The translations under genes were made by a program, and so were the position numbers. Below, one piece after another: positions 1-64,000 of a DNA stretch of 64,000 bases (position 1 is the stretch's first letter; each line of letters starts with the position of its first letter). Under the pieces are notes generated by a model. The model searched no databases and had not been told where the DNA came from. It was given only the letters and a program-made list of their open reading frames with translations. This DNA comes from Falsiroseomonas oleicola (GTDB lineage: Bacteria; Pseudomonadota; Alphaproteobacteria; Acetobacterales; Acetobacteraceae): contig NZ_JAERQM010000005.1 of the NCBI RefSeq assembly GCF_019029495.1, positions 248,001-312,000 of the forward strand. The letters are read 5' to 3'.

Positions 1-285
1 GCCTTCGTGAATCTACGGACCGGTCGCGCCGGCAAGCTGCCCGCGCCGGTGGAAGGGTTTGCCGAGCGGCTGGATCCGCGCGCCCAGACGATGCTGGACA
101 ATGCGCTGTCCTGCTCGATCGTCGGCGGGCCGGAGACGGTGCGGCGCGAGCTGGCGGCCTTTCTGGACAGCACCGGCGCGGATGAGCTGATGGTGACGGC
201 GCAGGTGCATGACCATGCGGCGCGGCTGCGATCCTTTGCCATCCTCGCCGATGTGCGGGCCGAAGCGGCGCGCGCCGCCGCCTGA
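1..285 (+). CDS. LLM class flavin-dependent oxidoreductase, C-terminal fragment
   Basis: This is the last 94 codons of a gene that begins left of the window; the frame is open from base 1 and stops with TGA at 283-285. The C-terminal stretch FLDSTGADELMVTAQ followed by DHAARLRSFAIL is typical of the end of luciferase-like monooxygenases, which are FMNH2-dependent TIM-barrel enzymes. The GTG at 7 is internal and not a start. Only the C-terminal helix region is visible, so substrate and subgroup cannot be given. A 135-base gap separates it from the next gene on the same strand. Confidence 0.8.
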   Translation, partial: AFVNLRTGRAGKLPAPVEGFAERLDPRAQTMLDNALSCSIVGGPETVRRELAAFLDSTGADELMVTAQVHDHAARLRSFAILADVRAEAARAAA

Positions 286-420
286 TCCTGCATCCTTTCG
301 CCCGCTGCGCCGTTAAGGGCGCGGTGCGGCGCGGAGGGCGCGGCGCCGGGATCGAGGACCCAGCATGCGCCGCGTTGAAATTCCGATGCCGACCGCCTCG
401 TCCCGCCGGCTGTCCGGCGC

Positions 421-1554
421 GTGAACGCCCTGTCGCCAAGGCCCGGCTTGCCGCCCGGTGCGTCCGCCGATCTCCTCACCGGCCTGCGGCGCAGCCTGCC
501 GAAACTGGCGGCGGAGGCGGCGACGGTGGATGTGGACGGCGCATTCCCCGAAGCCGGAATCGGCCTGCTGCGACGCCTCGGCCTGCTCGCCGCACCGCTG
601 TCCCCCGCCCTGGGCGGCGCGGGATGGGGCACGATGCCTGAAGGCGCCGAGGCGCTTTGCCCCGCGCTGCGCCTGATCGGCCGTGCCAGCCTGCCGCTCG
701 GGCGGCTCTATGAGGGGCATGTGAACGCCCTGCGGCTGGTGCTGCGGCATGGCGGCCCGGCCCAGGCCGAGGCCGCCGCGCGGGATGCGCGGCAGGGCCT
801 GCTCTTCGCGGTCTGGAACACCGATGCGGCCGGCGATCCGCCGCTGGGCTTCACCGGAGGCGTGCTGCAGGGCGGCAAGGTGCTGTGTTCCGGCGCCGGC
901 TGGGTGGCGCGCGCCCTGGTGACGTCCCGCGCGACGCCGGAGGCGCCGCCGCAGATGCTGCTGGTGCCGCTGCGCCCCGGTGAGGGCGCGGACCTATCCC
1001 CCTGGACGGCGCAGGGCATGCGCGCCTCCGCCACCGGCCGCATGACCTTGACGGGCCTGCCGGCCGCGCCGCTCGGGCAGCCGGGCGACTATCTCCGCCA
1101 GCCGGATTTCTCGGCCGGCGCCTGGCGCTTCGCCGCCGTGCAATGCGGCGGGGTGGAGGCGGTGCTGGGCGTGCTGCGGGCGCATCTGGCGAGGTCCGGG
1201 CGTGGCGGCGATCCGCATCAGGCGGCGCGATTGGGCCAGGCGGCCATCGCGGCGGAGACGGCGCGGCTCTGGGTGGAATCGGCTGCGGCGAGGGCGGAGG
1301 CCGCGACGCCACCGGCCGAGACCGCCGCCTATGTGAACCTGGCCCGCCTGGCGGTGGAGCGCGCGGCGCTGGATGTGCTGGAATTGGCCCAGCGTTCCGT
1401 CGGCCTCGCCGCCTTCCTGCGCCCCGATCCGCTGGAGCGGGTGGCCCGCGACCTCGCCACCTATCTGCGCCAGCCAGCGCCCGACCGCGCCTTGGGCGAG
1501 GCCGCGGCCACCGTGCTCGGCGCGGCTGCCGAGCCGGGCGACCTGTGGTGTTGA
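421..1554 (+). CDS. Acyl-CoA dehydrogenase-like protein
   Basis: The 377-residue product resembles the acyl-CoA dehydrogenase fold: an N-terminal helical part (about 1-110), a middle beta domain (about 120-220) and a C-terminal four-helix domain with the segment LAQRSVGLAAFLRPDPLERVARDL, where these enzymes contact FAD and the partner subunit. It is divergent, and the usual catalytic glutamate cannot be assigned by eye. The start is the GTG at 421; it has no strong ribosome site, and GTG 721 would be too late. Its stop overlaps the start of the PIG-L gene, so it is probably translated together with the deacetylase and methyltransferase. With these neighbours it more likely acts on a bound acyl or amino-sugar intermediate than in beta-oxidation; that is inference. 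Confidence 0.75.
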   Translation: MNALSPRPGLPPGASADLLTGLRRSLPKLAAEAATVDVDGAFPEAGIGLLRRLGLLAAPLSPALGGAGWGTMPEGAEALCPALRLIGRASLPLGRLYEGHVNALRLVLRHGGPAQAEAAARDARQGLLFAVWNTDAAGDPPLGFTGGVLQGGKVLCSGAGWVARALVTSRATPEAPPQMLLVPLRPGEGADLSPWTAQGMRASATGRMTLTGLPAAPLGQPGDYLRQPDFSAGAWRFAAVQCGGVEAVLGVLRAHLARSGRGGDPHQAARLGQAAIAAETARLWVESAAARAEAATPPAETAAYVNLARLAVERAALDVLELAQRSVGLAAFLRPDPLERVARDLATYLRQPAPDRALGEAAATVLGAAAEPGDLWC

Positions 1555-2330
1555 AGGCTGGCGATTGGCTGCACCGCGCGGAGCGCGACCTGCCGCATGG
1601 CACCTCCCTGGCACCACTTCTGGGGACGGAGGGCGCGGCGCTGGTCCTGGCGCCGCATCCGGATGATGAGAGCCTCGGCTGTGGCGGGCTGCTGGCGACC
1701 TGCGTCGCGGAGAAGCGCCAGACGATGGTGGTGGTGGTCAGCGATGGCGCCGGCTCCCACCCCTTCTCCCGCGAATGGCCGCCGGAGCGGATGGCGGCGC
1801 TGCGCCAGGCGGAAGCGCGCACGGCCGTGGTGATGCTGGGCCTCGACCCGGCGCTGCAACTGCATTTCCTGGGACTGCCGGACCGCGCCGTTCCGGAACG
1901 GGGCGCGTCCTTCACGGCGGCGCTCGAGCGCCTGGTGCTGCTGGCGCCGAAGCCGCCACTGACCATCTTCACCGCCTGGCGCCACGATCCGCATTGTGAC
2001 CATGCGGCCACCCATGTGCTGGCGGCGGCGCTGCTGCGGCGCCTCGGGCCTGGCGTGCGGTTGCTGGAGTATCCGGTCTGGGGGCTGGCGCATGCACATG
2101 CCATCCCCGGCTTTCCCCTGCCGCCGGCACCCGTGCTGCAAGGCCCGCCGCGGGGATATCGCCTGGATGTCCGCCTTCAGCTTGGCGCCAAGCGCCGGGC
2201 GGTCGCGGCGCATCGGTCCCAACTCGGCGAGGTGGTGCGGGACGATCCAGGCGGCTTCGTGCTGCCCCAGGCGGCGCTCGACCTGGCCTTTCGCGATGAA
2301 GAACTGTTCCTGGAGCCGCCCGACGCATGA
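1548..2330 (+). CDS. PIG-L family deacetylase
   Basis: This 260-residue protein has the PIG-L/LmbE signature: APHPDDE at about 35-41 (zinc-binding His and Asp plus the catalytic Asp) and HCDHAATH near 140, which supplies the third metal ligand. The family removes acetyl groups from GlcNAc units of glycolipids, mycothiol precursors and antibiotics. The start is ambiguous: GTG 1545, GTG 1548 and TTG 1551 are consecutive in-frame codons, all overlapping or touching the upstream stop at 1552-1554; GTG 1548 is chosen. The longer in-frame opening upstream lies inside the dehydrogenase and has no homologous look. The gene overlaps the methyltransferase by the four bases ATGA. Confidence 0.88.
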   Translation: MLKAGDWLHRAERDLPHGTSLAPLLGTEGAALVLAPHPDDESLGCGGLLATCVAEKRQTMVVVVSDGAGSHPFSREWPPERMAALRQAEARTAVVMLGLDPALQLHFLGLPDRAVPERGASFTAALERLVLLAPKPPLTIFTAWRHDPHCDHAATHVLAAALLRRLGPGVRLLEYPVWGLAHAHAIPGFPLPPAPVLQGPPRGYRLDVRLQLGAKRRAVAAHRSQLGEVVRDDPGGFVLPQAALDLAFRDEELFLEPPDA

Positions 2331-2908
2331 GCCGTGACAGCATCCGGCCCGACTATTTCGAGGCGCTGTATCGTGCGGACCCCGATCCCTGGGGCTTCGC
2401 CGACAGCGATTATGAGCGGACGAAATACGCCGAGACCCTCGCTGCTTTGCCACGCGACCGCTATGCGCGCGCCTTCGAGGCCGGCTGCTCCATCGGCGTG
2501 TTGACGGAGGCGCTGGCCCCGCGCTGCGATTCGCTGCTGGCGGTGGATGCGGCGGCGAATGCCCTGGCGGATGCCCAGGCCCGCTGCGCCGCGCTGCCGC
2601 AGGTCAGGCTGGCCCGTGCCGTGCTGCCGGGGGATTGGCCGCTGGGCGAGAGCTTCGACCTGATGCTGTTCTCCGAGATGCTCTACTACCTCGATGCGCG
2701 CGACCTGCGCCGGCTGGCGGCCTGCGCCGAGGCGAGCCTGGCGCCGGGTGGCGACATCCTGCTGGTGCATTGGACAGGCGAGACCGACTATCCCCTGACC
2801 GGCGACGCGGCCACCGGTATCTTCTGCACGGCCCTGGCGCCGCGGGTGGTCATCACGCGGCAAGTTCGCACGGATCGCTACCGCCTGGACCTTCTGCGCG
2901 CCCATTGA
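2327..2908 (+). CDS. NodS-like SAM-dependent methyltransferase
   Basis: The product is a 193-residue class I methyltransferase. The N-terminal YFEALYRADPDPWGFADSDYE and the motif I glycine loop EAGCSIGVLT (51-60) match the NodS family, which N-methylates the amino sugar of Nod factors after deacetylation. Motif II (LAVDAA) and the motif IV region (FDLMLFSEMLYYL) are also visible. The start ATG overlaps the PIG-L stop as ATGA, so the two are almost certainly co-translated. Having a deacetylase immediately before a NodS-like methylase fits free-amine formation then N-methylation, but the acceptor here is unknown. Its last 56 bases overlap the convergent glycosyltransferase gene. Confidence 0.85.
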   Translation: MSRDSIRPDYFEALYRADPDPWGFADSDYERTKYAETLAALPRDRYARAFEAGCSIGVLTEALAPRCDSLLAVDAAANALADAQARCAALPQVRLARAVLPGDWPLGESFDLMLFSEMLYYLDARDLRRLAACAEASLAPGGDILLVHWTGETDYPLTGDAATGIFCTALAPRVVITRQVRTDRYRLDLLRAH

Positions 2909-4004
2909 GCAGCGGCCGTCCGCGCCGCAGCGCCGCCAGTATGGCGCGCGCGCGGGCGGCTTCGAGCGGCAGGTCGGCCAGGCGCAGGCTGCGCCGTCGC
3001 AGCGGCGCGGCGCCGGCCTGCAACGCCTCCCAGGCCGGCGCGAAACGTGGCTGTGCGGCCAGGGCGGTGAGCGTTGCGACCGGAAGCCGCAGCATCCGGG
3101 ACAGGCGCTGCGGGTCGTCGGGACGCGGCTGGCCCTGGTGCAGCCGGCGCAGCGCCTTGCGGCAGCGCAGCCGGAACAGCGCCGCCAGGGCGGGCTCCAG
3201 CCGTGCATCCACTGGCGCCTCCGGCCGTGCCAGGCGATCGCGCAGCGTATCCGCCATGCCGCCCGCCGCCCGCCCGGCCAGGCGGCAGGAGACGATGACC
3301 CGCGCCGCGGGACAGTGCCGCACCCGAAGCCCGGCGCGTTGCAACGCGGCGAACAGGGCCCGGTCCTCCCCCACCGGCACCGCCGGCAGCCCGCCGACGG
3401 CGCGATAGGCGGCGAGTCGCAGCGCGATGGAGGCGCCGGAATGCACCGCATGCCGCGGCCAGGGGTCGTGCGGGTCGGCCTCCACCAGGGCGGCCATTTC
3501 CTCCAGCAGCGCGGCATAGGCAGTCTCCGCCGCCTCCCGCTGCCGCAGCGATTCGGGCAGCTGGGCAGCCTCGGCCGGGTCGGGGGCATAGGTGCCGGCC
3601 ACGGCATCGGCGCCGGAGGCGAAGGCGGCGAGGTTGGCGGCGATCCAGCCCGGCTCGGCGCGGCCATCGGCATCCGTGCTGAACAGCAGCGCCTCCGCCG
3701 GCGGGTCGAGCAGCGCGGCGGCGGCCTCCATCGCCGCGCGGCGGGCGCCGCCGGCATGGGCGGAGGCGGGGGGCAGGCGGGCCTCCACCACCTCCAGCCG
3801 GAAGGGCAGGTCGGGGGCGAGGCGACGGGCGAGGGCTGCGGTGTCGTCGGTGCAGTTGTTGGCCAGGACCAGCACCGTCACCGCTTGCGGATCCACCCCC
3901 TGCTGGGCGGCCAGCGCGGCGAGGCAGGCGGGCAGTCGCGCCGCCTCGTCACGCGCCGGGATGGCGATTGCGAGGCGCGGCGTGGGGGCGAAGGTCTGCG
4001 GCAT
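2853..4004 (-). CDS. Family 2 glycosyltransferase
   Basis: The 383-residue product starts with the GT-A fold LAIAIPARDEAARLPACL (11-28), followed by LANNCTDDTA and the nucleotide-sugar-binding DAD motif at 111-113 (FSTDADGRAEPGW). VGEDRALF, seen further on, is the usual acceptor-side acidic motif. No membrane segments are evident, so it probably works in the cytosol or at the inner face of the membrane. It is encoded on the opposite strand and overlaps the methyltransferase tail to tail by 56 bases. With the neighbouring PIG-L deacetylase and NodS-like methylase it suggests transfer of an amino sugar that is later deacetylated and methylated. The donor and acceptor cannot be read from sequence. 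Confidence 0.87.
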   Translation of the reverse strand: MPQTFAPTPRLAIAIPARDEAARLPACLAALAAQQGVDPQAVTVLVLANNCTDDTAALARRLAPDLPFRLEVVEARLPPASAHAGGARRAAMEAAAALLDPPAEALLFSTDADGRAEPGWIAANLAAFASGADAVAGTYAPDPAEAAQLPESLRQREAAETAYAALLEEMAALVEADPHDPWPRHAVHSGASIALRLAAYRAVGGLPAVPVGEDRALFAALQRAGLRVRHCPAARVIVSCRLAGRAAGGMADTLRDRLARPEAPVDARLEPALAALFRLRCRKALRRLHQGQPRPDDPQRLSRMLRLPVATLTALAAQPRFAPAWEALQAGAAPLRRRSLRLADLPLEAARARAILAALRRGRPLLNGRAEGPGGSDPCELAA

Positions 4005-4050
4005 GGGGGCGCCGCATCAACGCCCCTTATGCCCGCACGTTCCCAGCGTC

Positions 4051-5682
4051 TCAGGCCGCTTCCACACCCTTGATGAAATCCGCGCCGCGCTCCGCGATCA
4101 TCAGCGTGGTCGCATAGGTATTGGCGGAGGTCATGCTGGGCATGATGGAGGCGTCGATCACGCGCAGCCCCTGCATGCCATGCACGCGCAGCCGGTCGTC
4201 CACCACGGCGCTCGGATCGGTTTCAGGCCCCATCCGCGCCGTGCCGATCAGGTGGTAGGTGGTGCTGCCGTTCTTCTTGGCGAAGTCCAGCAGCTCGTCG
4301 TCGCTTTGCACCTTCGGGCCGGGCAGCGTCTCGGCTTCCAGGTACTGCGCCAGTTCCGGCGTGCCGAGCATGCGGCGCAGCAGCCGCATGCCGCCGAGAT
4401 GCACGCGGATGTCCATGGGGTCGGAGAGGTAGTTCGGATTGATCTCCGGATCCTCGAAGACATTGGCGCTGCGCGCGCGCACCCAGCCGGTGCTTTCCGG
4501 GCGGTGCTGCCAGGCGCCGGCGGTGACGCCGGGATAGTCGTCCAGCACATAGACCTTGCCCTCGGCATAGCTGCCGGGGGTGAAGACGCATTGCAGGTCG
4601 GGCTGGTCGAGACCCTCGAAGCTCTTCCAGAAGACATGCACATGCGATGGCGTGGTGGCCAGGATGCTCGGCCGCCCGGTGGCCCAGCGTGCGATCTGCC
4701 CGCCGAGGCTGACGCCGCGCGCCAACTGGTTCAGGGTCTGCACGCCGGGCTTCGCGCGCATCACGAATCGGCTGGCATAGTGGTCGCGGAAATTGGCGCC
4801 GACGCCGCGCAACTCATGCACCACCGGCACGCCGAGCGAGGCCAGCAGCGCCGCCGGCCCGACGCCCGAGACCTGCAGCAGCCGCGCCGTGTTCACCGTG
4901 CCGGCGGAGAGGATCACCTCCTTCCGCGCCATCACGCGACGCGGCGGCGCGCCGGGGCCGGCGAGGTATTCGATGCCGATGGCGCGCTTGCCCTCGAACA
5001 GGATGCGGCTGGCGCGGGCATTGGTGCGGACGCTGAGATTGGGCCGCGCCATCGCGGGCTTCAGGAACGCAACGGCGGCGGAGATGCGGCGACCCTTGTG
5101 GATGGTGCGCTGGTAGTAGCCGACGCCGGCCTGGTCGCCGCTGTTGTAGTCGCGCGTGCGCGGAATCCCGATGCCCTCGCAGCCCTGGATGAAGGCCTCC
5201 GAGACCTGGTTGATCCAGTCCATGTCGGTGACGGGGATCGCGCCATCGGTGCGGCCGCGCGAATCGTCCGACAGGCCGATGCGATTCTCGCCGCGGCGGT
5301 AATAGGGCAGGCAATCGGCATAGCCCCAGCCGCGATTGCCGCGCTGCGCCCAACTGTCGAGGTCGGTCGGCTGGCCGCGATTGTAGATCATGCCATTGAC
5401 GGAGGAGGACCCGCCCAGCGTGCGCCCCTGCGTCGTGCTGATCCGCCGCCCGCCGGTCATCGGGATGGCCTCGGTCTTGAACTGCCAGGTCACCGCCGGG
5501 TTGGCGAGGGTCTTGATGAAGCCGGCGGGGATGTGGATGAAGGGGTTGCGGTCCGGCGGCCCGGCCTCCAGCACGCAGACCGTGGCGCCGGGATCGGCGC
5601 TCAGCCGGTTGGCGAGGACGGAACCGGCCGCGCCGGAGCCGACGATGACGTAGTCGAAGCTGTCGCCATCCGGCTTGGCCAT
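4051..5682 (-). CDS. GMC family oxidoreductase (choline dehydrogenase-like)
   Basis: This 543-residue flavoprotein has the FAD-binding motif GSGAAGSVLANRL at about 15-27, the GMC signature RTLGGSSSVNGM near 90, and the C-terminal catalytic block HLIGTARMG followed by DASIMPSMTSANTYAT near 505-520. The histidine of the first block and the asparagine-containing second block form the alcohol-oxidising site of choline and glucose dehydrogenases. Length is normal for the bacterial choline dehydrogenase-like branch. There is no signal peptide. It follows the RidA gene by 11 bases and is probably in the same transcript. The substrate is an alcohol, but which one is not evident; calling it betA would be unsafe because no betaine gene is nearby. 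Confidence 0.9.
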   Translation of the reverse strand: MAKPDGDSFDYVIVGSGAAGSVLANRLSADPGATVCVLEAGPPDRNPFIHIPAGFIKTLANPAVTWQFKTEAIPMTGGRRISTTQGRTLGGSSSVNGMIYNRGQPTDLDSWAQRGNRGWGYADCLPYYRRGENRIGLSDDSRGRTDGAIPVTDMDWINQVSEAFIQGCEGIGIPRTRDYNSGDQAGVGYYQRTIHKGRRISAAVAFLKPAMARPNLSVRTNARASRILFEGKRAIGIEYLAGPGAPPRRVMARKEVILSAGTVNTARLLQVSGVGPAALLASLGVPVVHELRGVGANFRDHYASRFVMRAKPGVQTLNQLARGVSLGGQIARWATGRPSILATTPSHVHVFWKSFEGLDQPDLQCVFTPGSYAEGKVYVLDDYPGVTAGAWQHRPESTGWVRARSANVFEDPEINPNYLSDPMDIRVHLGGMRLLRRMLGTPELAQYLEAETLPGPKVQSDDELLDFAKKNGSTTYHLIGTARMGPETDPSAVVDDRLRVHGMQGLRVIDASIMPSMTSANTYATTLMIAERGADFIKGVEAA

Positions 5683-5693
5683 GGTCGGTCTCC

Positions 5694-6155
5694 TCAGCCG
5701 CGCAGCAGAACCACGGCCTCGATCTCCACCGCGATGCCGCGCGGCAGGCTGCCCATGCCGACGGCGGAACGCGCCGGGCGCCCGGCCTCCCCGAACACAT
5801 CGACCAACAGGTCGGTGCAGCCATTGATGACTTCCGGCTGGTGGCCGAAATCCGGCGTGCCGCGCACCATGCCGAGCACTTTCAGGATGGTGTCCACCCG
5901 GTCCAGCGAGCCCAGTGCGTCGCGCATATTGGCCAGCAGGTTGAGGCCGCAGAGCCGCGCTGCGGCATAGCCCTGCGCCACATCCAGGTCATCGCCGACC
6001 ACACCCACCACGGAGCTGCCATCCGCCTGCCGCGGCCCGACACCGGACAGGAACAGCAGCCCGCCGCCGATTCGCCAGGGCACGTAGTTGCCCATGGGCT
6101 TGGGCGAGGCGGGCAGCACGAGACCCAGCTCGGTCAGGCGGCTTTCGGCGGACAT
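5694..6155 (-). CDS. RidA family protein
   Basis: The 153-residue protein has the chorismate-mutase-like RidA fold: NYVPWRIGGGLLFLSGVGPR near the N-terminus, LANMRDALGSLDRVDTILKVLGMV in the middle and ARSAVGMGSLPRGIAVEIEAVVLL at the end. The conserved arginine in ARSAVGM is the imine-binding residue of the family. RidA proteins hydrolyse reactive enamine/imine intermediates; this longer type resembles the YjgH-like subgroup, several of which accompany amine or alcohol oxidation enzymes. The ATG at 6155 starts the recognisable domain; a longer reading upstream has no support. It leads a two-gene unit with the GMC oxidoreductase. Confidence 0.88.
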   Translation of the reverse strand: MSAESRLTELGLVLPASPKPMGNYVPWRIGGGLLFLSGVGPRQADGSSVVGVVGDDLDVAQGYAAARLCGLNLLANMRDALGSLDRVDTILKVLGMVRGTPDFGHQPEVINGCTDLLVDVFGEAGRPARSAVGMGSLPRGIAVEIEAVVLLRG

Positions 6156-6353
6156 GGGTGTCTCCCTTTGGGTCCACGCATCCTGCCGGGCCACGCGCCG
6201 CTGATCCATCCCCCCCCGCATCTGGTCTGAAACCGCCCCGGTTAGCCATGCCTCAACCTCTGACGGGTAGGCTTCCTCCCGTGGCAGGAGGCCCGGACAC
6301 AGCTTGGCGGCGCGTGGCAAGGCCGCGCGCGCGGCGCTTCCGATGGAGTGGGC

Positions 6354-7142
6354 ATGAGGATCGCGATCTGCGTGAAGAAGGACATCCATGGCCTTCTGGC
6401 CGCGAGGATCCTGGCCGATCGGCTCAGCTTCGCGGAGCTGCGCTTCTTCTGCAGCGTCAAGACGCGTGAGGCGGAGCTGGATGTGCCGGCGCTGCGGCTG
6501 ATGAAGCTGCTGGAACGCGATGTCGCCATCGACACGCTGGCTGCGCTGGAATCGAGCATGCCTGGCCTGCCGCATCCGGAGACCTGGACGCCGCTGATGG
6601 ACATGAAGGCGGAAGGTGGCGCGGCGACGCTGCTCGCCTTCCGGCCCGATGTCGTCGTCTCCGCCCGCTTCAGCCTGATCTTCCCGCAGCGAGTCATCGA
6701 CGCGGTGCCGCGCGGCATCGTCAATGTCCATCCCGGCGCGCTGCCCGGCTATCGCGGCCTTTTCGCGCCCTTCTGGCAGGTGGCGAAGGGGGAACGCGAG
6801 CTGGGCTGCACGGTGCACATGGTCGATCGCGGCATCGATACCGGGCCGATCCTCGGCGTCGCGCGCGTGCCCTTCCAATCCTCCCGTTCCCTGATGTGGC
6901 ACACTTCGCGTCTCTATTCGGGCGGTGTGGAGATCGCGGCGCGCGCGGTCGCCACGCTGGCGCGCGGCGGCACCCCGCCGGGCACGCCGCAGCCGGCGGG
7001 CGGCGCCTATTTCCGCTTCCCCTCCGCCGCCGATTTCGCCGCGCTGCCGCTGCCCATCGTCAGCGCCCGCGACTATGCGGAAGTGCTGGGCCAGGCCTTT
7101 GCCGAACCCGCCATCGCGCATGCGGATCGGCAGGCGGCATGA
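6354..7142 (+). CDS. Formyltransferase family protein
   Basis: The 262-residue product contains the formyltransferase core NVHPGALPGYRG (about residues 122-133), with the catalytic Asn and His, and the catalytic Asp in MVDRGIDTGPIL. These are the residues used by methionyl-tRNA, phosphoribosylglycinamide and sugar-amine formyltransferases, all of which use formyl-tetrahydrofolate. The C-terminus lacks a clear tRNA-binding domain, so it is unlikely to be fmt. The start is ATG 6354, placed five bases after GGAG at 6345-6348; the GTG at 6348 is less likely. Its stop overlaps the next start as ATGA, tying it to the sensor operon that follows. Why a formyltransferase leads a signalling operon is unclear. 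Confidence 0.82.
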   Translation: MRIAICVKKDIHGLLAARILADRLSFAELRFFCSVKTREAELDVPALRLMKLLERDVAIDTLAALESSMPGLPHPETWTPLMDMKAEGGAATLLAFRPDVVVSARFSLIFPQRVIDAVPRGIVNVHPGALPGYRGLFAPFWQVAKGERELGCTVHMVDRGIDTGPILGVARVPFQSSRSLMWHTSRLYSGGVEIAARAVATLARGGTPPGTPQPAGGAYFRFPSAADFAALPLPIVSARDYAEVLGQAFAEPAIAHADRQAA

Positions 7143-7933
7143 GCGGCGGTCTTTCCTTCGCCACGCGTCTCAGCGGCGTCCTGGCGGTGATGCTGCTGCT
7201 GGGCTGCGGCCTGGCGGCGGGGCTGAACTACCTGAAGTTCGAACGCATGCTGCTGGAACAGCAGGCCCGCGTGCTGGAGATCCTGGCCGGTGAGCTGGGC
7301 AGCACGGTGGAGAACAGCCTGGCACTCGGCGTGCGCCTGGCCGGCGTGCCCGGCGCGCAGGCGTTGCTGGAACGCAGCCGTGCGGCGGAGCCGCTGATCG
7401 GCGGGCTGACCATCGCCGATGCCGATGGCGTGGTGCTGTTCGACACCGACCGCCAGAACCTCGGCACCAGCCTGCCACAGCAACGCTTCGAGGCGCTGGC
7501 GCGGCAGGAGGCCTGGCGCTTCCGCATCGGCGCCGATTACGGCATCGGTGCCCCCATCGTGAACGGCTTCGGCCAGCCGGAAGGCGCGGTGCTGCTGCGC
7601 TACGACCGGAGTGCGGTGGACGAACGCCTGGCGGCGGCGCTGCTCGCCATGGTGCAGGCGACGCTGCTGGCGCTCGCCATCGCGGTGCCGCTCGGCGCGC
7701 TGGCGCTGCACCTCGTCACCCGCCGCACCCGTCGCTGGTTCGCGGCGGTGGAGGAAGCGATGCAGCCCGGCGCACCGCCCGCGCCGCTGGCCGCCGGCCT
7801 GCAGGCCGCGATCGGCGAGGCCGATGGCGTGCTGCGCGATGCCGAGGGCCGGCTGGAGGAGATCGCCGCCGAGGTGCCCGAAGAGCTGCCCGAAGGCCCA
7901 CAGACGGAAACCCTGGAAAGGGCCATGACATGA
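7139..7933 (+). CDS. Membrane sensor-like protein with periplasmic domain
   Basis: The 264-residue protein has an N-terminal membrane segment (about 12-30), a periplasmic region of about 150 residues (LEILAGELGSTVENSLALGVRL onward, with DADGVVLFDTDRQNLGTS resembling a single Cache/PAS-like sensor core), a second membrane segment near 178-200 and a short charged cytoplasmic tail. No kinase, cyclase or methyl-accepting domain follows, so by itself it can only sense or recruit. It is joined to its neighbours by ATGA overlaps on both sides. The same N-terminal design recurs in the next gene, which suggests the two form a hetero-oligomeric receptor; this is inference. Confidence 0.7.
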   Translation: MSGGLSFATRLSGVLAVMLLLGCGLAAGLNYLKFERMLLEQQARVLEILAGELGSTVENSLALGVRLAGVPGAQALLERSRAAEPLIGGLTIADADGVVLFDTDRQNLGTSLPQQRFEALARQEAWRFRIGADYGIGAPIVNGFGQPEGAVLLRYDRSAVDERLAAALLAMVQATLLALAIAVPLGALALHLVTRRTRRWFAAVEEAMQPGAPPAPLAAGLQAAIGEADGVLRDAEGRLEEIAAEVPEELPEGPQTETLERAMT

Positions 7934-9981
7934 CCCCGGATCAAAGCCCGGATCAAAGCCCGGATCGCAGCCTGGTCGGCCGTGTCGTCGCGGTGGCCGT
8001 GCTGCTGCTGACGCTCGCCGTCGGCTTCGTCTCCCACAGCGCGCTGCGCAGCTTCGAGCAGGAGCTGCGGCCGGAGCTGGAGCGGGAGGCAACGGTCGTC
8101 GGCAGCATCGGCGTGCAGACCCTGCAACGCGCGCTGGATCTCGGCGTGCCCTTCCACGGGCTGTCGGGGCTGGATGACTACCTGGCCAGCCTGCTCGGCG
8201 CGCGTGAAGGCCTCGCCTATGTGGTGCTGAGCGATGCCGCCGGCCGGGGCGTGGCGACGGCCGGCCAGGTGCCGGCGGCATTCGCGGGCATCGATGCCGG
8301 CAGCGCGGCGCCGGATCGTGGCGCGGTGATGCGCCTTCAGGGCAACAGCTACGACGCCGCGCAGCCCCTGCGGGAAGCGGGGCGCGTGGTCGGCTGGCTG
8401 CATGTCGGCATCGCCCGCGCCCGTGTGGACAGCGCGCTGGATGACATGCGCTGGGACGTGCTGATCGTGCTGCTGGTGGTGTTGCTGGCCACCGCCGAAT
8501 TCCTGCGCTTCATCCTCGCCCGCACCGTCTCCGCCCCCATCGGCATGGTGCTGCGCCTGCAGGGCCGGCTGGCGCAGGGCGACTGGACGCTGCGCGCGCC
8601 GGGTGGCATGGGCGCGGAGGCCGGGCGCGTGGCGCGGCACCTGAACGTGCTGGTGCGCCGCATGAACGATCGCTGGGACCGGCTGTGCTGGCTGGCGACG
8701 CAATCCGGCGCGGCGCGGCGGGCGAACGGGGTGCTGGACGATGTGCGCCAGCGCCTGCGCTTCGGCGTGGCCTCGGTGCAGGAAGGGCTGGGTGCGGGGG
8801 CTTCCTCCGCCCGGCTGCCGCTGTTCCTCTTCGTCTTCGCCGAACAGCTCTCCACCTCCTTCAACCCGATCTATGCGCTGGAACTGGCGGGTGGGCAGGG
8901 TGGCGTGATGGGGGCGGCGCTGCCCATCGTCACCTTCGTCGCCGCCGTCGCGCTGTTCACGCCCTGGGGTGCCGGGGTGGTGGCGCGGCACGGGCCGCGG
9001 GATGCGCTGCTGATCGGCCTGGTGCCGGCGGCGCTCGGCCATGTCGGCGCGGCGCTGGCCACGGACCTGACCACCTTCGCCATCGCGCGCGCCATCTGCG
9101 GCGCGGGCTATGCCATCGTCACCATCGCCTGCCAGGTGCATCTGGCGCAGGAGGCCCCGCGCGGCCGCGTGGCGCGCAGCCTCGGCGGCTTCACCGCGGC
9201 GGTGATGACCGGCGCGGTCTGCGGCACGGCGATCGGTGCGGTGCTGGCGGACCGGGTCGGATTCCGCTTCACCTTTGCCTTCGCCATGCTGCTGGTGGCC
9301 GGCACCGGCCTGCTGGTCTGGCGTGCCTTCGCGGCCGGCGGCAGCAGCGAGCGCAAGGAGATGGGCCTGTGGCGCAGCGCCCGCGCCGCCTTCGCGGAGC
9401 CGCGCTTCGCCCTGCTGGTGATCTTCGCCGCCATTCCGGCGAAGGTGCTGCTCGGCGGCTTCATCTTCTTCCTGGCGCCGCTGGAATTGCGGGAGCTGGG
9501 GCTGAGCCAGGCGGCGATCGGCCGCAATGTGATGCTCTATGGGCTTTGCATGCTGCCGGCGATCCTGGTGGGCGCCTGGCTGGCGGATCGCAGCGGGCGC
9601 GGCGGCCTCATCATCGCCGGCGCCGGCGTGCTGAATGGCGTGGCGCTGCTGCTGCCGCTGTGGATCGACCGTGAAACCGCGCTGCCGCTGGCCATCATCG
9701 GCACCGGCATCGCCCAGGGCCTGGCGGCGGCGCCGATGCTGGCGATCATCCCGGGCCTCAGCCTTCTGCGCAACGCGCCGAGCTCCGCCGCCATGCTGAG
9801 CTTCCTGCGGCTGGCGGAGCGCTTCGGCAGCGTCGTCGGCCCGCCGGCGGCTGCCGCGCTGTTTGCCCTCGGCGGCGGGCAGCACACCATGCTGGTGCTC
9901 GGTGCGCTCTCGCTCGCCACGGCGCTTGGTTATGGGCTGGCATTGGCCTTCGGACGCATTCGCCAGGGAGCAGCGGCATGA
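7930..9981 (+). CDS. Periplasmic sensor/HAMP/major facilitator fusion protein
   Basis: This 683-residue protein has two clear halves. Residues 1-250 look like a receptor: membrane segment 16-36, periplasmic domain with AYVVLSDAAGRGVAT, second membrane segment about 176-196, then a HAMP-like linker (RTVSAPIGMVLRLQGRL onward). From about 297 to the end it is a twelve-helix major facilitator transporter (QLSTSFNPIYALEL, PWGAGVVARHGPRDALL as the loop 2-3 motif, RAICGAGYAIVTIA). The ten N-terminal codons include a short SPDQ/SPDR repeat. Such a fusion would couple ligand sensing to transport or use the transporter itself as a sensor. Start and stop overlap the neighbouring genes (ATGA at both ends), so it is part of the partner-switching operon. 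Confidence 0.8.
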   Translation: MTPDQSPDQSPDRSLVGRVVAVAVLLLTLAVGFVSHSALRSFEQELRPELEREATVVGSIGVQTLQRALDLGVPFHGLSGLDDYLASLLGAREGLAYVVLSDAAGRGVATAGQVPAAFAGIDAGSAAPDRGAVMRLQGNSYDAAQPLREAGRVVGWLHVGIARARVDSALDDMRWDVLIVLLVVLLATAEFLRFILARTVSAPIGMVLRLQGRLAQGDWTLRAPGGMGAEAGRVARHLNVLVRRMNDRWDRLCWLATQSGAARRANGVLDDVRQRLRFGVASVQEGLGAGASSARLPLFLFVFAEQLSTSFNPIYALELAGGQGGVMGAALPIVTFVAAVALFTPWGAGVVARHGPRDALLIGLVPAALGHVGAALATDLTTFAIARAICGAGYAIVTIACQVHLAQEAPRGRVARSLGGFTAAVMTGAVCGTAIGAVLADRVGFRFTFAFAMLLVAGTGLLVWRAFAAGGSSERKEMGLWRSARAAFAEPRFALLVIFAAIPAKVLLGGFIFFLAPLELRELGLSQAAIGRNVMLYGLCMLPAILVGAWLADRSGRGGLIIAGAGVLNGVALLLPLWIDRETALPLAIIGTGIAQGLAAAPMLAIIPGLSLLRNAPSSAAMLSFLRLAERFGSVVGPPAAAALFALGGGQHTMLVLGALSLATALGYGLALAFGRIRQGAAA

Positions 9982-10961
9982 GCATCGCGAGGCGTTCTTT
10001 GCTGGCCACACCAGCCCTGCTGTCGATCCGTCCCGCCAGTGCCCAGGCGCGGCCCTTCCGGATCATGATGCTGCTGTTCCGCGGCTGGGAGGAGGCCTGC
10101 GACGGCTTCCGCGACCACTTCGCCGCGCGCCGCATCCCGGTGGAGCTGATGGTGCGCGACATCGGCCAGGACCTGCGCCGCGTGCCGGCGCTGGTGGAGG
10201 AGGTGCGGCAGATGAAGCCGGACCTCGTCTATGTCTGGGGCACCTCGCTCGCCATGGCCGCGCTCGGGCCGTGGGATGCGGTGGACCCGGCGCGGCACAT
10301 CACCGGCGTCCCGGTGGTGTTCAACATCGTCACCGATCCCGTCGGCAACCGCATCGTGCAGTCGCGGGAGGCGCCGGGGCGACCCGTCACCGGCACCGAA
10401 TACATCGCGCCGGTGGAGGTGCAGATGCGCGCCATGGCGCGCTACCGCCCCTTCACCCGCGTCGCCACCACCTTCAATCCGAATGAGCGCAATTCGCTGT
10501 CCGTCGTGGCCCAGATGAAGACGATGCTCGGCGCGGGCGTCATCGAACTGCCGGTGGCGCTGAACGAGGCGCGGCGGCCCGACCCGGCCTCCATCCCCGG
10601 CATCGTGGAACAGGCGCGGCGAGCCGGCGCGGAATGGCTCTACATCCCGCCCGACACCTTCCTGAACGACCATCGCGTGATCCTGACGCAATCCGCGCTG
10701 GATGTCGGCCTGCCCTGCTTCTCCGCCAGCGAGCGCTTCGTGCAATTCGCCGAGGGCCTCGCCGGTCTGGTCAGCCGCTACTACAGCGTCGGCGCCTTCA
10801 CCGGCTTCAAGGCCGAGCAGATCCTGCGCGGCGGCCGCGCGCCGGAGAGCATTCCGGTGGAGACGCTGACGCGGCTGTCCTTCCTGATCCGGATGGAAAG
10901 CGCGCGGCGCCTGCAATTCTTCCCGCCCGTCGGGCTGCTGCGTGTGGCGGAGGTGGTGTGA
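9978..10961 (+). CDS. ABC transporter substrate-binding protein (orphan)
   Basis: The 327-residue product begins with a signal peptide (RRSLLATPALLSIRPASAQA) and continues as a periplasmic binding protein of the ABC_sub_bind (TrpX-like) family: MLLFRGWEEACDGF, then KPDLVYVWGTSLAMAAL, VVFNIVTDPVGNRIV and GRAPESIPVETLTRL near the end. Members bind small molecules such as amino acids, but the ligand is not predictable here. No ABC permease or ATPase gene lies in this operon; instead it is enclosed by membrane sensors and a PP2C phosphatase. That points to a role as a ligand-presenting sensor subunit rather than in uptake (inference). Start overlaps the upstream stop as ATGA. Confidence 0.82.
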   Translation: MSIARRSLLATPALLSIRPASAQARPFRIMMLLFRGWEEACDGFRDHFAARRIPVELMVRDIGQDLRRVPALVEEVRQMKPDLVYVWGTSLAMAALGPWDAVDPARHITGVPVVFNIVTDPVGNRIVQSREAPGRPVTGTEYIAPVEVQMRAMARYRPFTRVATTFNPNERNSLSVVAQMKTMLGAGVIELPVALNEARRPDPASIPGIVEQARRAGAEWLYIPPDTFLNDHRVILTQSALDVGLPCFSASERFVQFAEGLAGLVSRYYSVGAFTGFKAEQILRGGRAPESIPVETLTRLSFLIRMESARRLQFFPPVGLLRVAEVV

Positions 10962-10963
10962 TC

Positions 10964-13024
10964 ATGCTGCTGCGATCCCGAATCCTTCTGCTGTTCGCCC
11001 TGGCGACCCTGCTGGTCGCCGCTTCCGTCGCGCTGCCGGCCTGGCTGGTGCTGCGCGATGGCGAGGAACGCGCCGCCGGGCTGCGCAACGCGCTCCAGGC
11101 CGCGATGGTGCGGGAGGCGGTGGACCACGCCGCCGCGCCGCTGGTCGCCACGCTGCGCGGTGCCGCCTTGGATGCGACGCTGTTGGCGGCCCGCCAGGCC
11201 GGCGATGAATCGGCCCTGCGCCATCGCCTGGCCGAGTTGCGGCAATCGATCGGCCTGTCCGGCCCGACAGGTCGCATCGACCTGGTGGGCGGGCAGGGCC
11301 AGTTGCTGGCGGCGGCGCCGGCGGCGGCGGAACCCCTGGCCAGCGGCGCCACCGCGCTGCAGCGCGACCTGGCGCCTGGGCAGATCTTCGCGGGCTTCGA
11401 GGCGGAGGTCGAGTCGCCGCTGCTGCTGGTGACCAGCCTGCGGCTGCCGCAGGGCGACCTGCTGTCGGTCAGCATGGCGGCGGAGGCGGCGCTGGGGCAG
11501 ATCGCCGGGCATCTTCGCGCCGATCTCCTGCTGCGGGATCGCGCCGGCGCGCCGCTGTTCAGCACCGCGCCGGAACTGCGTGAGCAGGCGGCGGCGCTGC
11601 GGGCCGGCGAAAGGCTGGAACGCGCCGGCCGGCTGTACCGGCTGGAGGCGACCGTGCTGCTGAATTCGGCCGGCGCGCCGGTGGGCGAACTGCTGGTGCT
11701 GGCCGATGCGACGGCGGAAACGCAATCGCGCAAGCTGCTGCTGCTGGTTGCCTTCGGCCTGCTGGTGCTGGCCGCCGGCGCCATCTGCCGCGCGCTGTAT
11801 CGCGTGATCCGGGACGCTCTCGACCCGCTGACCGAATTGGCGCGCGCGCTGCAATCCGTGGCCGGTGGCGACATCTTCGCCTCCGCCGCCATCGGCCCGC
11901 GCCGCGACGAGGTCGGTGCGATCGGGGAGGCGCTGGAGGCCCTGCGCAGCAACACTTTGGCGCTGGACCGCCTGCAGACCGGCAACCGCCTGGCCGGGCT
12001 GCGTGAACGCGCGCTGATCGCGCAGGAAATCGCGCGGCTGACGGCGGTGCTGGAAGGCCCGGCGCGGCGCGAGATCCTGGGCCTGCTGGAAGGGGAGGGT
12101 GCGACGCTCGGCCCGGCCTTCGCGCGCATGTCCTCCCACGTCGTGCAGCAGCACCGCGCCATGGCGACGCTGCTGGCGGAACGCACCCGCGACCTGGCCC
12201 TGGTGCGCCAGGCGCTGGATGAACGCATGCAGCTCAACCGCATGCGGGAGGAACTGGATGTCGCGCGCCGGCTTCAGCTTTCCTCCGTGCCCACCACCTT
12301 CCCGCAGCTCGACTGCCTGCAACTTCACGCGGCGATGGTGCCGGCGAAGGAGGTCGGCGGCGACTTCTGCGACCTGGTGATGCTGGACGAGCACCGCCTG
12401 GCACTGATGATCGGCGATGCCTCCGGCAAGGGCGTCGGCGCCGCCATCTTCATCGCCATGGCGCGCAGCCTGCTGCGCGCTGCCATGGGCCGTGGCGCGA
12501 CTCCGGCGGAGGCGCTGGCCCAGGCCAATGACATGCTGGCGGCGGACAATCCGACGATGATGTTCGCCACCGCCTTCGTCTCGGTGCTGGATTGCCGCAC
12601 CGGCGTGCTGACCTATGCCAATGCCGGCCACAACGCGCCCCGTCGCCGGGGTGCCAGGGGGCATGAGAGCGAATTGCCCGTGGAAGTCGGCCTCGCGCTC
12701 GGTGTCATGGACGGCATGGATTTCGACGACCAGATCCTGCGCCTCGACGATGGCGACATGGTGCTGATGTTCACCGATGGCGTGACGGAGGCGATGGGTC
12801 CCGGCGATGCGATGTTCGGCGATGCGCGGCTCGCCGCCATCACCGGCGATGCGCGGATCGCCGATCCCGCAAGACTTGTCGATGCCGTGGCGCGCAGTGT
12901 CGAGGCCTTCGCCGAGACCGAGCCGCAGGCGGATGACATCACGATGCTGGCGCTGCACTGGCGCGGACATGCGACGGCGGCACCCGCCCCGGCGCGCGAG
13001 AAGGAGGATGCGACATGGATGTGA
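10964..13024 (+). CDS. SpoIIE-type PP2C phosphatase with membrane sensor (RsbU-like)
   Basis: The product (686 residues) has a membrane segment at about 5-28, a periplasmic sensor of about 220 residues, a second membrane segment near 256-278, a HAMP region, a helical linker, and a C-terminal PP2C domain from about 428. The phosphatase metal sites are present: VGGDFCDLV, MIGDASGKGVGAAIF, YANAGHNAP, MFTDGVTEA and QADDITMLAL. Such phosphatases dephosphorylate a STAS antagonist in partner switching. ATG 10964 follows GGAGG at 10949-10953; GTG 10958, which overlaps the previous stop, is an alternative two codons longer. The 3' end overlaps the STAS gene by ten bases, so its direct substrate is most likely that protein. 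Confidence 0.9.
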   Translation: MLLRSRILLLFALATLLVAASVALPAWLVLRDGEERAAGLRNALQAAMVREAVDHAAAPLVATLRGAALDATLLAARQAGDESALRHRLAELRQSIGLSGPTGRIDLVGGQGQLLAAAPAAAEPLASGATALQRDLAPGQIFAGFEAEVESPLLLVTSLRLPQGDLLSVSMAAEAALGQIAGHLRADLLLRDRAGAPLFSTAPELREQAAALRAGERLERAGRLYRLEATVLLNSAGAPVGELLVLADATAETQSRKLLLLVAFGLLVLAAGAICRALYRVIRDALDPLTELARALQSVAGGDIFASAAIGPRRDEVGAIGEALEALRSNTLALDRLQTGNRLAGLRERALIAQEIARLTAVLEGPARREILGLLEGEGATLGPAFARMSSHVVQQHRAMATLLAERTRDLALVRQALDERMQLNRMREELDVARRLQLSSVPTTFPQLDCLQLHAAMVPAKEVGGDFCDLVMLDEHRLALMIGDASGKGVGAAIFIAMARSLLRAAMGRGATPAEALAQANDMLAADNPTMMFATAFVSVLDCRTGVLTYANAGHNAPRRRGARGHESELPVEVGLALGVMDGMDFDDQILRLDDGDMVLMFTDGVTEAMGPGDAMFGDARLAAITGDARIADPARLVDAVARSVEAFAETEPQADDITMLALHWRGHATAAPAPAREKEDATWM

Positions 13025-13350
13025 CGACGGAACAGCACGGCGGGGCGGTGATCCACCGCGTCAGCGGGCGAATCGATACCGGCACCGCCGCCGATGCGGA
13101 ACGCAAGCTGACGGCGGAGGTCCGCCAGGGCGGCCGCGTGGCGATGGACATGTCCCAGGTGGCCTATGTCTCCTCCGCCGGCCTGCGCGTGGTGCTGATG
13201 GCGGCCAAGCTCGCCAAGGCGAATCGCGGCGCGGTGTCGCTGTTCGGCCTGCAGGCCCCGGTGCGGGAGGTCTTCACCATGTCGGGCTTCGACAAGGTGG
13301 TGACGATTCGCGACGACCAGGCCTCGGCACTTGCCGCGGTGGGCGGCTGA
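13015..13350 (+). CDS. STAS-domain anti-sigma factor antagonist (RsbV-like)
   Basis: This 111-residue single-domain protein has the STAS fold: VIHRVSGRIDTGTAADAE, VAMDMSQVAYVSSAGLRVVL, then VSLFGLQAPVREVFTMSGF. The serine pair in YVSSAGLR includes the phosphorylatable serine used in SpoIIAA and RsbV. In partner switching the unphosphorylated form binds the kinase/anti-sigma protein and frees its target. The gene sits between its presumed phosphatase (ten-base overlap) and presumed kinase (start two bases after this stop), the canonical arrangement. Confidence 0.92.
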   Translation: MDVTTEQHGGAVIHRVSGRIDTGTAADAERKLTAEVRQGGRVAMDMSQVAYVSSAGLRVVLMAAKLAKANRGAVSLFGLQAPVREVFTMSGFDKVVTIRDDQASALAAVGG

Positions 13351-13351
13351 G

Positions 13352-13780
13352 ATGATCCGCCTGCATTGCGCCCGCGACCCGGAAGCGGTCGAAGGCGCGC
13401 TGGATGCGATCGAGGCGCATCTGACGGCGGCGGGTGCCGAGGCGGGGGAGGCGATGCAACTGCGCCTGGTGGCGGAGGAGATCGTCACCAATATCGCCCG
13501 CTGCGCCTGGCCACAGGGAATCGAGGCCCGCTTCCAGGTGGAACTCCTCGCCGAGCCGGGGCCGGAGGGGCTGCTGGTGCGGCTGACCACCATCGACGAT
13601 GGCCAACCCTTCGATCCCACCGCGCAGGACATGCCGGATGTGGAGGCGGAGCTGGAGGATCGGGCCATCGGCGGCCTCGGCATGTTCCTGGTGCGGGAGA
13701 TGACGGATGCGCAGATCTATGCGCGCGAGTCGGGCGAGAACCGTTTCCACGTCGAGCGTCTTTTCCGCCGCGCCGACTGA
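13352..13780 (+). CDS. RsbW-like ATP-binding serine kinase / anti-sigma factor
   Basis: The 142-residue protein is a stand-alone HATPase_c domain. The N box is LRLVAEEIVTNIARCAW (Glu and Asn for magnesium), the G1 box is TIDDGQPFDP and the G2 box is GGLGMFLVREM. No histidine phospho-acceptor domain is present, as expected for RsbW/SpoIIAB-type serine kinases that phosphorylate STAS proteins. ATG 13352 is used because the domain starts there; the upstream in-frame codons overlap the STAS gene. It is the last gene of the operon. No sigma factor gene is in the window, so its controlled partner is unknown; proteins of this type also control non-sigma targets. Confidence 0.9.
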   Translation: MIRLHCARDPEAVEGALDAIEAHLTAAGAEAGEAMQLRLVAEEIVTNIARCAWPQGIEARFQVELLAEPGPEGLLVRLTTIDDGQPFDPTAQDMPDVEAELEDRAIGGLGMFLVREMTDAQIYARESGENRFHVERLFRRAD

Positions 13781-13790
13781 ATGTTTCGCG

Positions 13791-13810
13791 TTGCGCTAAG
13801 TTTTACGCAA
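13791..13810. promoter_or_regulatory. Inverted repeat, possible operator
   Basis: TTGCG and CGCAA arms, ten bases apart, lie 11 bases after the end of the RsbW-like gene and 285 bases before the exported protein gene. The stretch is locally AT-rich (CTAAGTTTTA centre) in very GC-rich surroundings. Could be a regulator site or the base of a weak terminator; there is no T run immediately after it. Confidence 0.25.
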
Positions 13811-14012
13811 TCAGTTGCTGCCAGGATGGTGACGCCGCAGGAAGCGGTGCTCACCGGCAAGTCCGGTCCGGCACGCAAGAATTTGCGTCCTCACAGTCGA
13901 ACGCTGCGAAGGATGCCACCCTGATGTCACCGGCCATACCCGTGAATCGCGCCCGTCCCTTGGACATCGGGGCCTACCGCCCGGTCCCGCGCACCCTTCG
14001 CTGACATTTCCG

Positions 14013-14026
14013 CCGGGTTCGCCCGG
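14013..14026 (+). other. UUCG-tetraloop hairpin in the 5' leader
   Basis: CCGGG-TTCG-CCCGG forms a perfect five-pair stem closed by a UUCG tetraloop, an unusually stable RNA fold. It lies 69 bases upstream of ATG 14096 and is not followed by a T run, so it is more likely an mRNA-stability or folding element than a terminator. Confidence 0.45.
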
Positions 14027-14095
14027 TCGCCTCCATCAATTCGATATCCCATCCGGGCGTCGCCGCGCCGTGCCCGCATTCTGGAAGGAAGTTCC

Positions 14096-14164
14096 ATGTC
14101 CCTGATCGAGAAGACCGCCTGGGTCGATCTGGAAGACAACGCCCTCGCCTCCGTCGTTGGCGGC
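14096..14164 (+). other. Double-glycine leader peptide region
   Basis: These 23 codons encode the predicted leader, ending in Gly-Gly at 14159-14164. The spacing Leu-12, Leu-7, Val-4, Gly-2, Gly-1 fits the double-glycine consensus; position -8 is Ala instead of the more common Glu. The cognate C39 peptidase is encoded at 16880, two genes downstream. Confidence 0.7.
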
Positions 14165-15445
14165 AGCGGCTCGACCAATGTGCAGAGTTCGGGTGGCGAG
14201 GATGAGCAGGAGGCGGAGCTGGGTGTTTCCATCTCCGGCCCCACGGTCGCCTCCGGCGGCGTTGGCACCGGCGGCTCCGTCGGCGGCACGACGGAAGTGA
14301 ATGGCGTGACGCTGCAGGCCGGCGCGGCCTGGGGTGCCGGCGCGGGCTATGAGGTGACGATGACCGGCGCCAGCGCCAGCGCGGGCGCCGGCGCCATGGC
14401 CTTCGCCTCCGGCAGCGTGACCGAGGGTGATGTGACCACCACGGTCAGCGTGCAGGCGGGTGCCGGCGTGATGGTGACGGCGGAGGTCGGCGCGACCGGT
14501 GTCAGCTATGGCGGCGTCGCGGGCGTCGGCGGCAGCGTGACCATCTCGGTCGAGACCGAGCACGACCTGGGCAATGGCGTGCAGGCCACCACCACCACCA
14601 CCACGGAAGTGGGCGTGAAGGCTGGTGTCGAGGGCAACGTCACCCTGGGTGCCGAGGGCGTGGGCACCGAGGCCGAGATCATGGCCGGCGCCTATTACTC
14701 CGTCACGGTAGAGGCCTCCGTCGGCGCCGAGGAAGGCTCCGTCACCGGCTCCGTCGGCTATGTCGATCCGGGCTCGGCCGGCGTCGGTGTCGATGTCGGC
14801 GCGGGCTATGAGAATGGCGAGATCACCATCGGCGTGGGCGGCGAGATTTCGCTGCTGGTCGGCGGCGTCAATCTCGGCGTCAGCGGCACGGTCGATGTGA
14901 ACGCGGTGGGCGATGCCGCGACGGAGGGCGCCGAGGCCGCGCAGCAGGCCGCCGAGAAGGCGGCGGCCGAGGCGCAGGAGGCGGCCGAGCGGGTCGAGGC
15001 CGAGGCGCGCGCGGTGGCCGAGAAGGTCGCGGCCGAGGCCCGTGAGGCGGCGGAGCGCGAGGCGGCCGAGCAGGCCGCGGCCGCCGAGAAGGCGGCGATC
15101 GAGGCGAAGGAAGCCGCCGAGAAGGCGGCGGCCGAGGCCCGGGCGGCGGCGGAGAAGGCCGCGGCGGAGGCGAAGGCGGCGGCGGAGAAGCTGGCGGCCG
15201 AACAGGCGGCGGCGGCGGCCAAGGCGGCGGCGGATGCCAAGGCAGCGGCGGAGAAGGCCGCGGCGGAAGCCCGTGCGGCGGCGGAGAGGGCGGCGGCGGA
15301 AGCGCGCGCGGCGGCGGAGAGGGCGGCGTCGGAAGCCCGTGCGGCGGCGGAGAGGGCCGCGGCGGAAGCCCAGGCCGTCGCCGACAAGGCGAAGAACGCG
15401 GCCAAGAGCATCGCCAAGAAGATCAAGAAGAAGTTCCGCTTCTGA
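14096..15445 (+). CDS. Exported 11-residue-repeat protein with double-glycine leader (NHLM system substrate)
   Basis: I do not recognise this 449-residue protein, but its architecture is clear. Residues 1-23 form a double-glycine leader ending VVGG, with Leu at -12, Leu at -7 and Val at -4 as in C39-processed leaders. Residues 24-272 are Gly/Val/Thr/Ser-rich with alternating polar and small residues, suggesting many beta strands. Residues 273-437 are fifteen consecutive 11-residue units (consensus AAAEKAAAEAR). Residues 438-449 form a cationic amphipathic tail (SIAKKIKKKFRF). The protein has no cysteine. GGAAGGAAG precedes the ATG. The exporter genes follow directly after a strong stem-loop. 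It is probably cleaved after Gly23 and exported as 426 residues. Role unknown: matrix or surface protein, membrane-binding stress protein, or large bacteriocin are all possible. Confidence 0.82.
   Translation: MSLIEKTAWVDLEDNALASVVGGSGSTNVQSSGGEDEQEAELGVSISGPTVASGGVGTGGSVGGTTEVNGVTLQAGAAWGAGAGYEVTMTGASASAGAGAMAFASGSVTEGDVTTTVSVQAGAGVMVTAEVGATGVSYGGVAGVGGSVTISVETEHDLGNGVQATTTTTTEVGVKAGVEGNVTLGAEGVGTEAEIMAGAYYSVTVEASVGAEEGSVTGSVGYVDPGSAGVGVDVGAGYENGEITIGVGGEISLLVGGVNLGVSGTVDVNAVGDAATEGAEAAQQAAEKAAAEAQEAAERVEAEARAVAEKVAAEAREAAEREAAEQAAAAEKAAIEAKEAAEKAAAEARAAAEKAAAEAKAAAEKLAAEQAAAAAKAAADAKAAAEKAAAEARAAAERAAAEARAAAERAASEARAAAERAAAEAQAVADKAKNAAKSIAKKIKKKFRF
14912..15406 (+). repeat. Fifteen 33-bp in-frame tandem repeats (11-residue units)
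   Basis: The DNA is an imperfect 33-base minisatellite of 15 units, encoding 11-residue units with Glu at positions 4 and 9, Lys/Arg at 5 and Lys/Arg/Gln at 11, the rest mostly Ala. The register is unbroken from residue 273 to 437. The last units (about 15242-15373) are the most alike, suggesting recent expansion. Eleven-residue periodicity is typical of LEA group 3, apolipoprotein and synuclein-type amphipathic helices, not of heptad coiled coils. Confidence 0.85.
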
Positions 15446-15455
15446 TCGGCCTGCC

Positions 15456-15482
15456 CCGGGATGCGCCCCGCGCGCATCCCGG
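15456..15482 (+). promoter_or_regulatory. Strong 11-bp stem-loop between substrate and exporter genes
   Basis: CCGGGATGCGC (15456-15466) pairs perfectly with GCGCATCCCGG (15472-15482) around a five-base loop. Flanking GATCG (15444-15448, overlapping the stop codon) and CGATC (15484-15488) can extend it. No T run follows. Placed between an abundant-product gene and its exporter genes, it is suited to partial termination or 3'-end protection so that less exporter than substrate is made. Confidence 0.7.
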
Positions 15483-15535
15483 TCGATCCGCAGCACCTGT
15501 GACCTTTCCAATCCGACTTCGAGGGCAGCCTGGCC

Positions 15536-16876
15536 ATGGAATCTCCCGCGCGACCCGTCTATTTCCGCGAGGAGGCCGTCGCCTCCGCCACCTCCGTCAC
15601 GGTCGTCGAGGATGCGCTGGAGGTGGTGCGTCCACCGCTGATGATCCTGTGGTGCGGCCTCGCGGCCCTGGTGGTCGGGCTGCTCGGCTGGTCCGCGACA
15701 ACCGACGTGCCGGTGAAGATCGGCGGGCAGGGCATCCTGCTCGCGGCCGGCGGCCTGACCGACATCGTCTCCGACACCGAGGGCCGCGTGGTCGAGCTGC
15801 TGGTGGCGCCGGGGGATACCGTCACGGCCGGGGCCGTCGTCGCCGTGGTGGACCAGGCGGAGCAGCATCTGCAACTCGCCGCCGCGCAGGGCGAATTGCG
15901 CGATGCCCAGGCTGCGCGGGCGGAGATGGTGCGCTTCCAGGAACGCGACACGGCGGCCGACCTCGCCTGGCGCACCGCGCGCGATGAGGGGCTCGGCCAG
16001 ACCCTGCGCTCGGCGCGGGAACGGCTGCGCCTGATGACGGAACGCGAGCAGGTGGTGCGCGACCTCGCCGCCCGCTCGCTGGCCACGCGCGACCGTGCCA
16101 TCGGCGCGCAGGTGGAGCTGTTCGGCATTCGTGACCAGATCGAGACGGTGCAGAACGACCGCCGCGTGCTCGGCCTGGATGCGATGATGCGCCAGACGCA
16201 GCGGGAACGTGACATGCTGGCCGCCGACCAGCGCGTGGCGGCCGGTGAGCGCGCCGTCTCCACCCTGCAGGACCGCATTCGCCGCATGGGCGCGATCCGC
16301 TCGCCCTTCGAAGGACGCGTGGTGGAGGCGAAGGCCAATGCCGGGCAGGTGGTCAGCCGTGGCGGTCCGCTGCTGACGCTGGTGCGCAGCGATGTGCCGG
16401 GGGCGGAGGCGGGCGGCATCGTCGGCCTGGTCTATGTCGGTGCGCAGGATGGCAAGAAGCTGCAGCCGGGCATGGCGGTGGAGCTTTCCCCCGCCACCGC
16501 CCCGCAGCAGGAATATGGCTATCTGCGCGGCCGCGTGCTGCGGGTGGCGGATACGCCCGCCAGCAGCGCCGGCATGCTGCGCACGCTGCAGAACGACGCG
16601 CTGGTGACGGAATTCCAGCGCCAGCAGCGCACGCTGTTCGAGGTGAACATCGTGCTCGACCGCGACGAGGCCGGCCAACTCGTCTGGTCCGGCGGCAGCG
16701 GCCCGCCCTTCAGCATCGAGGGCGGCACGCCGCTGGCGATGCAGGCGACGGTGCGCAATGTGCGGATGATCGCGCTCGGCCTGCCTGCACTGCAACGCTG
16801 GCTGGGCGAGGATGTGCGCGTCGCGGCGACGCCGCAGCAGACCGTCGCCGCGCCCGTCACCGTGGCGGAGCGCTGA
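15536..16876 (+). CDS. NHLM-type bacteriocin exporter, HlyD/membrane fusion subunit
   Basis: The 446-residue protein has one N-terminal membrane helix (about 34-54, LMILWCGLAALVVGLLGW), a lipoyl/barrel-sandwich half (GGLTDIVSDTEGRVVELLVAPGDTV), a long helical hairpin region with RERLRLMTEREQVVRDLA, and the returning half IRSPFEGRVVEAKANAGQVVSRGGPLLTL. This is the periplasmic adaptor of a type I-like exporter linking the inner-membrane ABC unit to an outer-membrane TolC channel, which must be encoded elsewhere. It follows the repeat protein by 90 bases and precedes the peptidase-ABC gene by three, so it belongs to the same export unit. It matches the adaptor that accompanies NHLP-type precursors. 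Confidence 0.87.
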   Translation: MESPARPVYFREEAVASATSVTVVEDALEVVRPPLMILWCGLAALVVGLLGWSATTDVPVKIGGQGILLAAGGLTDIVSDTEGRVVELLVAPGDTVTAGAVVAVVDQAEQHLQLAAAQGELRDAQAARAEMVRFQERDTAADLAWRTARDEGLGQTLRSARERLRLMTEREQVVRDLAARSLATRDRAIGAQVELFGIRDQIETVQNDRRVLGLDAMMRQTQRERDMLAADQRVAAGERAVSTLQDRIRRMGAIRSPFEGRVVEAKANAGQVVSRGGPLLTLVRSDVPGAEAGGIVGLVYVGAQDGKKLQPGMAVELSPATAPQQEYGYLRGRVLRVADTPASSAGMLRTLQNDALVTEFQRQQRTLFEVNIVLDRDEAGQLVWSGGSGPPFSIEGGTPLAMQATVRNVRMIALGLPALQRWLGEDVRVAATPQQTVAAPVTVAER

Positions 16877-16879
16877 GCC

Positions 16880-19015
16880 ATGCGCACCCCCTCCATCCTG
16901 CAGATCGAGGCGGCGGAATGCGGCGCCGCGGCGCTCGGCATCATCGCCGCCCATCACGGGCTGTGGCTGACGCTGGAGGATCTGCGTTCGCGCTGCGGCG
17001 TGTCGCGTGACGGCAGCAAGGCCCAGCACATCGTCGCCGCGGCGCGGGAGATGGGCTTCGAGGTGCGCGCCGTGCGCGGCGAGCCGGAGGCGCTGGCCAC
17101 CGCGCCCTGCCCCCTGATCCTGCATTGGGGCATGGACCACTTCCTGGTGCTGGAGGGGAAGCGCGGCGGCTACTGGTATCTGAACGACCCGGCGCGCGGC
17201 CGTCGCCGCGTCGATGACCGGGAGCTGCGGCGGCAGTTCAGCGGCATCGTGCTGATGATGAAGCCGAGCCCCGAATTCAAGCCCGGCGGATCGCCGCCGA
17301 GCGCGCTGCGCGGCCTGGCGGACCGGCTGCGCGGCGGACGCAAGGCAGTGCTGCTGGCCTGCGGCGTCAGCGTGATGCTGGCGCTGCCGGGGGTGCTGCA
17401 GCCGTCCTTCCGCCAGGTCTTCATGGACCGCATCCTGACGGCGGGCGTCATCGCCTGGCTCTGGCCGATGGTGCTGGTGATCTTCGGCGTCGGCGTCTTC
17501 GCGGCGCTGCTGACCTGGATGCAGAAGACCATCCAGCACAATCTGGAAACCCGCGTCGCCGTCGCCGGCGGCATCGGCTTCATGGAACGCGTGCTGCGCC
17601 TGCCCATGGCCTTCTACGGCCAGCGCGGGCCGGCCAGCATCGCCGACCGCGTCATGCTGAACGACCGCGTCGCCGGCATCGTCGCGGGCGAGATCGGCGG
17701 CACCATGCTCGCCCTCATCATGGCGGCGGTCTATCTCGCGGTGCTGCTGCTGTTCGACCTGCGGCTCGGCCTGGTGGCGCTGGCGGCGGCGCTGTCGCTG
17801 GCCGCGGCGCTCGGCCTGCTCTCCGCCCGGCTGCGGGAGGATCAGCAGCGGCTGATGAACGAGCAGGGGATGGAGACGGCGGAGGCCAAGCAGGGCCTGC
17901 GCATGATCGAAAGCTACCGCGCCAGCGGCAGCGAGGCGCTGCTGTTCGACCGGCTGACGGCGCGCCACGCCCGCGCGCTGAACCTGCGGCAGTCGCTGAT
18001 GCTGGGCCGCGCCGCGCTGCGGCACCTGCCGGGGCTGGCCACCGCGGTGGCCGCCGCGACCTCGCTGGCCATCGGCGGCGGGCTGGTCATCAATGGGGAG
18101 ATGTCGATCGGCGCGCTGGTCGCCTTCCAGTTCCTGCTGGCGGTGTTCCTGGCGCCGGTCGGGCGGCTGGTGCAGCTTGGCCCGCGCCTGCAGGAAGCCG
18201 GTTCCAGCCTGCGCCTGCTGGACGACACGCTGCGCCATCCGCTGGCCGAGGAATTCTACAAGCCCCCGGCTGCGCCTCGCCTGATCCGCCGCCTGGAAGG
18301 GCGGATCGAGCTGCGGGACGTCAGCTTCGGCCATTCCCGCCGCGCCGCGCCGCTGATCCAGGGCCTGTCCCTGACGGTGGAGGCCGGGGAGCGCGTGGGC
18401 ATCTGCGGCGGCTCCGGCTGCGGCAAGTCCACCCTGGCGCTGCTCGCCGCCGGGCTGCACGAGCCCTGGTCGGGGGAGGTGCTGCTGGATGGCAAGCCGC
18501 TGCGCAACATCCCCCGCGCGGTGCTGCGGCAGAGCGTGCAGGTGGTCGACCAGAACGCCATGCTGTTCACCGGCACGGTGCGCGACAATATCGCGATGTG
18601 GGACCCGACCGTGTCGGAGGAACGGCTGCATGCCGCGGCGCGCGATGCGGCGATCCATGAATTCATCCTGGACCGGCGCGAGGGCTATGCCTTTCCGGTG
18701 ACGGGCGGCGGCGCCAACCTCTCCGGCGGGCAGCGCGCCCGCATCGAGATCGCCCGTGCCCTGGTGCAGGACCCGCGCATCCTGCTGTTCGACGAGGCGA
18801 CGGCGGCGCTGGATGACACGACGGAGGCGGAGCTGCTGTCCAACATCCGTCGCCGTGGCGCCACCATGCTCATCATCGCCCATCGCCTGGCACCGCTGCG
18901 CGATTGCGACCGGGTTGTGGTGATGGAACGCGGCGCCATCGTCGAGATGGGACCGCCGGCGGAGCTGGCGGCACGGCGTGGCGCCTTCGCGAAACTGATG
19001 CTGGCGGAGGCCTGA
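16880..19015 (+). CDS. NHLM-type exporter, C39 peptidase/permease/ATPase subunit
   Basis: The 711-residue protein joins three domains. The N-terminal C39 peptidase has Gln8, Cys14 (QIEAAECGAAAL), His87 (GMDHFLVLEG) and Asp103 (YLNDPARG), so the catalytic set is complete. A six-helix transmembrane domain spans about 150-430. The ATPase has Walker A GGSGCGKST, signature NLSGGQRAR, Walker B ILLFDEAT and the switch histidine IIAHR. Such proteins cut double-glycine leaders and pump the product across the inner membrane. ATG 16880 is three bases after the adaptor stop. The obvious substrate is the repeat protein at 14096, whose leader ends in Gly-Gly. An active peptidase and a matching leader in one locus are strong evidence for function. 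Confidence 0.93.
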   Translation: MRTPSILQIEAAECGAAALGIIAAHHGLWLTLEDLRSRCGVSRDGSKAQHIVAAAREMGFEVRAVRGEPEALATAPCPLILHWGMDHFLVLEGKRGGYWYLNDPARGRRRVDDRELRRQFSGIVLMMKPSPEFKPGGSPPSALRGLADRLRGGRKAVLLACGVSVMLALPGVLQPSFRQVFMDRILTAGVIAWLWPMVLVIFGVGVFAALLTWMQKTIQHNLETRVAVAGGIGFMERVLRLPMAFYGQRGPASIADRVMLNDRVAGIVAGEIGGTMLALIMAAVYLAVLLLFDLRLGLVALAAALSLAAALGLLSARLREDQQRLMNEQGMETAEAKQGLRMIESYRASGSEALLFDRLTARHARALNLRQSLMLGRAALRHLPGLATAVAAATSLAIGGGLVINGEMSIGALVAFQFLLAVFLAPVGRLVQLGPRLQEAGSSLRLLDDTLRHPLAEEFYKPPAAPRLIRRLEGRIELRDVSFGHSRRAAPLIQGLSLTVEAGERVGICGGSGCGKSTLALLAAGLHEPWSGEVLLDGKPLRNIPRAVLRQSVQVVDQNAMLFTGTVRDNIAMWDPTVSEERLHAAARDAAIHEFILDRREGYAFPVTGGGANLSGGQRARIEIARALVQDPRILLFDEATAALDDTTEAELLSNIRRRGATMLIIAHRLAPLRDCDRVVVMERGAIVEMGPPAELAARRGAFAKLMLAEA

Positions 19016-19016
19016 G

Positions 19017-21878
19017 ATGGACGCGTTCGCACTTGCCAGCACGGAGCGCCCGGTCGATGCGCGCTTCCAGCAGCCGCCGCGCAGCCTGGCCGAGCCCGGC
19101 GCCCTCTGGCTGCTGGAAGCCGGGGAGGCGGATATCTTCGCGGCCCAGGGCGGGCTGGATGACAGCGTGGCGCCGGCCGGCCCCTATCTGTTCATCGGCC
19201 GTATCGGCGCCGGCACGCTGGTGCCCGGCCATGGACCGGATCTGGAATGCCTGGTGCTGCGCCCGGCCGCGGGCGCGCGGCTGCGCCGGCTGACGCATCT
19301 CTCCGGCATCGGCGGCGCCCAGGCGCAGGTGGAGGCAATGCAGGCCTGGGCCTCGGCCCTGGCCGGCGGCCTCGGCGCGCGGCTCTGGCGCCCCTCCAAT
19401 ATCGATCGTGTCGCCCGGCCGGGCGTGACGCAGCGCCTCGCCGACCGGCAGTCGGTCACGGCGCGCGGCGTGCCGGTCTGGGTGGAGGTGCCGGAAGGCG
19501 GCGCCATGCTGCTGGGGCTGGAGCCGGTGCAGGGGCTGCTGCCCTTGCCACCGGAGGCCTGGCTTATCGCCGCCGCCGACCTGGAACTGCCGGTGCATGC
19601 GGCGCCACCCGCCGCTTCCCTGCCCGAGGCGATGCAGGGTCTATCGGCCTTCACCGATGCCTGCGTCGCCATGCTGGCCGGGCTGCGCAGCCTGTCCGAG
19701 ATCGACGAGAGCGGGCGGCTGGAACAGCGCGCGCAGCATGATGCGGAGGCGGCGCACCGCACCGCCCAGCTCGCCGCCGACCTGCTCCACGCGCCGCCGC
19801 CCAAGCCGAGCCAGGCCGCCAGCGACTCCGGCCCGGCGGAGCCGCTGTTCCAGACCATGGTGGTGGTCGCCAAGGCCGCCGGCATCCGCCCGCGCATCCA
19901 GCGTCCGACCCGGCTGCGGGAACAGGATATCGACACGCCGCCGACGATGGAGGAAATCGCCCGCGCCTCCGGCCTTCGGCTGCGCCCGGTGGGGCTGCCG
20001 GCGGAATGGTGGAAACGCGACCTCGGCCCGCTGATCGGCCGCGACGCGAAGGGCGAGCCGCTGGCGCTGCTGCCCCGCCCGGGCGGCTATGTGGCGCAAC
20101 CGCCGGATGGCCCCGCGCAACGGCTGGACGAGGCGGCGGCGGAGGCGATCTCCCCGCGTGCCTGGACGATGATCGAGCCGCTGTCCGACATGGCGCTGAC
20201 GCCGGAACAACTGGCGCGCTTCGTGCCGCCGAAGAAGGGCGACCTGTGGCTGGCCTTCGGCGCGGCGCTGCTGGCGGCCTTCCTCGGCCTCGGCATGCCC
20301 ATCGCCATGTCCTTCGCCACCGGGTCGCTGATTCCGGGCGGCAACCGGATCGGGCTGGTGGAGCTGGGCATCGCGCTGGCCTGTGTCGGCGCGGCGAATT
20401 TCGTGGTGCAGATGGCCGGCGACATCGCCAAGCACCGGTTGCAGGCGATGGCGGAGGCGCCGCTGCATGCCGGGCTCTGGGACCGGCTGCTGCGGCTGCC
20501 GATGCCGGTGCTGCGGCGCTTCAACCCCTCCGAACTGTCATCGCGCCTCGGCGTCGCGATGGCGGTGCCGCTGGGGCAGCGCAACTTCCGGCTGGCGGCG
20601 TTGGGCTATGGCACGGCGCTCGCGGCCTCCCTGCTCATGCTGGTGCTGTATCATCCGCTGGGCGCGCTGGTCGCGCTGGGCATCCTGCTGGTCCAGATCG
20701 GCATGGCGGTGGCCGCGGGCATCCTGAAATCCAAGGTGCATGAGACCGGCCAGGCGCTGTCGGGGCAGGCGGACAGCCTGGCGATCGAGGCAGTGGGCGG
20801 CATCGTCAAGCTGCGGCTTTCAGGGGTGGAGCACCGCTTCCTCGCCGCCTGGTCGGAACGCTTCGTCGCCATGCGCCGCACCAAGCTGACGGAGGAGCAT
20901 ATCGACACCTGGCAGGCCTCCGCCGCCAGCTTCATGTCCTTCCTCGGCGTCGGCCTGCTGTTCCTGATGTTCATGGCCGGCGGTTCGGCCGACAATGCGG
21001 CGGTGGCGGGCTTCCTGATGGCCTTCATGATCGCCAATGGCGCCGCCAATGGCCTCGGCCAGGCCTTCGCCGCCTACTACCCGCTGCATGCCATGCGCGG
21101 CTATGGCGCGCCGCTGCTGCAGGCGCAGCCGGAGCCGACGGCGGGGCGCATCGACCCGGGCAAGCTCTCCGGCCACATCTCCATGAGCAATGTCGCCTTC
21201 GGCTATGAGGGGTCGGAGGGGCCGCTGTTCTCCGGCCTGAACCTGCAGATCGAGCCGGGCGAGTTCGTCGCCATCGTCGGCCGCTCCGGCTGCGGCAAGT
21301 CGACGCTGGTGCGGCTGCTGCTGGGGCTGGAGCGTCCGGTCTATGGCAGTGTCGCCTTCGACCGGCAGGACCTGGTCTCGCTCGACCTCGGCCTGCTGCG
21401 GCGGCGCGTCGGCACGGTGATGCAGGGCGCGCAACTGCCGCCCGGCGCGCTGATCGACGTGCTGCGCGGCTTCAGCGAGGCCAGCGAGGCCGCGATCTGG
21501 AAGGCGCTGGAACAGGCGGCGATCGCCCAGGATGTGCGCGCCATGCCGCTCGGCATCCGCACGCCCATCGCCGATGCGGCGCATGTGCTCTCGGGCGGGC
21601 AGGTGCAGCGGCTGCTGCTGGCCCGGGCGCTGGTGAACCGGCCGGATGTGCTGATCCTGGATGAGGCGACCAGCGCGCTGGACCCGGCGACCCAGGCCAT
21701 CACCACCCGCACCCTGGCGGCACTGACCTGCACCCGCATCGTCATCGCGCACCGGCTGGAGACGATCCGCGGCGCCGACCGCATCCTGGTGATCGAGGGC
21801 GGCAAGGTCGCGCATCAGGGCAGTTTTGCCGAACTGTCCAAGCGCGGGATCATCGGGCATGCGGGGGAGGTGGCGTAG
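19017..21878 (+). CDS. NHLM-type exporter, second permease/ATPase subunit
   Basis: This 953-residue ABC protein has an unusually long N-terminal cytoplasmic part of about 400 residues. It includes a cyclic-nucleotide-domain-like start and a degenerate peptidase-like segment near 310-370 (TMEEIARASGLRLRPV onward) without a catalytic Cys/His pair. A six-helix membrane domain follows from about 408, then the ATPase from about 720: Walker A GRSGCGKST (near 755), VLSGGQVQRLLLARAL, VLILDEATSALD and IAHRLE. This layout is characteristic of the second NHLM-type ABC subunit, which works as a heterodimer with the peptidase-bearing one. The start is one base after the preceding stop. The gene ends against a palindrome and the convergent thioesterase gene. 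Confidence 0.9.
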   Translation: MDAFALASTERPVDARFQQPPRSLAEPGALWLLEAGEADIFAAQGGLDDSVAPAGPYLFIGRIGAGTLVPGHGPDLECLVLRPAAGARLRRLTHLSGIGGAQAQVEAMQAWASALAGGLGARLWRPSNIDRVARPGVTQRLADRQSVTARGVPVWVEVPEGGAMLLGLEPVQGLLPLPPEAWLIAAADLELPVHAAPPAASLPEAMQGLSAFTDACVAMLAGLRSLSEIDESGRLEQRAQHDAEAAHRTAQLAADLLHAPPPKPSQAASDSGPAEPLFQTMVVVAKAAGIRPRIQRPTRLREQDIDTPPTMEEIARASGLRLRPVGLPAEWWKRDLGPLIGRDAKGEPLALLPRPGGYVAQPPDGPAQRLDEAAAEAISPRAWTMIEPLSDMALTPEQLARFVPPKKGDLWLAFGAALLAAFLGLGMPIAMSFATGSLIPGGNRIGLVELGIALACVGAANFVVQMAGDIAKHRLQAMAEAPLHAGLWDRLLRLPMPVLRRFNPSELSSRLGVAMAVPLGQRNFRLAALGYGTALAASLLMLVLYHPLGALVALGILLVQIGMAVAAGILKSKVHETGQALSGQADSLAIEAVGGIVKLRLSGVEHRFLAAWSERFVAMRRTKLTEEHIDTWQASAASFMSFLGVGLLFLMFMAGGSADNAAVAGFLMAFMIANGAANGLGQAFAAYYPLHAMRGYGAPLLQAQPEPTAGRIDPGKLSGHISMSNVAFGYEGSEGPLFSGLNLQIEPGEFVAIVGRSGCGKSTLVRLLLGLERPVYGSVAFDRQDLVSLDLGLLRRRVGTVMQGAQLPPGALIDVLRGFSEASEAAIWKALEQAAIAQDVRAMPLGIRTPIADAAHVLSGGQVQRLLLARALVNRPDVLILDEATSALDPATQAITTRTLAALTCTRIVIAHRLETIRGADRILVIEGGKVAHQGSFAELSKRGIIGHAGEVA

Positions 21879-21879
21879 A

Positions 21880-21923
21880 GCGTGATGACTTGAGGTGGAC
21901 TCACCGAAAAGTCTGAATCACGC
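21880..21923. repeat. REP-like palindrome / bidirectional hairpin
   Basis: GCGTGAT (21880-21886) and ATCACGC (21917-21923) are perfect inverted arms, with further inner pairing of ACTT with AAGT and of GGTG with CACC. The element fills the gap between the convergent ABC gene and thioesterase gene, overlapping the latter's stop. It probably acts as a two-way terminator. Its look (dispersed extragenic palindrome with GAGCGTGAT ends) suggests a repeated element, but no second copy was found in the window. Confidence 0.55.
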
Positions 21924-22379
21924 GATCAAAGGTCCGTCTGGCCGGCCAGCGAGGCAGATCAGCGTCTGCTGGCCGATCGCGACGGGAATGCGCTGGCCGG
22001 CGCGGAGCGCCGCCACCTCCAGCGTGCAGATCGTCAGCGTGCGGCCGGACTTCACCACCCGGCCGGTCGCCTCCAGCGCCTCGCCCTCCGCCGGGTTCAG
22101 CAGGTTCAGCTTGAACTCGACGGTGAGCACCGAGGAATCGGGCGGGAACAGCGTGAAGCCGGCATAGCCGCCGGCGGAATCGGCGATGGCGGAGGTGCCG
22201 CCGGCATGGAAATAGCCATGCTGCTGCGTCAGCTCCGCGCGATAGGGCAGGCGGATCACCACCAGCCCGCGGCGAATCTCCGTGAGCGTCGCGCCCAGAT
22301 GCGCCATCAGGCCCTGGCGGTCGAAACTGTCCCGCACGCGCTGGACATTCGCCGCGTCCAATTCGTCGCCGATCTCCAT
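21918..22379 (-). CDS. PaaI family hotdog thioesterase
   Basis: The 153-residue protein has a hotdog fold with GLVVIRLPYRAELTQQHGYFHAGGTSAIADSAGGYAGF; the glycine-rich HAGG helix and its preceding polar residues form the acyl-CoA site of PaaI-type thioesterases. LTVEFKLNLLNPAEGEALEATGRVVKSGRTL is the second half of the fold. It would hydrolyse small or aromatic acyl-CoA thioesters, but the true substrate is unknown. ATG 22379 is chosen because GGGAG lies nine bases upstream on this strand; a longer opening reads through the GNAT gene. It follows the GNAT gene by 13 bases, likely as one transcript. Confidence 0.87.
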   Translation of the reverse strand: MEIGDELDAANVQRVRDSFDRQGLMAHLGATLTEIRRGLVVIRLPYRAELTQQHGYFHAGGTSAIADSAGGYAGFTLFPPDSSVLTVEFKLNLLNPAEGEALEATGRVVKSGRTLTICTLEVAALRAGQRIPVAIGQQTLICLAGRPDGPLIA

Positions 22380-22392
22380 GCGGGCTTGCTCC

Positions 22393-22866
22393 CTAAGCGT
22401 TGAGGTTGATGCGGTAGCGCGGATGGGGATCGGGCTCGGCGATGCGGTCGTAGAGGCGCCGCGCACCGGCATTCGCCGCCTCCGTCTCCCATTCCAGGCG
22501 GCGCCAGCCCTCCGCCCTTCCGACCTCGGCCAAGGCGGCGATCAGGGCGCGGCCGAGACCTCTGCCGCGCGCTTCCGGCGCCACCCAGAGGTCCTCGATC
22601 CAGCCGATATGGCGAAGGCTGAAACTGTGGGGGCGCAGGATGACATGGGCGAGTCCCTGCGCCACGCCGCCTTCCCAGGCCAGCCAGGCGCGCATCGGGA
22701 AGCCGGGGTCGAGGATGCGGTCCCACAGCGCGTCCAGCAGGGCCGGTGTCATGGGCGGGGCCTGGAAATGCCGGCAATTGGCCCGCCACAGCGCGTCCCA
22801 GGCGGGGCGGTCGTCCGCGCCGACGGGGCGGATGGCGGTGGCCGGGTCTGGCGGGGGCTGTCGCAT
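22393..22866 (-). CDS. GNAT family N-acetyltransferase
   Basis: The product is a 157-residue GNAT protein: AIRPVGADDRPAWDALW at the N-terminus, GWIEDLWVAPEARGRGLGRAL with the acetyl-CoA pyrophosphate loop (RGRGLGRA), then the C-terminal WETEAANAGARRLYDRI. Substrate unpredictable. The start is ATG 22866, giving a normal N-terminus; an in-frame ATG at 22938 would add 24 residues without domain similarity. It leads a two-gene unit with the thioesterase. Confidence 0.85.
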   Translation of the reverse strand: MRQPPPDPATAIRPVGADDRPAWDALWRANCRHFQAPPMTPALLDALWDRILDPGFPMRAWLAWEGGVAQGLAHVILRPHSFSLRHIGWIEDLWVAPEARGRGLGRALIAALAEVGRAEGWRRLEWETEAANAGARRLYDRIAEPDPHPRYRINLNA

Positions 22867-22965
22867 CGCGCCCAGCCTCAAGCAGGCGCCGCCCCCTGTC
22901 GAGTGAGCCATCTTCCGCCCGGCATGAGCCAGGCTCACCTGCCGCCGCGGCCGCAGGGCCGGAAA

Positions 22966-23000
22966 TGAAAAGGGGGCGCGGCCGGCAGCCGCGCGCCCCC
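22966..23000 (-). terminator. Rho-independent terminator after katG
   Basis: Read on the minus strand, GGGGGCGCG pairs with CGCGCCCCC around an inner small hairpin, followed directly by TTTTC (plus-strand AAAA at 22968-22971). It starts about 14 bases after the katG stop, so it ends the katG message and separates it from the GNAT gene. Confidence 0.8.
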
Positions 23001-23014
23001 CCGATTGTCGTCGC

Positions 23015-25519
<2,505 letters not shown>

Positions 25520-28030
25520 CTATAGGGGCAGCCCCGCTGACCCGACGAGCACCCGCGCCGTCGGCATTGTGAGCGTCAGGCGCAGGCCCTCGGCTTCCCA
25601 GTGCCACTCCACCGTTCCGCCGAGCTGGGAGCGCAGCGTGGCGTCCACGACGCGGGAGCCGAAGCCACGCTGGCGGGGCGTCAGGGGCAGTTCGGGGCCG
25701 CCCCGCTCGGACCAGTCCAGTTCCAGCGTGTCCTCACGCAGGCGCCATGCAATGGCCAGGCGGCCGCCGGGGCAGGAGAGGGCGCCGTATTTCGTGGCAT
25801 TGGTCGCCAGCTCATGCACCGCCATGGCCAGCGGCTGGATCGCACTGGCCGCCAGCACCAGTTCCGGCCCCTCCATGGTGACGCGCGGTGCCTCGCCATC
25901 GGGCGCCCCGATGAAGGCCTCCAGCGTGCTTTCCAGGATCTGCCGCAGCGGCGTGCCGGACCAGCTTGTCTCCGACAGCAGCGCCTGGGCGCGGGCCAGC
26001 GCATCGATCCGGCCGTCCACGGCGCTGGCGAAGGCGGCGGCATCGTCGCGCGGGGTCAGCCGCAGCGCGGCCTTCATCACAGCCAGCGCATTCTTCGCCC
26101 GGTGGTCCACTTCCCGCAGCAGCAGGAACTGCCGTTCTTCCGCCAGGCGCCGCGCCGTGACATCCACGGCGCCGCCGATCATCCAGGCCACCGCGCCGCT
26201 GGCCGCATCGCGGGTGACGCGGCCGCGGTCCCATAGCCAGGCCCAGCCACCATCGGCCCGGCGCACCCGGTATTCGAAGGCATAGCTGTCCGAATCGCGT
26301 TCCTGGTCGAGGCGGCGCAACTCCTCCACCACCCTTTCGCGATCCTCCGGATGCAGCCGCGCCAGCCAGTCCGCGCCGGACAGGCCGGCGGCATCGCCCA
26401 GCAACTGGTTGGCGCCGGCGGTCCGTTCCACCTTGCCGGTCGCCATGTCCCATTCATAGACGAAGCCGGCCATGGCCGCCGTCGCTGCCTCGAAGCGCGC
26501 CTCGGCGCGGCGGCGCTCGGTGATGTCGATGTTGATGCCGACCAGCGTCGCCGGCATGCCGGCCTCCGCCGGGTAGAGCCGGGCGCGGCAGAGCAGCCAG
26601 ATCACGTCCCGCCGTCCGGCCGGAACGCGGCGGAAGACGCGGAACTCGACCGACATGCTGCTTTCCGCCAAAGCGGAGATCAGCGCGGAACGCAGCAGCG
26701 GCCGGTCTTCCGGATGGACCACCGACATGAAGCCCTCCAGAGTCGCCTGGGCCGCATCATTCTCGGGGCTGAGGCCCAGCAGGGCGAACATCTCGGGCGA
26801 CCAGTGCAGCGATTCGCCATCCGGCTGCCAGGACCAGGCGGCGGCGCCGGCGGCCTGCTGGGCCAGGCGCAGCAGGCTTTCGCGTCCGCGCAGGTCGCGG
26901 GTGCGTTCCTCCACCCGGCGCTCCAGCGCCATGTTGGCGGCCTCCAGCGCCCGCTGGCGGCGCAGCAGGGCGCGGGCGAGCAGCAGCAGAAGCAGGGAGG
27001 AGCCGAAGGCGAGCAGCAGTTGCGGCACCACCACGCGGCGCCAGGCCGTCACCACCGTGGCCGGGTCGCGCACCGCCGCGGCATAGATCGGCCAGTCGCC
27101 ACCGACGCGGCGCAGCGCGGTGATGCGCGGGGAGGCTTCCAGGATCTGCTCCTGTCCCCGGAGCATGGCGGCGAGGATGGGATTGTCCTGGGACAGGCGC
27201 AGCGTCTCCGGCGCATGGCCGCCAAAGCCGTCGGAACGTGCCAGCAGTACACCATCGGCCCGCAGCAGGGCCACCCGCGCCTCCGGCCCCGAAGCCAGGG
27301 CGGTCAGCGCGGCATTGGCATGGTCGAGATAGATGGAGGCGGCGATGACGCCGTCATAGGCGCCCTCCGGCAGGCCATTCCCCGTGCCGCGTCGCCGCTG
27401 CACCACCGAGAAATAGGCCCGCTGCGTGGTGCGGCCGACATAGACCTGGCTGACGAAGGCCCAGGGCGGATCGTCGCCGCGCAGCGCCTGGTTGAAGTCC
27501 CGCCCGGAGATGACCGGATCGGGGCCGGGCGCGGGCAGCAGGTTGCTGGCCACCAGGGGCCCGCCGTCCCGATCATAGGCGAAGATGTAGAAGGCGGCCT
27601 GCTCCGCCGGTTCCCGTTCGGTCGCCACATGGGCCAGGGCGGTGTGCAATTCGGGCTGCCGGGCCAGGATCTCGGCGTCGGTCAGTCCGGCCAGCAGTTC
27701 CTGCGACCGTTCCAGTTTCAGTACCTGCCCTTCGAGCAGGCGCCGCGCATATTCCGCGCCGGCCTCCGCCGTGCGGGTGGCCTCCACCTCCGCGGCCTGC
27801 CAGGCGGAGTCCCAGGCGCGCCAGGCGGAAACCCCACCGACCAGCAGCGGCGCTGCCACCGCCGCGGCCAGCCCCCAGAACAGCGGGCTGAGGACGTGCG
27901 GACGGCGCTGAGGGGCTGGCTCCGCCGGCATCGGCGCGGGGGTGAAGGAGGCGGGGAGGACAGCCTTGTGCAATTCCTGATCCGTGGTGACGAAAGGGGT
28001 GAAGACGGGCAAAGCTTTCCGCACGTCCAT
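25520..28030 (-). CDS. HWE-type sensor histidine kinase with two PAS domains
   Basis: The 836-residue kinase has a membrane segment at about 48-68, a periplasmic Cache-like sensor (about 75-330, with FYIFAYDRDGGPLVASN), a second membrane segment near 335-358, two PAS domains (about 395-510 and 515-630, with the PAC-type ends ITERRRAEARFEAA and VTARRLAEERQFLLL) and a C-terminal HWE/HisKA_2 kinase. The phospho-acceptor histidine is in REVDHRAKNALAVMKAAL, the N box is VHELATNATKYGAL, and the WxE triplet is in LDWSERGG. HWE kinases in alphaproteobacteria often act in general stress or light responses through partners encoded elsewhere. No response regulator is adjacent. It is upstream of katG on the same strand, but 294 bases apart. 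Confidence 0.88.
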   Translation of the reverse strand: MDVRKALPVFTPFVTTDQELHKAVLPASFTPAPMPAEPAPQRRPHVLSPLFWGLAAAVAAPLLVGGVSAWRAWDSAWQAAEVEATRTAEAGAEYARRLLEGQVLKLERSQELLAGLTDAEILARQPELHTALAHVATEREPAEQAAFYIFAYDRDGGPLVASNLLPAPGPDPVISGRDFNQALRGDDPPWAFVSQVYVGRTTQRAYFSVVQRRRGTGNGLPEGAYDGVIAASIYLDHANAALTALASGPEARVALLRADGVLLARSDGFGGHAPETLRLSQDNPILAAMLRGQEQILEASPRITALRRVGGDWPIYAAAVRDPATVVTAWRRVVVPQLLLAFGSSLLLLLLARALLRRQRALEAANMALERRVEERTRDLRGRESLLRLAQQAAGAAAWSWQPDGESLHWSPEMFALLGLSPENDAAQATLEGFMSVVHPEDRPLLRSALISALAESSMSVEFRVFRRVPAGRRDVIWLLCRARLYPAEAGMPATLVGINIDITERRRAEARFEAATAAMAGFVYEWDMATGKVERTAGANQLLGDAAGLSGADWLARLHPEDRERVVEELRRLDQERDSDSYAFEYRVRRADGGWAWLWDRGRVTRDAASGAVAWMIGGAVDVTARRLAEERQFLLLREVDHRAKNALAVMKAALRLTPRDDAAAFASAVDGRIDALARAQALLSETSWSGTPLRQILESTLEAFIGAPDGEAPRVTMEGPELVLAASAIQPLAMAVHELATNATKYGALSCPGGRLAIAWRLREDTLELDWSERGGPELPLTPRQRGFGSRVVDATLRSQLGGTVEWHWEAEGLRLTLTMPTARVLVGSAGLPL

Positions 28031-28107
28031 TGGCGACTCACGTTCGAGTGAGACGTATGGCGCAATGAGGTGGCCGGCACCACGACATGATGCTGGCCGG
28101 AGGAGAT

Positions 28108-28467
28108 ATGCACTTGCCCGCCAGCCCCACCATCCACGGCATCCCGAATTGCGACACCATGAAGAAGGCCCGCGCCTGGCTGGAGGCGCGTGGCGTGGCG
28201 CATGCCTTCCACGACTACCGGCGGGATGGGCTGCCGCCGGGCCTGCTGGAGGGTTGGGTCGCGCGGCTGGGGTGGGAGGTTCTGCTGAACCGCGCCGGCA
28301 CCACCTTCCGCAAATTGCCGGAGACGGCGCGGGAGGGGCTGGACGAGGCGCGCGCGATCGAACTCATGCGGGCGCATCCGGCGCTCATCAAGCGGCCGGT
28401 GCTGGTGGCGGGGGACCGGCTGCTGGTCGGCTTCAAGCCGGAGACCTATGCGGCGGCCTTCGGCTGA
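28108..28467 (+). CDS. ArsC/Spx family reductase-like protein
   Basis: The 119-residue thioredoxin-fold protein starts with IHGIPNCDTMKKARAWLEARGV and ends RPVLVAGDRLLVGFKPETY, the pattern of YffB/Spx-type ArsC-family proteins. It has a single cysteine in the PNCDT motif; the additional cysteines of true arsenate reductases are missing, and there are no arsenic genes nearby, so arsenate reduction is doubtful. ATG 28108 follows GGAGGAG at 28099-28105; the ATG codons at 28087 and 28090 are less well placed. It is divergent from the histidine kinase. Confidence 0.87.
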   Translation: MHLPASPTIHGIPNCDTMKKARAWLEARGVAHAFHDYRRDGLPPGLLEGWVARLGWEVLLNRAGTTFRKLPETAREGLDEARAIELMRAHPALIKRPVLVAGDRLLVGFKPETYAAAFG

Positions 28468-28535
28468 GCCCCTCTGCCTTGACGTGACGGGGCGGCGGGC
28501 GACAGGCTCCCGTCTCTCGCCACGAAAGATCCCCG

Positions 28536-29819
28536 ATGCCCGATCCCGCTCTGCTCGACCGCCTGCGCCAGCATGTGGAGGCCGGATTCGCACAGGAGAC
28601 GGCCTTCCTGCAGGAGCTGGTGCGCTTCCCCAGCCTGCGGGGGCGGGAGGCACCGTTGCAGGACTGGTTCGCCCGGCAGATGGCGGCGCGCGGCTATGCG
28701 GTGGACCGCTTCAGCCTGGCCGATGTGCCGGCCCATCCGAAGACCGCGCCGATGGTCGATGCCGATCCGGCGGCCAGCCTGCAGGTGGTGGCGACGCATC
28801 GTGCGACAAATCCGACCGGGCGCAGCCTGATCCTGCAGGGCCATATCGACGTGGTGCCGGAAGGCCCGCATGAGATGTGGACGCATCCGCCCTTCGCCGC
28901 CGTGATCCGCGACGGCTGGCTCTATGGCCGCGGCGCGCATGACATGAAGGCCGGCGTCGCCGCCATGGTCTTCGCGCTGGACGCGATCCGCGCCGCCGGG
29001 CTGGAACCGGCGGCGGATGTGCATGTGCAGACGGTGACGGAGGAGGAAAGCACCGGCAATGGCGCCCTCGCCACGCTGCTGCGCGGCTACCGCGCCGAGG
29101 CCGCGCTGGTGCCGGAGCCGACCGGCCACACCATCACCCGGGCGCAGACCGGCACCATCTGGTTCCGCCTGAAGGTGCGCGGCGTGCCGGTGCATGTGAT
29201 GGTGGCGCAGGATGGCAGCAACGCCATCATGTCCGCCTATGCGCTGATCCAGGCCCTTTATGCGCATACCAAGACCCTGAACGAGGCCGGGCGTGACAAT
29301 GCCTGGTTCGGCGGGCAGGTGCAGGACCCGATCAAGTTCAACCCCGGCATCATCCGCGGCGGCGACTGGGCCTCCTCCACCCCCGCCTGGTGCGAGGTGG
29401 ATTGCCGCATCGGCCTGCTGCCCGGCACGACGCCGGAGGAGGCGATGGCGGGGGTGGAGGCCGTGGTGCGCGCGGCGGCCAAGGGCGACGCCTTCCTGGC
29501 CAACAACCCGCCCGAGGTCACGTTTCACGGGTTCCAGACCGACCCCTATGTGCTGGAGCCGGGGTCGGAGGCCGAGGCCGTATTGGCGGCCGCGCATGCC
29601 GCGGTGCATGGCGGCGAACTGCCGGCGCGGCTCTCCACCGCGGTGAACGACACCCGATATTACGGCCTGTACTACGCCATTCCCGGCCTCTGCTACGGGC
29701 CGAAGGGCGAGATGGCGCATGGCTTCGACGAGCGGACCTCGCTGGAGGATCTGAAGACCTGCACCCTGACCATCGCCGCCTTCATCGCCGATTGGTGCGG
29801 GGTGCGCCCGGCGGCATGA
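28536..29819 (+). CDS. ArgE/DapE family deacylase (M20 peptidase)
   Basis: The 427-residue protein is an M20 zinc hydrolase. Metal-site segments are LILQGHIDVVPEG (His and Asp), YGRGAHDMKAGVAAM (bridging Asp) and TVTEEESTGNGAL (catalytic Glu pair); the dimerisation domain starts near 195 and the C-terminal metal ligand is in EMAHGFDER. The family removes acyl groups from amino acids (acetylornithine deacetylase, succinyl-diaminopimelate desuccinylase). This subgroup is usually annotated as ArgE/DapE-like with unknown substrate. It overlaps the next gene as ATGA. No arginine or lysine biosynthesis genes are adjacent, so a true argE or dapE role is not claimed. Confidence 0.9.
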   Translation: MPDPALLDRLRQHVEAGFAQETAFLQELVRFPSLRGREAPLQDWFARQMAARGYAVDRFSLADVPAHPKTAPMVDADPAASLQVVATHRATNPTGRSLILQGHIDVVPEGPHEMWTHPPFAAVIRDGWLYGRGAHDMKAGVAAMVFALDAIRAAGLEPAADVHVQTVTEEESTGNGALATLLRGYRAEAALVPEPTGHTITRAQTGTIWFRLKVRGVPVHVMVAQDGSNAIMSAYALIQALYAHTKTLNEAGRDNAWFGGQVQDPIKFNPGIIRGGDWASSTPAWCEVDCRIGLLPGTTPEEAMAGVEAVVRAAAKGDAFLANNPPEVTFHGFQTDPYVLEPGSEAEAVLAAAHAAVHGGELPARLSTAVNDTRYYGLYYAIPGLCYGPKGEMAHGFDERTSLEDLKTCTLTIAAFIADWCGVRPAA

Positions 29820-30379
29820 CGGCCGAGGCGCGGCTGCTGGGGCTGGCGCGCGCCAATCCGGTGAATGCGGCGCTGCTGGATACGCTGCCCGCGCTGGGGC
29901 TGCCCCAGGGCTTCCTCACCGCCGGCTGCCTGTTCCAGGAGGTCTGGAACCACCGGGCGGGCCGGCCACCGGGCTGGGGCATCCGCGACTACGACGTCTT
30001 CTATTTCGACGACCGCGACCTGTCCTGGGAGGCCGAGGACGCGGTGATCCAGCGGGTGCGCCAGGCGACGGCGCATCTGGGCGTGGAGGTGGAGGTGCGC
30101 AACCAGGCGCGGGTGCATCTGTGGTACCCGCAGCGCTTCGGCCCTGGCTATCCGCAATTGCGTTCGGCGCGGGATGGGATCGATCGCTATCTGGTGACCT
30201 GCACCTGCATCGGGATCGAATTGGCGACCGGTGCACTCCATGCGCCGAACGGTCTGGCGGAGCTGGAGGCGGGGGTGCTGCGGCGCAATCCGCTGAATGA
30301 CCGTGCGGAGTTGTTCCGTGCCAAGGCCGAGGCCTACCGCGCGCGCTGGCCCTTCCTGGCCATCGCGGAAGGCCTATAG
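29816..30379 (+). CDS. Nucleotidyltransferase-like protein (PF06042 type)
   Basis: The 187-residue product has FLTAGCLFQEVWNHRAGRPPGWGIRDYDVFYFDDRDLSWEAED; the RDYDVFYFD segment carries the acidic pair expected of a nucleotidyltransferase metal site, and VRNQARVHLWYPQRFG follows. This matches the bacterial family annotated as nucleotidyltransferase (NTP_transf_6), whose reaction is not established. ATG 29816 overlaps the deacylase stop as ATGA, so both are translated from one message. Confidence 0.82.
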   Translation: MTAEARLLGLARANPVNAALLDTLPALGLPQGFLTAGCLFQEVWNHRAGRPPGWGIRDYDVFYFDDRDLSWEAEDAVIQRVRQATAHLGVEVEVRNQARVHLWYPQRFGPGYPQLRSARDGIDRYLVTCTCIGIELATGALHAPNGLAELEAGVLRRNPLNDRAELFRAKAEAYRARWPFLAIAEGL

Positions 30380-30449
30380 GCGCCTCCGCCCTTCACCTGA
30401 TCCAGATTACACGGCAGAAAGGTACAGGCAGGAACGGGAGGACGCGCGG

Positions 30450-31325
30450 ATGCGGGGTGTTGAATCGGCGCGCAGGCGCCTGCTGGTCGCCACCGACCTC
30501 TCCGCCCGGTCCGACCGCGCCCTCGGCCGCGCGGCGCTGCTGGCCCAGGCGAGCGGCGCCGAGTTGGTGCTGCTGCACGCGGTCAATGACGACCAGCCCC
30601 CCAGCCTGATCGCCGCCGAGCGGCGGGAGGCGCTGCTGGTGCTCCAGGCCCAGGCCGCCGCGCTGCAGACGCTGCCCGCCATCCGGCCGGTGCTCGCGGA
30701 AGGCGACCCCTTCGAGGCCATCCTGCGCGCGGCGGAGGCCGAAGCGGCGGAACTGGTGGTGCTCGGCCAGCCGCGCCGGCGCCTGCTGCGCGACATCTTC
30801 GTCGGCACGACGATGGAGCGCGTGCTGCGCCACGGCCACCGCCCGCTGCTGGTGGTGAAGACTCCCCCGGCCACCCGCTACCGCCATCTGCTGGTCGCAA
30901 CCGACCTTTCCGCCCATGCCGCCCGTGCGCTGCGGGCCGCCGTCGCACTCGGCCTGACGCAGGGGGCGGAGGTGACGCTGCTGCATGTCTTCGAAACGCC
31001 CGGCAGCGCGGCGATGGCGCTGGCGGATCTGCCGGCGGCGGCGGTGGCCGCGCATCATGCCCAGGCGGCGCGGGAGGCGCAGGCGGCGCTCGCGCGTTTC
31101 GCCGCCCCGATCGGCCTGACGCCGCAGCCGCAGTTCCTGGTCGCCTCGGGCCGGCCGGCCACCGTGGTGAAGGACCTCGTCGCCCGGCTGCGGCCGGACC
31201 TGCTGGTGCTGGGCACCGAGGGGGCCGGCGGCCTCAAGCGGGCCGTCCTCGGCAGTGTCGCGGCGGAATTGCTGGCGGAGGTGGCCTGCGACGCGCTGGT
31301 CGTCCCGCCTGCCGCAGCGGGCTGA
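30450..31325 (+). CDS. Tandem universal stress protein
   Basis: The 291-residue protein has two UspA domains: residues 10-140 (RLLVATDLSARSDRALGRAALLA to HRPLLVVK) and 148-288 (HLLVATDLSAHAARALRAAVAL to CDALVVPP). The second ends in LGTEGAGGLKRAVLGSVAAELL, an ATP-binding G-x-G-type motif; in the first the corresponding VLGQPRRRLLRDIFVGTTMERVL is altered, so nucleotide binding there may be weaker. ATG 30450 follows GGGAGG; upstream in-frame sequence belongs to the previous gene. It precedes a CPA2 antiporter by 30 bases on the same strand, a pairing that suggests a cytosolic nucleotide-dependent regulator of the transporter (inference). Confidence 0.9.
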   Translation: MRGVESARRRLLVATDLSARSDRALGRAALLAQASGAELVLLHAVNDDQPPSLIAAERREALLVLQAQAAALQTLPAIRPVLAEGDPFEAILRAAEAEAAELVVLGQPRRRLLRDIFVGTTMERVLRHGHRPLLVVKTPPATRYRHLLVATDLSAHAARALRAAVALGLTQGAEVTLLHVFETPGSAAMALADLPAAAVAAHHAQAAREAQAALARFAAPIGLTPQPQFLVASGRPATVVKDLVARLRPDLLVLGTEGAGGLKRAVLGSVAAELLAEVACDALVVPPAAAG

Positions 31326-31355
31326 AACCGGCTTCAGATCAGGGGACAGGACGCC

Positions 31356-33035
31356 TTGGAGAACATCCTCGCCACCTCGGTCTTCTATGAGGTCGCTGCA
31401 CTGCTGGTGCTGGGCGCCGCGGTCGGGCTGGTGGCGCTGCTGCTGCGCCAGCCGCTGATCGTCGGGCTGATCGGCGCTGGCATCCTGGCCGGGCCGGCGG
31501 CGCTGGGGATTGCCCGGTCGGATGAGCATATCGCGCTGTTGTCGGAACTCGGCATCGCGGTGCTGCTGTTCCTGGTCGGGCTGAAGCTCGACCTCTCGCT
31601 CGTCCGCAACCTCGGCCGCGTGGCGCTGGCGACCGGCCTTGGCCAGGTCGCCTTCACCGCCATCATCGGCTACGCGCTGTGCCTGCTGCTGGGGCTGGGC
31701 GCACTGGAGAGCGTGTATGTGGCGGTGGCGCTGACCTTCTCCAGCACCATCATCATCGTGAAGCTGCTCTCCGACAAACGCGAGATCGACAGCCTGCACG
31801 GCCGCATCGCGCTCGGCTTCCTGATCGTGCAGGACATCTTCGTGGTGCTGGCGATGGTGGTGGTCTCGGCGCTGGCGGCCGGCGCGGGGGAGGCCTCGGC
31901 CCTGGCCGGGCTGGCGCGCGTCGCGGCCGGCGGGGTGGCGATGCTGCTGGCCGTCGGCCTCATCATCCGCTTCGTCGCCGGGCCGCTGACCGCGCGGCTG
32001 GCGCGGGCGCCGGAACTGCTGGCCGGATTCGCCATTGGCTGGGCGGCGCTGCTGGCGGCGGTGGGCGATTATGTGGGCCTCGGCAAGGAGCTGGGCGGGC
32101 TGCTGGCCGGCGTGGCGCTGGCCTCGACCCCTTACCGGGAGGCGATTGCCGCGCGGCTGTCCAGCCTGCGTGACTTCCTGCTGCTGTTCTTCTTCATCGC
32201 CCTCGGCGCGCGGCTGGATCTCGGCGCGATGGGCGAGCAGCTGGGCGCGGCGATGGCGCTGTCCGCCTTCGTGCTGGTGGGCAATCCGCTGATCGTGGTC
32301 GCGATCATGGGCTATATGGGCTACCGGCGCCGCACCGGGCTGCTGGCCGGGCTGACGGTGGCGCAGATCAGCGAATTCTCCCTGATATTCATGGCGATGG
32401 GCGTCGCACTCGGCCATGTGGCGGAGCCGGCGCTGGGGCTGGTCACGCTGGTCGGCCTCGTGACCATCGCGCTGTCCACCTACATGATTACCCACTCGCA
32501 CCGGCTCGCCGGCTGGCTCGACCGCCCGCTGCGGGTGTTCGAGCGCAACCATCCGTGGCGGGAGGCGCTGGCGGCCGGGGAGGGGGTGGCCGCGGCGGAG
32601 AAGGCCGATGTCCTGCTGTTCGGCCTCGGCCGCTTCGGCGGCAGCATCGCGGGCCATCTGCGCGCGCGCGGCCTGACCGTGCTGGGCGTGGATTTCGACC
32701 CGGAGGCGGTGCGGCGGTGGCAGGACCAGGGCTTCGCCGCGGTCTATGGCGATGCCTCCGACCCCGAGCTGGTCGCTGCCCTGCCGCTGGCCGGGGCGCG
32801 CTGGGCCGTCTCCGCCATTCCCGCCCGGGCGGGCGGGCTGACGCATGAGGATCATCGCCTGGCGCTGATCGACGTGCTGCGCGAGCAGCAATTCGGCGGC
32901 CGCATCGCCGTGACGGCCCATGCGGAGGATGAGGCAGCCCCGCTGCGCGCGCGGGGCGCGGATCTGGTGCTGCTGCCCTTCCGGGATGCGGCGGATCGGG
33001 CGGCGGAACTGCTGGAGGCGCCGCCCGCCGCTTGA
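31356..33035 (+). CDS. CPA2 family cation:proton antiporter with TrkA-N domain (KefB/YbaL-like)
   Basis: The 559-residue membrane protein has about twelve helices within residues 8-385 (RQPLIVGLIGAGILAGP, ELGIAVLLFLVGLKLDL, LTFSSTIIIVKLLSD) and a cytosolic Rossmann TrkA-N domain from about 418 (VLLFGLGRFGGSIAGHL, GVDFDPEAVR, VYGDASDPELV). This is the layout of potassium-efflux type antiporters; the nucleotide-binding domain gates the pore. The start is TTG 31356 after AGGGGACAGGA; no ATG is available nearby. It ends nine bases before the convergent cupin gene. The ion specificity, K+ or Na+, is not decidable here. Confidence 0.9.
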   Translation: MENILATSVFYEVAALLVLGAAVGLVALLLRQPLIVGLIGAGILAGPAALGIARSDEHIALLSELGIAVLLFLVGLKLDLSLVRNLGRVALATGLGQVAFTAIIGYALCLLLGLGALESVYVAVALTFSSTIIIVKLLSDKREIDSLHGRIALGFLIVQDIFVVLAMVVVSALAAGAGEASALAGLARVAAGGVAMLLAVGLIIRFVAGPLTARLARAPELLAGFAIGWAALLAAVGDYVGLGKELGGLLAGVALASTPYREAIAARLSSLRDFLLLFFFIALGARLDLGAMGEQLGAAMALSAFVLVGNPLIVVAIMGYMGYRRRTGLLAGLTVAQISEFSLIFMAMGVALGHVAEPALGLVTLVGLVTIALSTYMITHSHRLAGWLDRPLRVFERNHPWREALAAGEGVAAAEKADVLLFGLGRFGGSIAGHLRARGLTVLGVDFDPEAVRRWQDQGFAAVYGDASDPELVAALPLAGARWAVSAIPARAGGLTHEDHRLALIDVLREQQFGGRIAVTAHAEDEAAPLRARGADLVLLPFRDAADRAAELLEAPPAA

Positions 33036-33043
33036 AGCCCGGA

Positions 33044-33541
33044 CTACGGCGCCTTGTGGATCGGGTCGACCCAGGCGACCGATTCCGGCTTTTCCACCGG
33101 CTCGATATCCAGGTTCACCACCACGGCCTCATTGTCCGAACGGACCAGCACGCATTCCAGCGTCTCATCGGTGCTGGCATTGATCTCCTGATGCGGGACA
33201 TAGGGCGGCACGAAGATGAAGTCGCCGGGGCCGGCCTCGGCCACGAATTCCAGCTTCTCCCCCCAGCGCATCCGGGCGCGGCCCTTGACGATGTAGATCA
33301 CGCTTTCCAGCGCGCCATGGTGATGCGCGCCGGTCTTGGCATTGGCATGGATATGCACCGTGCCGGCCCAGATCTTCTGGGCGCCGACGCGGGCGAAGTT
33401 GATCGCCGCGGCGCGGTTCATGCCAGGGGTCTGCGCCGTGTTCACATCCAGGCTGTTGGCGGGGATCACCCGCACGCCGGTGTGCTTCCAGCCATCATCC
33501 GGCGGCGTCTCGTGGCTGTGGTCGTGTCCGTCATGCGGCAT
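33044..33541 (-). CDS. Cupin domain protein
   Basis: The 165-residue product has a His-rich N-terminus (HDGHDHSHE), then a single cupin barrel: GTVHIHANAKTGAHHHGALESVIYIVKGRARMRWG is motif 1 with HHHG and a Glu as metal ligands, and AGPGDFIFVPPYVPHQEINAS is motif 2 with the final His. It likely binds one divalent metal. The reaction or ligand is unknown. It lies 13 bases downstream of the Bug-type binding-protein gene on the same strand and may be cotranscribed with it. Confidence 0.88.
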   Translation of the reverse strand: MPHDGHDHSHETPPDDGWKHTGVRVIPANSLDVNTAQTPGMNRAAAINFARVGAQKIWAGTVHIHANAKTGAHHHGALESVIYIVKGRARMRWGEKLEFVAEAGPGDFIFVPPYVPHQEINASTDETLECVLVRSDNEAVVVNLDIEPVEKPESVAWVDPIHKAP

Positions 33542-33554
33542 GGGTCAGTCCTTC

Positions 33555-34526
33555 TCAATCGGCCCGGGCGCCGGAGGCCCGCACCAGCGGCAGCCACAGC
33601 TCGATCTCGGATTTGAGAAAATCCTCGAAACGCTGCGGCGTCCAGCCGCGCATGGCCGGCGTGCCCATCTGGTCGAAGCGCTGGCCGATGGCGGGGTCGG
33701 ACAGCGCCTGTTCGATCGCCGCCGCCATCCGCGTCACGATCGGCGCGGGCGTGCCCGCGGGGGCGTAGATGCCATACCAGGAATAGGCCTTGTAGTCGCC
33801 CAGCCCCACCTCCCGCGCCGTCGGCACCTCCGGCACCTGCGGGCTGCGCTCATCGGTCGCGACGAAGATCAGCCGCGCCGAATCGGCCTGGTGGAAGGGC
33901 GCGAGGATGGAGGGGATGTCGCTGGTGAAGGCGATCTCGCCCTGCTGCAGCGCCAGGTAGGTCTGGCCCGGATTGCGGTAGGGGATGTGCTCCGCCGTCG
34001 CCCCGATGCGCGACAGGAAGGCGGAGGAGGCGATATGGCCGGAAGTGCCCGCCCCCGCGCTGCCATACGAATACTTGCCCGGATTGGCCCGCAGCAGCGC
34101 GATGAATTCCTGCGCCGTCCTGACCCCGAGTTTCGCGGAAATCGCCATGCCGATCGGGATGAAAACCGTGGGCGCGACGGACACAAAATCCTTCAGCGGA
34201 TCATAGGGCAGGCGGCTGTAGAGGCCGATCGCCAGCGCCATGTTGGAGACGGTGGCGAGCAGGAAGGTCTCGCCATTCGGCTGGGCCTTGGCCACCACAT
34301 CGGCGCCCAGCGTGCCGCCCGCGCCGGGGCGATTCTCGATCACCACCGTCTGGCCCAGGATTTCCGACAGTTTTGGCGCCAGGACGCGGGTGGTGATGTC
34401 CGTGCCACCGCCGGTGCCAAAGGGCACCACGATGCGAATCGGCCGGGTCGGCCAGGTCTGGGCCAGGGCCGGCGCCGCCAGGGCGGCGAGCGGCAAGGCA
34501 AGGGTGGTGCGGCGGGTCAGGGACAT
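33555..34526 (-). CDS. Tripartite tricarboxylate transporter binding protein (Bug family)
   Basis: The 323-residue protein has a signal peptide (SLTRRTTLALPLAALAAPALAQ, cleaved after ALAQ) and the Bug signature: WPTRPIRIVVPFGTGGGTDITTR, VVIENRPGAGGTLGADVVAK, YGSAGAGTSGHIASSAF, and APAGTPAPIVTRM. These periplasmic proteins bind carboxylates for TctAB permeases or act as sensors. No tctA or tctB is beside it. ATG 34526 follows GAGAGGTG; the longer opening to 34580 lacks a ribosome site. A second Bug protein is encoded at 60219. Confidence 0.92.
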   Translation of the reverse strand: MSLTRRTTLALPLAALAAPALAQTWPTRPIRIVVPFGTGGGTDITTRVLAPKLSEILGQTVVIENRPGAGGTLGADVVAKAQPNGETFLLATVSNMALAIGLYSRLPYDPLKDFVSVAPTVFIPIGMAISAKLGVRTAQEFIALLRANPGKYSYGSAGAGTSGHIASSAFLSRIGATAEHIPYRNPGQTYLALQQGEIAFTSDIPSILAPFHQADSARLIFVATDERSPQVPEVPTAREVGLGDYKAYSWYGIYAPAGTPAPIVTRMAAAIEQALSDPAIGQRFDQMGTPAMRGWTPQRFEDFLKSEIELWLPLVRASGARAD

Positions 34527-34612
34527 GGAGCACCTCTCGAGGGTTGCCCCGATCAAAGCGCGATGAGCGCCGCGGCGCATCCCCCCTCTGCTCCTGAATC
34601 AGCGCGGACGAA

Positions 34613-35008
34613 TCAGGTGGGTGGCGGCAGGACCGGCAGATCGGCCAGGTAGGGCTGCACCGTCAGCGCATCCTGCCCGGCCACCGAGACCCTTCCGAAG
34701 GCGCCAAGGCAGGTGCGGCCGTCGGGGCCCTGCATGCGGCGATACCGCCATCCGGCCAGCACGCCCTCCGCCGCGATCAGCCGGGCGAGGCGCTGCGTAT
34801 CGGGACCTGGCCCGAGCTCCGCCAGCTCGGCGGCCGTCAGCCCCAGCAGCACGTCGCCCCGCATCGTCATCACGCGGAACAGCCGCAGCGACGACACGCC
34901 GCGCAGCGGCGCGGCGGCCAAGGGGGCAGTGGCCAGCGGCGCGCCCAGCAGCAGGCCCACCGCCAGGCGCTGCCATGGTCCGGGGGCGGGGCGTCGGGAG
35001 GCGGTCAT
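34613..35008 (-). CDS. Small secreted protein of unknown function
   Basis: The 131-residue product has an N-terminal hydrophobic signal (LAVGLLLGAPLATAPLAAAPL) and a soluble remainder with RMQGPDGRTCLGAFGRVSVAGQDALTVQPYLADL. There is one cysteine and no recognised domain. The coding pattern fits its neighbours and the reading frame begins at an ATG with GGAG-like sequence just before it. Nothing in the context identifies a role; the gene is between a binding protein and the nrd leader. Confidence 0.6.
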   Translation of the reverse strand: MTASRRPAPGPWQRLAVGLLLGAPLATAPLAAAPLRGVSSLRLFRVMTMRGDVLLGLTAAELAELGPGPDTQRLARLIAAEGVLAGWRYRRMQGPDGRTCLGAFGRVSVAGQDALTVQPYLADLPVLPPPT

Positions 35009-35071
35009 GGTGGCTCCTCTGGCGGCGGAACCAGATTGGCCGGGCTGTGTTGCATCCGCGTGTCGCGGTGG

Positions 35072-35118
35072 GTTTCGCGCACTTCGCGTGCGGGGGGTTT
35101 CGCGTACTTCGCACGGGA
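35072..35118. repeat. Imperfect 25-bp tandem repeat in the nrdA upstream region
   Basis: Two copies begin at 35072 and 35097; both read GTTTCGCG, then C or T, ACTTCGC, and G-rich ends. Each copy contains short complementary arms (CGCAC 35078-35082 with GTGCG 35088-35092 in the first). Two direct repeats ahead of a regulated gene could be paired protein sites, but they lie about 215 bases from the nrdA start. Confidence 0.4.
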
Positions 35119-35239
35119 CAGGCGAAGGCGGGCGCGCTACACTCGAACAAATCAGGAACTAAGGGTGCTTGATCGCAAGCTTGGGAAAAATGCAACCCTG
35201 GATGTGCGCCGCACCTGTGGTAGGATGGGGGGTGTGGCA

Positions 35240-35255
35240 ACACTACATCTTGTTG
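35240..35255. promoter_or_regulatory. nrdR box: NrdR-box-like site
   Basis: ACACTACATCTTGTTG matches 12 of 16 positions of the NrdR consensus acaCwAtATaTwGtgt. It lies 77 bases upstream of the nrdA start, where the dATP-responsive repressor NrdR usually binds. NrdR normally uses two boxes about 31 bases apart; a second good box was not found. Confidence 0.5.
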
Positions 35256-35331
35256 GCCAAGGCATCCCCGGGGCATTCTGCGCCGCAGGGGAGTCGCTCC
35301 GTGTTTTTGGAGCCATTTCGGGGGATTGGTC

Positions 35332-37191
35332 GTGTTTGATGCAGTGCAGCTTGAAGGCCATGGCCAGGTTCAGATCGATCGGACCCGCGACTCGCTCCTG
35401 ACCGATTTCGGCAAGGCCACCCTGGACGACCGATACTTACTGCCAGGTGAATCCTACCAGGATCTCTTCGCCCGGGTGGCCTCGGCCTATGGCGACGATG
35501 CGGCGCATGCGCAGCGCATCTATGACTACATCTCCCGGCTCTGGTTCATGCCGGCCACGCCGGTGCTGTCGAATGGCGGCACGACCCGCGGCCTGCCGAT
35601 CTCCTGCTTCCTGAACGAGGCCTCCGACAGCCTGGATGGCATCGTCGGCCTGTGGAACGAGAATGTCTGGCTGGCGGCCAAGGGCGGCGGCATCGGCTCC
35701 TATTGGGGCAATCTGCGCGGCATCGGCGAGAAGGTCGGCCGCAACGGCAAGACCTCCGGCGTCATTCCCTTCATCCGGGTGATGGACAGCCTGACCTTGG
35801 CGATCAGCCAGGGCAGTCTGCGCCGCGGCTCCGCCGCCTGCTACCTGCCGGTGAACCATCCGGAGATCGAGGAATTCCTGGAGATGCGCCGCCCGACCGG
35901 CGGCGACCCCAACCGCAAGGCGCTGAACCTGCATCACGGCGTGCTGCTGTCCGATGCCTTCATGCGCGCGGTGGAGGCGGATGAGGACTGGGCGCTGGTC
36001 TCGCCCAAGGACGGCGCGCTGATGCAGAAGGTCTCGGCGCGGTCCATCTGGATCCGCATCCTGACCGCGCGGATCGAGACTGGCGAGCCCTACATCATCT
36101 TCTCCGACCGCGTGAACGGCGCGCGGCCCGAGCACCACAAGCTGGCGGGGCTGGAGGTGAAGACCTCCAACCTCTGCTCCGAAATCACTTTGCCGACCGG
36201 CATCGACCAGCATGGGATGGAGCGCACGGCGGTGTGCTGCCTGTCCTCGCTCAATTGCGAGACCTGGTTCGAGTGGAAGGACAATCCGCGCTTCATCCCG
36301 GATGTCATGCGCTTCCTGGACAATGTGCTGCAGTCCTTCATCGACAGCGCGCCGGATTCGATGGCGCGCGCCCGTTATTCGGCGATGCGGGAACGCTCGG
36401 TCGGCCTCGGCGTGATGGGCTTCCACAGTTTCCTCCAGGCGCTGAACGTGCCCTTCGAAAGCGCGGTGGCGAAGGTGTGGAACCTGAGGATGTTCAAGCA
36501 CATCCGCGGCCAGGCCGATGTCGCCAGCCGCATGCTGGCGGAGGAGCGCGGGCCCTGCCCGGATGCCGCCGAATACGGCTTCATGGAGCGCTTCTCCAAC
36601 AAGATGGCGATCGCGCCGACGGCGTCGATCTCCATCATCTGCGGCGGCGCCTCTCCGGGCATCGAGCCGATCGCGGCCAATGTCTACAACCACAAGACCC
36701 TGTCCGGCAGCTACATCGTCCGCAACATCCACCTGAAGAGGGTGCTGGCCAAGCATGGCATGGACGATGCCGACACCTGGACCAGCATCACGGTGAACAA
36801 GGGCAGCGTGCAGCATCTGGATTTCCTGACCGAGCAGGAAAAGATGACCTTCAAGACGGCCTTCGAACTGGATCAGCGCTGGGTGATCGAACACGCGGCC
36901 GACCGCACGCCCTATATCTGCCAGTCGCAGTCGGTGAACGTGTTCCTGCCGGCCGATGTGCACAAGCGCGACCTGCACCAGATCCACATGGCCGCGTGGA
37001 AGAAGGGCATGAAGTCGCTCTATTACTGCCGCAGCCTGTCGATCCAGCGCGCCGATACCATCTCCGAGAAGGTGGTCGGCCAGTCGGATGTGATGACGCT
37101 GCATCAGGACAAGCCTGTGCGGAAGCTGGTCGCGGCGCTGCCGCCTTCCGACAACGCCAATGACTACGAGGAATGTCTGGCTTGCCAATAA
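35332..37191 (+). CDS. nrdA: Class I ribonucleoside-diphosphate reductase alpha subunit, short form
   Basis: The 619-residue protein is the catalytic subunit that makes dNDPs with NrdB. Key sites are LPISCFLNEA (redox Cys), NLCSEITLPT with the active-site Asn/Cys/Glu, VCCLSSLNC with the second redox Cys, and the C-terminal pair in EECLACQ that is re-reduced by thioredoxin. It is clearly shorter than enterobacterial NrdA (about 760) because it lacks the N-terminal ATP-cone that binds dATP, so overall activity control must differ or be absent. The start is GTG 35332 after GGGGGA; TTG 35326 is an alternative. A small ORF overlaps its end and nrdB follows. Confidence 0.93.
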   Translation: MFDAVQLEGHGQVQIDRTRDSLLTDFGKATLDDRYLLPGESYQDLFARVASAYGDDAAHAQRIYDYISRLWFMPATPVLSNGGTTRGLPISCFLNEASDSLDGIVGLWNENVWLAAKGGGIGSYWGNLRGIGEKVGRNGKTSGVIPFIRVMDSLTLAISQGSLRRGSAACYLPVNHPEIEEFLEMRRPTGGDPNRKALNLHHGVLLSDAFMRAVEADEDWALVSPKDGALMQKVSARSIWIRILTARIETGEPYIIFSDRVNGARPEHHKLAGLEVKTSNLCSEITLPTGIDQHGMERTAVCCLSSLNCETWFEWKDNPRFIPDVMRFLDNVLQSFIDSAPDSMARARYSAMRERSVGLGVMGFHSFLQALNVPFESAVAKVWNLRMFKHIRGQADVASRMLAEERGPCPDAAEYGFMERFSNKMAIAPTASISIICGGASPGIEPIAANVYNHKTLSGSYIVRNIHLKRVLAKHGMDDADTWTSITVNKGSVQHLDFLTEQEKMTFKTAFELDQRWVIEHAADRTPYICQSQSVNVFLPADVHKRDLHQIHMAAWKKGMKSLYYCRSLSIQRADTISEKVVGQSDVMTLHQDKPVRKLVAALPPSDNANDYEECLACQ

Positions 37192-37391
37192 AGGCTGCCC
37201 AAACCGCCGAGGCTGTCCAGGTCGCCCGCTTGAAGGCGGCGCTGGAGGAGGAGTTGGAGCGGATGCTGCGCTGGCGCGGTCCGGTGACGGAGGTGCGTCG
37301 GTTGGTGGCTGAACTCGACCAGATCGACCTGCTGCTGGGCCGCGCCACCGCGCGCGCCGGCAGCCACGGCCATGACCAGATGGCCGGCTGA
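37173..37391 (+). CDS. Small helical protein encoded between nrdA and nrdB
   Basis: The 72-residue product is mostly helical: VARLKAALEEELERMLRWRGPVTEVRRLVAELDQIDLLLGRATA can form two amphipathic helices. It overlaps the nrdA stop by 19 bases and ends 24 bases before nrdB. GAGGA directly abuts the ATG at 37173, so TTG 37182 is a possible start. Codon use matches genuine genes here. No known family was recognised. Position suggests a partner or regulator of the reductase, which lacks ATP-cones; this is inference. Confidence 0.62.
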   Translation: MSGLPIKAAQTAEAVQVARLKAALEEELERMLRWRGPVTEVRRLVAELDQIDLLLGRATARAGSHGHDQMAG

Positions 37392-37415
37392 ACGCCCTTT
37401 TTCGTGAGATGCCCC

Positions 37416-38471
37416 ATGCCCGATGACGCGATCCCCGGCAGCGAACTGCCGATCCGCTTCGACCTGCTGACCGCCAATCCGGTCTACAAGCCGTTCCGCT
37501 ACCCCTGGGCCTATGAGGCCTGGCTGCAGCAGCAGCGCATCCATTGGCTGCCGGAGGAAGTGCCGCTCGCGGATGACGTGAAGGACTGGCAGAAGAACCT
37601 GACGCCCGGGGAGCAGAACCTGCTGACGCAGATCTTCCGCTTCTTCACCCAGGCCGATGTCGAAGTGAACAACTGCTACATGAAGCAGTATTCACAGGTG
37701 TTCAAGCCGACCGAAGTGCTGATGATGATGTCGGCCTTCTCGAACACCGAGACGATCCACATCGCCGCCTATTCGCACCTGCTCGATACCATCGGCATGC
37801 CGGAGATCGAGTACACGGCCTTCCTCAAATACAAGGAGATGAAGGACAAGTACGACTACATGCAGAACTTCTCGGTCCAGAACAAGACCGAGATCGCCAA
37901 GACCCTGGCCGCCTTCGGCGCCTTCACCGAGGGTCTTCAGCTTTTCGCCTCCTTCGCCATCCTCATGAATTTCCCCCGCTTCAACAAGATGAAGGGGATG
38001 GGCCAGATCGTGACCTGGTCGGTGCGGGACGAAACGCTGCACTGCCTGTCCGTCATCCGCCTGTTCCGCACCTTCGTGCAGGAAAATCCGGAGATCTGGA
38101 CCCCGGGGCTGAAGCAGGAACTGTATGACATCTGCTCCACCATCGTGGAGCATGAGGACGCCTTCATCGACCTCGCCTTCGAACTCGGCGGCGTGGAGGG
38201 CCTCGATGCGGCGCAGACCAAGCTCTACATCCGCTACATCGCGGATCGCCGCCTGCAGCAGCTCGGCCTCGAATGCCTCTACAACATCGAGAAGAACCCG
38301 CTGCCCTGGCTCGATGAAATGCTGAACGCCATCGAGCACACCAACTTCTTCGAGAATCGCGCCACCGAATATTCCCGCGCCAGCACCGGCGGCACCTGGG
38401 AGGAGGCCTTTGGCGACGCCACCTTCACCACGGCGCAGCCGGAAGGGGAGATCGCGCTGCCCCGCGGCTGA
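37416..38471 (+). CDS. nrdB: Class I ribonucleoside-diphosphate reductase beta subunit
   Basis: The 351-residue protein carries the di-iron and radical site: Asp in FFTQADVEVNN, Glu and His in SNTETIHIAAYSHLL with the tyrosine that holds the radical, Glu in GAFTEGLQLF, and Glu/His in WSVRDETLHCLSV. The radical tyrosine is conserved, so this is a tyrosyl-radical enzyme. Neither N- nor C-terminus carries an ATP-cone, in contrast to some NrdB proteins that compensate for a short NrdA. ATG 37416 is preferred over the in-frame GTG 37404. It is separated from nrdA by the small ORF at 37173 and belongs to the same unit. Confidence 0.95.
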   Translation: MPDDAIPGSELPIRFDLLTANPVYKPFRYPWAYEAWLQQQRIHWLPEEVPLADDVKDWQKNLTPGEQNLLTQIFRFFTQADVEVNNCYMKQYSQVFKPTEVLMMMSAFSNTETIHIAAYSHLLDTIGMPEIEYTAFLKYKEMKDKYDYMQNFSVQNKTEIAKTLAAFGAFTEGLQLFASFAILMNFPRFNKMKGMGQIVTWSVRDETLHCLSVIRLFRTFVQENPEIWTPGLKQELYDICSTIVEHEDAFIDLAFELGGVEGLDAAQTKLYIRYIADRRLQQLGLECLYNIEKNPLPWLDEMLNAIEHTNFFENRATEYSRASTGGTWEEAFGDATFTTAQPEGEIALPRG

Positions 38472-38530
38472 GCATCCCGCCGCGCCGCCCACCATGGACG
38501 GCGCGGCACGGGCCGCCTATCTCAGCGGCC

Positions 38531-39205
38531 ATGCTGATCGCGATTCGGGTCCTCGCCCTCATCCTCATTCTTGTCCTCGGCGGCCTCTGGGGCGCCGCAT
38601 GGATGGGACGTGACCCGGGGGAGGGGGTGGCGGAGGCCTTCCTGCGCCGCATCGGCAGCTTCGTCGGCGCCGACATGCCGGCGCCGGCCGCCGGCGGCGT
38701 GCAACTGCCGCAGGGCCTGGCGCTGGGTGGCCCCTTCAGCCTGGTGGACCAGACCGGCCGCGCGGTGACGGAGGCGGATTTCGCCGGCCGCAACCTGCTG
38801 GTCTATTTCGGCTTCACCTATTGCCCCGATGTCTGCCCCACCGAGCTCGGCACCATCGCCGCCGCGATCGACGAGATGGGCGAGTTGGGGGACCGGGTGA
38901 CGCCCGTGCTCATCACCATCGACCCGGAGCGGGACACGCCGGAGGCCCTGGCCGACTACGTCTCCCGCTTCCATCCGCGCATGGTCGGCCTGACCGGCAC
39001 CGCCGAGCAGGTGGCCGCGGCCGCCCGCGCCTATCGCGTCTTCTACGCCAAGGTGCAGCGGCCGGAGATGTCGGCCTATCTGATGGACCATTCCTCCTTC
39101 ATCTATCTCGTGGGGCCGGATGGGCGGGTGCGCACCCTGTTCCGCCCGGAATCCACGCCCGAGGCCATCGCCCAATCCGTCCGCGCGCATCTGCGTGGTA
39201 GCTGA
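38531..39205 (+). CDS. SCO family protein (copper chaperone-like)
   Basis: The 224-residue product has an N-terminal membrane anchor (LIAIRVLALILILVLGGLWGAAW) and a periplasmic thioredoxin fold: VYFGFTYCPDVCPTELGTI with the CxxxC copper-binding pair, VLITIDPERDTPEAL, and MDHSSFIYLVGPDGRVRTLF with the third ligand His. SCO proteins deliver copper to cytochrome oxidase or act as thiol-disulphide reductases. No oxidase genes are adjacent. The ribosome site is weak, but the ATG at 38531 directly starts the membrane anchor. Confidence 0.92.
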   Translation: MLIAIRVLALILILVLGGLWGAAWMGRDPGEGVAEAFLRRIGSFVGADMPAPAAGGVQLPQGLALGGPFSLVDQTGRAVTEADFAGRNLLVYFGFTYCPDVCPTELGTIAAAIDEMGELGDRVTPVLITIDPERDTPEALADYVSRFHPRMVGLTGTAEQVAAAARAYRVFYAKVQRPEMSAYLMDHSSFIYLVGPDGRVRTLFRPESTPEAIAQSVRAHLRGS

Positions 39206-39212
39206 ACCAGTT

Positions 39213-39236
39213 CCTTCCGCCTGCACGCGGAGGGTT
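39213..39236 (+). terminator. Weak rho-independent-like terminator after the SCO gene
   Basis: CCTTCCGC (39213-39220) pairs with GCGGAGGG (39227-39234), with one G-T pair, around a six-base loop, then TTCC. It begins eight bases after the SCO stop. The short T run makes it a modest terminator. Confidence 0.45.
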
Positions 39237-39271
39237 CCTGCCGGCGGTAACACTGTCTATTGTCCCAATAT

Positions 39272-39290
39272 GGCACCGGCTTCCGGTGCC
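39272..39290 (+). promoter_or_regulatory. Perfect 8-bp hairpin upstream of the 39313 gene
   Basis: GGCACCGG (39272-39279) and CCGGTGCC (39283-39290) form a perfect stem with loop CTT, 22 bases before ATG 39313. No T run follows. It could be an operator or a 5'-leader structure that limits access to the ribosome site. Confidence 0.45.
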
Positions 39291-39312
39291 GCATGATGGA
39301 GCTGCATACTGC

Positions 39313-39600
39313 ATGTCCGACGAGGAACGGGATCCGTCCGGCCGCGATGCAGCGCGCGGCGCATCGTCCAACCCGCCCCGCCATACCCGGCGGCTTTCCG
39401 ACAAGATCCTGATCGCCTTCCACCATGCCTGTGACCAGGGCGACTTCGAGGTGGCCGAGGAATTGCTGCGGATCCTGGAAATGATGCTGACCCGGCGCCC
39501 GGTGGCGCCCGATGTGAACCGCCGCAAGAACATGGAAAGCCTGGTCGCGGCGCATGAGCGCCTGTGGCTGCTGCGGCATCCGGAAGCGAATGAGGGCTGA
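39313..39600 (+). CDS. Conserved 95-residue protein of unknown function
   Basis: The product has a charged N-terminus and a helical core DKILIAFHHACDQGDFEVAEELLRILEMML, like a single helix-hairpin repeat of the TPR type, with VAPDVNRRKNMESLVAAHERLWLLRH following. The core looks like a small protein I have seen in alphaproteobacteria without assigned function; I cannot name a family. The ATG at 39313 starts after a GGAG 12 bases upstream; an in-frame ATG at 39286 lies inside the hairpin. A single-gene unit between two possible terminator structures and the convergent methyltransferase. Confidence 0.7.
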   Translation: MSDEERDPSGRDAARGASSNPPRHTRRLSDKILIAFHHACDQGDFEVAEELLRILEMMLTRRPVAPDVNRRKNMESLVAAHERLWLLRHPEANEG

Positions 39601-39604
39601 TAGC

Positions 39605-40333
39605 CTATAGCGGCAGGGCGGCTCCCTGCCGCAGCACCGGCTCGGCGGCCTCGCCGGCGCCATGCAGCACAAGCCCGGGCAGCACGCGCCCTGGGCCACG
39701 CCCACCGCGACGGCCGGCCAGCAGAACCCGCTTGGCTGCCACCCCGACCCGGGGCCATAGCGGCAGCAAAGCCGGGCTGCCGCATCCGGCTGCCGCCAGA
39801 GCCGCCAGACCATCCGCGAATCGCGCGGCGGGCAGCACCAAGGTCAGGCTGCCGCGATGCGCGAGGCCGGCGGCCAGGAGGCCGGTCCAATCCGACAGGG
39901 TCACCGCCTCCGCATGGGTGGCGCCGGCGCGCAGCGGGTCGGGCGGCGGCGTTCCCTCGGGCCAGTAGGGCGGATTGGCGAAGCCATGCGCCAGGCGGGG
40001 CAGTTCGCGGCGCAGGGCAGGGTCCGCCACATCGCCCTCCAGCACCGTCACCTGCGCGGCGAAGCCGTTCTGCGCGGCATTGTCGCGGGCCAGCGCGGCG
40101 AGGCACGGGTCGCGCTCCACCGCCACCACGCGCAGCCCCGGCACGCGGGCCAGCAGGCAGAGAAAGCCGGCACCACTGCCGCAGCCGGCCTCCAGCACCG
40201 TCTCCCCGGGCTTCGCCGGCACCGCGGCCGCCAGCAGCACCGCATCATGCCCGGCGCGCAGGCCGGCGCGCGGCTGGCGCAGCCGCACCCGGCCGCCGAG
40301 CAGCGAATCCTCCGTCAGTTCAGCGCAGCCCAT
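39605..40333 (-). CDS. TrmN6-like SAM-dependent methyltransferase
   Basis: The 242-residue protein has ELTEDSLLGGRVRLRQPRAGLRAGHDAVLLAAA at the start, SAM loop VLEAGCGSGAGFLCLLA, and catalytic motif IV FANPPYW, which marks N6-adenine or N5-glutamine methyltransferases. The N-terminal layout is that of TrmN6, which methylates adenine 37 of tRNA-Val. It overlaps the upstream DUF2007 gene by 14 bases, a common pairing. The ATG at 40333 starts the recognisable domain. Confidence 0.88.
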   Translation of the reverse strand: MGCAELTEDSLLGGRVRLRQPRAGLRAGHDAVLLAAAVPAKPGETVLEAGCGSGAGFLCLLARVPGLRVVAVERDPCLAALARDNAAQNGFAAQVTVLEGDVADPALRRELPRLAHGFANPPYWPEGTPPPDPLRAGATHAEAVTLSDWTGLLAAGLAHRGSLTLVLPAARFADGLAALAAAGCGSPALLPLWPRVGVAAKRVLLAGRRGGRGPGRVLPGLVLHGAGEAAEPVLRQGAALPL

Positions 40334-40538
40334 CCGTCTCCCCGGCCTCCGCCAGCACCCGGCGCGCCTGGGCCGCCTGATCCTCCGGCACGGCGAGGCG
40401 GCGGGGAAAGATGCCGATGCCGCCCTCGATGGCACTGACATGGCCATCCAGCACCAGCGGCGCGCAGCCCGCATCGCGCAGCAGCGCCATCAGGAAGGAC
40501 AGGCGGATGGGGTCCGTGGTCGTCAGCAGCACCTGCAT
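40320..40538 (-). CDS. DUF2007 domain protein
   Basis: The 72-residue protein (MQVLLTTTDPIRLSFLMALL, then VLDGHVSAIEGGIGIFPRRLAVPEDQAAQARRVL) matches the small DUF2007 family, a ferredoxin-like fold called putative signal-transducing. Function is not known. It is translated with the TrmN6-like methyltransferase (14-base overlap). It is divergent from ispB with 141 bases between. Confidence 0.87.
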   Translation of the reverse strand: MQVLLTTTDPIRLSFLMALLRDAGCAPLVLDGHVSAIEGGIGIFPRRLAVPEDQAAQARRVLAEAGETDGLR

Positions 40539-40621
40539 CGCGTGACAACCCCGATCTTGGCTTCGTGCTTGCAGAATCGCGATGCCACCGCAGTTGAGCG
40601 GACGGGCTTTCCGCCGCCAGC

Positions 40622-40649
40622 TTGCCCCCTGGGGGGCCGGTGGCTAAGT
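40622..40649 (+). promoter_or_regulatory. Predicted promoter of the polyprenyl diphosphate synthase gene
   Basis: TTGCCC (40622-40627) and CTAAGT (40644-40649) are 16 bases apart and about 30 bases upstream of GTG 40680. The -10 box resembles those of rpmF (CTAAGG) and tRNA-Pro (CTATTG) in this window. Confidence 0.5.
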
Positions 40650-40679
40650 TGCCCGCCACTGGATTGAGGTCAAGACCGC

Positions 40680-41714
40680 GTGGATCTGCCTGTCACGCCG
40701 AGCCGGGATGAAGCTCCGGAGGCCGTTCGCGGCGAGGATGCACTGGCCGCGCTATTGGCGCTGGTCGGGCAGGATCTGGAAGCCTGCAATCGATTGATTG
40801 TCGAGCGGATGCAAAGCCCGGTGGCGCTCATCCCGCAGCTCGCCGCGCATATCGTGGCGGCCGGCGGCAAGCGCCTGCGGCCGCTGCTGACCCTGGCCGC
40901 CGCGAAGCTTGCCGGCTATCGCGGCGGGCAACGGCATGTGGCGCTGGCCGCCTGCGTGGAGTTCATCCATACGGCGACGCTGCTGCATGACGATGTGGTG
41001 GATGAAAGCGCGCTGCGCCGTGGCCAGGCCAGCGCCAATGCGCTGTTCGGCAACAAGCCTTCCGTGCTGGTCGGCGATTTCCTGTTCGCCCGCGCCTTCC
41101 AGGTGATGGTGGAGGACGGGTCGCTGGAGGTCCTGCGGATTCTGGCGGGGGCCTCGGCGACCATCGCCGAGGGCGAGGTGCTTCAGCTCATCACCCAGAA
41201 CGACACGGCGACCACCGAGGACCAGTATCTGGCGGTGATCGAGGGCAAGACCGCCGCGCTGTTTGCCGCCGCGACGGAGGTCGGCGCCATCGTCGCCGAT
41301 TGCGGCGCGGCGCGGCAGGTGGCGCTGCGCGCCTATGGCCACAACCTCGGCGTGGCCTTCCAGCTCATCGACGATGCGCTGGACTACAGCGCGGCGCAGG
41401 AAGCGCTGGGCAAGACGGTGGGCGACGACTTCCGCGAGGGCAAGATCACCCTGCCGGTGCTGCTGGCCTTCCAGCGCGGCGACGACGCCGAGCGGGTCTT
41501 CTGGCGCCGCACGCTGGAGGAACGCGACCAGGCGGAGGAGGACCTGCCCAAGGCCATCGCCCTGATGCAGAAGCACGCGGCCTTCACCGATACGGTGCTG
41601 CGCGCCCGGCAGTACGGCCAGGTGGCGCTGGATGCGCTGGACGTCTTCCCGGATTCGGCGGAGCGACGCGCCTTGGCCGGCATCGTGGAGTTCTGCATCA
41701 GCCGGGCGCGCTGA
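40680..41714 (+). CDS. ispB: Polyprenyl diphosphate synthase (octaprenyl/decaprenyl type)
   Basis: The 344-residue enzyme extends isoprenoid diphosphates for the ubiquinone side chain. The first aspartate-rich motif is LLHDDVVDES (DDVVD at 104-108) and the second is QLIDDALDY near 228; AAGGKRLRPLL carries the substrate-binding Lys/Arg, and GEVLQLITQND and GKTAALFAAATEVGA are also conserved. Product length is not readable, but in Acetobacteraceae the quinone is usually Q-10. The start is GTG 40680; a plausible promoter lies just upstream. It is convergent with the NUDIX gene. Confidence 0.92.
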   Translation: MDLPVTPSRDEAPEAVRGEDALAALLALVGQDLEACNRLIVERMQSPVALIPQLAAHIVAAGGKRLRPLLTLAAAKLAGYRGGQRHVALAACVEFIHTATLLHDDVVDESALRRGQASANALFGNKPSVLVGDFLFARAFQVMVEDGSLEVLRILAGASATIAEGEVLQLITQNDTATTEDQYLAVIEGKTAALFAAATEVGAIVADCGAARQVALRAYGHNLGVAFQLIDDALDYSAAQEALGKTVGDDFREGKITLPVLLAFQRGDDAERVFWRRTLEERDQAEEDLPKAIALMQKHAAFTDTVLRARQYGQVALDALDVFPDSAERRALAGIVEFCISRAR

Positions 41715-41742
41715 AAGCCTTCGCGCCTTCGGCCATCATGCT

Positions 41743-42180
41743 CTATCGCTGCGCGCGGGCCAGGGCGATGACGCGCAACGCCTCCGGCCACAGCCGGTAG
41801 GGCGCCAGGGCATCCAGCGGCGCCCAGGCCACCTCCGTCACATCGCCGCCGGGCCGGGCGTCGCCACTGGCCCAGGCCCCGGCGAAATCGATGATGGTGT
41901 AGTGGAAGCGTGGGCCGCGCCCCGCCTCGCCCGGGGTGATGGCATCGACCACGGCGAGCAGGGTCAGGGGGCCGGCCTCCAGCCCCGTCTCCTCCAGCAA
42001 TTCGCGGCGGGCGCAGGCCTCCGCCGTTTCGCCCAGGCGCTGGCCGCCGCCGGGCAGGGACCATTCGCCGACCCGCGGCGGCCGGCCCCGCCGGATCAGC
42101 AGAACCTCCTCCCCGCGCAGCAGCACCACGCCGATGCCGACCCAGGGGCGGGTCGGATATTCGCGGGGATTCGCCGTCAC
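41743..42180 (-). CDS. NUDIX hydrolase
   Basis: The 145-residue protein has a complete Nudix box: GGGQRLGETAEACARREL followed by LEETGLEAG (G-x5-E-x7-REx2EExGx). N-terminal GIGVVLLRGEEVLLIRRG fits the ADP-ribose/nucleoside-diphosphate class. Substrate not predictable. The start is GTG 42180, overlapping the stop of the DUF4340 gene as GTGA, so it is the last gene of the Gld-type operon. A longer opening to 42321 runs over that gene. Confidence 0.9.
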   Translation of the reverse strand: MTANPREYPTRPWVGIGVVLLRGEEVLLIRRGRPPRVGEWSLPGGGQRLGETAEACARRELLEETGLEAGPLTLLAVVDAITPGEAGRGPRFHYTIIDFAGAWASGDARPGGDVTEVAWAPLDALAPYRLWPEALRVIALARAQR

Positions 42181-43268
42181 TGGGGCGCGGCGGGGGGCGG
42201 CGTGTCCGGTGTCTCGCTCGGCGTGGTCACGGCTGGTGCCTCCGGCGCGGTCCCGGCCGGGGCGCTGGCTTCCTGCTTCCGCAGATCCTCCAGCCGCGGC
42301 ACGAAGGACTTCTCCTTCCACTGGCCGAGCTGATAGGCCCAGCCCTGCCAGCGGGCGTTCAGCCGCGCGGCTTCCTCATCACCTTCCGCCGACAGCATGC
42401 CCCACAGCGTCTCACCATCCTTATGCGCGGTGACGGTGATGCGCAGGTTGTCGGTCAGCTCGAAGCGACCCTCGCCGAGCCGTTCACCGGGGATTTCGGC
42501 GGCCTTGCGGACATCGAGGAAGGTCAGGAACTCGAAGCCGCGTGCCACCTCGTCCAGGCTGATCTCGTCCAGCTCCGGCGTGGTGGTCGGCTCCAGCACC
42601 GCCAGCGGCGCGTCGGTATCGGTGCCACGGCGCAGGATCAGCGGTGCCTCACCCTGGCGGTTCACCGTCACGCCGCGCACGCGGTCGCGCGGGATATTGG
42701 CCAGGTCGCGGTCGATCCAGAGATTCGGGTCGCCATCCAGCGGCAGCCGACCCTCGGCGAGCCAGGCCTGGCTTTCGCTGGGCCGGCGGACATAGACGGT
42801 CTCCGGCACATTGCCCTGGGTGCGCACGCGGCGGCGGCCGACCACCAGCTCCGCGATCGCCGCGCCCTGGGCGTCCAGGATGCGCAGCAGGGAGGAGGTC
42901 GCCCCCTCCCGCGTCGGATCGTCCAGGCCGAGGCGGTCCAGCATTTCCGGATTCGCGGTGCGGGGCTCGGTCAGGCGGAGCTCGGTGAGGCCCACCAGCA
43001 ATTCGCGCACCCGTTCGGGCCGCACGGGGTAGTCGGCCTTGGCCGGCAGCACCCACACATCCGGCGCGGCGCGGCGGACCTGAAGGGTCCCGTCATGGCG
43101 CTTCACCTCGATGGCCGCCGCCTGGGCCAGCCGCTGCGCCAGGCCCGGGAAGGCGAGGTCGCTGGTGGAGGGGGAGGGTGGCGTCGCCTGGTCCGGCGTC
43201 AGCAATATGGCGCCGCCGACGGCCACCGCCGCTGCGCCGCCCAGCAGAAGAAGGCCGCGGCGGGTCAT
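42177..43268 (-). CDS. DUF4340 domain protein of the Gld-type ABC operon
   Basis: The 363-residue product has an N-terminal membrane segment (RRGLLLLGGAAAVAVGGAILL) and a periplasmic region: VLPAKADYPVRPERVRELLVGLTELRLTEPRTANPEMLDRLGL is the DUF4340 signature, and ELVVGRRRVRTQGNVPETVYVRR follows. The C-terminus is Pro/Ala/Thr rich. DUF4340 proteins habitually sit beside GldG-like proteins and an ABC permease; the function of the complex is unknown. Overlaps: ATGA with the upstream GldG-like gene, GTGA with the NUDIX gene. Confidence 0.87.
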   Translation of the reverse strand: MTRRGLLLLGGAAAVAVGGAILLTPDQATPPSPSTSDLAFPGLAQRLAQAAAIEVKRHDGTLQVRRAAPDVWVLPAKADYPVRPERVRELLVGLTELRLTEPRTANPEMLDRLGLDDPTREGATSSLLRILDAQGAAIAELVVGRRRVRTQGNVPETVYVRRPSESQAWLAEGRLPLDGDPNLWIDRDLANIPRDRVRGVTVNRQGEAPLILRRGTDTDAPLAVLEPTTTPELDEISLDEVARGFEFLTFLDVRKAAEIPGERLGEGRFELTDNLRITVTAHKDGETLWGMLSAEGDEEAARLNARWQGWAYQLGQWKEKSFVPRLEDLRKQEASAPAGTAPEAPAVTTPSETPDTPPPAAPQ

Positions 43269-45220
43269 GCCCGTGCTCCCGCGCGCCTACGGCTCCGCAT
43301 GATGCCGAGGCCGATGGCGAACAGTGTCAGCAGTGCCGGGACCAGGGCGATATTGGCCAGCCGCAGCCAGGTCTCCAGCCGCTCGATGTCCCGCCGCAGT
43401 TCAAGCTGCACCTGGCGAAGCTGGCCGCGGGTGCGGACGATCTCGGCCCGGGCCGCGTCGATCTCGGCGCGCTGCTCCGGCGTGATGACGGTGTTGGCCG
43501 CCGGCTGGCCGGGGGCCGCGCCGCCCTGGCGGAGTTCGCGCAGGCGGCGCTCGGTGGCCTCCAGCCGCTCCGTCAGCCCGCGCTCCGTCTGGCGGAACTG
43601 CGCCTCGGCGTCACGGCGGATATCGTCCACCAGGGCGAAGGGGCGCAGCGATTCACCGCGGGAGCGGAGCGAGACCAGCGCCTCGCCGCCCGCCATGGTG
43701 TCGGCGAGGTTGATGAGGAAGGCGCCGTTGTCGCTGATCGGGGTCGCGACCTGCTGGCCGAAGAAGTCCTGGGTGCGGACCCAGAAGCGGTCCTCCAGGA
43801 TATCGGCGTCATTGCCGACGATCAGATTGGCCGGGCCTTCCGTGCGCGGGCGGTGCGCCGGGAAATCGGCCGGGCGCTCGGCACCTTCGGGCGGCGCCGG
43901 CGGCGCTTCGAAGGCGCTGTTCAGAGGCCCACGGATGCGGGCGACGATCGTTCGTGAAATGTCGTCCGGGCGAAAATCGGAGAGCAGCCGGGTCGGGCTG
44001 GGGTCGGTCCGCACCGCCGTCGCATCAACCAGCATGGAGCGGGTGCTGCTGGTGACCAGCGGGGTGAATTCCACGGTCGAACCCTCGCGCCGGCGCACCT
44101 CGCCGGCGGAGGCGACGGTGACCTGCTGGAGTTCGGCGGTGGCGACCTCAGTCCGGTTCAGGCCATCCGTCGGCACATTGTACCAGGCGAGATAGTCCAC
44201 CGCCTGCACCCGGTCGCGCGGATCGGCCCGCACGCGCCAGGCGCCGCGCAGGTCCAGCACCACCTTGTCCGAAGGCGCCTCGACGCCCCAGGCGTTCAGC
44301 AGCCGCGCGAGTGTCGAGGAGGTCTCGGTCGCCGGCCGCTGGCCCGGGGAGGGGCGGGAGGCCTGGCTTTCGCTATGCGGGTCGGTCAGCGCGATCAGCC
44401 GCCCGCCGCGCATCACGAACTGGTCGATGGCGTAGAGCGTGGCCTCCGACAGGTTCTGCGCATGGGCGACCAGCAGCACCTGCACATCCGGCTCGATCGC
44501 CTGCGCGTCGATCGCCACGTCCCGCACCGTGTAGAAGTTGCGGATCTGGTTCATCACCACGAAGGGCTGCCCGACGCCCGGCTGGCGCATCATCATCGCC
44601 CGCGGATCGCCGTTCAGCGGCAGGGAAGAGATGACGCCGAGCACCGGGCGCGTCGGGTTGGAAAGCTCCCAGACCATGCGGGTCAGGTCGTATTCGAGGA
44701 ACCGCTCGCGATCCGGCTGGAAGAAGGGGATGGTCCGCTCGTCATCGAGCAGGTTCACGCCGGCCAGGCCGAAATAGACCTGCTCGCCGGACTGGTCGAC
44801 CGGCACGCCCTGGATGCCCAGCGCCATGGCGCGGTCCTCGGTCTCGGAGAAGGGCTCCGGATCGAAGAATTCCAGGCGGACCTTGCCGGCGGAGACGGCC
44901 GCATATTCCTCCAGCATCGCCCGCACCCGCTCGGCATAGGCGCCATAGAGCGGGATCGCGGCGCCGAGGCGGCGGGAATAGAAGACGCGGAAGGTGATGG
45001 GGTCCGCCAGCCCCTGGAGCACCTCGCGCGTGCCGTCGGAGAGCGTGTAGAGGCGGTTCTGCGTCAGGTCGATGCGGGCGCGGGACAGCAGCCGGTCGGC
45101 CAGCATGTTCACGCCGACCAGCAGCACGGCGGCCAAGGCCAGCGCCAGCAGGGCGGAAAGCCCTCGCTTGCCTTGAGGCTTGGCGGGGGGCTTTGCAGTT
45201 GAAAGGGTGGTGGTGCTCAT
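43265..45220 (-). CDS. GldG-like ABC transporter auxiliary protein
   Basis: The 651-residue protein has an N-terminal membrane helix (LSALLALALAAVLLVGVNML), the typical RARIDLTQNRLYTLSDGTREVLQGL, and a large periplasmic GldG/ABC_transp_aux domain with VLLVAHAQNLSEATLYAIDQFVMRGGRLIALTDP. Near the C-terminus come a coiled-coil region (about 560-620) and a second membrane helix before a basic end. In Bacteroidetes GldG works with GldA and GldF in gliding motility; in proteobacteria the complex has no settled role. ATG 45220 is used; TTG 45229 overlaps the upstream stop and is an alternative. Confidence 0.87.
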   Translation of the reverse strand: MSTTTLSTAKPPAKPQGKRGLSALLALALAAVLLVGVNMLADRLLSRARIDLTQNRLYTLSDGTREVLQGLADPITFRVFYSRRLGAAIPLYGAYAERVRAMLEEYAAVSAGKVRLEFFDPEPFSETEDRAMALGIQGVPVDQSGEQVYFGLAGVNLLDDERTIPFFQPDRERFLEYDLTRMVWELSNPTRPVLGVISSLPLNGDPRAMMMRQPGVGQPFVVMNQIRNFYTVRDVAIDAQAIEPDVQVLLVAHAQNLSEATLYAIDQFVMRGGRLIALTDPHSESQASRPSPGQRPATETSSTLARLLNAWGVEAPSDKVVLDLRGAWRVRADPRDRVQAVDYLAWYNVPTDGLNRTEVATAELQQVTVASAGEVRRREGSTVEFTPLVTSSTRSMLVDATAVRTDPSPTRLLSDFRPDDISRTIVARIRGPLNSAFEAPPAPPEGAERPADFPAHRPRTEGPANLIVGNDADILEDRFWVRTQDFFGQQVATPISDNGAFLINLADTMAGGEALVSLRSRGESLRPFALVDDIRRDAEAQFRQTERGLTERLEATERRLRELRQGGAAPGQPAANTVITPEQRAEIDAARAEIVRTRGQLRQVQLELRRDIERLETWLRLANIALVPALLTLFAIGLGIMRSRRRAGARA

Positions 45221-45225
45221 GAGGC

Positions 45226-45960
45226 TCAATCCGCCTTCCGCTGGTCGATCGCGATGGTGTTCGCGAAGAGGAAGAAGGCCATGAAGGAGGCGAAGAACAC
45301 GACGTCACGCGCCGAGATCACGCCCCGGGTGAAGCCACCCAGGCGTTCCGTGATGCTGATGGAGCGCGCGATATCGGCGAGCTGCGGCACGCGCTGCGAA
45401 AGGAACTCCGTCACCACCGGGCTGCCGGCGGCGGTCAGGAAGAAGCAGGCGGCGACGGCGAGCACGAAGGCGATGACCTGGTTTTTTGTCAATGCGGAGA
45501 TGGCGGCGCCCACGGCCAGGAAGGCGCCGGCCACCATCAGGCAGCCGAGATAGCCGGTCAGGATCACGCCGTTATCGGGGTTGCCGAGCAGGTTCACCGT
45601 GATGACCAGTGGGAAGGTGAGGGCCAGCGCAATGGCGCAGAAGGCCCAGGCGGCAAGGAACTTTCCCACGACCGCCTCCCACTGCGCCAGCGGCAGGGTC
45701 AGCAGCAATTCGATGGTGCCGAGCCGGCGTTCCTCGGCCCAGAGCCGCATGGTCAGCGCAGGCACCAGGAACAGGAACAGCCAGGGCACGAAGGTGAAGA
45801 AGGGCTGCAGATCGGCCTGGCCGCGGGCGAAGAAGTTGCCCAGCGTGAAGGTCAGGGCGCCGGCCATCACCAGGAAGATGACGATGAAGACATAGGCGAC
45901 GGGCGTGGCGAAATAGCCCGCCAGTTCGCGGCGAAAGACGGTGACCATGCCACCCATCAC
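45226..45960 (-). CDS. ABC transporter permease (GldF-like)
   Basis: The 244-residue membrane protein has six helices: VTVFRRELAGYFATPVAYVFIVIFLVMAGALTF at the start, then EERRLGTIELLLTLPLAQWEAVVGKFLAAW, a motif of ABC-2 and GldF permeases, and a final helix DVVFFASFMAFFLFANTIAI. It forms the membrane part of a transporter with the ATPase at 45957 (ATGA overlap) and the GldG-like protein downstream. Confidence 0.9.
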   Translation of the reverse strand: MMGGMVTVFRRELAGYFATPVAYVFIVIFLVMAGALTFTLGNFFARGQADLQPFFTFVPWLFLFLVPALTMRLWAEERRLGTIELLLTLPLAQWEAVVGKFLAAWAFCAIALALTFPLVITVNLLGNPDNGVILTGYLGCLMVAGAFLAVGAAISALTKNQVIAFVLAVAACFFLTAAGSPVVTEFLSQRVPQLADIARSISITERLGGFTRGVISARDVVFFASFMAFFLFANTIAIDQRKAD

Positions 45961-46697
45961 GCGGCCTCCACTTCAGGCAAGGTGAGCGCGCGGAAGACGG
46001 CGTCCATGGTCGGCCCCTTCGCGGCAAGCTCCGCCGGAGTCGCATCGGCCACGACGCGGCCGCGCGCGATGACAACGGCGCGGGTGCAGACGGCGGCCAC
46101 CTCCTCCAGGATATGGGTGGAGATGACGATGGCCTTGTTCGGCGCCATGGCGCGGATCAGGTTGCGGACCTCGTGCTTCTGGTTGGGGTCCAGGCCATCG
46201 GTCGGCTCGTCCAGCACCAGCACGGCGGGGTCGTGCAGCAGCGCGGCGGCCAGCCCGACGCGCCGCTTGAACCCCTTTGACAGCGTCTCCACCGGCTGGA
46301 GGCGGACGCCTTCGAGCTGGGTCAGGGACATGGCATGGGCGACGCGATCACCCAGCGCGGAACCGTGGAAGCCCCTCGCGCGGCCGCAGAACTGCAAAAA
46401 GCCGGTGACGGTCATCTCGGGATAGGTGGGCGCGCCCTCGGGCAGGAAGCCCAGGTGGCGCTTCGCCGGAACCGGGCGGTCCACCACATCCTCCCCGCAG
46501 ATGCGGGCGGTGCCGGAGGTGGGGGTCATGAAGCCGGCCAGCATGCGCATGGTGGTGGACTTGCCCGCGCCGTTCGGGCCGAGGAAGCCCAGCACCTCGC
46601 CCTTGGCGACGGAAAAGGTCACGTCATCCACGGCCGTGAAGGCCCCGAAGCGCTTGGTCAGGCGCTCGATCTCGATCAGCGCAGTCAATGCCGGCAC
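45957..46697 (-). CDS. ABC transporter ATP-binding protein (GldA-like)
   Basis: The 246-residue ATPase has Walker A LGPNGAGKSTTMRMLAG, signature LSKGFKRRVGLAAAL, Walker B VLVLDEPTDGLDP and switch STHILEEV. It starts a five-gene operon that runs down to 41743. The start is GTG 46697 or TTG 46688; a GGGGGG run suits the TTG, whereas TATATT at 46705-46710 (minus strand) sits so close to the GTG that a leaderless message would be possible. Substrate unknown. Confidence 0.9.
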   Translation of the reverse strand: MPALTALIEIERLTKRFGAFTAVDDVTFSVAKGEVLGFLGPNGAGKSTTMRMLAGFMTPTSGTARICGEDVVDRPVPAKRHLGFLPEGAPTYPEMTVTGFLQFCGRARGFHGSALGDRVAHAMSLTQLEGVRLQPVETLSKGFKRRVGLAAALLHDPAVLVLDEPTDGLDPNQKHEVRNLIRAMAPNKAIVISTHILEEVAAVCTRAVVIARGRVVADATPAELAAKGPTMDAVFRALTLPEVEAA

Positions 46698-46814
46698 CCC
46701 CCGGAATATACAGCGCGGCGATTAAGGAGGCAGGGGGCGGGATGCAAGCCCCCCATCCGGGGCCGCCGCGGCGTCGATGCGGCTGATTTCGCGTCTTGCG
46801 GTGCATCATAAAAT

Positions 46815-46833
46815 GATAATAAGAATCATTCGC
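46815..46833. promoter_or_regulatory. Fur-box-like operator
   Basis: GATAATAAGAATCATTCGC matches 15 of 19 positions of the Fur consensus; the arms AATGAT (46812-46817) and ATCATT (46825-46830) are symmetric. The patch is strikingly AT-rich for this genome. It lies 20 bases before the ATPase start at 46854, where a bound repressor would block transcription. Manganese- or iron-responsive Fur-family proteins are the candidate regulators. Confidence 0.6.
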
Positions 46834-46853
46834 AATTATACGGAGACCTCCGG

Positions 46854-47876
46854 ATGGCGCCCCTGTTGCAGGTGAAGGACCTGACCGTCCGCTTCGACAC
46901 CGCCGATGGCACCGTGCAGGCCGTCAGCGGCGTGAGCTACGACCTCGCCCCTGGGGAGACCCTTGCCGTTGTGGGGGAAAGCGGCAGCGGCAAAAGCGTG
47001 CATGTGCTGGCCATGCTCGGCCTGATCCCGAAACCCCCCGGCCGCATCGCCGGCGGCCAGGCGCTGTTCGAGGGGCGGGACCTGCTGGCCATGTCGGAAC
47101 GCGAATTGCGCAGCCTGCGCGGCGGCGCGATCGGCATGATCTTCCAGGACCCGATGAGCGCCCTGAACCCGGTGCTGAGCGTCGGCTACCAGATCACCGA
47201 AAGCCTGCGCACCCATATGAAGCTGTCGAAGAAGGCCGCCATGGCCCGGGCGGTGGAACTGCTGGACCTGGTCGGCATCAGCGAACCACAGCGGCGGGTG
47301 GTGCATTATCCCCACCAGTTCTCCGGCGGCATGCGCCAGCGCGCCATGATCGCCATCGGCATCGCCTGCGAGCCCCGCCTGCTGATCGCCGACGAGCCGA
47401 CCACTGCGCTGGATGTCACGGTGCAGGCGCAAATCCTCGATCTGGTGCGCAGGCTGCGCAAGCAGCTCGGCATGGCGATGATCTGGATCACCCATGACAT
47501 GGGCGTGGTCGCCGGCATCGCCGATACGGTGCAGGTCATGTATGGCGGCCGGGTGCAGGAACGCGGCCCGGCGCGGCAGGTGTTTCGCGACACCCGCAGC
47601 GCCTATACCTGGGGGCTGCTGCAATCCCTGCCGGATCACGACGCGCCGCCCTCCGCCGGCGTCGCCTCCGCCCGCCGGCTGGTGCAGATTCCCGGCTACC
47701 CGCCCGACATGATGAACCCGCCGCCCGGCGATCCCTTCGCGCCGCGTAATCCCTTCGCCACGGAACGCTGCCACAGCGAGGTGCCGCCCCTGGTCCAGGC
47801 CCCGGGCGCCTCCCCCGGCCATATGGTGGCCGCCTGGTACGACCTGAGAACCGCCCGCGCCGGAGCCGCCGCATGA
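46854..47876 (+). CDS. Peptide-type ABC transporter ATP-binding protein (OppD/DppD-like)
   Basis: The 340-residue ATPase has Walker [18 protein letters not shown], signature [17 protein letters not shown], Walker [23 protein letters not shown] and the C-terminal oligopeptide-transporter extension with a Cys-containing [17 protein letters not shown] segment that in the family can bind an iron-sulphur centre. It pairs with the following OppF-like ATPase (ATGA overlap), but there are no permease or binding-protein genes nearby. The Fur-like site in the promoter suggests metal-dependent expression, so the cargo might be a metal-chelate or haem rather than peptides (inference). Confidence 0.9.
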
Positions 47877-48772
47877 ACGCCGTCACGCCGGTTCTGGAGG
47901 TGGACGAGCTGGTCCGCCACTTCACCACCAAGGACTTCCTGGGGCGGGAGGTGCATCGCGTCCGCGCCGTCGATGGCGTCTCCTTCACCGTGGCGCCCGG
48001 GGAGACGCTGGGGCTGGTGGGCGAAAGCGGCTCGGGCAAGAGCACCACGGGCCGGCTGGTGCTGCGGCTGGACGACCCCACCGAGGGGCGGATCCGCTTC
48101 GAGGGCCAGGACATCACCCATCTCAATGCCGCGCAGCTTCTGGCGGTGCGCCGGAAGATGCAGGTGGTGTTCCAGGACCCCTTTTCCTCGCTCAATCCGC
48201 GCATGCGGGTGGGGGATGCGGTGGCGGAGCCGTTGAAAAGCCATCGCATCCTGAAGACCGCCGCCGAGCGCCATGAACGGGTGGCGCAACTGTTCCAGCG
48301 CGTCGGCCTCGACCCGCGCTTCGCCGAGCGCTTCCCGCACCAGTTCTCCGGCGGCCAGCGCCAGCGCATCGGCATCGCCCGCGCCCTGGCGGTGTCCCCA
48401 AGGCTGATCGTGGCGGATGAGCCGATCACGGCGCTGGATGTCTCGATCCAGGCGCAGATCGTGAACCTGTTCATGGACCTGCAGCAGGAGCTGGGGATGG
48501 CCTACCTGTTCATCGCCCATGACCTGGCGATGGTCCGCTTCCTGTGCCATCGGGTCGCGGTGATGCTGCGCGGGCGGATCGTGGAAATGGCGACCACCGA
48601 GCAGCTCTTCGCCCATCCGCGCCACCCCTATACCCAGGCGCTGATCTCCGCGATGCCGATCCCCGACCCGGACCGCGAACTGGCCCGCCAGCGCATCTTC
48701 TACGAGGCGGTGACCCCGCCGCGCGAGGCCCGGCTGGCGGAGGTGGAGAAGGGACACTGGGTGCTGGCGTAG
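47873..48772 (+). CDS. Peptide-type ABC transporter ATP-binding protein (OppF/DppF-like)
   Basis: The 299-residue ATPase contains [34 protein letters not shown], and LIVADEPITALDVSIQAQIVNL, with the C-terminal HPYTQALISAMP motif of the oligopeptide class. It overlaps the OppD-like gene by four bases and presumably forms the ATPase heterodimer with it. It is convergent with recG. As with its partner, no membrane subunits are encoded in this window. Confidence 0.9.
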   Translation: MNAVTPVLEVDELVRHFTTKDFLGREVHRVRAVDGVSFTVAPGETLGLVGESGSGKSTTGRLVLRLDDPTEGRIRFEGQDITHLNAAQLLAVRRKMQVVFQDPFSSLNPRMRVGDAVAEPLKSHRILKTAAERHERVAQLFQRVGLDPRFAERFPHQFSGGQRQRIGIARALAVSPRLIVADEPITALDVSIQAQIVNLFMDLQQELGMAYLFIAHDLAMVRFLCHRVAVMLRGRIVEMATTEQLFAHPRHPYTQALISAMPIPDPDRELARQRIFYEAVTPPREARLAEVEKGHWVLA

Positions 48773-48781
48773 GGCGCGATC

Positions 48782-50899
48782 TTACCCCGCATCCAGCGCC
48801 GCCAGCGTCGTGTCATGCCCGAACAGCGCCAGCAGCCCCAGCGCCGCCTGCCCACGCGGCGTGGCCAGGTCCGGGTCGCGATGCAGCAGCACGGCGGCGT
48901 CCTGGTGGGCGAGGTGGGTCAGCCGCGCCAGCTCCTCCGCCTCCTCCCGCGGGTCCAGCAGCCGGGCGCCGGGCAGGCCGGACTGGCGGGCGCCGAGGGC
49001 GTCGCCGCCGCCGCGGCTGAACAGGTCCTCCTCCGCGATCCGGAAGCCGTCCTCCGTATCCCGCAGCACCAGCAGGCGGCGCTTCTCGGCCTCGCCCAGC
49101 GCCGGGGAATGCACCAGCAGGCAGGAGGAGGGGCGTGATCCGCGGCCGACCCGGCCGCGAAGCTGGTGCAGCGCGGCCAGTCCAAAACGCTCGGCCTGTT
49201 CGATCAGCATGATGGTGGCGTCCGGCACGTCGACGCCCACCTCGATCACCGTGGTCGCCACCAGAAGCTGGGTGCGGCCGGCGGCGAAATCGCCCAGCGC
49301 CGCTTCCCGCACCGCCAGGTCCTGCACGCCATGCGCCATGCCGACCTTGCCGGGGAAGCGGGCCGACAATTCGGCGAAACGGTCCTCGGCGGCGACGGAA
49401 TCGTCGCGCTCCCCGCCCTCGATGGCGCGCACCACCCAATAGGCGCGCTCGCCCCGGGCAATGGCCTCGCCGAGGCGGTCGATCACCTCCGGCAGGCGGT
49501 CCTGGCTGACGATGCGGGTGGCGATGGGCTGGCGGCCGGCGGGCTTGCCCTCCAGCCGCGAGACCGACATCTCGCCCCATTGGGTCAGCAGCAGGGTGCG
49601 CGGAATGGGGGTGGCGGTCATCACCAGCATGTCGGCGTCGCGGCCCTTCTGGGCCAGCATCAGCCGCTGGCCGATGCCGAAGCGGTGCTGTTCATCCACC
49701 ACCGACAGGCCCAGGTCGTGGAACTGCACGGCGTCCTGGAACAGGGCATGGGTGCCGACGACGATCTGCACCATGCCATCCGCCAGCCCGCGCAGCACCC
49801 GCTTGCGGGCGGCGCCCTTCACGCTGCCGGTCAGCAATTCCACCTGCACCCCCGCCGGGATGCACAGCTTTTCGAGGGTCCGCAGATGCTGGCGGGCGAG
49901 CAGTTCGGTCGGCGCCATCAGCGCGGCCTGGGCGCCGGATTCCACCGCCTGAAGCATGGCGAGCACCGCCACCAGCGTCTTGCCCGACCCCACATCGCCC
50001 TGCACCAGCCGCAGCATCCGCCGCGGGCTGGCCATGTCGGCGGCGATCTCCGCGAGCGCCTGGGCCTGGCCGGGGGTGGGCGGGTGGCCGAAGGCGGCCA
50101 GCGCCTGGGCCGCCAACTCGCCCGTGCCCGGCAGCGCCCGCCCGGCGCGGTCGCGCTGCCGGCGGCGCACCAGGCCGATGGCGAGCTGCTGCGCCAGCAA
50201 TTCGTCATAGGCGAGCCGCCGGCGCGGCAAGGCGGGCAGGAGCCCCGCCGGGCGTTGCAGGCTGTGGATGGCGGCGACGAAACCGGGCCAGCCCTCCTGC
50301 GCCACCAGGGGCCCGTCGGCCCATTCGGGAAGATCGGGGAGCAGGGCGAGGGCCTGGTCCATGGCGGCGGCGATGCGCCGGCCGGTCAGCCCGCGCACCA
50401 TGGGCCAGACCGGCTCGACCAGCGGCAGGCCCGATTCCTGGGGCGCCACCTGGGGGTTCATCATGCCGAAGCCGCCCGAACCCTCCGTCTGCACCCGCCC
50501 GGCCAGGAAGCGGACCTCCCCGGGCGGCATCAGCTTCAAAATCCAGGGCAGCCGGCCATTCATGAAGCGCAGGGTGATCGGCCGGCCCGCAACCTCCGCC
50601 CGCACCTCCACATAGGGGCGCTGGCTGCGGCCGGACCGGGCGGCGCGATGGCCCAGCGCCACGGCCTCCAGCACGCAATCCTGGTCGAGTGGCGCCTCGG
50701 CCGGGGTGGCGGCGCGGGCGCGGATCACCACCCGCTCCGGCAAATGCAGCAGCAGGTCGAAGACGCGGGTGCCCCCCGCCGCCTCGGCCAAAAGGGCGGC
50801 CATGGTCTTGCCCACGCCCGGCAACCCGTCGATCGGGTCGAGCAGGGGCTTCACATAAGACGGCGCCTCGTCGGGCCGGGTTGCTGACAGGATTCCCAT
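48782..50899 (-). CDS. recG: ATP-dependent DNA helicase RecG
   Basis: The 705-residue protein has an N-terminal wedge domain (DGLPGVGKTMAALLAEAAG and an OB-fold), then superfamily 2 helicase motifs: Walker A LVQGDVGSGKTLVA, DEQH box VVDEQHRFGIGQR, TATPIPRTL, and motif VI QLRGRVGRG with FSRGGGDALGARQSG at the C-terminus. RecG remodels stalled replication forks and Holliday junctions. It is divergent from sdhE/mfd, with only 37 bases between starts, an order common in alphaproteobacteria. Full length. Confidence 0.97.
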   Translation of the reverse strand: MGILSATRPDEAPSYVKPLLDPIDGLPGVGKTMAALLAEAAGGTRVFDLLLHLPERVVIRARAATPAEAPLDQDCVLEAVALGHRAARSGRSQRPYVEVRAEVAGRPITLRFMNGRLPWILKLMPPGEVRFLAGRVQTEGSGGFGMMNPQVAPQESGLPLVEPVWPMVRGLTGRRIAAAMDQALALLPDLPEWADGPLVAQEGWPGFVAAIHSLQRPAGLLPALPRRRLAYDELLAQQLAIGLVRRRQRDRAGRALPGTGELAAQALAAFGHPPTPGQAQALAEIAADMASPRRMLRLVQGDVGSGKTLVAVLAMLQAVESGAQAALMAPTELLARQHLRTLEKLCIPAGVQVELLTGSVKGAARKRVLRGLADGMVQIVVGTHALFQDAVQFHDLGLSVVDEQHRFGIGQRLMLAQKGRDADMLVMTATPIPRTLLLTQWGEMSVSRLEGKPAGRQPIATRIVSQDRLPEVIDRLGEAIARGERAYWVVRAIEGGERDDSVAAEDRFAELSARFPGKVGMAHGVQDLAVREAALGDFAAGRTQLLVATTVIEVGVDVPDATIMLIEQAERFGLAALHQLRGRVGRGSRPSSCLLVHSPALGEAEKRRLLVLRDTEDGFRIAEEDLFSRGGGDALGARQSGLPGARLLDPREEAEELARLTHLAHQDAAVLLHRDPDLATPRGQAALGLLALFGHDTTLAALDAG

Positions 50900-50936
50900 G
50901 GGCCTCTATATGACAGCGCGCATCGCGAGCGCCGAC

Positions 50937-51266
50937 ATGTCCCAGAACGCCGAGAGCCTCAAGCTGACCGAAAATGCCCCCGAGCTCGATCCACGCCGCC
51001 GCCGGCTGAATTTCCGCGCCTGGCACCGTGGCACCAAGGAGACCGACCTGATGGTCGGCGCCTTCGTCGCACGCCACATCGCCCATTTCACCGAGCAGGA
51101 ACTGGATGAGCTGGAGCAGATCCTGGAATTGCCGGATGTGGACCTGGCCGACTGGCTGATGCAGCGCCGGCCGATCCCGGCCGAGGTCGCCGGCCCGCTG
51201 CTCGCCCGCATGCTGGTGGAGTGCAACGAATCGGGCGCCGGCCTGCCGCCGCATCTGCGTCCATGA
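50937..51266 (+). CDS. sdhE: Succinate dehydrogenase assembly factor 2 (SdhE)
   Basis: The 109-residue protein has the Sdh5/SdhE core DPRRRRLNFRAWHRGTKETDLMVGAFVARHI; the RGTKETD motif (RGxxExD) is needed to flavinylate SdhA. ELDELEQILELPDVDLADWLMQRRP completes the helical bundle. It helps attach FAD covalently to succinate dehydrogenase. ATG 50937 is chosen because it leaves space to recG; ATG 50910 is possible. It overlaps mfd by ATGA. Confidence 0.92.
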   Translation: MSQNAESLKLTENAPELDPRRRRLNFRAWHRGTKETDLMVGAFVARHIAHFTEQELDELEQILELPDVDLADWLMQRRPIPAEVAGPLLARMLVECNESGAGLPPHLRP

Positions 51267-54200
51267 ACATCCTGACGGTCCATGGCGCGCCGGAAGGCTT
51301 CGATGCCCTTCTGCTGGCGCGGCGCCGCGCCGAATCCAGCGGATCGGTGCTGCATGTCTGCCGCGACGACGCCCGCATGGCCCGGATGGCGGAGGCGTTG
51401 GGCTTCTTCGCCCCGCATGTGGAGGTGCTGCGCTTCCCGGCCTGGGACTGCCTGCCCTATGACCGCGTCTCGCCCAATCCCGAGATCGTGTCCGAACGCG
51501 TCGCCACCCTGACCCGGCTTGCGGAGCCCGGCCCCACGCCGCGCATCCTGCTGACCACCGTCAACGCCCTGGTCCAAAAAGTGCCGCCGCGCGCCTCCTT
51601 CCAGGGCGCGACGCTCGCGCTGAAGCGCGGCGGGCGGGTGAAGCCGGAGAAACTGACGGCCTTCCTCGAAGCCAATGGCTACCACCGCACCGGCTCCGTC
51701 ATGGAGCACGGCGAATATGCCGTGCGCGGCGGCATCGTGGACCTGTTCCCGTCCGGCCATAGCGAGCCCGTCCGCCTCGACTTCTTCGGCGATGAGATCG
51801 AGGATCTGCGGGCCTTCGACACCGCCACCCAGCGCAGCGGCGACAAGGTGGATGCGCTGGTGCTGCGGCCGGTGGGGGAGGTGTTCCTCGACGCCGATTC
51901 GATCAGCCGCTTCCGCTCCGGCTACCGCGACCTGTTCGGCGCGGCGGCGGGGGAGGACCCGCTCTATGTCAGCATCTCCGCCGGCCGCCGCCATCCGGGC
52001 ATGGAGCACTGGGCCGGGCTGTTCCACGACCGGATGGAGACGCTGATCGACCATCTGGGGGAGGGGGTCTCCGTCTCCCTCGACCATCAGGCGGAAGACG
52101 TGCTGACCGCGCGGCTGGAAATGGTGGCGGACCATTACGAGGCACGGCGCATGCCGACCCGGGATGGCGAGGTGCCCTACCGCCCCGCCCCGCCGGACCG
52201 CCTCTATATCGACCATGATGGCTGGATCGAGATGCTGGAGGAGGCCCGGGTCTTTCGGTTCTCTCCCTTCGACCAGCCGGAACATGCGGCGGGGTTGGAT
52301 GCCGGCGGCAGGCTCGGTCGGATGTTCAACGATGTGCGCGCCGAGGGGCGCAACGTCTTCCAGGCCTATGGCGAACACGCTGCCGCCCTGGCGAAGCGCA
52401 ACATGCGCCCGGTGCTGGCGGCCTGGACCCGCGGGTCGCGGGAGCGGCTCGGCAACCTGCTGCGCGAGAACAACGTCCCTGCCGAGCCGGTGGACCATTT
52501 TCTCGACGTCCAGAAGCTGAAGCTGGGCACCGTCGGACTGGCCATCGTCGGCATCGAGCGGGGCTTCGTCGCGCCCTCCGACAAGCATGCCGACGGCCTG
52601 GCGTTGGTCTGCGAGCAGGACCTGCTGGGTGAACGCATCGCCCGCCCGCCGCGCCGCCGCAAGCGCGCCGACCAGTTCATCGCCGATGCGACGGAAATCG
52701 CCCAGGGCGACCTGGTGGTGCATCAGGACCATGGCATCGGCCGCTATGACGGGCTGGAGACGATCCGCATCGGCGAGGCGCCGCATGAATGCCTGCGGCT
52801 GATCTATGACGGCGGCGACAAGCTGTTCCTGCCGGTTGAGAACATCGAAGTTCTTTCGCGATTTGGCTCCGAAGCCGCCGGCGTCGCGCTCGACAAGCTG
52901 GGCGGTTCCACCTGGCAGGCGCGCAAGGCCAAGGCGAAAAACCGCATCCAGGACATGGCGGCGGCGCTGATCCGCATCGCCGCGGAACGCCAGACCCGCG
53001 ATGCGCCGGCCGCCATCCCGCCCGAAGGCGCCTGGGACGAGTTCTGCGCCCGCTTCCCCTTCGCCGAGACAGAAGACCAGCAACGCGCCATCGCCGATGT
53101 GCTGGAGGATCTCGCCGCCGGCCGACCGATGGATCGCCTGATCTGCGGCGATGTCGGCTTCGGCAAGACCGAGGTGGCGCTGCGCGCCGCCTTCGCGGTG
53201 GCGATGTCCGGCACCCAGGTGGCGGTGGTGGTGCCGACCACGCTGCTCGCCCGCCAGCATTTCCGCATCTTCTCGACGCGCTTCGAGGGGCTGCCGATCA
53301 AGGTCGCCCAGCTCTCCCGCATGGTGAATGCCAAGGACGCGCAGGCGGTGCGCGACGGGGTCAAGGACGGCACGATCAACATCGTCGTCGGCACCCATGC
53401 ACTGCTGGCGAAGTCGATCGAGTTCGCCGATCTCGGCCTCGTCATCGTCGATGAGGAGCAGCATTTCGGCGTCGCGCATAAGGAACGGCTGAAGCAGTTC
53501 AAGGCCGACGTCCATGTGCTGACGCTGACCGCGACGCCCATCCCGCGCACCCTGCAACTGGCGTTGACCGGCGTGCGGGAGATGAGCGTGATCGCGACTC
53601 CGCCCGTCGACCGCCTCGCCGTGCGCACCTTCATCACGCCCTGGGACAGCGTCGTGATCCGCGAGGCGATCCTGCGCGAGCGTTTCCGGGGGGGGCAGGT
53701 GTTCTGCGTGTGCCCCCGCCTGGAGGACCTGCCGCGGCTGCGCGAACGCCTGGCGGAAATCGTGCCGGAGGCCCGCATCGCCGAGGCGCATGGAAGGCTG
53801 GCGCCGACCGAGCTCGAACGGGTGATGACGGAGTTCGGCGACCAGAAATACGACATCCTGCTCTCCACCAATATCGTGGAGAGCGGGTTGGACATGCCGG
53901 CGGTGAACACGCTGCTGATCCACCGCGCCGACATGTTCGGCCTCGCGGGCCTCTACCAGCTTCGCGGCCGGGTCGGGCGCGGCAAGCTGCGCGGCTATGC
54001 CTACCTCACCTGGCCGCAGACGCACCGGCTTTCGGCGGCGGCGGAGAAGCGGCTGGAGGTGATGCAGACGCTGGACAATCTCGGCGCCGGCTTCACCCTG
54101 GCCAGCCACGACCTCGACATCCGCGGCGCCGGCAACCTGCTGGGCGATGAACAGTCCGGCCATATCCGGGAAGTGGGCATCGAGCTGTACCAGCAGATGC

Positions 54201-54877
54201 TGGAGGATGCGGTCCAGAACCTGAAATCCGGCGCGCGCGAGGATGAGGCGCGGGACGATCGTGACTGGACGCCGCAGATCAATCTCGGCCTGCCGGTGAT
54301 GCTGCCCGAGACCTATGTGCGCGACCTGCCGGTGCGCCTGGGCCTGTACCGCCGCATCGGCAGCCTTCAGACCGAGGCCGAGATCGACGCCATGGGCGCC
54401 GAGCTCGCCGACCGCTTCGGCAAGCTGCCGGCGGAGGCCGAGACGCTGCTTCAGGTGGTCTGGCTCAAGGCGCTGTGCCGTCAGGTGGGGGTGGAGAAGC
54501 TGGATGTCGGGCCGAAGGGCATCGTGCTGTCCTTCCGCGGCAACCGCTTCCCGAACCCGCCGGGACTGATCGAATGGGTGACGGGCCAGCAGGGCTTTGC
54601 CCGCCTGCGGCCGGACCAGAAGCTCGCCTGGGCGCAGGAGATGCCCTATGAGGCGCGGATGCGCGCGGCGCGGGAATTGCTGACCACGCTGGCGGAGGTG
54701 GCGCAGGGGCGCGTGCCGAAATCCACCACCCCGCCGCCGAAGCCGCCCGCACCGGCACCCACCGCGAAGCAGGGTCCCAGCTTCAAGAAGACGGTGTTCC
54801 GTACCCAGAGCCTGCCGCCGGCGCCGAAGGGCGCGACGACCAAGCCGATACCCTTTCCGGGCCGCTGGAAGCGCTGA
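51263..54877 (+). CDS. mfd: Transcription-repair coupling factor
   Basis: The 1204-residue protein has the UvrB-like N-terminal homology module (PYDRVSPNPEIVSERV), RNA-polymerase-interacting domain starting near GDLVVHQDHGIGRYDG, and a RecG-like translocase with LICGDVGFGKTEVALR, VDEEQHFGV, TATPIPRTLQL and YQLRGRVGRG. The C-terminal TRCF domain is followed by a Pro/Lys-rich tail. Mfd removes stalled RNA polymerase at lesions and recruits UvrA. ATG 51263 overlaps the sdhE stop as ATGA; a longer opening reaches into sdhE. Convergent with bamE. Confidence 0.97.
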   Translation: MNILTVHGAPEGFDALLLARRRAESSGSVLHVCRDDARMARMAEALGFFAPHVEVLRFPAWDCLPYDRVSPNPEIVSERVATLTRLAEPGPTPRILLTTVNALVQKVPPRASFQGATLALKRGGRVKPEKLTAFLEANGYHRTGSVMEHGEYAVRGGIVDLFPSGHSEPVRLDFFGDEIEDLRAFDTATQRSGDKVDALVLRPVGEVFLDADSISRFRSGYRDLFGAAAGEDPLYVSISAGRRHPGMEHWAGLFHDRMETLIDHLGEGVSVSLDHQAEDVLTARLEMVADHYEARRMPTRDGEVPYRPAPPDRLYIDHDGWIEMLEEARVFRFSPFDQPEHAAGLDAGGRLGRMFNDVRAEGRNVFQAYGEHAAALAKRNMRPVLAAWTRGSRERLGNLLRENNVPAEPVDHFLDVQKLKLGTVGLAIVGIERGFVAPSDKHADGLALVCEQDLLGERIARPPRRRKRADQFIADATEIAQGDLVVHQDHGIGRYDGLETIRIGEAPHECLRLIYDGGDKLFLPVENIEVLSRFGSEAAGVALDKLGGSTWQARKAKAKNRIQDMAAALIRIAAERQTRDAPAAIPPEGAWDEFCARFPFAETEDQQRAIADVLEDLAAGRPMDRLICGDVGFGKTEVALRAAFAVAMSGTQVAVVVPTTLLARQHFRIFSTRFEGLPIKVAQLSRMVNAKDAQAVRDGVKDGTINIVVGTHALLAKSIEFADLGLVIVDEEQHFGVAHKERLKQFKADVHVLTLTATPIPRTLQLALTGVREMSVIATPPVDRLAVRTFITPWDSVVIREAILRERFRGGQVFCVCPRLEDLPRLRERLAEIVPEARIAEAHGRLAPTELERVMTEFGDQKYDILLSTNIVESGLDMPAVNTLLIHRADMFGLAGLYQLRGRVGRGKLRGYAYLTWPQTHRLSAAAEKRLEVMQTLDNLGAGFTLASHDLDIRGAGNLLGDEQSGHIREVGIELYQQMLEDAVQNLKSGAREDEARDDRDWTPQINLGLPVMLPETYVRDLPVRLGLYRRIGSLQTEAEIDAMGAELADRFGKLPAEAETLLQVVWLKALCRQVGVEKLDVGPKGIVLSFRGNRFPNPPGLIEWVTGQQGFARLRPDQKLAWAQEMPYEARMRAARELLTTLAEVAQGRVPKSTTPPPKPPAPAPTAKQGPSFKKTVFRTQSLPPAPKGATTKPIPFPGRWKR

Positions 54878-54898
54878 GGGGGTCCGCGCCGGGCCGCC

Positions 54899-55453
54899 TC
54901 AGCGGCTCGGCGCGCCGATGGTCTGGTTGGTCTGGCCGCCCACGCCCGGCGCCAGTCGTCCGATATTGCCGAACAACTGCTGGAGGATGGTGCGGTCATT
55001 GCCCGGGGAGGGGGTGATGCGGCTGACCACCTGCACATTCCGCCCGTCTTCCAGCCCGACGCGCTGGATGTCCCGCACCACGCCCTCGGGCGTGAAATGG
55101 ATGGCGACGACGCGCTGATCCTCCACCGCCAGCGTCCGGCCGGGACGCTGCCGGGTGACGCTGCTCATGTAGTACCAGACGCCATTGTCGAAGGTGCCGG
55201 TGGCGGAGGGGGAGCCGAGCGCGGCTTCCACATCGGCGCGGCTGCTGACGCCCGGCGTGATCTGCGCCAGCGTCTCCTCCTCCACCGCATGGCCGCGCAT
55301 CTGCCGGGGGCTTTCGAACAGGCCGGCACCGGGGACGGAGGGCATCCAGGAACACCCGGCGGTCGCCAGCAGGGCGGACAGCGCCAGGGCGGCGCCCGGA
55401 AGGCGTCGGGTTTGACGGGCCACCAAGGGCCGCAACATGTTGACCGCGTGCAT
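54899..55453 (-). CDS. bamE: Outer membrane protein assembly factor BamE (lipoprotein)
   Basis: The 184-residue lipoprotein has a long signal peptide ending LLATAGC, with the lipobox cysteine about residue 38. The SmpA/OmlA domain follows: EEETLAQITPGVSSRADVEAALGSPSATGTFDNGVWYYMS, then VAIHFTPEGVVRDIQRVGLEDG. BamE is an accessory lipoprotein of the BAM complex that inserts outer-membrane proteins. ATG 55453 follows GGAGCGCCCC; ATGs at 55465 and 55438 are also in frame. Divergent from the bc1 chaperone gene, as is usual in this order. Confidence 0.92.
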   Translation of the reverse strand: MHAVNMLRPLVARQTRRLPGAALALSALLATAGCSWMPSVPGAGLFESPRQMRGHAVEEETLAQITPGVSSRADVEAALGSPSATGTFDNGVWYYMSSVTRQRPGRTLAVEDQRVVAIHFTPEGVVRDIQRVGLEDGRNVQVVSRITPSPGNDRTILQQLFGNIGRLAPGVGGQTNQTIGAPSR

Positions 55454-55541
55454 GGGGCGCTCCATGTGCCGGCAATGCCACCCTGGCGGGGCGCGGTCAA
55501 CGGCCGCGCAGCCCGGCGGCTTCATGAGGACGGGAGTGGAT

Positions 55542-56087
55542 ATGGGCCTGCTCGGGTTTTTCACGCGCAAGCCGCATGAGCGGGCGGGGTTCGAACTGTA
55601 TTCCGCCGCCGTCGGCGCCGCCCGCCGCCCGGGCTTCTTCGCGGGACTCGGCGTGCCGGACACGCTGGACGGGCGCTTCGACCTGGTTTCCCTGCATGTG
55701 GCCCTGCTGATCCGCCGGCTGCGGCGCGACGCGGCGGCCGAGGGCCCGAAGCTGGCCCAGGCGGTGTTCGACGCCATGTTCGCCGATATGGATGTGAACC
55801 TGCGGGAGATGGGGGTGGGCGACCTGGTGGTGGGCAAGCGCGTGAAGCGGATGTGGGAGGCCTTCCACGGCCGCGCCGCAGCCTATGAGGCGGCGATCGA
55901 TGCTGGCGACCTGGCGGCGCTGGAAGCGGCGCTGACCCGCAATATCTGGCGGGGGGAGGTGGTGCCGGAAGGCGCCGCGGCCCGTCTCGCCAGCTATGCC
56001 CAGGCCCTGGCCGAGCGGCTGGCGCCCCAGGCCATGGCCGATTTTACCCGCGGCCGGGCCCGCTTCGATGTCGAGGTGCCGGCATGA
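55542..56087 (+). CDS. Ubiquinol-cytochrome c chaperone family protein (CBP3/UQCC1-like)
   Basis: The 181-residue protein starts MGLLGFFTRKPHERAGFELYSAAVGAARRPGFFAGLGVPDTLDGRFDLVSLHVALL and contains LAQAVFDAMFADMDVNLREMGVGDLVVGKRVKRM, both diagnostic for the family that helps assemble cytochrome b into complex III. ATG 55542 follows GGGAGTGGAT; the longer opening to 55437 crosses the divergent bamE start. It overlaps the YceD gene by ATGA. Confidence 0.93.
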   Translation: MGLLGFFTRKPHERAGFELYSAAVGAARRPGFFAGLGVPDTLDGRFDLVSLHVALLIRRLRRDAAAEGPKLAQAVFDAMFADMDVNLREMGVGDLVVGKRVKRMWEAFHGRAAAYEAAIDAGDLAALEAALTRNIWRGEVVPEGAAARLASYAQALAERLAPQAMADFTRGRARFDVEVPA

Positions 56088-56623
56088 TCCCGGAATTCCC
56101 GCGCCCCTACCGCCTGGGCCTGACCGCGCCCCGCAGCGTCACGCTGCGCGCCAATGCCGCCGAATGCGCCGCCCTGGCCACCCGCTTCGCGATCCCGGGT
56201 GTCGAAAGGCTGGAGGCCACGGTGACGCTGATGCCCGAATCCGGCGGGGTCATCCGCCTGAAAGGGCGGCTGGAGGCCGATGTGATCCAGGAATGCGTGG
56301 TGACGCTGGAGCCGGTGGCGCAGCATGTCGATTCGCCGCTCGACCTGCGTATCCTGCCTCCGGGCACGCCGGCGACGGATGACGATCCGGACAGCCCGGA
56401 TGAGATCGAGACCCATGGCGACTCGGTCGATCTCGGGGAAGTCGTCGCCGAACAGCTCGCCTTGGCCCTGGATCCTTGGCCGCGCGCCCCGGATGCGGCG
56501 ATTCCGCCCGAGCTTGCAGCGGAATCCGAGGACGGGCCGCTTGAGCCGGAGGCCGGGATCGACGATACCCCCGCGGGACGTCCAAACCCCTTCGCCGCTC
56601 TGTCCCGCCTGAAACGGAACTGA
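56084..56623 (+). CDS. YceD/DUF177 family protein
   Basis: The 179-residue acidic protein begins MIPEFPRPYRLGL and contains GVIRLKGRLEADVIQECVVTLEPVAQHVDSPLDLRI; DSVDLGEVVAEQLALALDPWPRAPDA is the conserved YceD C-terminal motif. YceD is associated with 23S rRNA and is nearly always encoded next to rpmF, as here. The two cysteines of some members reduce to one (QECVVTL). It overlaps the bc1 chaperone gene by four bases. Confidence 0.9.
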   Translation: MIPEFPRPYRLGLTAPRSVTLRANAAECAALATRFAIPGVERLEATVTLMPESGGVIRLKGRLEADVIQECVVTLEPVAQHVDSPLDLRILPPGTPATDDDPDSPDEIETHGDSVDLGEVVAEQLALALDPWPRAPDAAIPPELAAESEDGPLEPEAGIDDTPAGRPNPFAALSRLKRN

Positions 56624-56644
56624 GGGCAGAGCGGGGCGGGCGGC

Positions 56645-56673
56645 TTGCGCCAACGGGCTGCGCGATGCTAAGG
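56645..56673 (+). promoter_or_regulatory. Predicted promoter of rpmF
   Basis: TTGCGC (56645-56650), 17-base spacer, CTAAGG (56668-56673), about 50 bases upstream of ATG 56724. The sequence GCGATGCTA at its -10 boundary is identical to that of the tRNA-Pro promoter at 59936-59964. Confidence 0.55.
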
Positions 56674-56723
56674 CCCCCCGCTCCGCTGATATTTCAGCCT
56701 GTTGATGAGAAAGGCTCGGCACC

Positions 56724-56924
56724 ATGGCCGTTCCGAAGAAAAAGGTTTCGCCCTCCCGCGCCGGCATGCGCCGGAGCCATCAGGCTCTGACCGCCGCCGC
56801 GCATCTGGAATGCTCGAACTGCGGCGAGCTGAAGCGCCCGCACCACATCTGCTCCCATTGCGGCCATTACGACGGTCGTGAAGTGATGGCGGCGGACAAG
56901 GCCAAGGGCGTCGTTCGCGTCTGA
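56724..56924 (+). CDS. rpmF: 50S ribosomal protein L32
   Basis: The 66-residue basic protein starts [22 protein letters not shown] and keeps four cysteines in [18 protein letters not shown], that is, the zinc-binding form of L32. It ends with VVRV. It belongs to the large ribosomal subunit. The gene sits between yceD and plsX in the conserved order. A promoter with a GCGATGCTA boundary lies upstream. Confidence 0.97.
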
Positions 56925-56952
56925 CCCGCACATTGGGAAGCAGGCTCTGAAG

Positions 56953-58023
56953 GTGGCGGGAAAGGTCCTTGCGGGGCGGGAGGCAGCTGCCTTCGCCCTG
57001 GCGATCGACGCGATGGGTGGCGACCACGCCCCCGAATCCGTGCTGGATGGGCTGGAGCTGGCCGCGGAACGTCATCCGCAGGCACGCTTTCTGCTGACCG
57101 GCGATGAGGCGCGGCTGGGTGCCCTGCTGGCCGGGCGGCCGCGTGCCGCCAAGGCCTGCCTGCTGCGCCATGCGCCGGAATCCATTCCGGGCGACATGAA
57201 GCCGACCGCGGCGCTTCGCGTGCGCGGGTCCTCCATGCGCGTCGCCATCGATGCCGTCGCGCAGGGCGAGGCCTCCGGCGTCGTCTCCGCCGGCAACACG
57301 GGCGCCTTGATGGCACTCGCGAAAATCGTGGTGAAGACGCTGCCGGAGATCGACCGGCCGGCGCTGGCGGCCATCGGCCCCTCTGCCCGCGGCGACGTGG
57401 TCATGCTGGACCTCGGCGCAAATCTGCAATGCGATTCGCGCAACCTGATCGAATTCGCCGTCATGGGCGATGCCTTCGCCCGCGCCGTGCTCGGCCTGAC
57501 CAACCCGACCCTCGGCCTGCTCAATGTCGGCTCCGAGGAGTTGAAGGGCGATGAGCGGGTGCGGCTGGCGGCGGAGACGCTGCGGCTGAGCCATCTCGCC
57601 CCGAACTTTCGGGGATTCGTCGAAGGCCATGACATCGCCGCCGGCACGGTGGATGTGATCGTCACCGATGGCTTCACCGGGAATGTGGCGCTGAAGACCG
57701 GGGAGGGGGCGCTGAAATTGATGCGCGACCTGCTGCGCCAGGTCTTCACCAGCTCCATCCCTGCCCGCATGGGCTATGTGCTGGCCCGGCCCGCGCTGGA
57801 CCGGCTGCGTGAATGGATGGACCCGCGGCGCTACAATGGCGCGGTGCTGATCGGGCTGAATGGCGTGGTGGTGAAAAGCCATGGCGGCACGGATGCCGTC
57901 GGCTTCGCCCATGCCGTGGACGTGGCGATGGACATGGTCACGCACCGCTTCAACGACCGGATTCGGGAAGGCCTGGCGCTGCTGCCCAGCCCCACCCCGC
58001 GGCTTGCCGCCACCTCCCGCTAG
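56953..58023 (+). CDS. plsX: Phosphate acyltransferase PlsX
   Basis: The 356-residue enzyme converts acyl-ACP to acyl-phosphate, the first step of phospholipid synthesis via PlsY. Signature segments are FALAIDAMGGDHAPESVLDGLELA, RGSSMRVAIDAVAQGEASGVVSAGNTGALMALAKI and DVIVTDGFTGNVALKTGEG. The start is GTG 56953. Eleven bases separate it from fabH, as in many bacteria. Confidence 0.97.
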   Translation: MAGKVLAGREAAAFALAIDAMGGDHAPESVLDGLELAAERHPQARFLLTGDEARLGALLAGRPRAAKACLLRHAPESIPGDMKPTAALRVRGSSMRVAIDAVAQGEASGVVSAGNTGALMALAKIVVKTLPEIDRPALAAIGPSARGDVVMLDLGANLQCDSRNLIEFAVMGDAFARAVLGLTNPTLGLLNVGSEELKGDERVRLAAETLRLSHLAPNFRGFVEGHDIAAGTVDVIVTDGFTGNVALKTGEGALKLMRDLLRQVFTSSIPARMGYVLARPALDRLREWMDPRRYNGAVLIGLNGVVVKSHGGTDAVGFAHAVDVAMDMVTHRFNDRIREGLALLPSPTPRLAATSR

Positions 58024-58034
58024 AAAGCTCCGAC

Positions 58035-59033
58035 ATGTCTGTGGCCACAGGGACTCCGGCGTCGATTCGTGGCGTGATCGCCGGCACCGGTGGCTACCTG
58101 CCGGCCCGATCCGTCAGCAATGACGCGCTGGCCGCGGAAAAGAACCTCGAGACCAGCGATTCCTGGATCGTGGAGCGCACCGGCATCCGCCAGCGGCATT
58201 TCGCCGCACCGGGCGAGACCGCCTCCGCCATGGGCATCGCCGCCTGCCGCGACGCGCTGGCCCAGGCCGGCGCCACGGTGGACGATGTCGATGGGGTGAT
58301 CGTCGCGACAGCGACGCCCGACAGCGCCTTCCCCTCCACCGCCGCCCGCATCCAGGGCGGACTCGGCGTGACGCGGGGCTTCGCCTTCGACCTGGCGGCG
58401 GCCTGCACCGGCTTCATCTACGCCCTGTCGGTGGCCGATGCGATGATCCGGGCCGGCCAGGCCCGGGGCGTGCTGGTGGTGGGCGCCGAGATCTATTCGC
58501 GCATCCTCGACTGGTCCGACCGTGGCACCTGCGTGCTGTTCGGCGACGGTGCCGGCGCGGTGCTTTTGCGCGCGGCCCAGGCTGGGGAAGGAGATCGCGG
58601 CCTGCTGTCGACCCATCTGCACGCCGATGGCCGGCATGGCGACATCCTCCAGGTCGATGGCGGCGCCGGTTCCACCGGCGGCACCGGGGTGGTCCGCATG
58701 GCGGGGCGGGAGGTGTTCAAGCACGCCGTCACCAAGCTGGCCTCGGCGGTGGATGAGGCGCTGGCGGCCAATGGCCTCGGCTATGACGATGTGGCCTGGC
58801 TGGTGCCGCACCAGGCGAATATCCGCATCATCGAGGCGATGGGCCGCAAGCTGCACCTGCCGCTGGACCGGGTGGTGGTGACCGTCGACCGCCATGCCAA
58901 TACCTCCGCCGCCTCCATCCCCTTGGCGCTGGCCGAGGCGACCCGCGATGGCCGCATCAAGCAGGGCGACCTGGTGCTGATGGAGGCGATCGGCGGTGGC
59001 CTCACCTGGGGCGCGGCGCTGGCGCGTTTCTGA
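58035..59033 (+). CDS. fabH: 3-oxoacyl-ACP synthase III
   Basis: The 332-residue condensing enzyme starts fatty acid synthesis from acetyl-CoA and malonyl-ACP. The catalytic triad is Cys124 (DLAAACTGFIYAL), the His in WLVPHQANIRII, and the Asn in HANTSAASIPLAL. LVVGAEIYSRILDWSDRGTCVLFGDGAGAVLL is also canonical. ATG 58035 starts the domain; the longer opening reads over plsX. It follows plsX by 11 bases and precedes ihfA by 138. Confidence 0.96.
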   Translation: MSVATGTPASIRGVIAGTGGYLPARSVSNDALAAEKNLETSDSWIVERTGIRQRHFAAPGETASAMGIAACRDALAQAGATVDDVDGVIVATATPDSAFPSTAARIQGGLGVTRGFAFDLAAACTGFIYALSVADAMIRAGQARGVLVVGAEIYSRILDWSDRGTCVLFGDGAGAVLLRAAQAGEGDRGLLSTHLHADGRHGDILQVDGGAGSTGGTGVVRMAGREVFKHAVTKLASAVDEALAANGLGYDDVAWLVPHQANIRIIEAMGRKLHLPLDRVVVTVDRHANTSAASIPLALAEATRDGRIKQGDLVLMEAIGGGLTWGAALARF

Positions 59034-59171
59034 GCGATAACAAGTCGTTCTTCGCCTAGGCTGAGACGTTGTCGCAGGATGTTCCGCCAGCCGTCGCAAA
59101 CCCATGGTTGACGACCCCGTGTAATCCCGGCTTTGTTGTGTCTTGAAGGGGTTGCGGGGACCTGCTGGGGC

Positions 59172-59492
59172 ATGACGACGATCACGCGGGCCAATCTGGC
59201 GGAGGCGATCTACGCGCAGGTGGGACTCTCGCGCAACGAGAGTGCCGATCTGCTGGAGACAGTGCTGGAACGCATGTCCGTGGCGCTGGAGGCGGGGGAG
59301 GCGGTGAAGATCTCCGCCTTCGGGTCCTTCGTCGTGCGCCAGAAGGGCCGCCGCGTCGGCCGCAATCCGAAGACCGGTGTCGAGGTGCCGATCCAGCCCC
59401 GCAAGGTGCTGGCCTTCCGCCCCTCCCACGTCCTCAAGGCCCGGCTGAATCCGGGCCAGGTCATCGGCGGCAGCGCCGATGACGACGCATGA
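59172..59492 (+). CDS. ihfA: Integration host factor subunit alpha
   Basis: The 106-residue DNA-bending protein starts [35 protein letters not shown] and carries [29 protein letters not shown], where RNPKTG with its conserved proline is the minor-groove arm. It acts with IHF beta as a nucleoid and recombination factor. ATG 59172 lies a few bases after GGGG; upstream TTGACG (59108-59113) could be part of its promoter, though the -10 box is poor. It overlaps the MerR gene by ATGA. Confidence 0.95.
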
Positions 59493-59908
59493 GCGACGAC
59501 ACGCTGGAGGGTGACGCCACCCGCGCCCGGCCGCGCAAGGCGCCCACCGCCTTCCGCACCATCAGCGAGGTGGCGGACGACCTCCAGATACCGCAGCATG
59601 TGCTGCGGTTCTGGGAAACCAAGTTCCCCCAGCTCAAGCCGCTGAAGCGCGGGGGCGGCCGGCGCTACTACCGCCCCGAGGATATCGGGCTTCTGAAGCG
59701 CATCTCCGACCTGCTCTATACCCAGGGCTATACCATCAAGGGCGTGCAGCGCCTGCTGCGCGAGGGGGGGCTGGAGGAGGCCGGCGCCGCGCCGGAACTG
59801 CCGCTGGGTGACCTGGACGAGGCCGATGCGCCCGAGCCGGTGCGGGAGGCGCTGGATACGCTGGAGCGCCTGGCGCATGAGTTGCGGGCGCTGGTCGCGC
59901 GGGTCTGA
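59489..59908 (+). CDS. MerR family transcriptional regulator
   Basis: The 139-residue protein has a MerR-type winged helix: [51 protein letters not shown], followed by [20 protein letters not shown]. The short C-terminus has no ligand cysteines, so it is not a metal sensor of the classical MerR type. It overlaps ihfA by ATGA, an order frequent in alphaproteobacteria. Target unknown. Confidence 0.92.
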
Positions 59909-59935
59909 GCCGCACCGAAACCCGCGGCCTGGGGG

Positions 59936-59964
59936 TTGGCGGCAACCGTCCCGCGATGCTATTG
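59936..59964 (+). promoter_or_regulatory. Predicted promoter of tRNA-Pro
   Basis: TTGGCG (59936-59941), 17-base spacer ending in GCGATG, then CTATTG (59959-59964). Transcription would begin about seven bases later, just before the tRNA 5' end at 59975. Confidence 0.65.
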
Positions 59965-59974
59965 CCGCCGCAGT

Positions 59975-60051
59975 CGGAGCGTAGCGCAGTCTGGTAGCGC
60001 ATCAGTCTGGGGGACTGGGGGTCGTGGGTTCGAATCCCGCCGCTCCGACCA
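59975..60051 (+). tRNA. tRNA-Pro(GGG)
   Basis: The 77-base gene folds as a cloverleaf: acceptor stem CGGAGCG / CGCTCCG, D arm with AGCGCAGTCTGGTAGCGC, anticodon stem TCAGT/ACTGG with loop CTGGGGG (anticodon GGG), T arm GTGGGTTCGAATCCCGC, discriminator A and an encoded CCA end. GGG reads CCC and CCU proline codons. A promoter lies directly upstream and a terminator 33 bases downstream, so it is a single-gene transcript. Confidence 0.97.
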
Positions 60052-60083
60052 TCTTTTCTTCAAAACCCTGATCCGTCCGTCAG

Positions 60084-60105
60084 CCCCGCCGCGTGCGGGG
60101 TTTTT
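60084..60105 (+). terminator. Rho-independent terminator after tRNA-Pro
   Basis: CCCCGC (60084-60089) pairs with GCGGGG (60095-60100) around CGCGT, followed by TTTTT (60101-60105). A textbook intrinsic terminator for the tRNA transcript. Confidence 0.9.
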
Positions 60106-60218
60106 CGTGTCTGGGCCTTCGCCGGCCCGATGCTGCCATCCCGATTGTGTCCCAGATGGTTGACAGGCCGACGCAGGGCGTGAGGATGCCCTCTGCGCCC
60201 CATGAGGAGGATCCGGCC

Positions 60219-61199
60219 ATGCTGAGCCGACGCCAGACACTGACCGCCCTTGCCACCGCCGGGCTCGGCCTGCCCGGCGCCGCGATGTCCCAAACGGGCT
60301 ATCCCTCGCGCCCCGTGCGCATTGTCATCCCCTTCTCGGCGGGTGGGCCCACCGACATCGTCGCGCGCATCATCGCCGAACGCCTGACCGCACGCCTGGG
60401 CCAGAGCTTCGTGGTCGAGGCCCGGCCCGGTGCCGGTGGCGCCATCGCGGCGGAGGCCGTGGCGCGGGCCGCGCCGGATGGCCACACGCTGCTGATCGGC
60501 ACGGCCACCACCCATGCGGTGAACCCGGCGCTGCAGACCCGCCTGCCCTTCGATCCGGTGGCGGATTTCGCGCCGATCGCCCAGTTCGCGCGGGTGCCGA
60601 TCATCGTCGTCGTGCATCCGGACCTGCCGGCGCGGGACCTGCCGGCCTTCATCGCGCTGCTGCGCGAACGCCAGGGCCAGCTCAACTACGGCTCCTCCGG
60701 TACCGGCTCGATGGGGCATCTGGCCGGCGTGCTGCTGATGCAGCGGCTCGGCGCCCAGGCGACGCATGTGCCCTATCGCGGCTCGGCACCCATGACCGCC
60801 GACCTGCTGGCCGGGCGGGTGCAGTTCGCCACCGACGCCCTGGCCTCCGTCGCGCCCCATGTCCGGGATGGGCGGCTGCGCGCCATCGCCATCGCCACGC
60901 CGGATCGCGCGGCGGCGCTGCCCGATGTGCCGACCTTCGCGGAGGCCGGCCTGCCGGGCTACGAGGCCTATACCTGGAACGTGTTGTTCGCCCCGGCCGG
61001 CACGCCGGCGCCGGTCATCGGCGCGCTCAATGCCGCGCTGAATGCCATCGTCGCGGAGCCCGATGTGGTGCATCGTCTGGCGGAGATGGGCCAGCCGGCG
61101 GTCACCGGGACCACGCCGCAGGGCACGGCCGATTTCGTGCGGGGTGAGTTGGCGAAATGGGCACCGGTGGTCCGCGCCTCCGGCGTCACGCCGAGCTGA
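60219..61199 (+). CDS. Tripartite tricarboxylate transporter binding protein (Bug family)
   Basis: The 326-residue protein has a Tat-like signal (LSRRQTLTALATAGLGLPGAAMSQ) and the Bug pattern: YPSRPVRIVIPFSAGGPTDIVAR, VVEARPGAGGAIAAEAVAR, NYGSSGTGSMGHLAGVLLM and FAPAGTPAPVIGALN. ATG 60219 follows GAGGAGG. Like the one at 33555 it has no permease genes beside it. It is followed by a PNPOx-like gene 12 bases later on the same strand. Ligand unknown; family members bind small carboxylates and related molecules. Confidence 0.92.
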   Translation: MLSRRQTLTALATAGLGLPGAAMSQTGYPSRPVRIVIPFSAGGPTDIVARIIAERLTARLGQSFVVEARPGAGGAIAAEAVARAAPDGHTLLIGTATTHAVNPALQTRLPFDPVADFAPIAQFARVPIIVVVHPDLPARDLPAFIALLRERQGQLNYGSSGTGSMGHLAGVLLMQRLGAQATHVPYRGSAPMTADLLAGRVQFATDALASVAPHVRDGRLRAIAIATPDRAAALPDVPTFAEAGLPGYEAYTWNVLFAPAGTPAPVIGALNAALNAIVAEPDVVHRLAEMGQPAVTGTTPQGTADFVRGELAKWAPVVRASGVTPS

Positions 61200-61211
61200 G
61201 GGGAACTGCGC

Positions 61212-61805
61212 ATGGACGACCTTCGCGACATCTATCCGGCGCCGGCGACACTCGCCGTCGAGAAGCAACTCGACCATCTGGATGCCCATGCGCGGACCTT
61301 CATCGCCCGCGCGCCCTTCCTGGTGATGGCGACCGCGGACGGGCAGGGGAATTGCGATTCCTCCCCGCGCGGCGACGCGCCCGGCTTCGTCGTGGTGCTG
61401 GATGACCGGCGCCTGCTGCTGCCGGACCGGCCCGGCAACAATCGCGTGGACAGCCTGAACAACCTGCGGAGCAATCCAAAGATCGGGCTGCTGTTCTTCG
61501 TGCCCGGGGTGCTGGAGACGCTGCGGGTGAACGGCCGCGCCGCCTTCACCACCGACCCCGTCACGCTCCAGGCGATGACGGCGAATGACCGCCTGCCGAA
61601 AAGCGCGCTGGAGGTGACGGTGGAGGAGGTGTTCTTCCATTGCGGCAAGGCGCTGAAGCGCAGCGCGCTGTGGGACCCGGCGCGGCACGCCCGCCCGGGC
61701 GAGATCCCGAGCCTCGGCCGCATTCTCGCCAGCCAGACCCGCAAGATCGGGGTCGAGGAGGCGGAGACCCGCATCGCCCATGCCTATGAGGCCCATCTGT
61801 ATTGA
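61212..61805 (+). CDS. PNPOx-like flavin-binding oxidase family protein
   Basis: The 197-residue protein has the split-barrel fold of pyridoxamine 5'-phosphate oxidases: FIARAPFLVMATADGQGNCDSSPRGDAPGFV, LLLPDRPGNNRVDSLNNLRSNPKIGLLFFVPG and EVTVEEVFFHCGKALKRSALW. It matches the MSMEG_1061-type branch with a flavin-contacting PRGD motif; it is not the vitamin B6 enzyme PdxH. Function uncharacterised. Shares the strand and probably the transcript of the Bug-type binding protein upstream. Confidence 0.9.
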   Translation: MDDLRDIYPAPATLAVEKQLDHLDAHARTFIARAPFLVMATADGQGNCDSSPRGDAPGFVVVLDDRRLLLPDRPGNNRVDSLNNLRSNPKIGLLFFVPGVLETLRVNGRAAFTTDPVTLQAMTANDRLPKSALEVTVEEVFFHCGKALKRSALWDPARHARPGEIPSLGRILASQTRKIGVEEAETRIAHAYEAHLY

Positions 61806-61818
61806 GAGGGCTGGAGCG

Positions 61819-61847
61819 TTTCCGGGGTCTGGGGAAACATCCTAGGC
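61819..61847 (+). promoter_or_regulatory. Possible promoter of the cyclase-family gene
   Basis: TTTCCG (61819-61824), 17-base spacer and CTAGGC (61842-61847), 28 bases before ATG 61875. The -10 box is a weak match, but its CTA start is shared with other promoters here. Confidence 0.3.
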
Positions 61848-61874
61848 TTCCCGCAATCCCGGAGGACGCCCCCT

Positions 61875-62651
61875 ATGCCGCGCCGCATCGTCGATCTTTC
61901 CCTGCCGCTGCAGAACGAGGTGGCGGCCGACCCGCCGGGCTATGGCCCCAGCATCGACTATCGCGGCCATGCGGAATCGGCGGCGGAACTGGTGTCCTTC
62001 TTCCCCGGCATCACCCCGGACCAACTGCCGGGCGGGGAGGGTTGGGCGATGGAATGGGTGCGGCTCTCCACCCATAACGGCACCCATCTCGACGCCCCCT
62101 GGCATTATGCCAGCACCATGGATGGCGGCGCCCCGGCGTTGACCATCGACCAGGTGCCGCTCGACTGGTGCATCGGCCCGGGCGTGCGGCTGGATTTTTC
62201 CGAGTTCGCCGATGGGCATGTGGTGACGGCGGCGGAGATGGAGGCCGCGCTGGCTGCCATCGGCCACAGGCTTCAGCCTGGCGATATCGTGCTGGCGCAT
62301 ACCTCCGCCGGCGCCTGCTACGGGCGGCCGGACTATGTCTCCCGCGGCTGCGGCTTCGGGCGGGAGGCGACGCTATGGCTGACGGCGCGCGGCGTGCGGG
62401 TGGTCGGCACTGATGGCTGGTCCTGGGACGCGCCCTTCGTTCATACCCAGGCCAGGGTTGCCGCCACCGGCGATGCCAGCCTGATCTGGGAAGGCCACAA
62501 GGCGGGGCGGGAGGCCGGCTACTGCCAGATCGAGAAACTGACCAATCTCGACCGGCTGCCGGCGAGCGGCTTCACCGTGAGCTGCCTGCCGGTGAAAATC
62601 CACCGGGCCTCTGGCGGCTGGTGCCGGGCAGTGGCGATTTTTGAGGGTTAG
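61875..62651 (+). CDS. Cyclase family protein (kynurenine formamidase-like)
   Basis: The 258-residue metal hydrolase has the motif STHNGTHLDAPWHY (HxGTHxDxPxH), which binds zinc in KynB-type formamidases, plus LVLAHTSAGACYGRPDY and WEGHKAGREAGYCQIEKLTNLDRLP at the end. Members hydrolyse formyl-kynurenine, cyclic amides or isatin. No tryptophan-degradation gene is adjacent, so kynB is not claimed. GGAGGACGCC precedes the ATG. Convergent with guaA. Confidence 0.9.
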   Translation: MPRRIVDLSLPLQNEVAADPPGYGPSIDYRGHAESAAELVSFFPGITPDQLPGGEGWAMEWVRLSTHNGTHLDAPWHYASTMDGGAPALTIDQVPLDWCIGPGVRLDFSEFADGHVVTAAEMEAALAAIGHRLQPGDIVLAHTSAGACYGRPDYVSRGCGFGREATLWLTARGVRVVGTDGWSWDAPFVHTQARVAATGDASLIWEGHKAGREAGYCQIEKLTNLDRLPASGFTVSCLPVKIHRASGGWCRAVAIFEG

Positions 62652-62675
62652 AGCGGTCGATGGTGGCCCCGGTCC

Positions 62676-64000
62676 TCACTCCCACTCGATCGTGCCCGGC
62701 GGCTTGCTGGTGATATCGTAGGTCACACGGTTGATGCCGCGCACCTCGTTCACGATGCGACCCGCCACGCGGGTGAGAAACTCCATGCTGAAGGGATAGA
62801 CATCCGCCGTCATGCCATCTGTGCTGGTCACCGCCCGCAGCGCGCAGGCGCTGTCATAGGTGCGGCCATCGCCCATCACGCCCACGGTCCGCACCGGCAG
62901 CAGCACGGCGAAGGCCTGCCAGATGGCGTCGTAGAGGCCGGCGTTGCGGATTTCCTCCAGGTAGATGGTGTCCGCATGGCGCAGGATATCCGCCTTCTCC
63001 CGCGTCACTTCGCCGGGGATGCGGATGGCCAGGCCCGGGCCGGGGAAGGGGTGGCGGCCGACGATGACCTCCGGGATGCCGAGCTCCCGGCCGAGCACGC
63101 GGACCTCGTCCTTGAACAGGTCGCGCAGCGGCTCCACCAGTTTCATGCGCATCCCCTCCGGCAGGCCGCCGACATTGTGGTGCGACTTGATGGTGACGCT
63201 GGGGCCGCCGGTGGCGGAGACGCTCTCGATCACGTCCGGGTACAGCGTGCCCTGGGCCAGGAAGTCGGCGCCGCCGATCTTCTGCTGTTCTTCCTCGAAG
63301 ACCTCGATGAACAGGCGCCCGATGGTCTTGCGCTTCAGCTCCGGGTCGGTGACGCCGGAAAGCTGGCCCAAAAACAGCTCGCTGGCATCGCGATGCACCA
63401 GCTTGATGTTGAAGCGGTCGCGGAAGGTGGCGACCACCTGTTCCGACTCATTGGCTCGCATCAGCCCGTGATCGACATAGATGCAGGTGAGCTGGTCGCC
63501 GATCGCCTCATGCAGCAGCACCGCGGCGACCGAGGAATCGACACCGCCGGACAGGCCGCAGACCACGCGACCGCTGCCGACCTGCGCGCGGATCTTCTCC
63601 ACCATCTCGGCCCGGAAGGCGCCCATGGTCCAGTCGCCCGAGCAGCCGCAGACGATATGCGAAAAATTCTTCAGCAGGGCGGCGCCATGCGGGGTGTGCA
63701 CCACCTCCGGGTGGAACATGGTGCCGTAGTAGCGGCGTTCGTCATTGGCGATGACGGCGAAGGGCGCGCCCTCGCTGGCCGCGACAACCCGAAAACCCTC
63801 GGGCAGGCGGGTGATGCGGTCGCCATGGCTCATCCACACCTGTTCCCGCGCGCCCGGCGCCCAGACGCCCTGGGTGATGGCGCAGTCGCCGGTCACGTCG
63901 ATATGGGCGCGGCCGAATTCGCGCAGATGCCCGCCCTCCACCAGCCCGCCGAGCTGATGCGCCATGACCTGCTGGCCGTAGCAGATGCCCATGATCGGCA
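62676..64000 (-). CDS. guaA: GMP synthase (glutamine-hydrolysing), N-terminus outside window
   Basis: The 441 C-terminal codons are inside the window; the gene begins beyond base 64000. The glutamine amidotransferase part shows the catalytic Cys in [15 protein letters not shown] and His/Glu in [11 protein letters not shown]. The ATP-pyrophosphatase domain starts with [18 protein letters not shown], and the C-terminal dimerisation domain ends [20 protein letters not shown]. It converts XMP to GMP. The ATG at 63992 is internal (codons for Pro-Ile precede it), so it is not the start. Confidence 0.96.

What the first reader, a model, noticed from the sequence alone, without database searches (positions are those of the whole stretch)
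14096..21878. NHLM-type C39 export machine paired with a 449-residue repeat protein rather than a small bacteriocin
Seen: a protein with a 23-residue double-glycine leader, immediately followed by adaptor, peptidase-ABC with complete Cys14/His87/Asp103, and the second ABC subunit with its long N-terminal region. Known: these three-part machines normally export peptide natural products with nitrile-hydratase-like or similar leaders. Here the only candidate substrate is a large Cys-free protein with beta and 11-residue-repeat domains. Inference: a peptidase-dependent secretion route for a surface or matrix protein, or a very large bacteriocin.
Basis: partly seen in the sequence, partly recalled or inferred. 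Interest (0 to 1): 0.9.

Follow-up and report, generated by a model that had tools for sequence, protein, structure and literature searches.

The report
Peptide exporter dedicated to large proteins
A secretion machine of a type known for trimming and exporting small antibiotic-like peptides is paired, in a group of related bacteria, with a protein several times larger, which suggests that this kind of machine can also deliver large surface or matrix proteins.

Summary
Window 14096-15445 encodes a Cys-free 449-aa protein: double-glycine leader, probable amphipathic beta-meander, 11-residue-repeat helix, basic tail. It stands directly upstream of an NHLM-type HlyD / C39-ABC / ABC trio. Orthologues (370-419 aa) hold the same place in all six relatives found with this exporter clade; another genus has two tandem copies before a diverged trio. 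In 59 genomes the protein occurs in 8: the 7 with this clade and that one. Five of the seven have a second copy elsewhere.

The leader helix is the best conserved part (84% identity). The protein is under purifying selection (dN/dS 0.22) and no further gene was called inside the cassette, so a surface or matrix role seems likelier than a giant bacteriocin. A second NHLM exporter in the same genome belongs to a clade that co-occurs (5 of 5 against 0 of 54 genomes, cut-off chosen after the search) with RTX proteins bearing double-glycine leaders.

A review passage says active C39 exporters carry cargo up to ~10 kDa and that RTX cargo goes with inactive C39-like domains. Both rules appear broken here. 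Export and cleavage remain untested. The exporter is a known kind; its cargo is a new variant.

The parts
14096..15445 (+). GG-leader large cargo protein, 449 aa (mature 426 aa, 40.5 kDa, pI 4.5, no Cys)
   Evidence: no Pfam family
14096..14164 (+). 23-residue double-glycine leader (Leu -12, Leu -7, Val -4, Gly -2, Gly -1)
   Evidence: residues 12-25 84% identical among 7 orthologues; residues 1-25 dN/dS 0.06 in four close species
14243..14884 (+). probable beta-meander region, residues 50-263; strands of ~20 residues, one hydrophobic face
   Evidence: low-confidence AF2 models; period-2.1 hydropathy
14927..15433 (+). Ala/Glu/Lys helix of 11-residue repeats, residues 278-446; its length varies between species
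15386..15442 (+). basic C-terminal tail ending KKIKKKFRF (RRLFR, KKAFGF, KKAFHI and similar in relatives)
15457..15481 (+). strong hairpin between cargo stop codon and hlyD, no U-run; similar hairpin in 6 of 7 loci
15536..16876 (+). HlyD-type adaptor, NHLM_micro_HlyD (TIGR03794, 224 bits, cut-off 156)
16880..19015 (+). C39 peptidase-ABC transporter (NHLM ABC1-like); C39 domain residues 3-131 with Cys14/His87/Asp103
19017..21878 (+). second ABC subunit without peptidase (NHLM ABC2-like) with ~275-aa N-terminal extension
7930..9981 (+). upstream neighbour: sCache-MFS fusion (HAMP match below cut-off); kept in all 7 clade-1 loci and G011; not shown to belong to the cassette
9978..10961 (+). upstream neighbour: ABC_sub_bind protein; kept in all 7 clade-1 loci and G011
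10964..13024 (+). upstream neighbour: HAMP-SpoIIE phosphatase; kept in all 7 clade-1 loci and in G011, which lacks cargo and exporter
13015..13350 (+). upstream neighbour: STAS protein; kept in 3 of 7 clade-1 loci (window, G001, G010) and G011
13352..13780 (+). upstream neighbour: HATPase_c_2 (RsbW-like) kinase; kept in 5 of 7 clade-1 loci (not G005, G013) and G011

Best explanation
This is a dedicated peptidase-dependent type I secretion cassette for a large protein. The C39 domain docks the amphipathic leader helix (Leu -12, Leu -7, Val -4) and cuts after Gly23. The ABC1/ABC2/HlyD machine, presumably with a TolC-type channel encoded elsewhere (not searched for), exports the 426-residue, Cys-free, low-complexity chain unfolded. 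Outside, the amphipathic beta-meander folds or self-assembles while the 11-residue-repeat helix and basic tail extend from it and bind polyanions or the cell surface, making a surface-layer, adhesive or matrix protein. Shown by sequence and comparison: the architecture, the conserved pairing, the co-occurrence, the leader conservation and the intact triad. Inferred: cleavage, export, assembly and the surface or matrix role.
For: Cargo orthologues stand directly 5' of hlyD in 6 of 6 relatives with a close adaptor. In 59 genomes cargo occurs in 8: the 7 with clade-1 HlyD, plus G019, whose own NHLM trio (ABC1 38-39% identical) follows two tandem cargo genes. Second copies elsewhere in 5 of the 7 genus genomes; the three inspected (576, 495, 491 aa) keep leader and basic tail and have no NHLM exporter beside them. 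Leader residues 12-25 84% identical between flanks at 45% and 50%. One orthologue's leader matches Pfam ComC, recalled as a GG-leader family, just under its cut-off (18.5 against 20.4 bits, 1 of the 9 proteins scanned there; the window protein has no such match). Triad in 15 of 15 ABC1s aligned. C39 domain closest to PDB 6mpz, a double-glycine-motif protease domain (128 bits); that this is the LahT150 of PMC6363468 (passages) is recalled. dN/dS 0.22, leader 0.06. No further gene called between cargo and ABC2 in 7 of 7 loci. Cys-free in 11 of 11 relatives counted. Hairpin after the cargo gene in 6 of 7 loci.
Against: No secretion or cleavage data. A review passage gives ~10 kDa as the upper limit for active C39 exporters (PMC8277102), and microcin V export dropped sharply at 116 aa (PMC10231218, passages). 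Two of three exporter subunits score below the curated NHLM cut-offs. AF2 models are poor (pLDDT 48 and 45), so the fold and hence the surface role are weak. The cargo family is narrow: 6 of 397 genomes of the family, 2 of 102 genera (where at most 6 candidates per genome were scored). Position -8, Glu in the quoted consensus, is Ala here. The seven linked loci are from one genus, so they are not independent.
Confidence: 0.65

Rival explanations
1. A very large bacteriocin or pore-former: the GG leader and C39 exporter release a 40-kDa beta-barrel-like protein that inserts into the envelopes of competing bacteria.
For: Exporter type and leader are those of bacteriocins. Beta strands of ~20 residues with one hydrophobic face, and a basic tail.
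Against: No further gene, hence no immunity candidate, called between cargo and ABC2 in 7 of 7 loci (a home-made caller with a 30-aa floor could miss a tiny gene). dN/dS 0.22 (beta region 0.25) without diversification among four close species. Repeat-length variation as in structural proteins. All models low confidence.
Confidence: 0.15
2. The 449-aa protein is exported by the machine but stays with the producing cell as an outer-membrane or periplasmic component instead of a released matrix protein, much as proposed for the MAM protein of Faecalibacterium.
For: Amphipathic beta signal; MAM precedent for a PCAT-linked envelope protein (PMC12184118, passages).
Confidence: 0.3
3. The true cargo is a short peptide elsewhere and the large protein is a chance neighbour.
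For: A 62-aa GG-leader ORF exists at G000:C25:367395. Short GG ORFs accompany 5 of 10 NHLM loci inspected in other Pseudomonadota.
Against: Large cargo beside the exporter in 7 of 7 clade-1 loci and beside the distant G019 exporter; leader more conserved than its flanks. The 62-aa ORF's leader scores 17.8 bits against 54.5.
Confidence: 0.05
4. The upstream SpoIIE (STAS/HATPase) genes are part of the same system and sense the exported protein or control its dose.
For: A close SpoIIE relative is present in all 7 clade-1 genomes and in only 1 of the 23 other genomes searched.
Against: G011 keeps the genes without cargo or exporter there. STAS is missing in 4 of 7 and HATPase in 2 of 7 clade-1 loci, which keep cargo and exporter. 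The confidence was lowered from 0.3 after that check.
Confidence: 0.15

Closest known systems
NHLM exporters (TIGR03794/03796/03797) of NHLP and Nif11 natural-product precursors (Haft 2010, PMC2887384)
   Same: three-gene trio, C39 peptidase, GG-leader cargo, cargo gene beside the trio
   Different: leader is 23 residues and not NHLP or Nif11; no modification enzyme in the cassette; mature cargo is 426 aa; two subunits below curated cut-offs
Class II microcin / colicin V PCAT systems (CvaAB)
   Same: C39-ABC plus HlyD adaptor, GG leader
   Different: second ABC subunit present; cargo about five times longer than microcin V (88 aa, PMC10231218)
PteB-EbfG system of Synechococcus elongatus (PMC4997328)
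   Same: C39 exporter serving GG-leader proteins for biofilm, not killing
   Different: EbfG are small proteins; exporter and cargo sequences were not compared here
MAM/PCAT of Faecalibacterium (PMC12184118)
   Same: GG-leader protein beside a PCAT, abundant in the envelope; strict co-occurrence reported
   Different: 12.1 kDa mature protein, another lineage; sequences and folds not compared here
HlyB-type T1SS for RTX proteins
   Same: large proteins through a type I machine
   Different: HlyB has an inactive C39-like domain and HlyA is not cleaved at an N-terminal leader (PMC8277102, passages); here the C39 triad is intact and the signal is an N-terminal leader

Membership tests
Peptidase-containing ABC exporter (PCAT/AMS) | C39 domain with Cys, His, Asp fused to ABC transporter | tested here: met
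Peptidase-containing ABC exporter (PCAT/AMS) | substrate leader with GG and hydrophobic -4, -7, -12 | tested here: met
   -8 is Ala, not Glu
Peptidase-containing ABC exporter (PCAT/AMS) | cleavage after GG coupled to export | not testable with these tools
   needs protein work
NHLM exporter trio | adaptor over TIGR03794 cut-off | tested here: met
   224.3 against 156.2 bits
NHLM exporter trio | ABC1 over TIGR03796 cut-off | tested here: not met
   807 against 853 bits; best-scoring family by far; the genome's other copy passes with 901
NHLM exporter trio | ABC2 over TIGR03797 cut-off | tested here: not met
   555 against 709 bits
NHLP/Nif11 RiPP precursor | match to TIGR03793 or TIGR03798 leader | tested here: not met
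   no NCBIfam leader match for the 449-aa protein; positive control L054 matches TIGR03793 with 75 bits
RiPP cluster | modification enzyme beside precursor | tested here: not met
   no gene called between cargo and ABC2 in 7 loci; flanking genes judged by Pfam for the window's upstream side only
Bacteriocin | immunity gene and killing activity | tested here: inconclusive
   no immunity candidate seen; killing not testable
RTX protein | HemolysinCabind repeats | tested here: not met
   window protein has no Pfam match; met in three of three RTX candidates scanned

The most novel reading that the evidence does not exclude
Active C39 (NHLM-type) exporters in Acetobacteraceae form a general N-terminal-leader route for large proteins: one exporter clade serves beta/11-residue-repeat proteins of about 32-53 kDa, a second serves a set of RTX proteins of about 17-30 kDa with cleavable GG leaders. 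This breaks both the ~10 kDa limit and the stated link between RTX cargo and inactive C39-like domains.
Probability: 0.7. Interest if true: 0.78.

Novelty: new variant of a known kind. Interest (0 to 1): 0.66.

Why it matters
C39 exporters are treated as machines for small peptides (PMC8277102, passage). If they also carry 40-kDa proteins and RTX proteins under a cleavable leader of about 16-25 residues, then a class of extracellular proteins has been overlooked, and a short removable tag for exporting large proteins from Gram-negative bacteria becomes testable. What sets the size limit of type I machines could be studied with two natural exporter clades from one genome.

Tried and rejected
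Short-precursor alternative: the leader profile A4 against the own genome gave seven matches at E <= 10: the two beta proteins (54.5 and 53.5 bits), a 167-aa GG protein (19.8), a 62-aa GG ORF (17.8), and three weaker ones (15.9, 11.3, 10.8) that I printed but did not pursue.

Fold: two AF2 jobs gave mean pLDDT 48 and 45; no fold search was run because such a model gives meaningless matches. A profile search of solved structures gave only two weak matches to CD276 (E about 0.045). No plasmid record matched.

Wide search: the class-level search found, in 385 genomes, the own genome and one partial match in G541 (E 1.7e-7, profile 165-269, 4-kb contig), not followed. The first collection scan with one protein found nothing; the second, with A2, gave 7 loci.

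RTX leader count, told in full. Rule 1: 15 of 16 top hits from clade-2-exporter genomes carry a leader, and 0 of 20 RTX frames from other genomes; the 16th (L100) has one by eye beyond the rule's reach. The query itself carried a leader, so the top hits are biased. A second, stricter rule on all sets gave 13 of 16 top hits, 8 of 16 weaker hits from the same genomes and 3 of 20 controls. By eye it missed 3 leaders with Pro in the top set and 1 in the weaker set, and the 3 control hits lie in or beside RTX repeats and do not look like leaders. So, rule plus eye, 25 of 32 against 0 of 20; the eye saw only the first 60-70 residues of frames without a rule hit. Seven of the 16 weaker hits in clade-2 genomes have no leader seen. 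The control set mixes genomes with clade 1, with other NHLM trios and with none. One fetched control region (L124) was a filler and not used. The frames were chosen by me from the listed hits by short length, not drawn at random.

Partner-switch genes as part of the system: kept only as a weak rival because G011 has them without the cassette and two cargo loci lack both STAS and HATPase.

In print: nine library searches showed me no paper on an active C39 or NHLM exporter with a 40-kDa cargo or with GG-leader RTX proteins; I saw listings, and passages of nine papers only, and the library lacks most subscription journals.
Full report
WHAT IS THERE. The window lies in a 5.6-Mb genome (G000, contig C26). 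Named relatives that hold the locus are Falsiroseomonas stagni, F. algicola and Roseomonas ponticola, besides three MAGs, so it is taken as a Falsiroseomonas-like member of the Acetobacteraceae (inference). Window 14096-15445 encodes a 449-aa Cys-free protein. It has a 23-residue leader ending VVGG, a Gly/Val/Thr-rich region and a long Ala/Glu/Lys helix, and it ends KKIKKKFRF. The mature part is 426 aa, 40.5 kDa, pI 4.5. It has no Pfam family and only weak low-complexity NCBIfam matches. Ninety bases downstream begins a tightly packed trio. The HlyD adaptor passes the NHLM model TIGR03794. The C39-ABC has TIGR03796 as best model but lies under its cut-off, and the second ABC has TIGR03797, also under its cut-off.

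ANATOMY OF THE CARGO. The helix has a clean 11-residue period (autocorrelation at lag 11: 0.57, 0.73 and 0.66 for hydrophobic, basic and acidic residues). The region before it shows a strong period-2.1 hydropathy signal (86.8 against a shuffled 95% limit of 26.5, on a profile averaged over seven orthologues). Of 11 predicted strands, 6 show an even/odd hydropathy contrast at p < 0.05 and 5 do not. AF2 draws strands of about 20 residues in a meander followed by one long helix, but with mean pLDDT of only 48 and 45. I take 'amphipathic beta-meander' as likely and any named fold as unknown.

PAIRING OF CARGO AND EXPORTER. Six other genomes of the genus hold an adaptor 77-85% identical to the window's. 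In all six the gene directly 5' of it is an orthologue of the cargo, 370-419 aa, mature mass 32.5-37.3 kDa. G019, of another genus, has two tandem copies (422 and 421 aa) directly before its own NHLM-like trio, although that trio's ABC1 is only 38-39% identical and lies far away on the tree. A search of 59 relatives with the cargo profile found it in 8 genomes: the seven with clade-1 adaptors and G019. Among 397 genomes of the family it occurs in 6 (G005 and G013 were evidently not in that draw). Five of the seven genus genomes have a second copy elsewhere. The three inspected copies (576, 495, 491 aa) have leader and tail and no NHLM exporter beside them, so the exporter would serve them in trans (inference). 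All 11 relatives counted lack Cys.

THE LEADER IS THE CONSERVED PART. Mean pairwise identity over seven orthologues is 45% in residues 1-11, 84% in 12-25, 50% in 26-45, 67% in the beta region, 71% in the helix and 64% in the tail. Among four close species dN/dS is 0.06 for the leader (25 codons), 0.25 for the beta region and 0.22 for the whole protein, against 0.12-0.23 for the exporter genes. Leu -12, Leu -7, Val -4 and GG fit the docking motif described for PCAT cargo (PMC8277102, passages), apart from Ala at -8. The catalytic Cys, His and Asp are present in 15 of 15 aligned ABC1s. The C39 domain is closest to PDB 6mpz, a double-glycine-motif protease domain (128 bits); PMC6363468 (passages) describes such an active domain.

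EXPRESSION. A stable hairpin without a U-run follows the cargo stop codon in 6 of 7 loci, with differing stem sequence (z-scores from -0.4 to -2.4, and +0.3 in the seventh, which lacks it). It may protect or over-supply the cargo part of a shared transcript (inference). Upstream lie an sCache-MFS fusion, an ABC_sub_bind protein and a HAMP-SpoIIE phosphatase, kept in all 7 clade-1 loci and in G011. A STAS protein is kept in 3 of 7 and a HATPase_c_2 kinase in 5 of 7. G011 has these five genes without cargo or exporter there. The cassette is therefore cargo plus trio; control by the neighbours is possible but weakly supported.

A SECOND EXPORTER WITH LARGE CARGO. The own genome holds one more NHLM ABC1 (C25, 901 bits, over the cut-off). 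Its clade occurs in G000, G002, G007, G012 and G017 among the 59. In G017 and G012 an RTX protein of 208 and 217 aa with a GG leader lies beside it, and in G007 one of up to 349 aa; in G000 and G002 none was seen beside it. Searching 59 genomes with the G017 protein gave matches under E 1e-50 in exactly these 5 genomes and in 0 of 54 others (cut-off set after seeing the result; the best of the others is 6.7e-20). HemolysinCabind repeats are confirmed in the three scanned. Leaders, by rule and eye: 25 of 32 fetched RTX frames from clade-2 genomes, 0 of 20 from other genomes (rule-based counts and bias are told under Tried and rejected). So two exporter clades of one genome each seem to have their own large-protein family. 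Related genomes are not independent, so the co-occurrence is not a probability.

CONTROLS. A classical system is found in the same genus: G013:C66 has a 115-aa NHLP precursor (TIGR03793, 75 bits) and a large enzyme that looks like LanM by eye (no family scan) beside its own trio. A TIGR03796 search of 398 genomes of the phylum listed 12 places outside the own genome. I fetched 10 (two partial matches left out). Five of 10 had short GG ORFs (56-140 aa), one had a 220-aa helical GG protein, and in four the rule found none or only a doubtful frame; of these four, one has no C39 part in the match and one has Ser in place of the catalytic Cys by eye. Short cargo is thus the more usual state in this small sample, and the window's clade departs from it.

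KNOWN OR NEW. Haft et al. defined the trio by its link with NHLP/Nif11 precursors (PMC2887384, passages). A review states that active C39 exporters carry cargo up to about 10 kDa and that RTX cargo correlates with inactive C39-like domains (PMC8277102, passage). Microcin V export dropped at 116 aa (PMC10231218, passages). Non-antibiotic roles have precedents: EbfG proteins and PteB in biofilm (PMC4997328, passages) and the 12-kDa MAM envelope protein with its PCAT (PMC12184118, passages). Nothing seen in nine searches reports a 40-kDa cargo or GG-leader RTX proteins for an active C39 exporter; the library is open-access only. I rate it a new variant of a known kind: a known exporter type with a new cargo class.

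MECHANISM AND LIMITS. Most likely the leader is docked and cut by the C39 domain and the unfolded chain passes through the ABC1/ABC2-HlyD channel to fold or assemble outside. Lack of Cys, low complexity and an all-helix tail suit threading (inference). Surface or matrix function is favoured over killing because of purifying selection, repeat-length variation and absence of a called immunity gene, but rests on inference. No step of cleavage or export has been shown.

Noticed in passing
G000:C26:312375-312962 (L091), 375 bases beyond the window end; also C26:75724 (L089), C26:125905 (L090), C25:246886 (L103), C29:219080 (L104): Five RTX proteins of the own genome with GG leaders, scattered: candidate cargo of the second NHLM exporter at C25:520871-527240. 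A sixth RTX frame looked at (C27:277753, L154) has no leader.
   Followed up: partly
L141 1839-2501 (G555) and L127 1066-1566 (G000:C26:418291): Two GG-leader proteins of 220 and 167 aa, helical by eye, both ending in NMR, the first beside an NHLM trio: perhaps a third class of mid-sized cargo.
   Followed up: no
L128 1378-1563 (G000:C25:367395): 62-aa ORF with GG leader (PLDDEALTEVVGG), a short-precursor candidate without family match.
   Followed up: partly
L054 4335-16482 (G013:C66): Classical NHLP precursor, LanM-like enzyme by eye, further enzyme and own NHLM trio in the same genus: a probable lanthipeptide cluster.
   Followed up: partly
L140 8956-11220 (G425): An NHLM ABC1 over the family cut-off whose C39 motif reads HESGAAALG: Ser in place of the catalytic Cys, by eye, and no GG-leader ORF found nearby by rule.
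   Followed up: no
window 15457-15481 and same place in L043-L047: Strong hairpin between cargo gene and hlyD, structure kept while stem sequence changes; absent in L042.
   Followed up: partly
window 7930-9981: MFS transporter fused to an N-terminal sCache sensor, next to an ABC_sub_bind protein and a SpoIIE phosphatase: an unusual sensor architecture kept in 8 genomes.
   Followed up: partly
L053 8570-10025 (G029): 82-aa acidic GG-leader ORF followed by a 361-aa protein not scanned for family, before an NHLM trio: possible unknown RiPP cluster.
   Followed up: no
window 19017-19850: The ~275-aa N-terminal extension of the second ABC subunit has no Pfam match; by length it is also present in the other clade-1 trios.
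   Followed up: no
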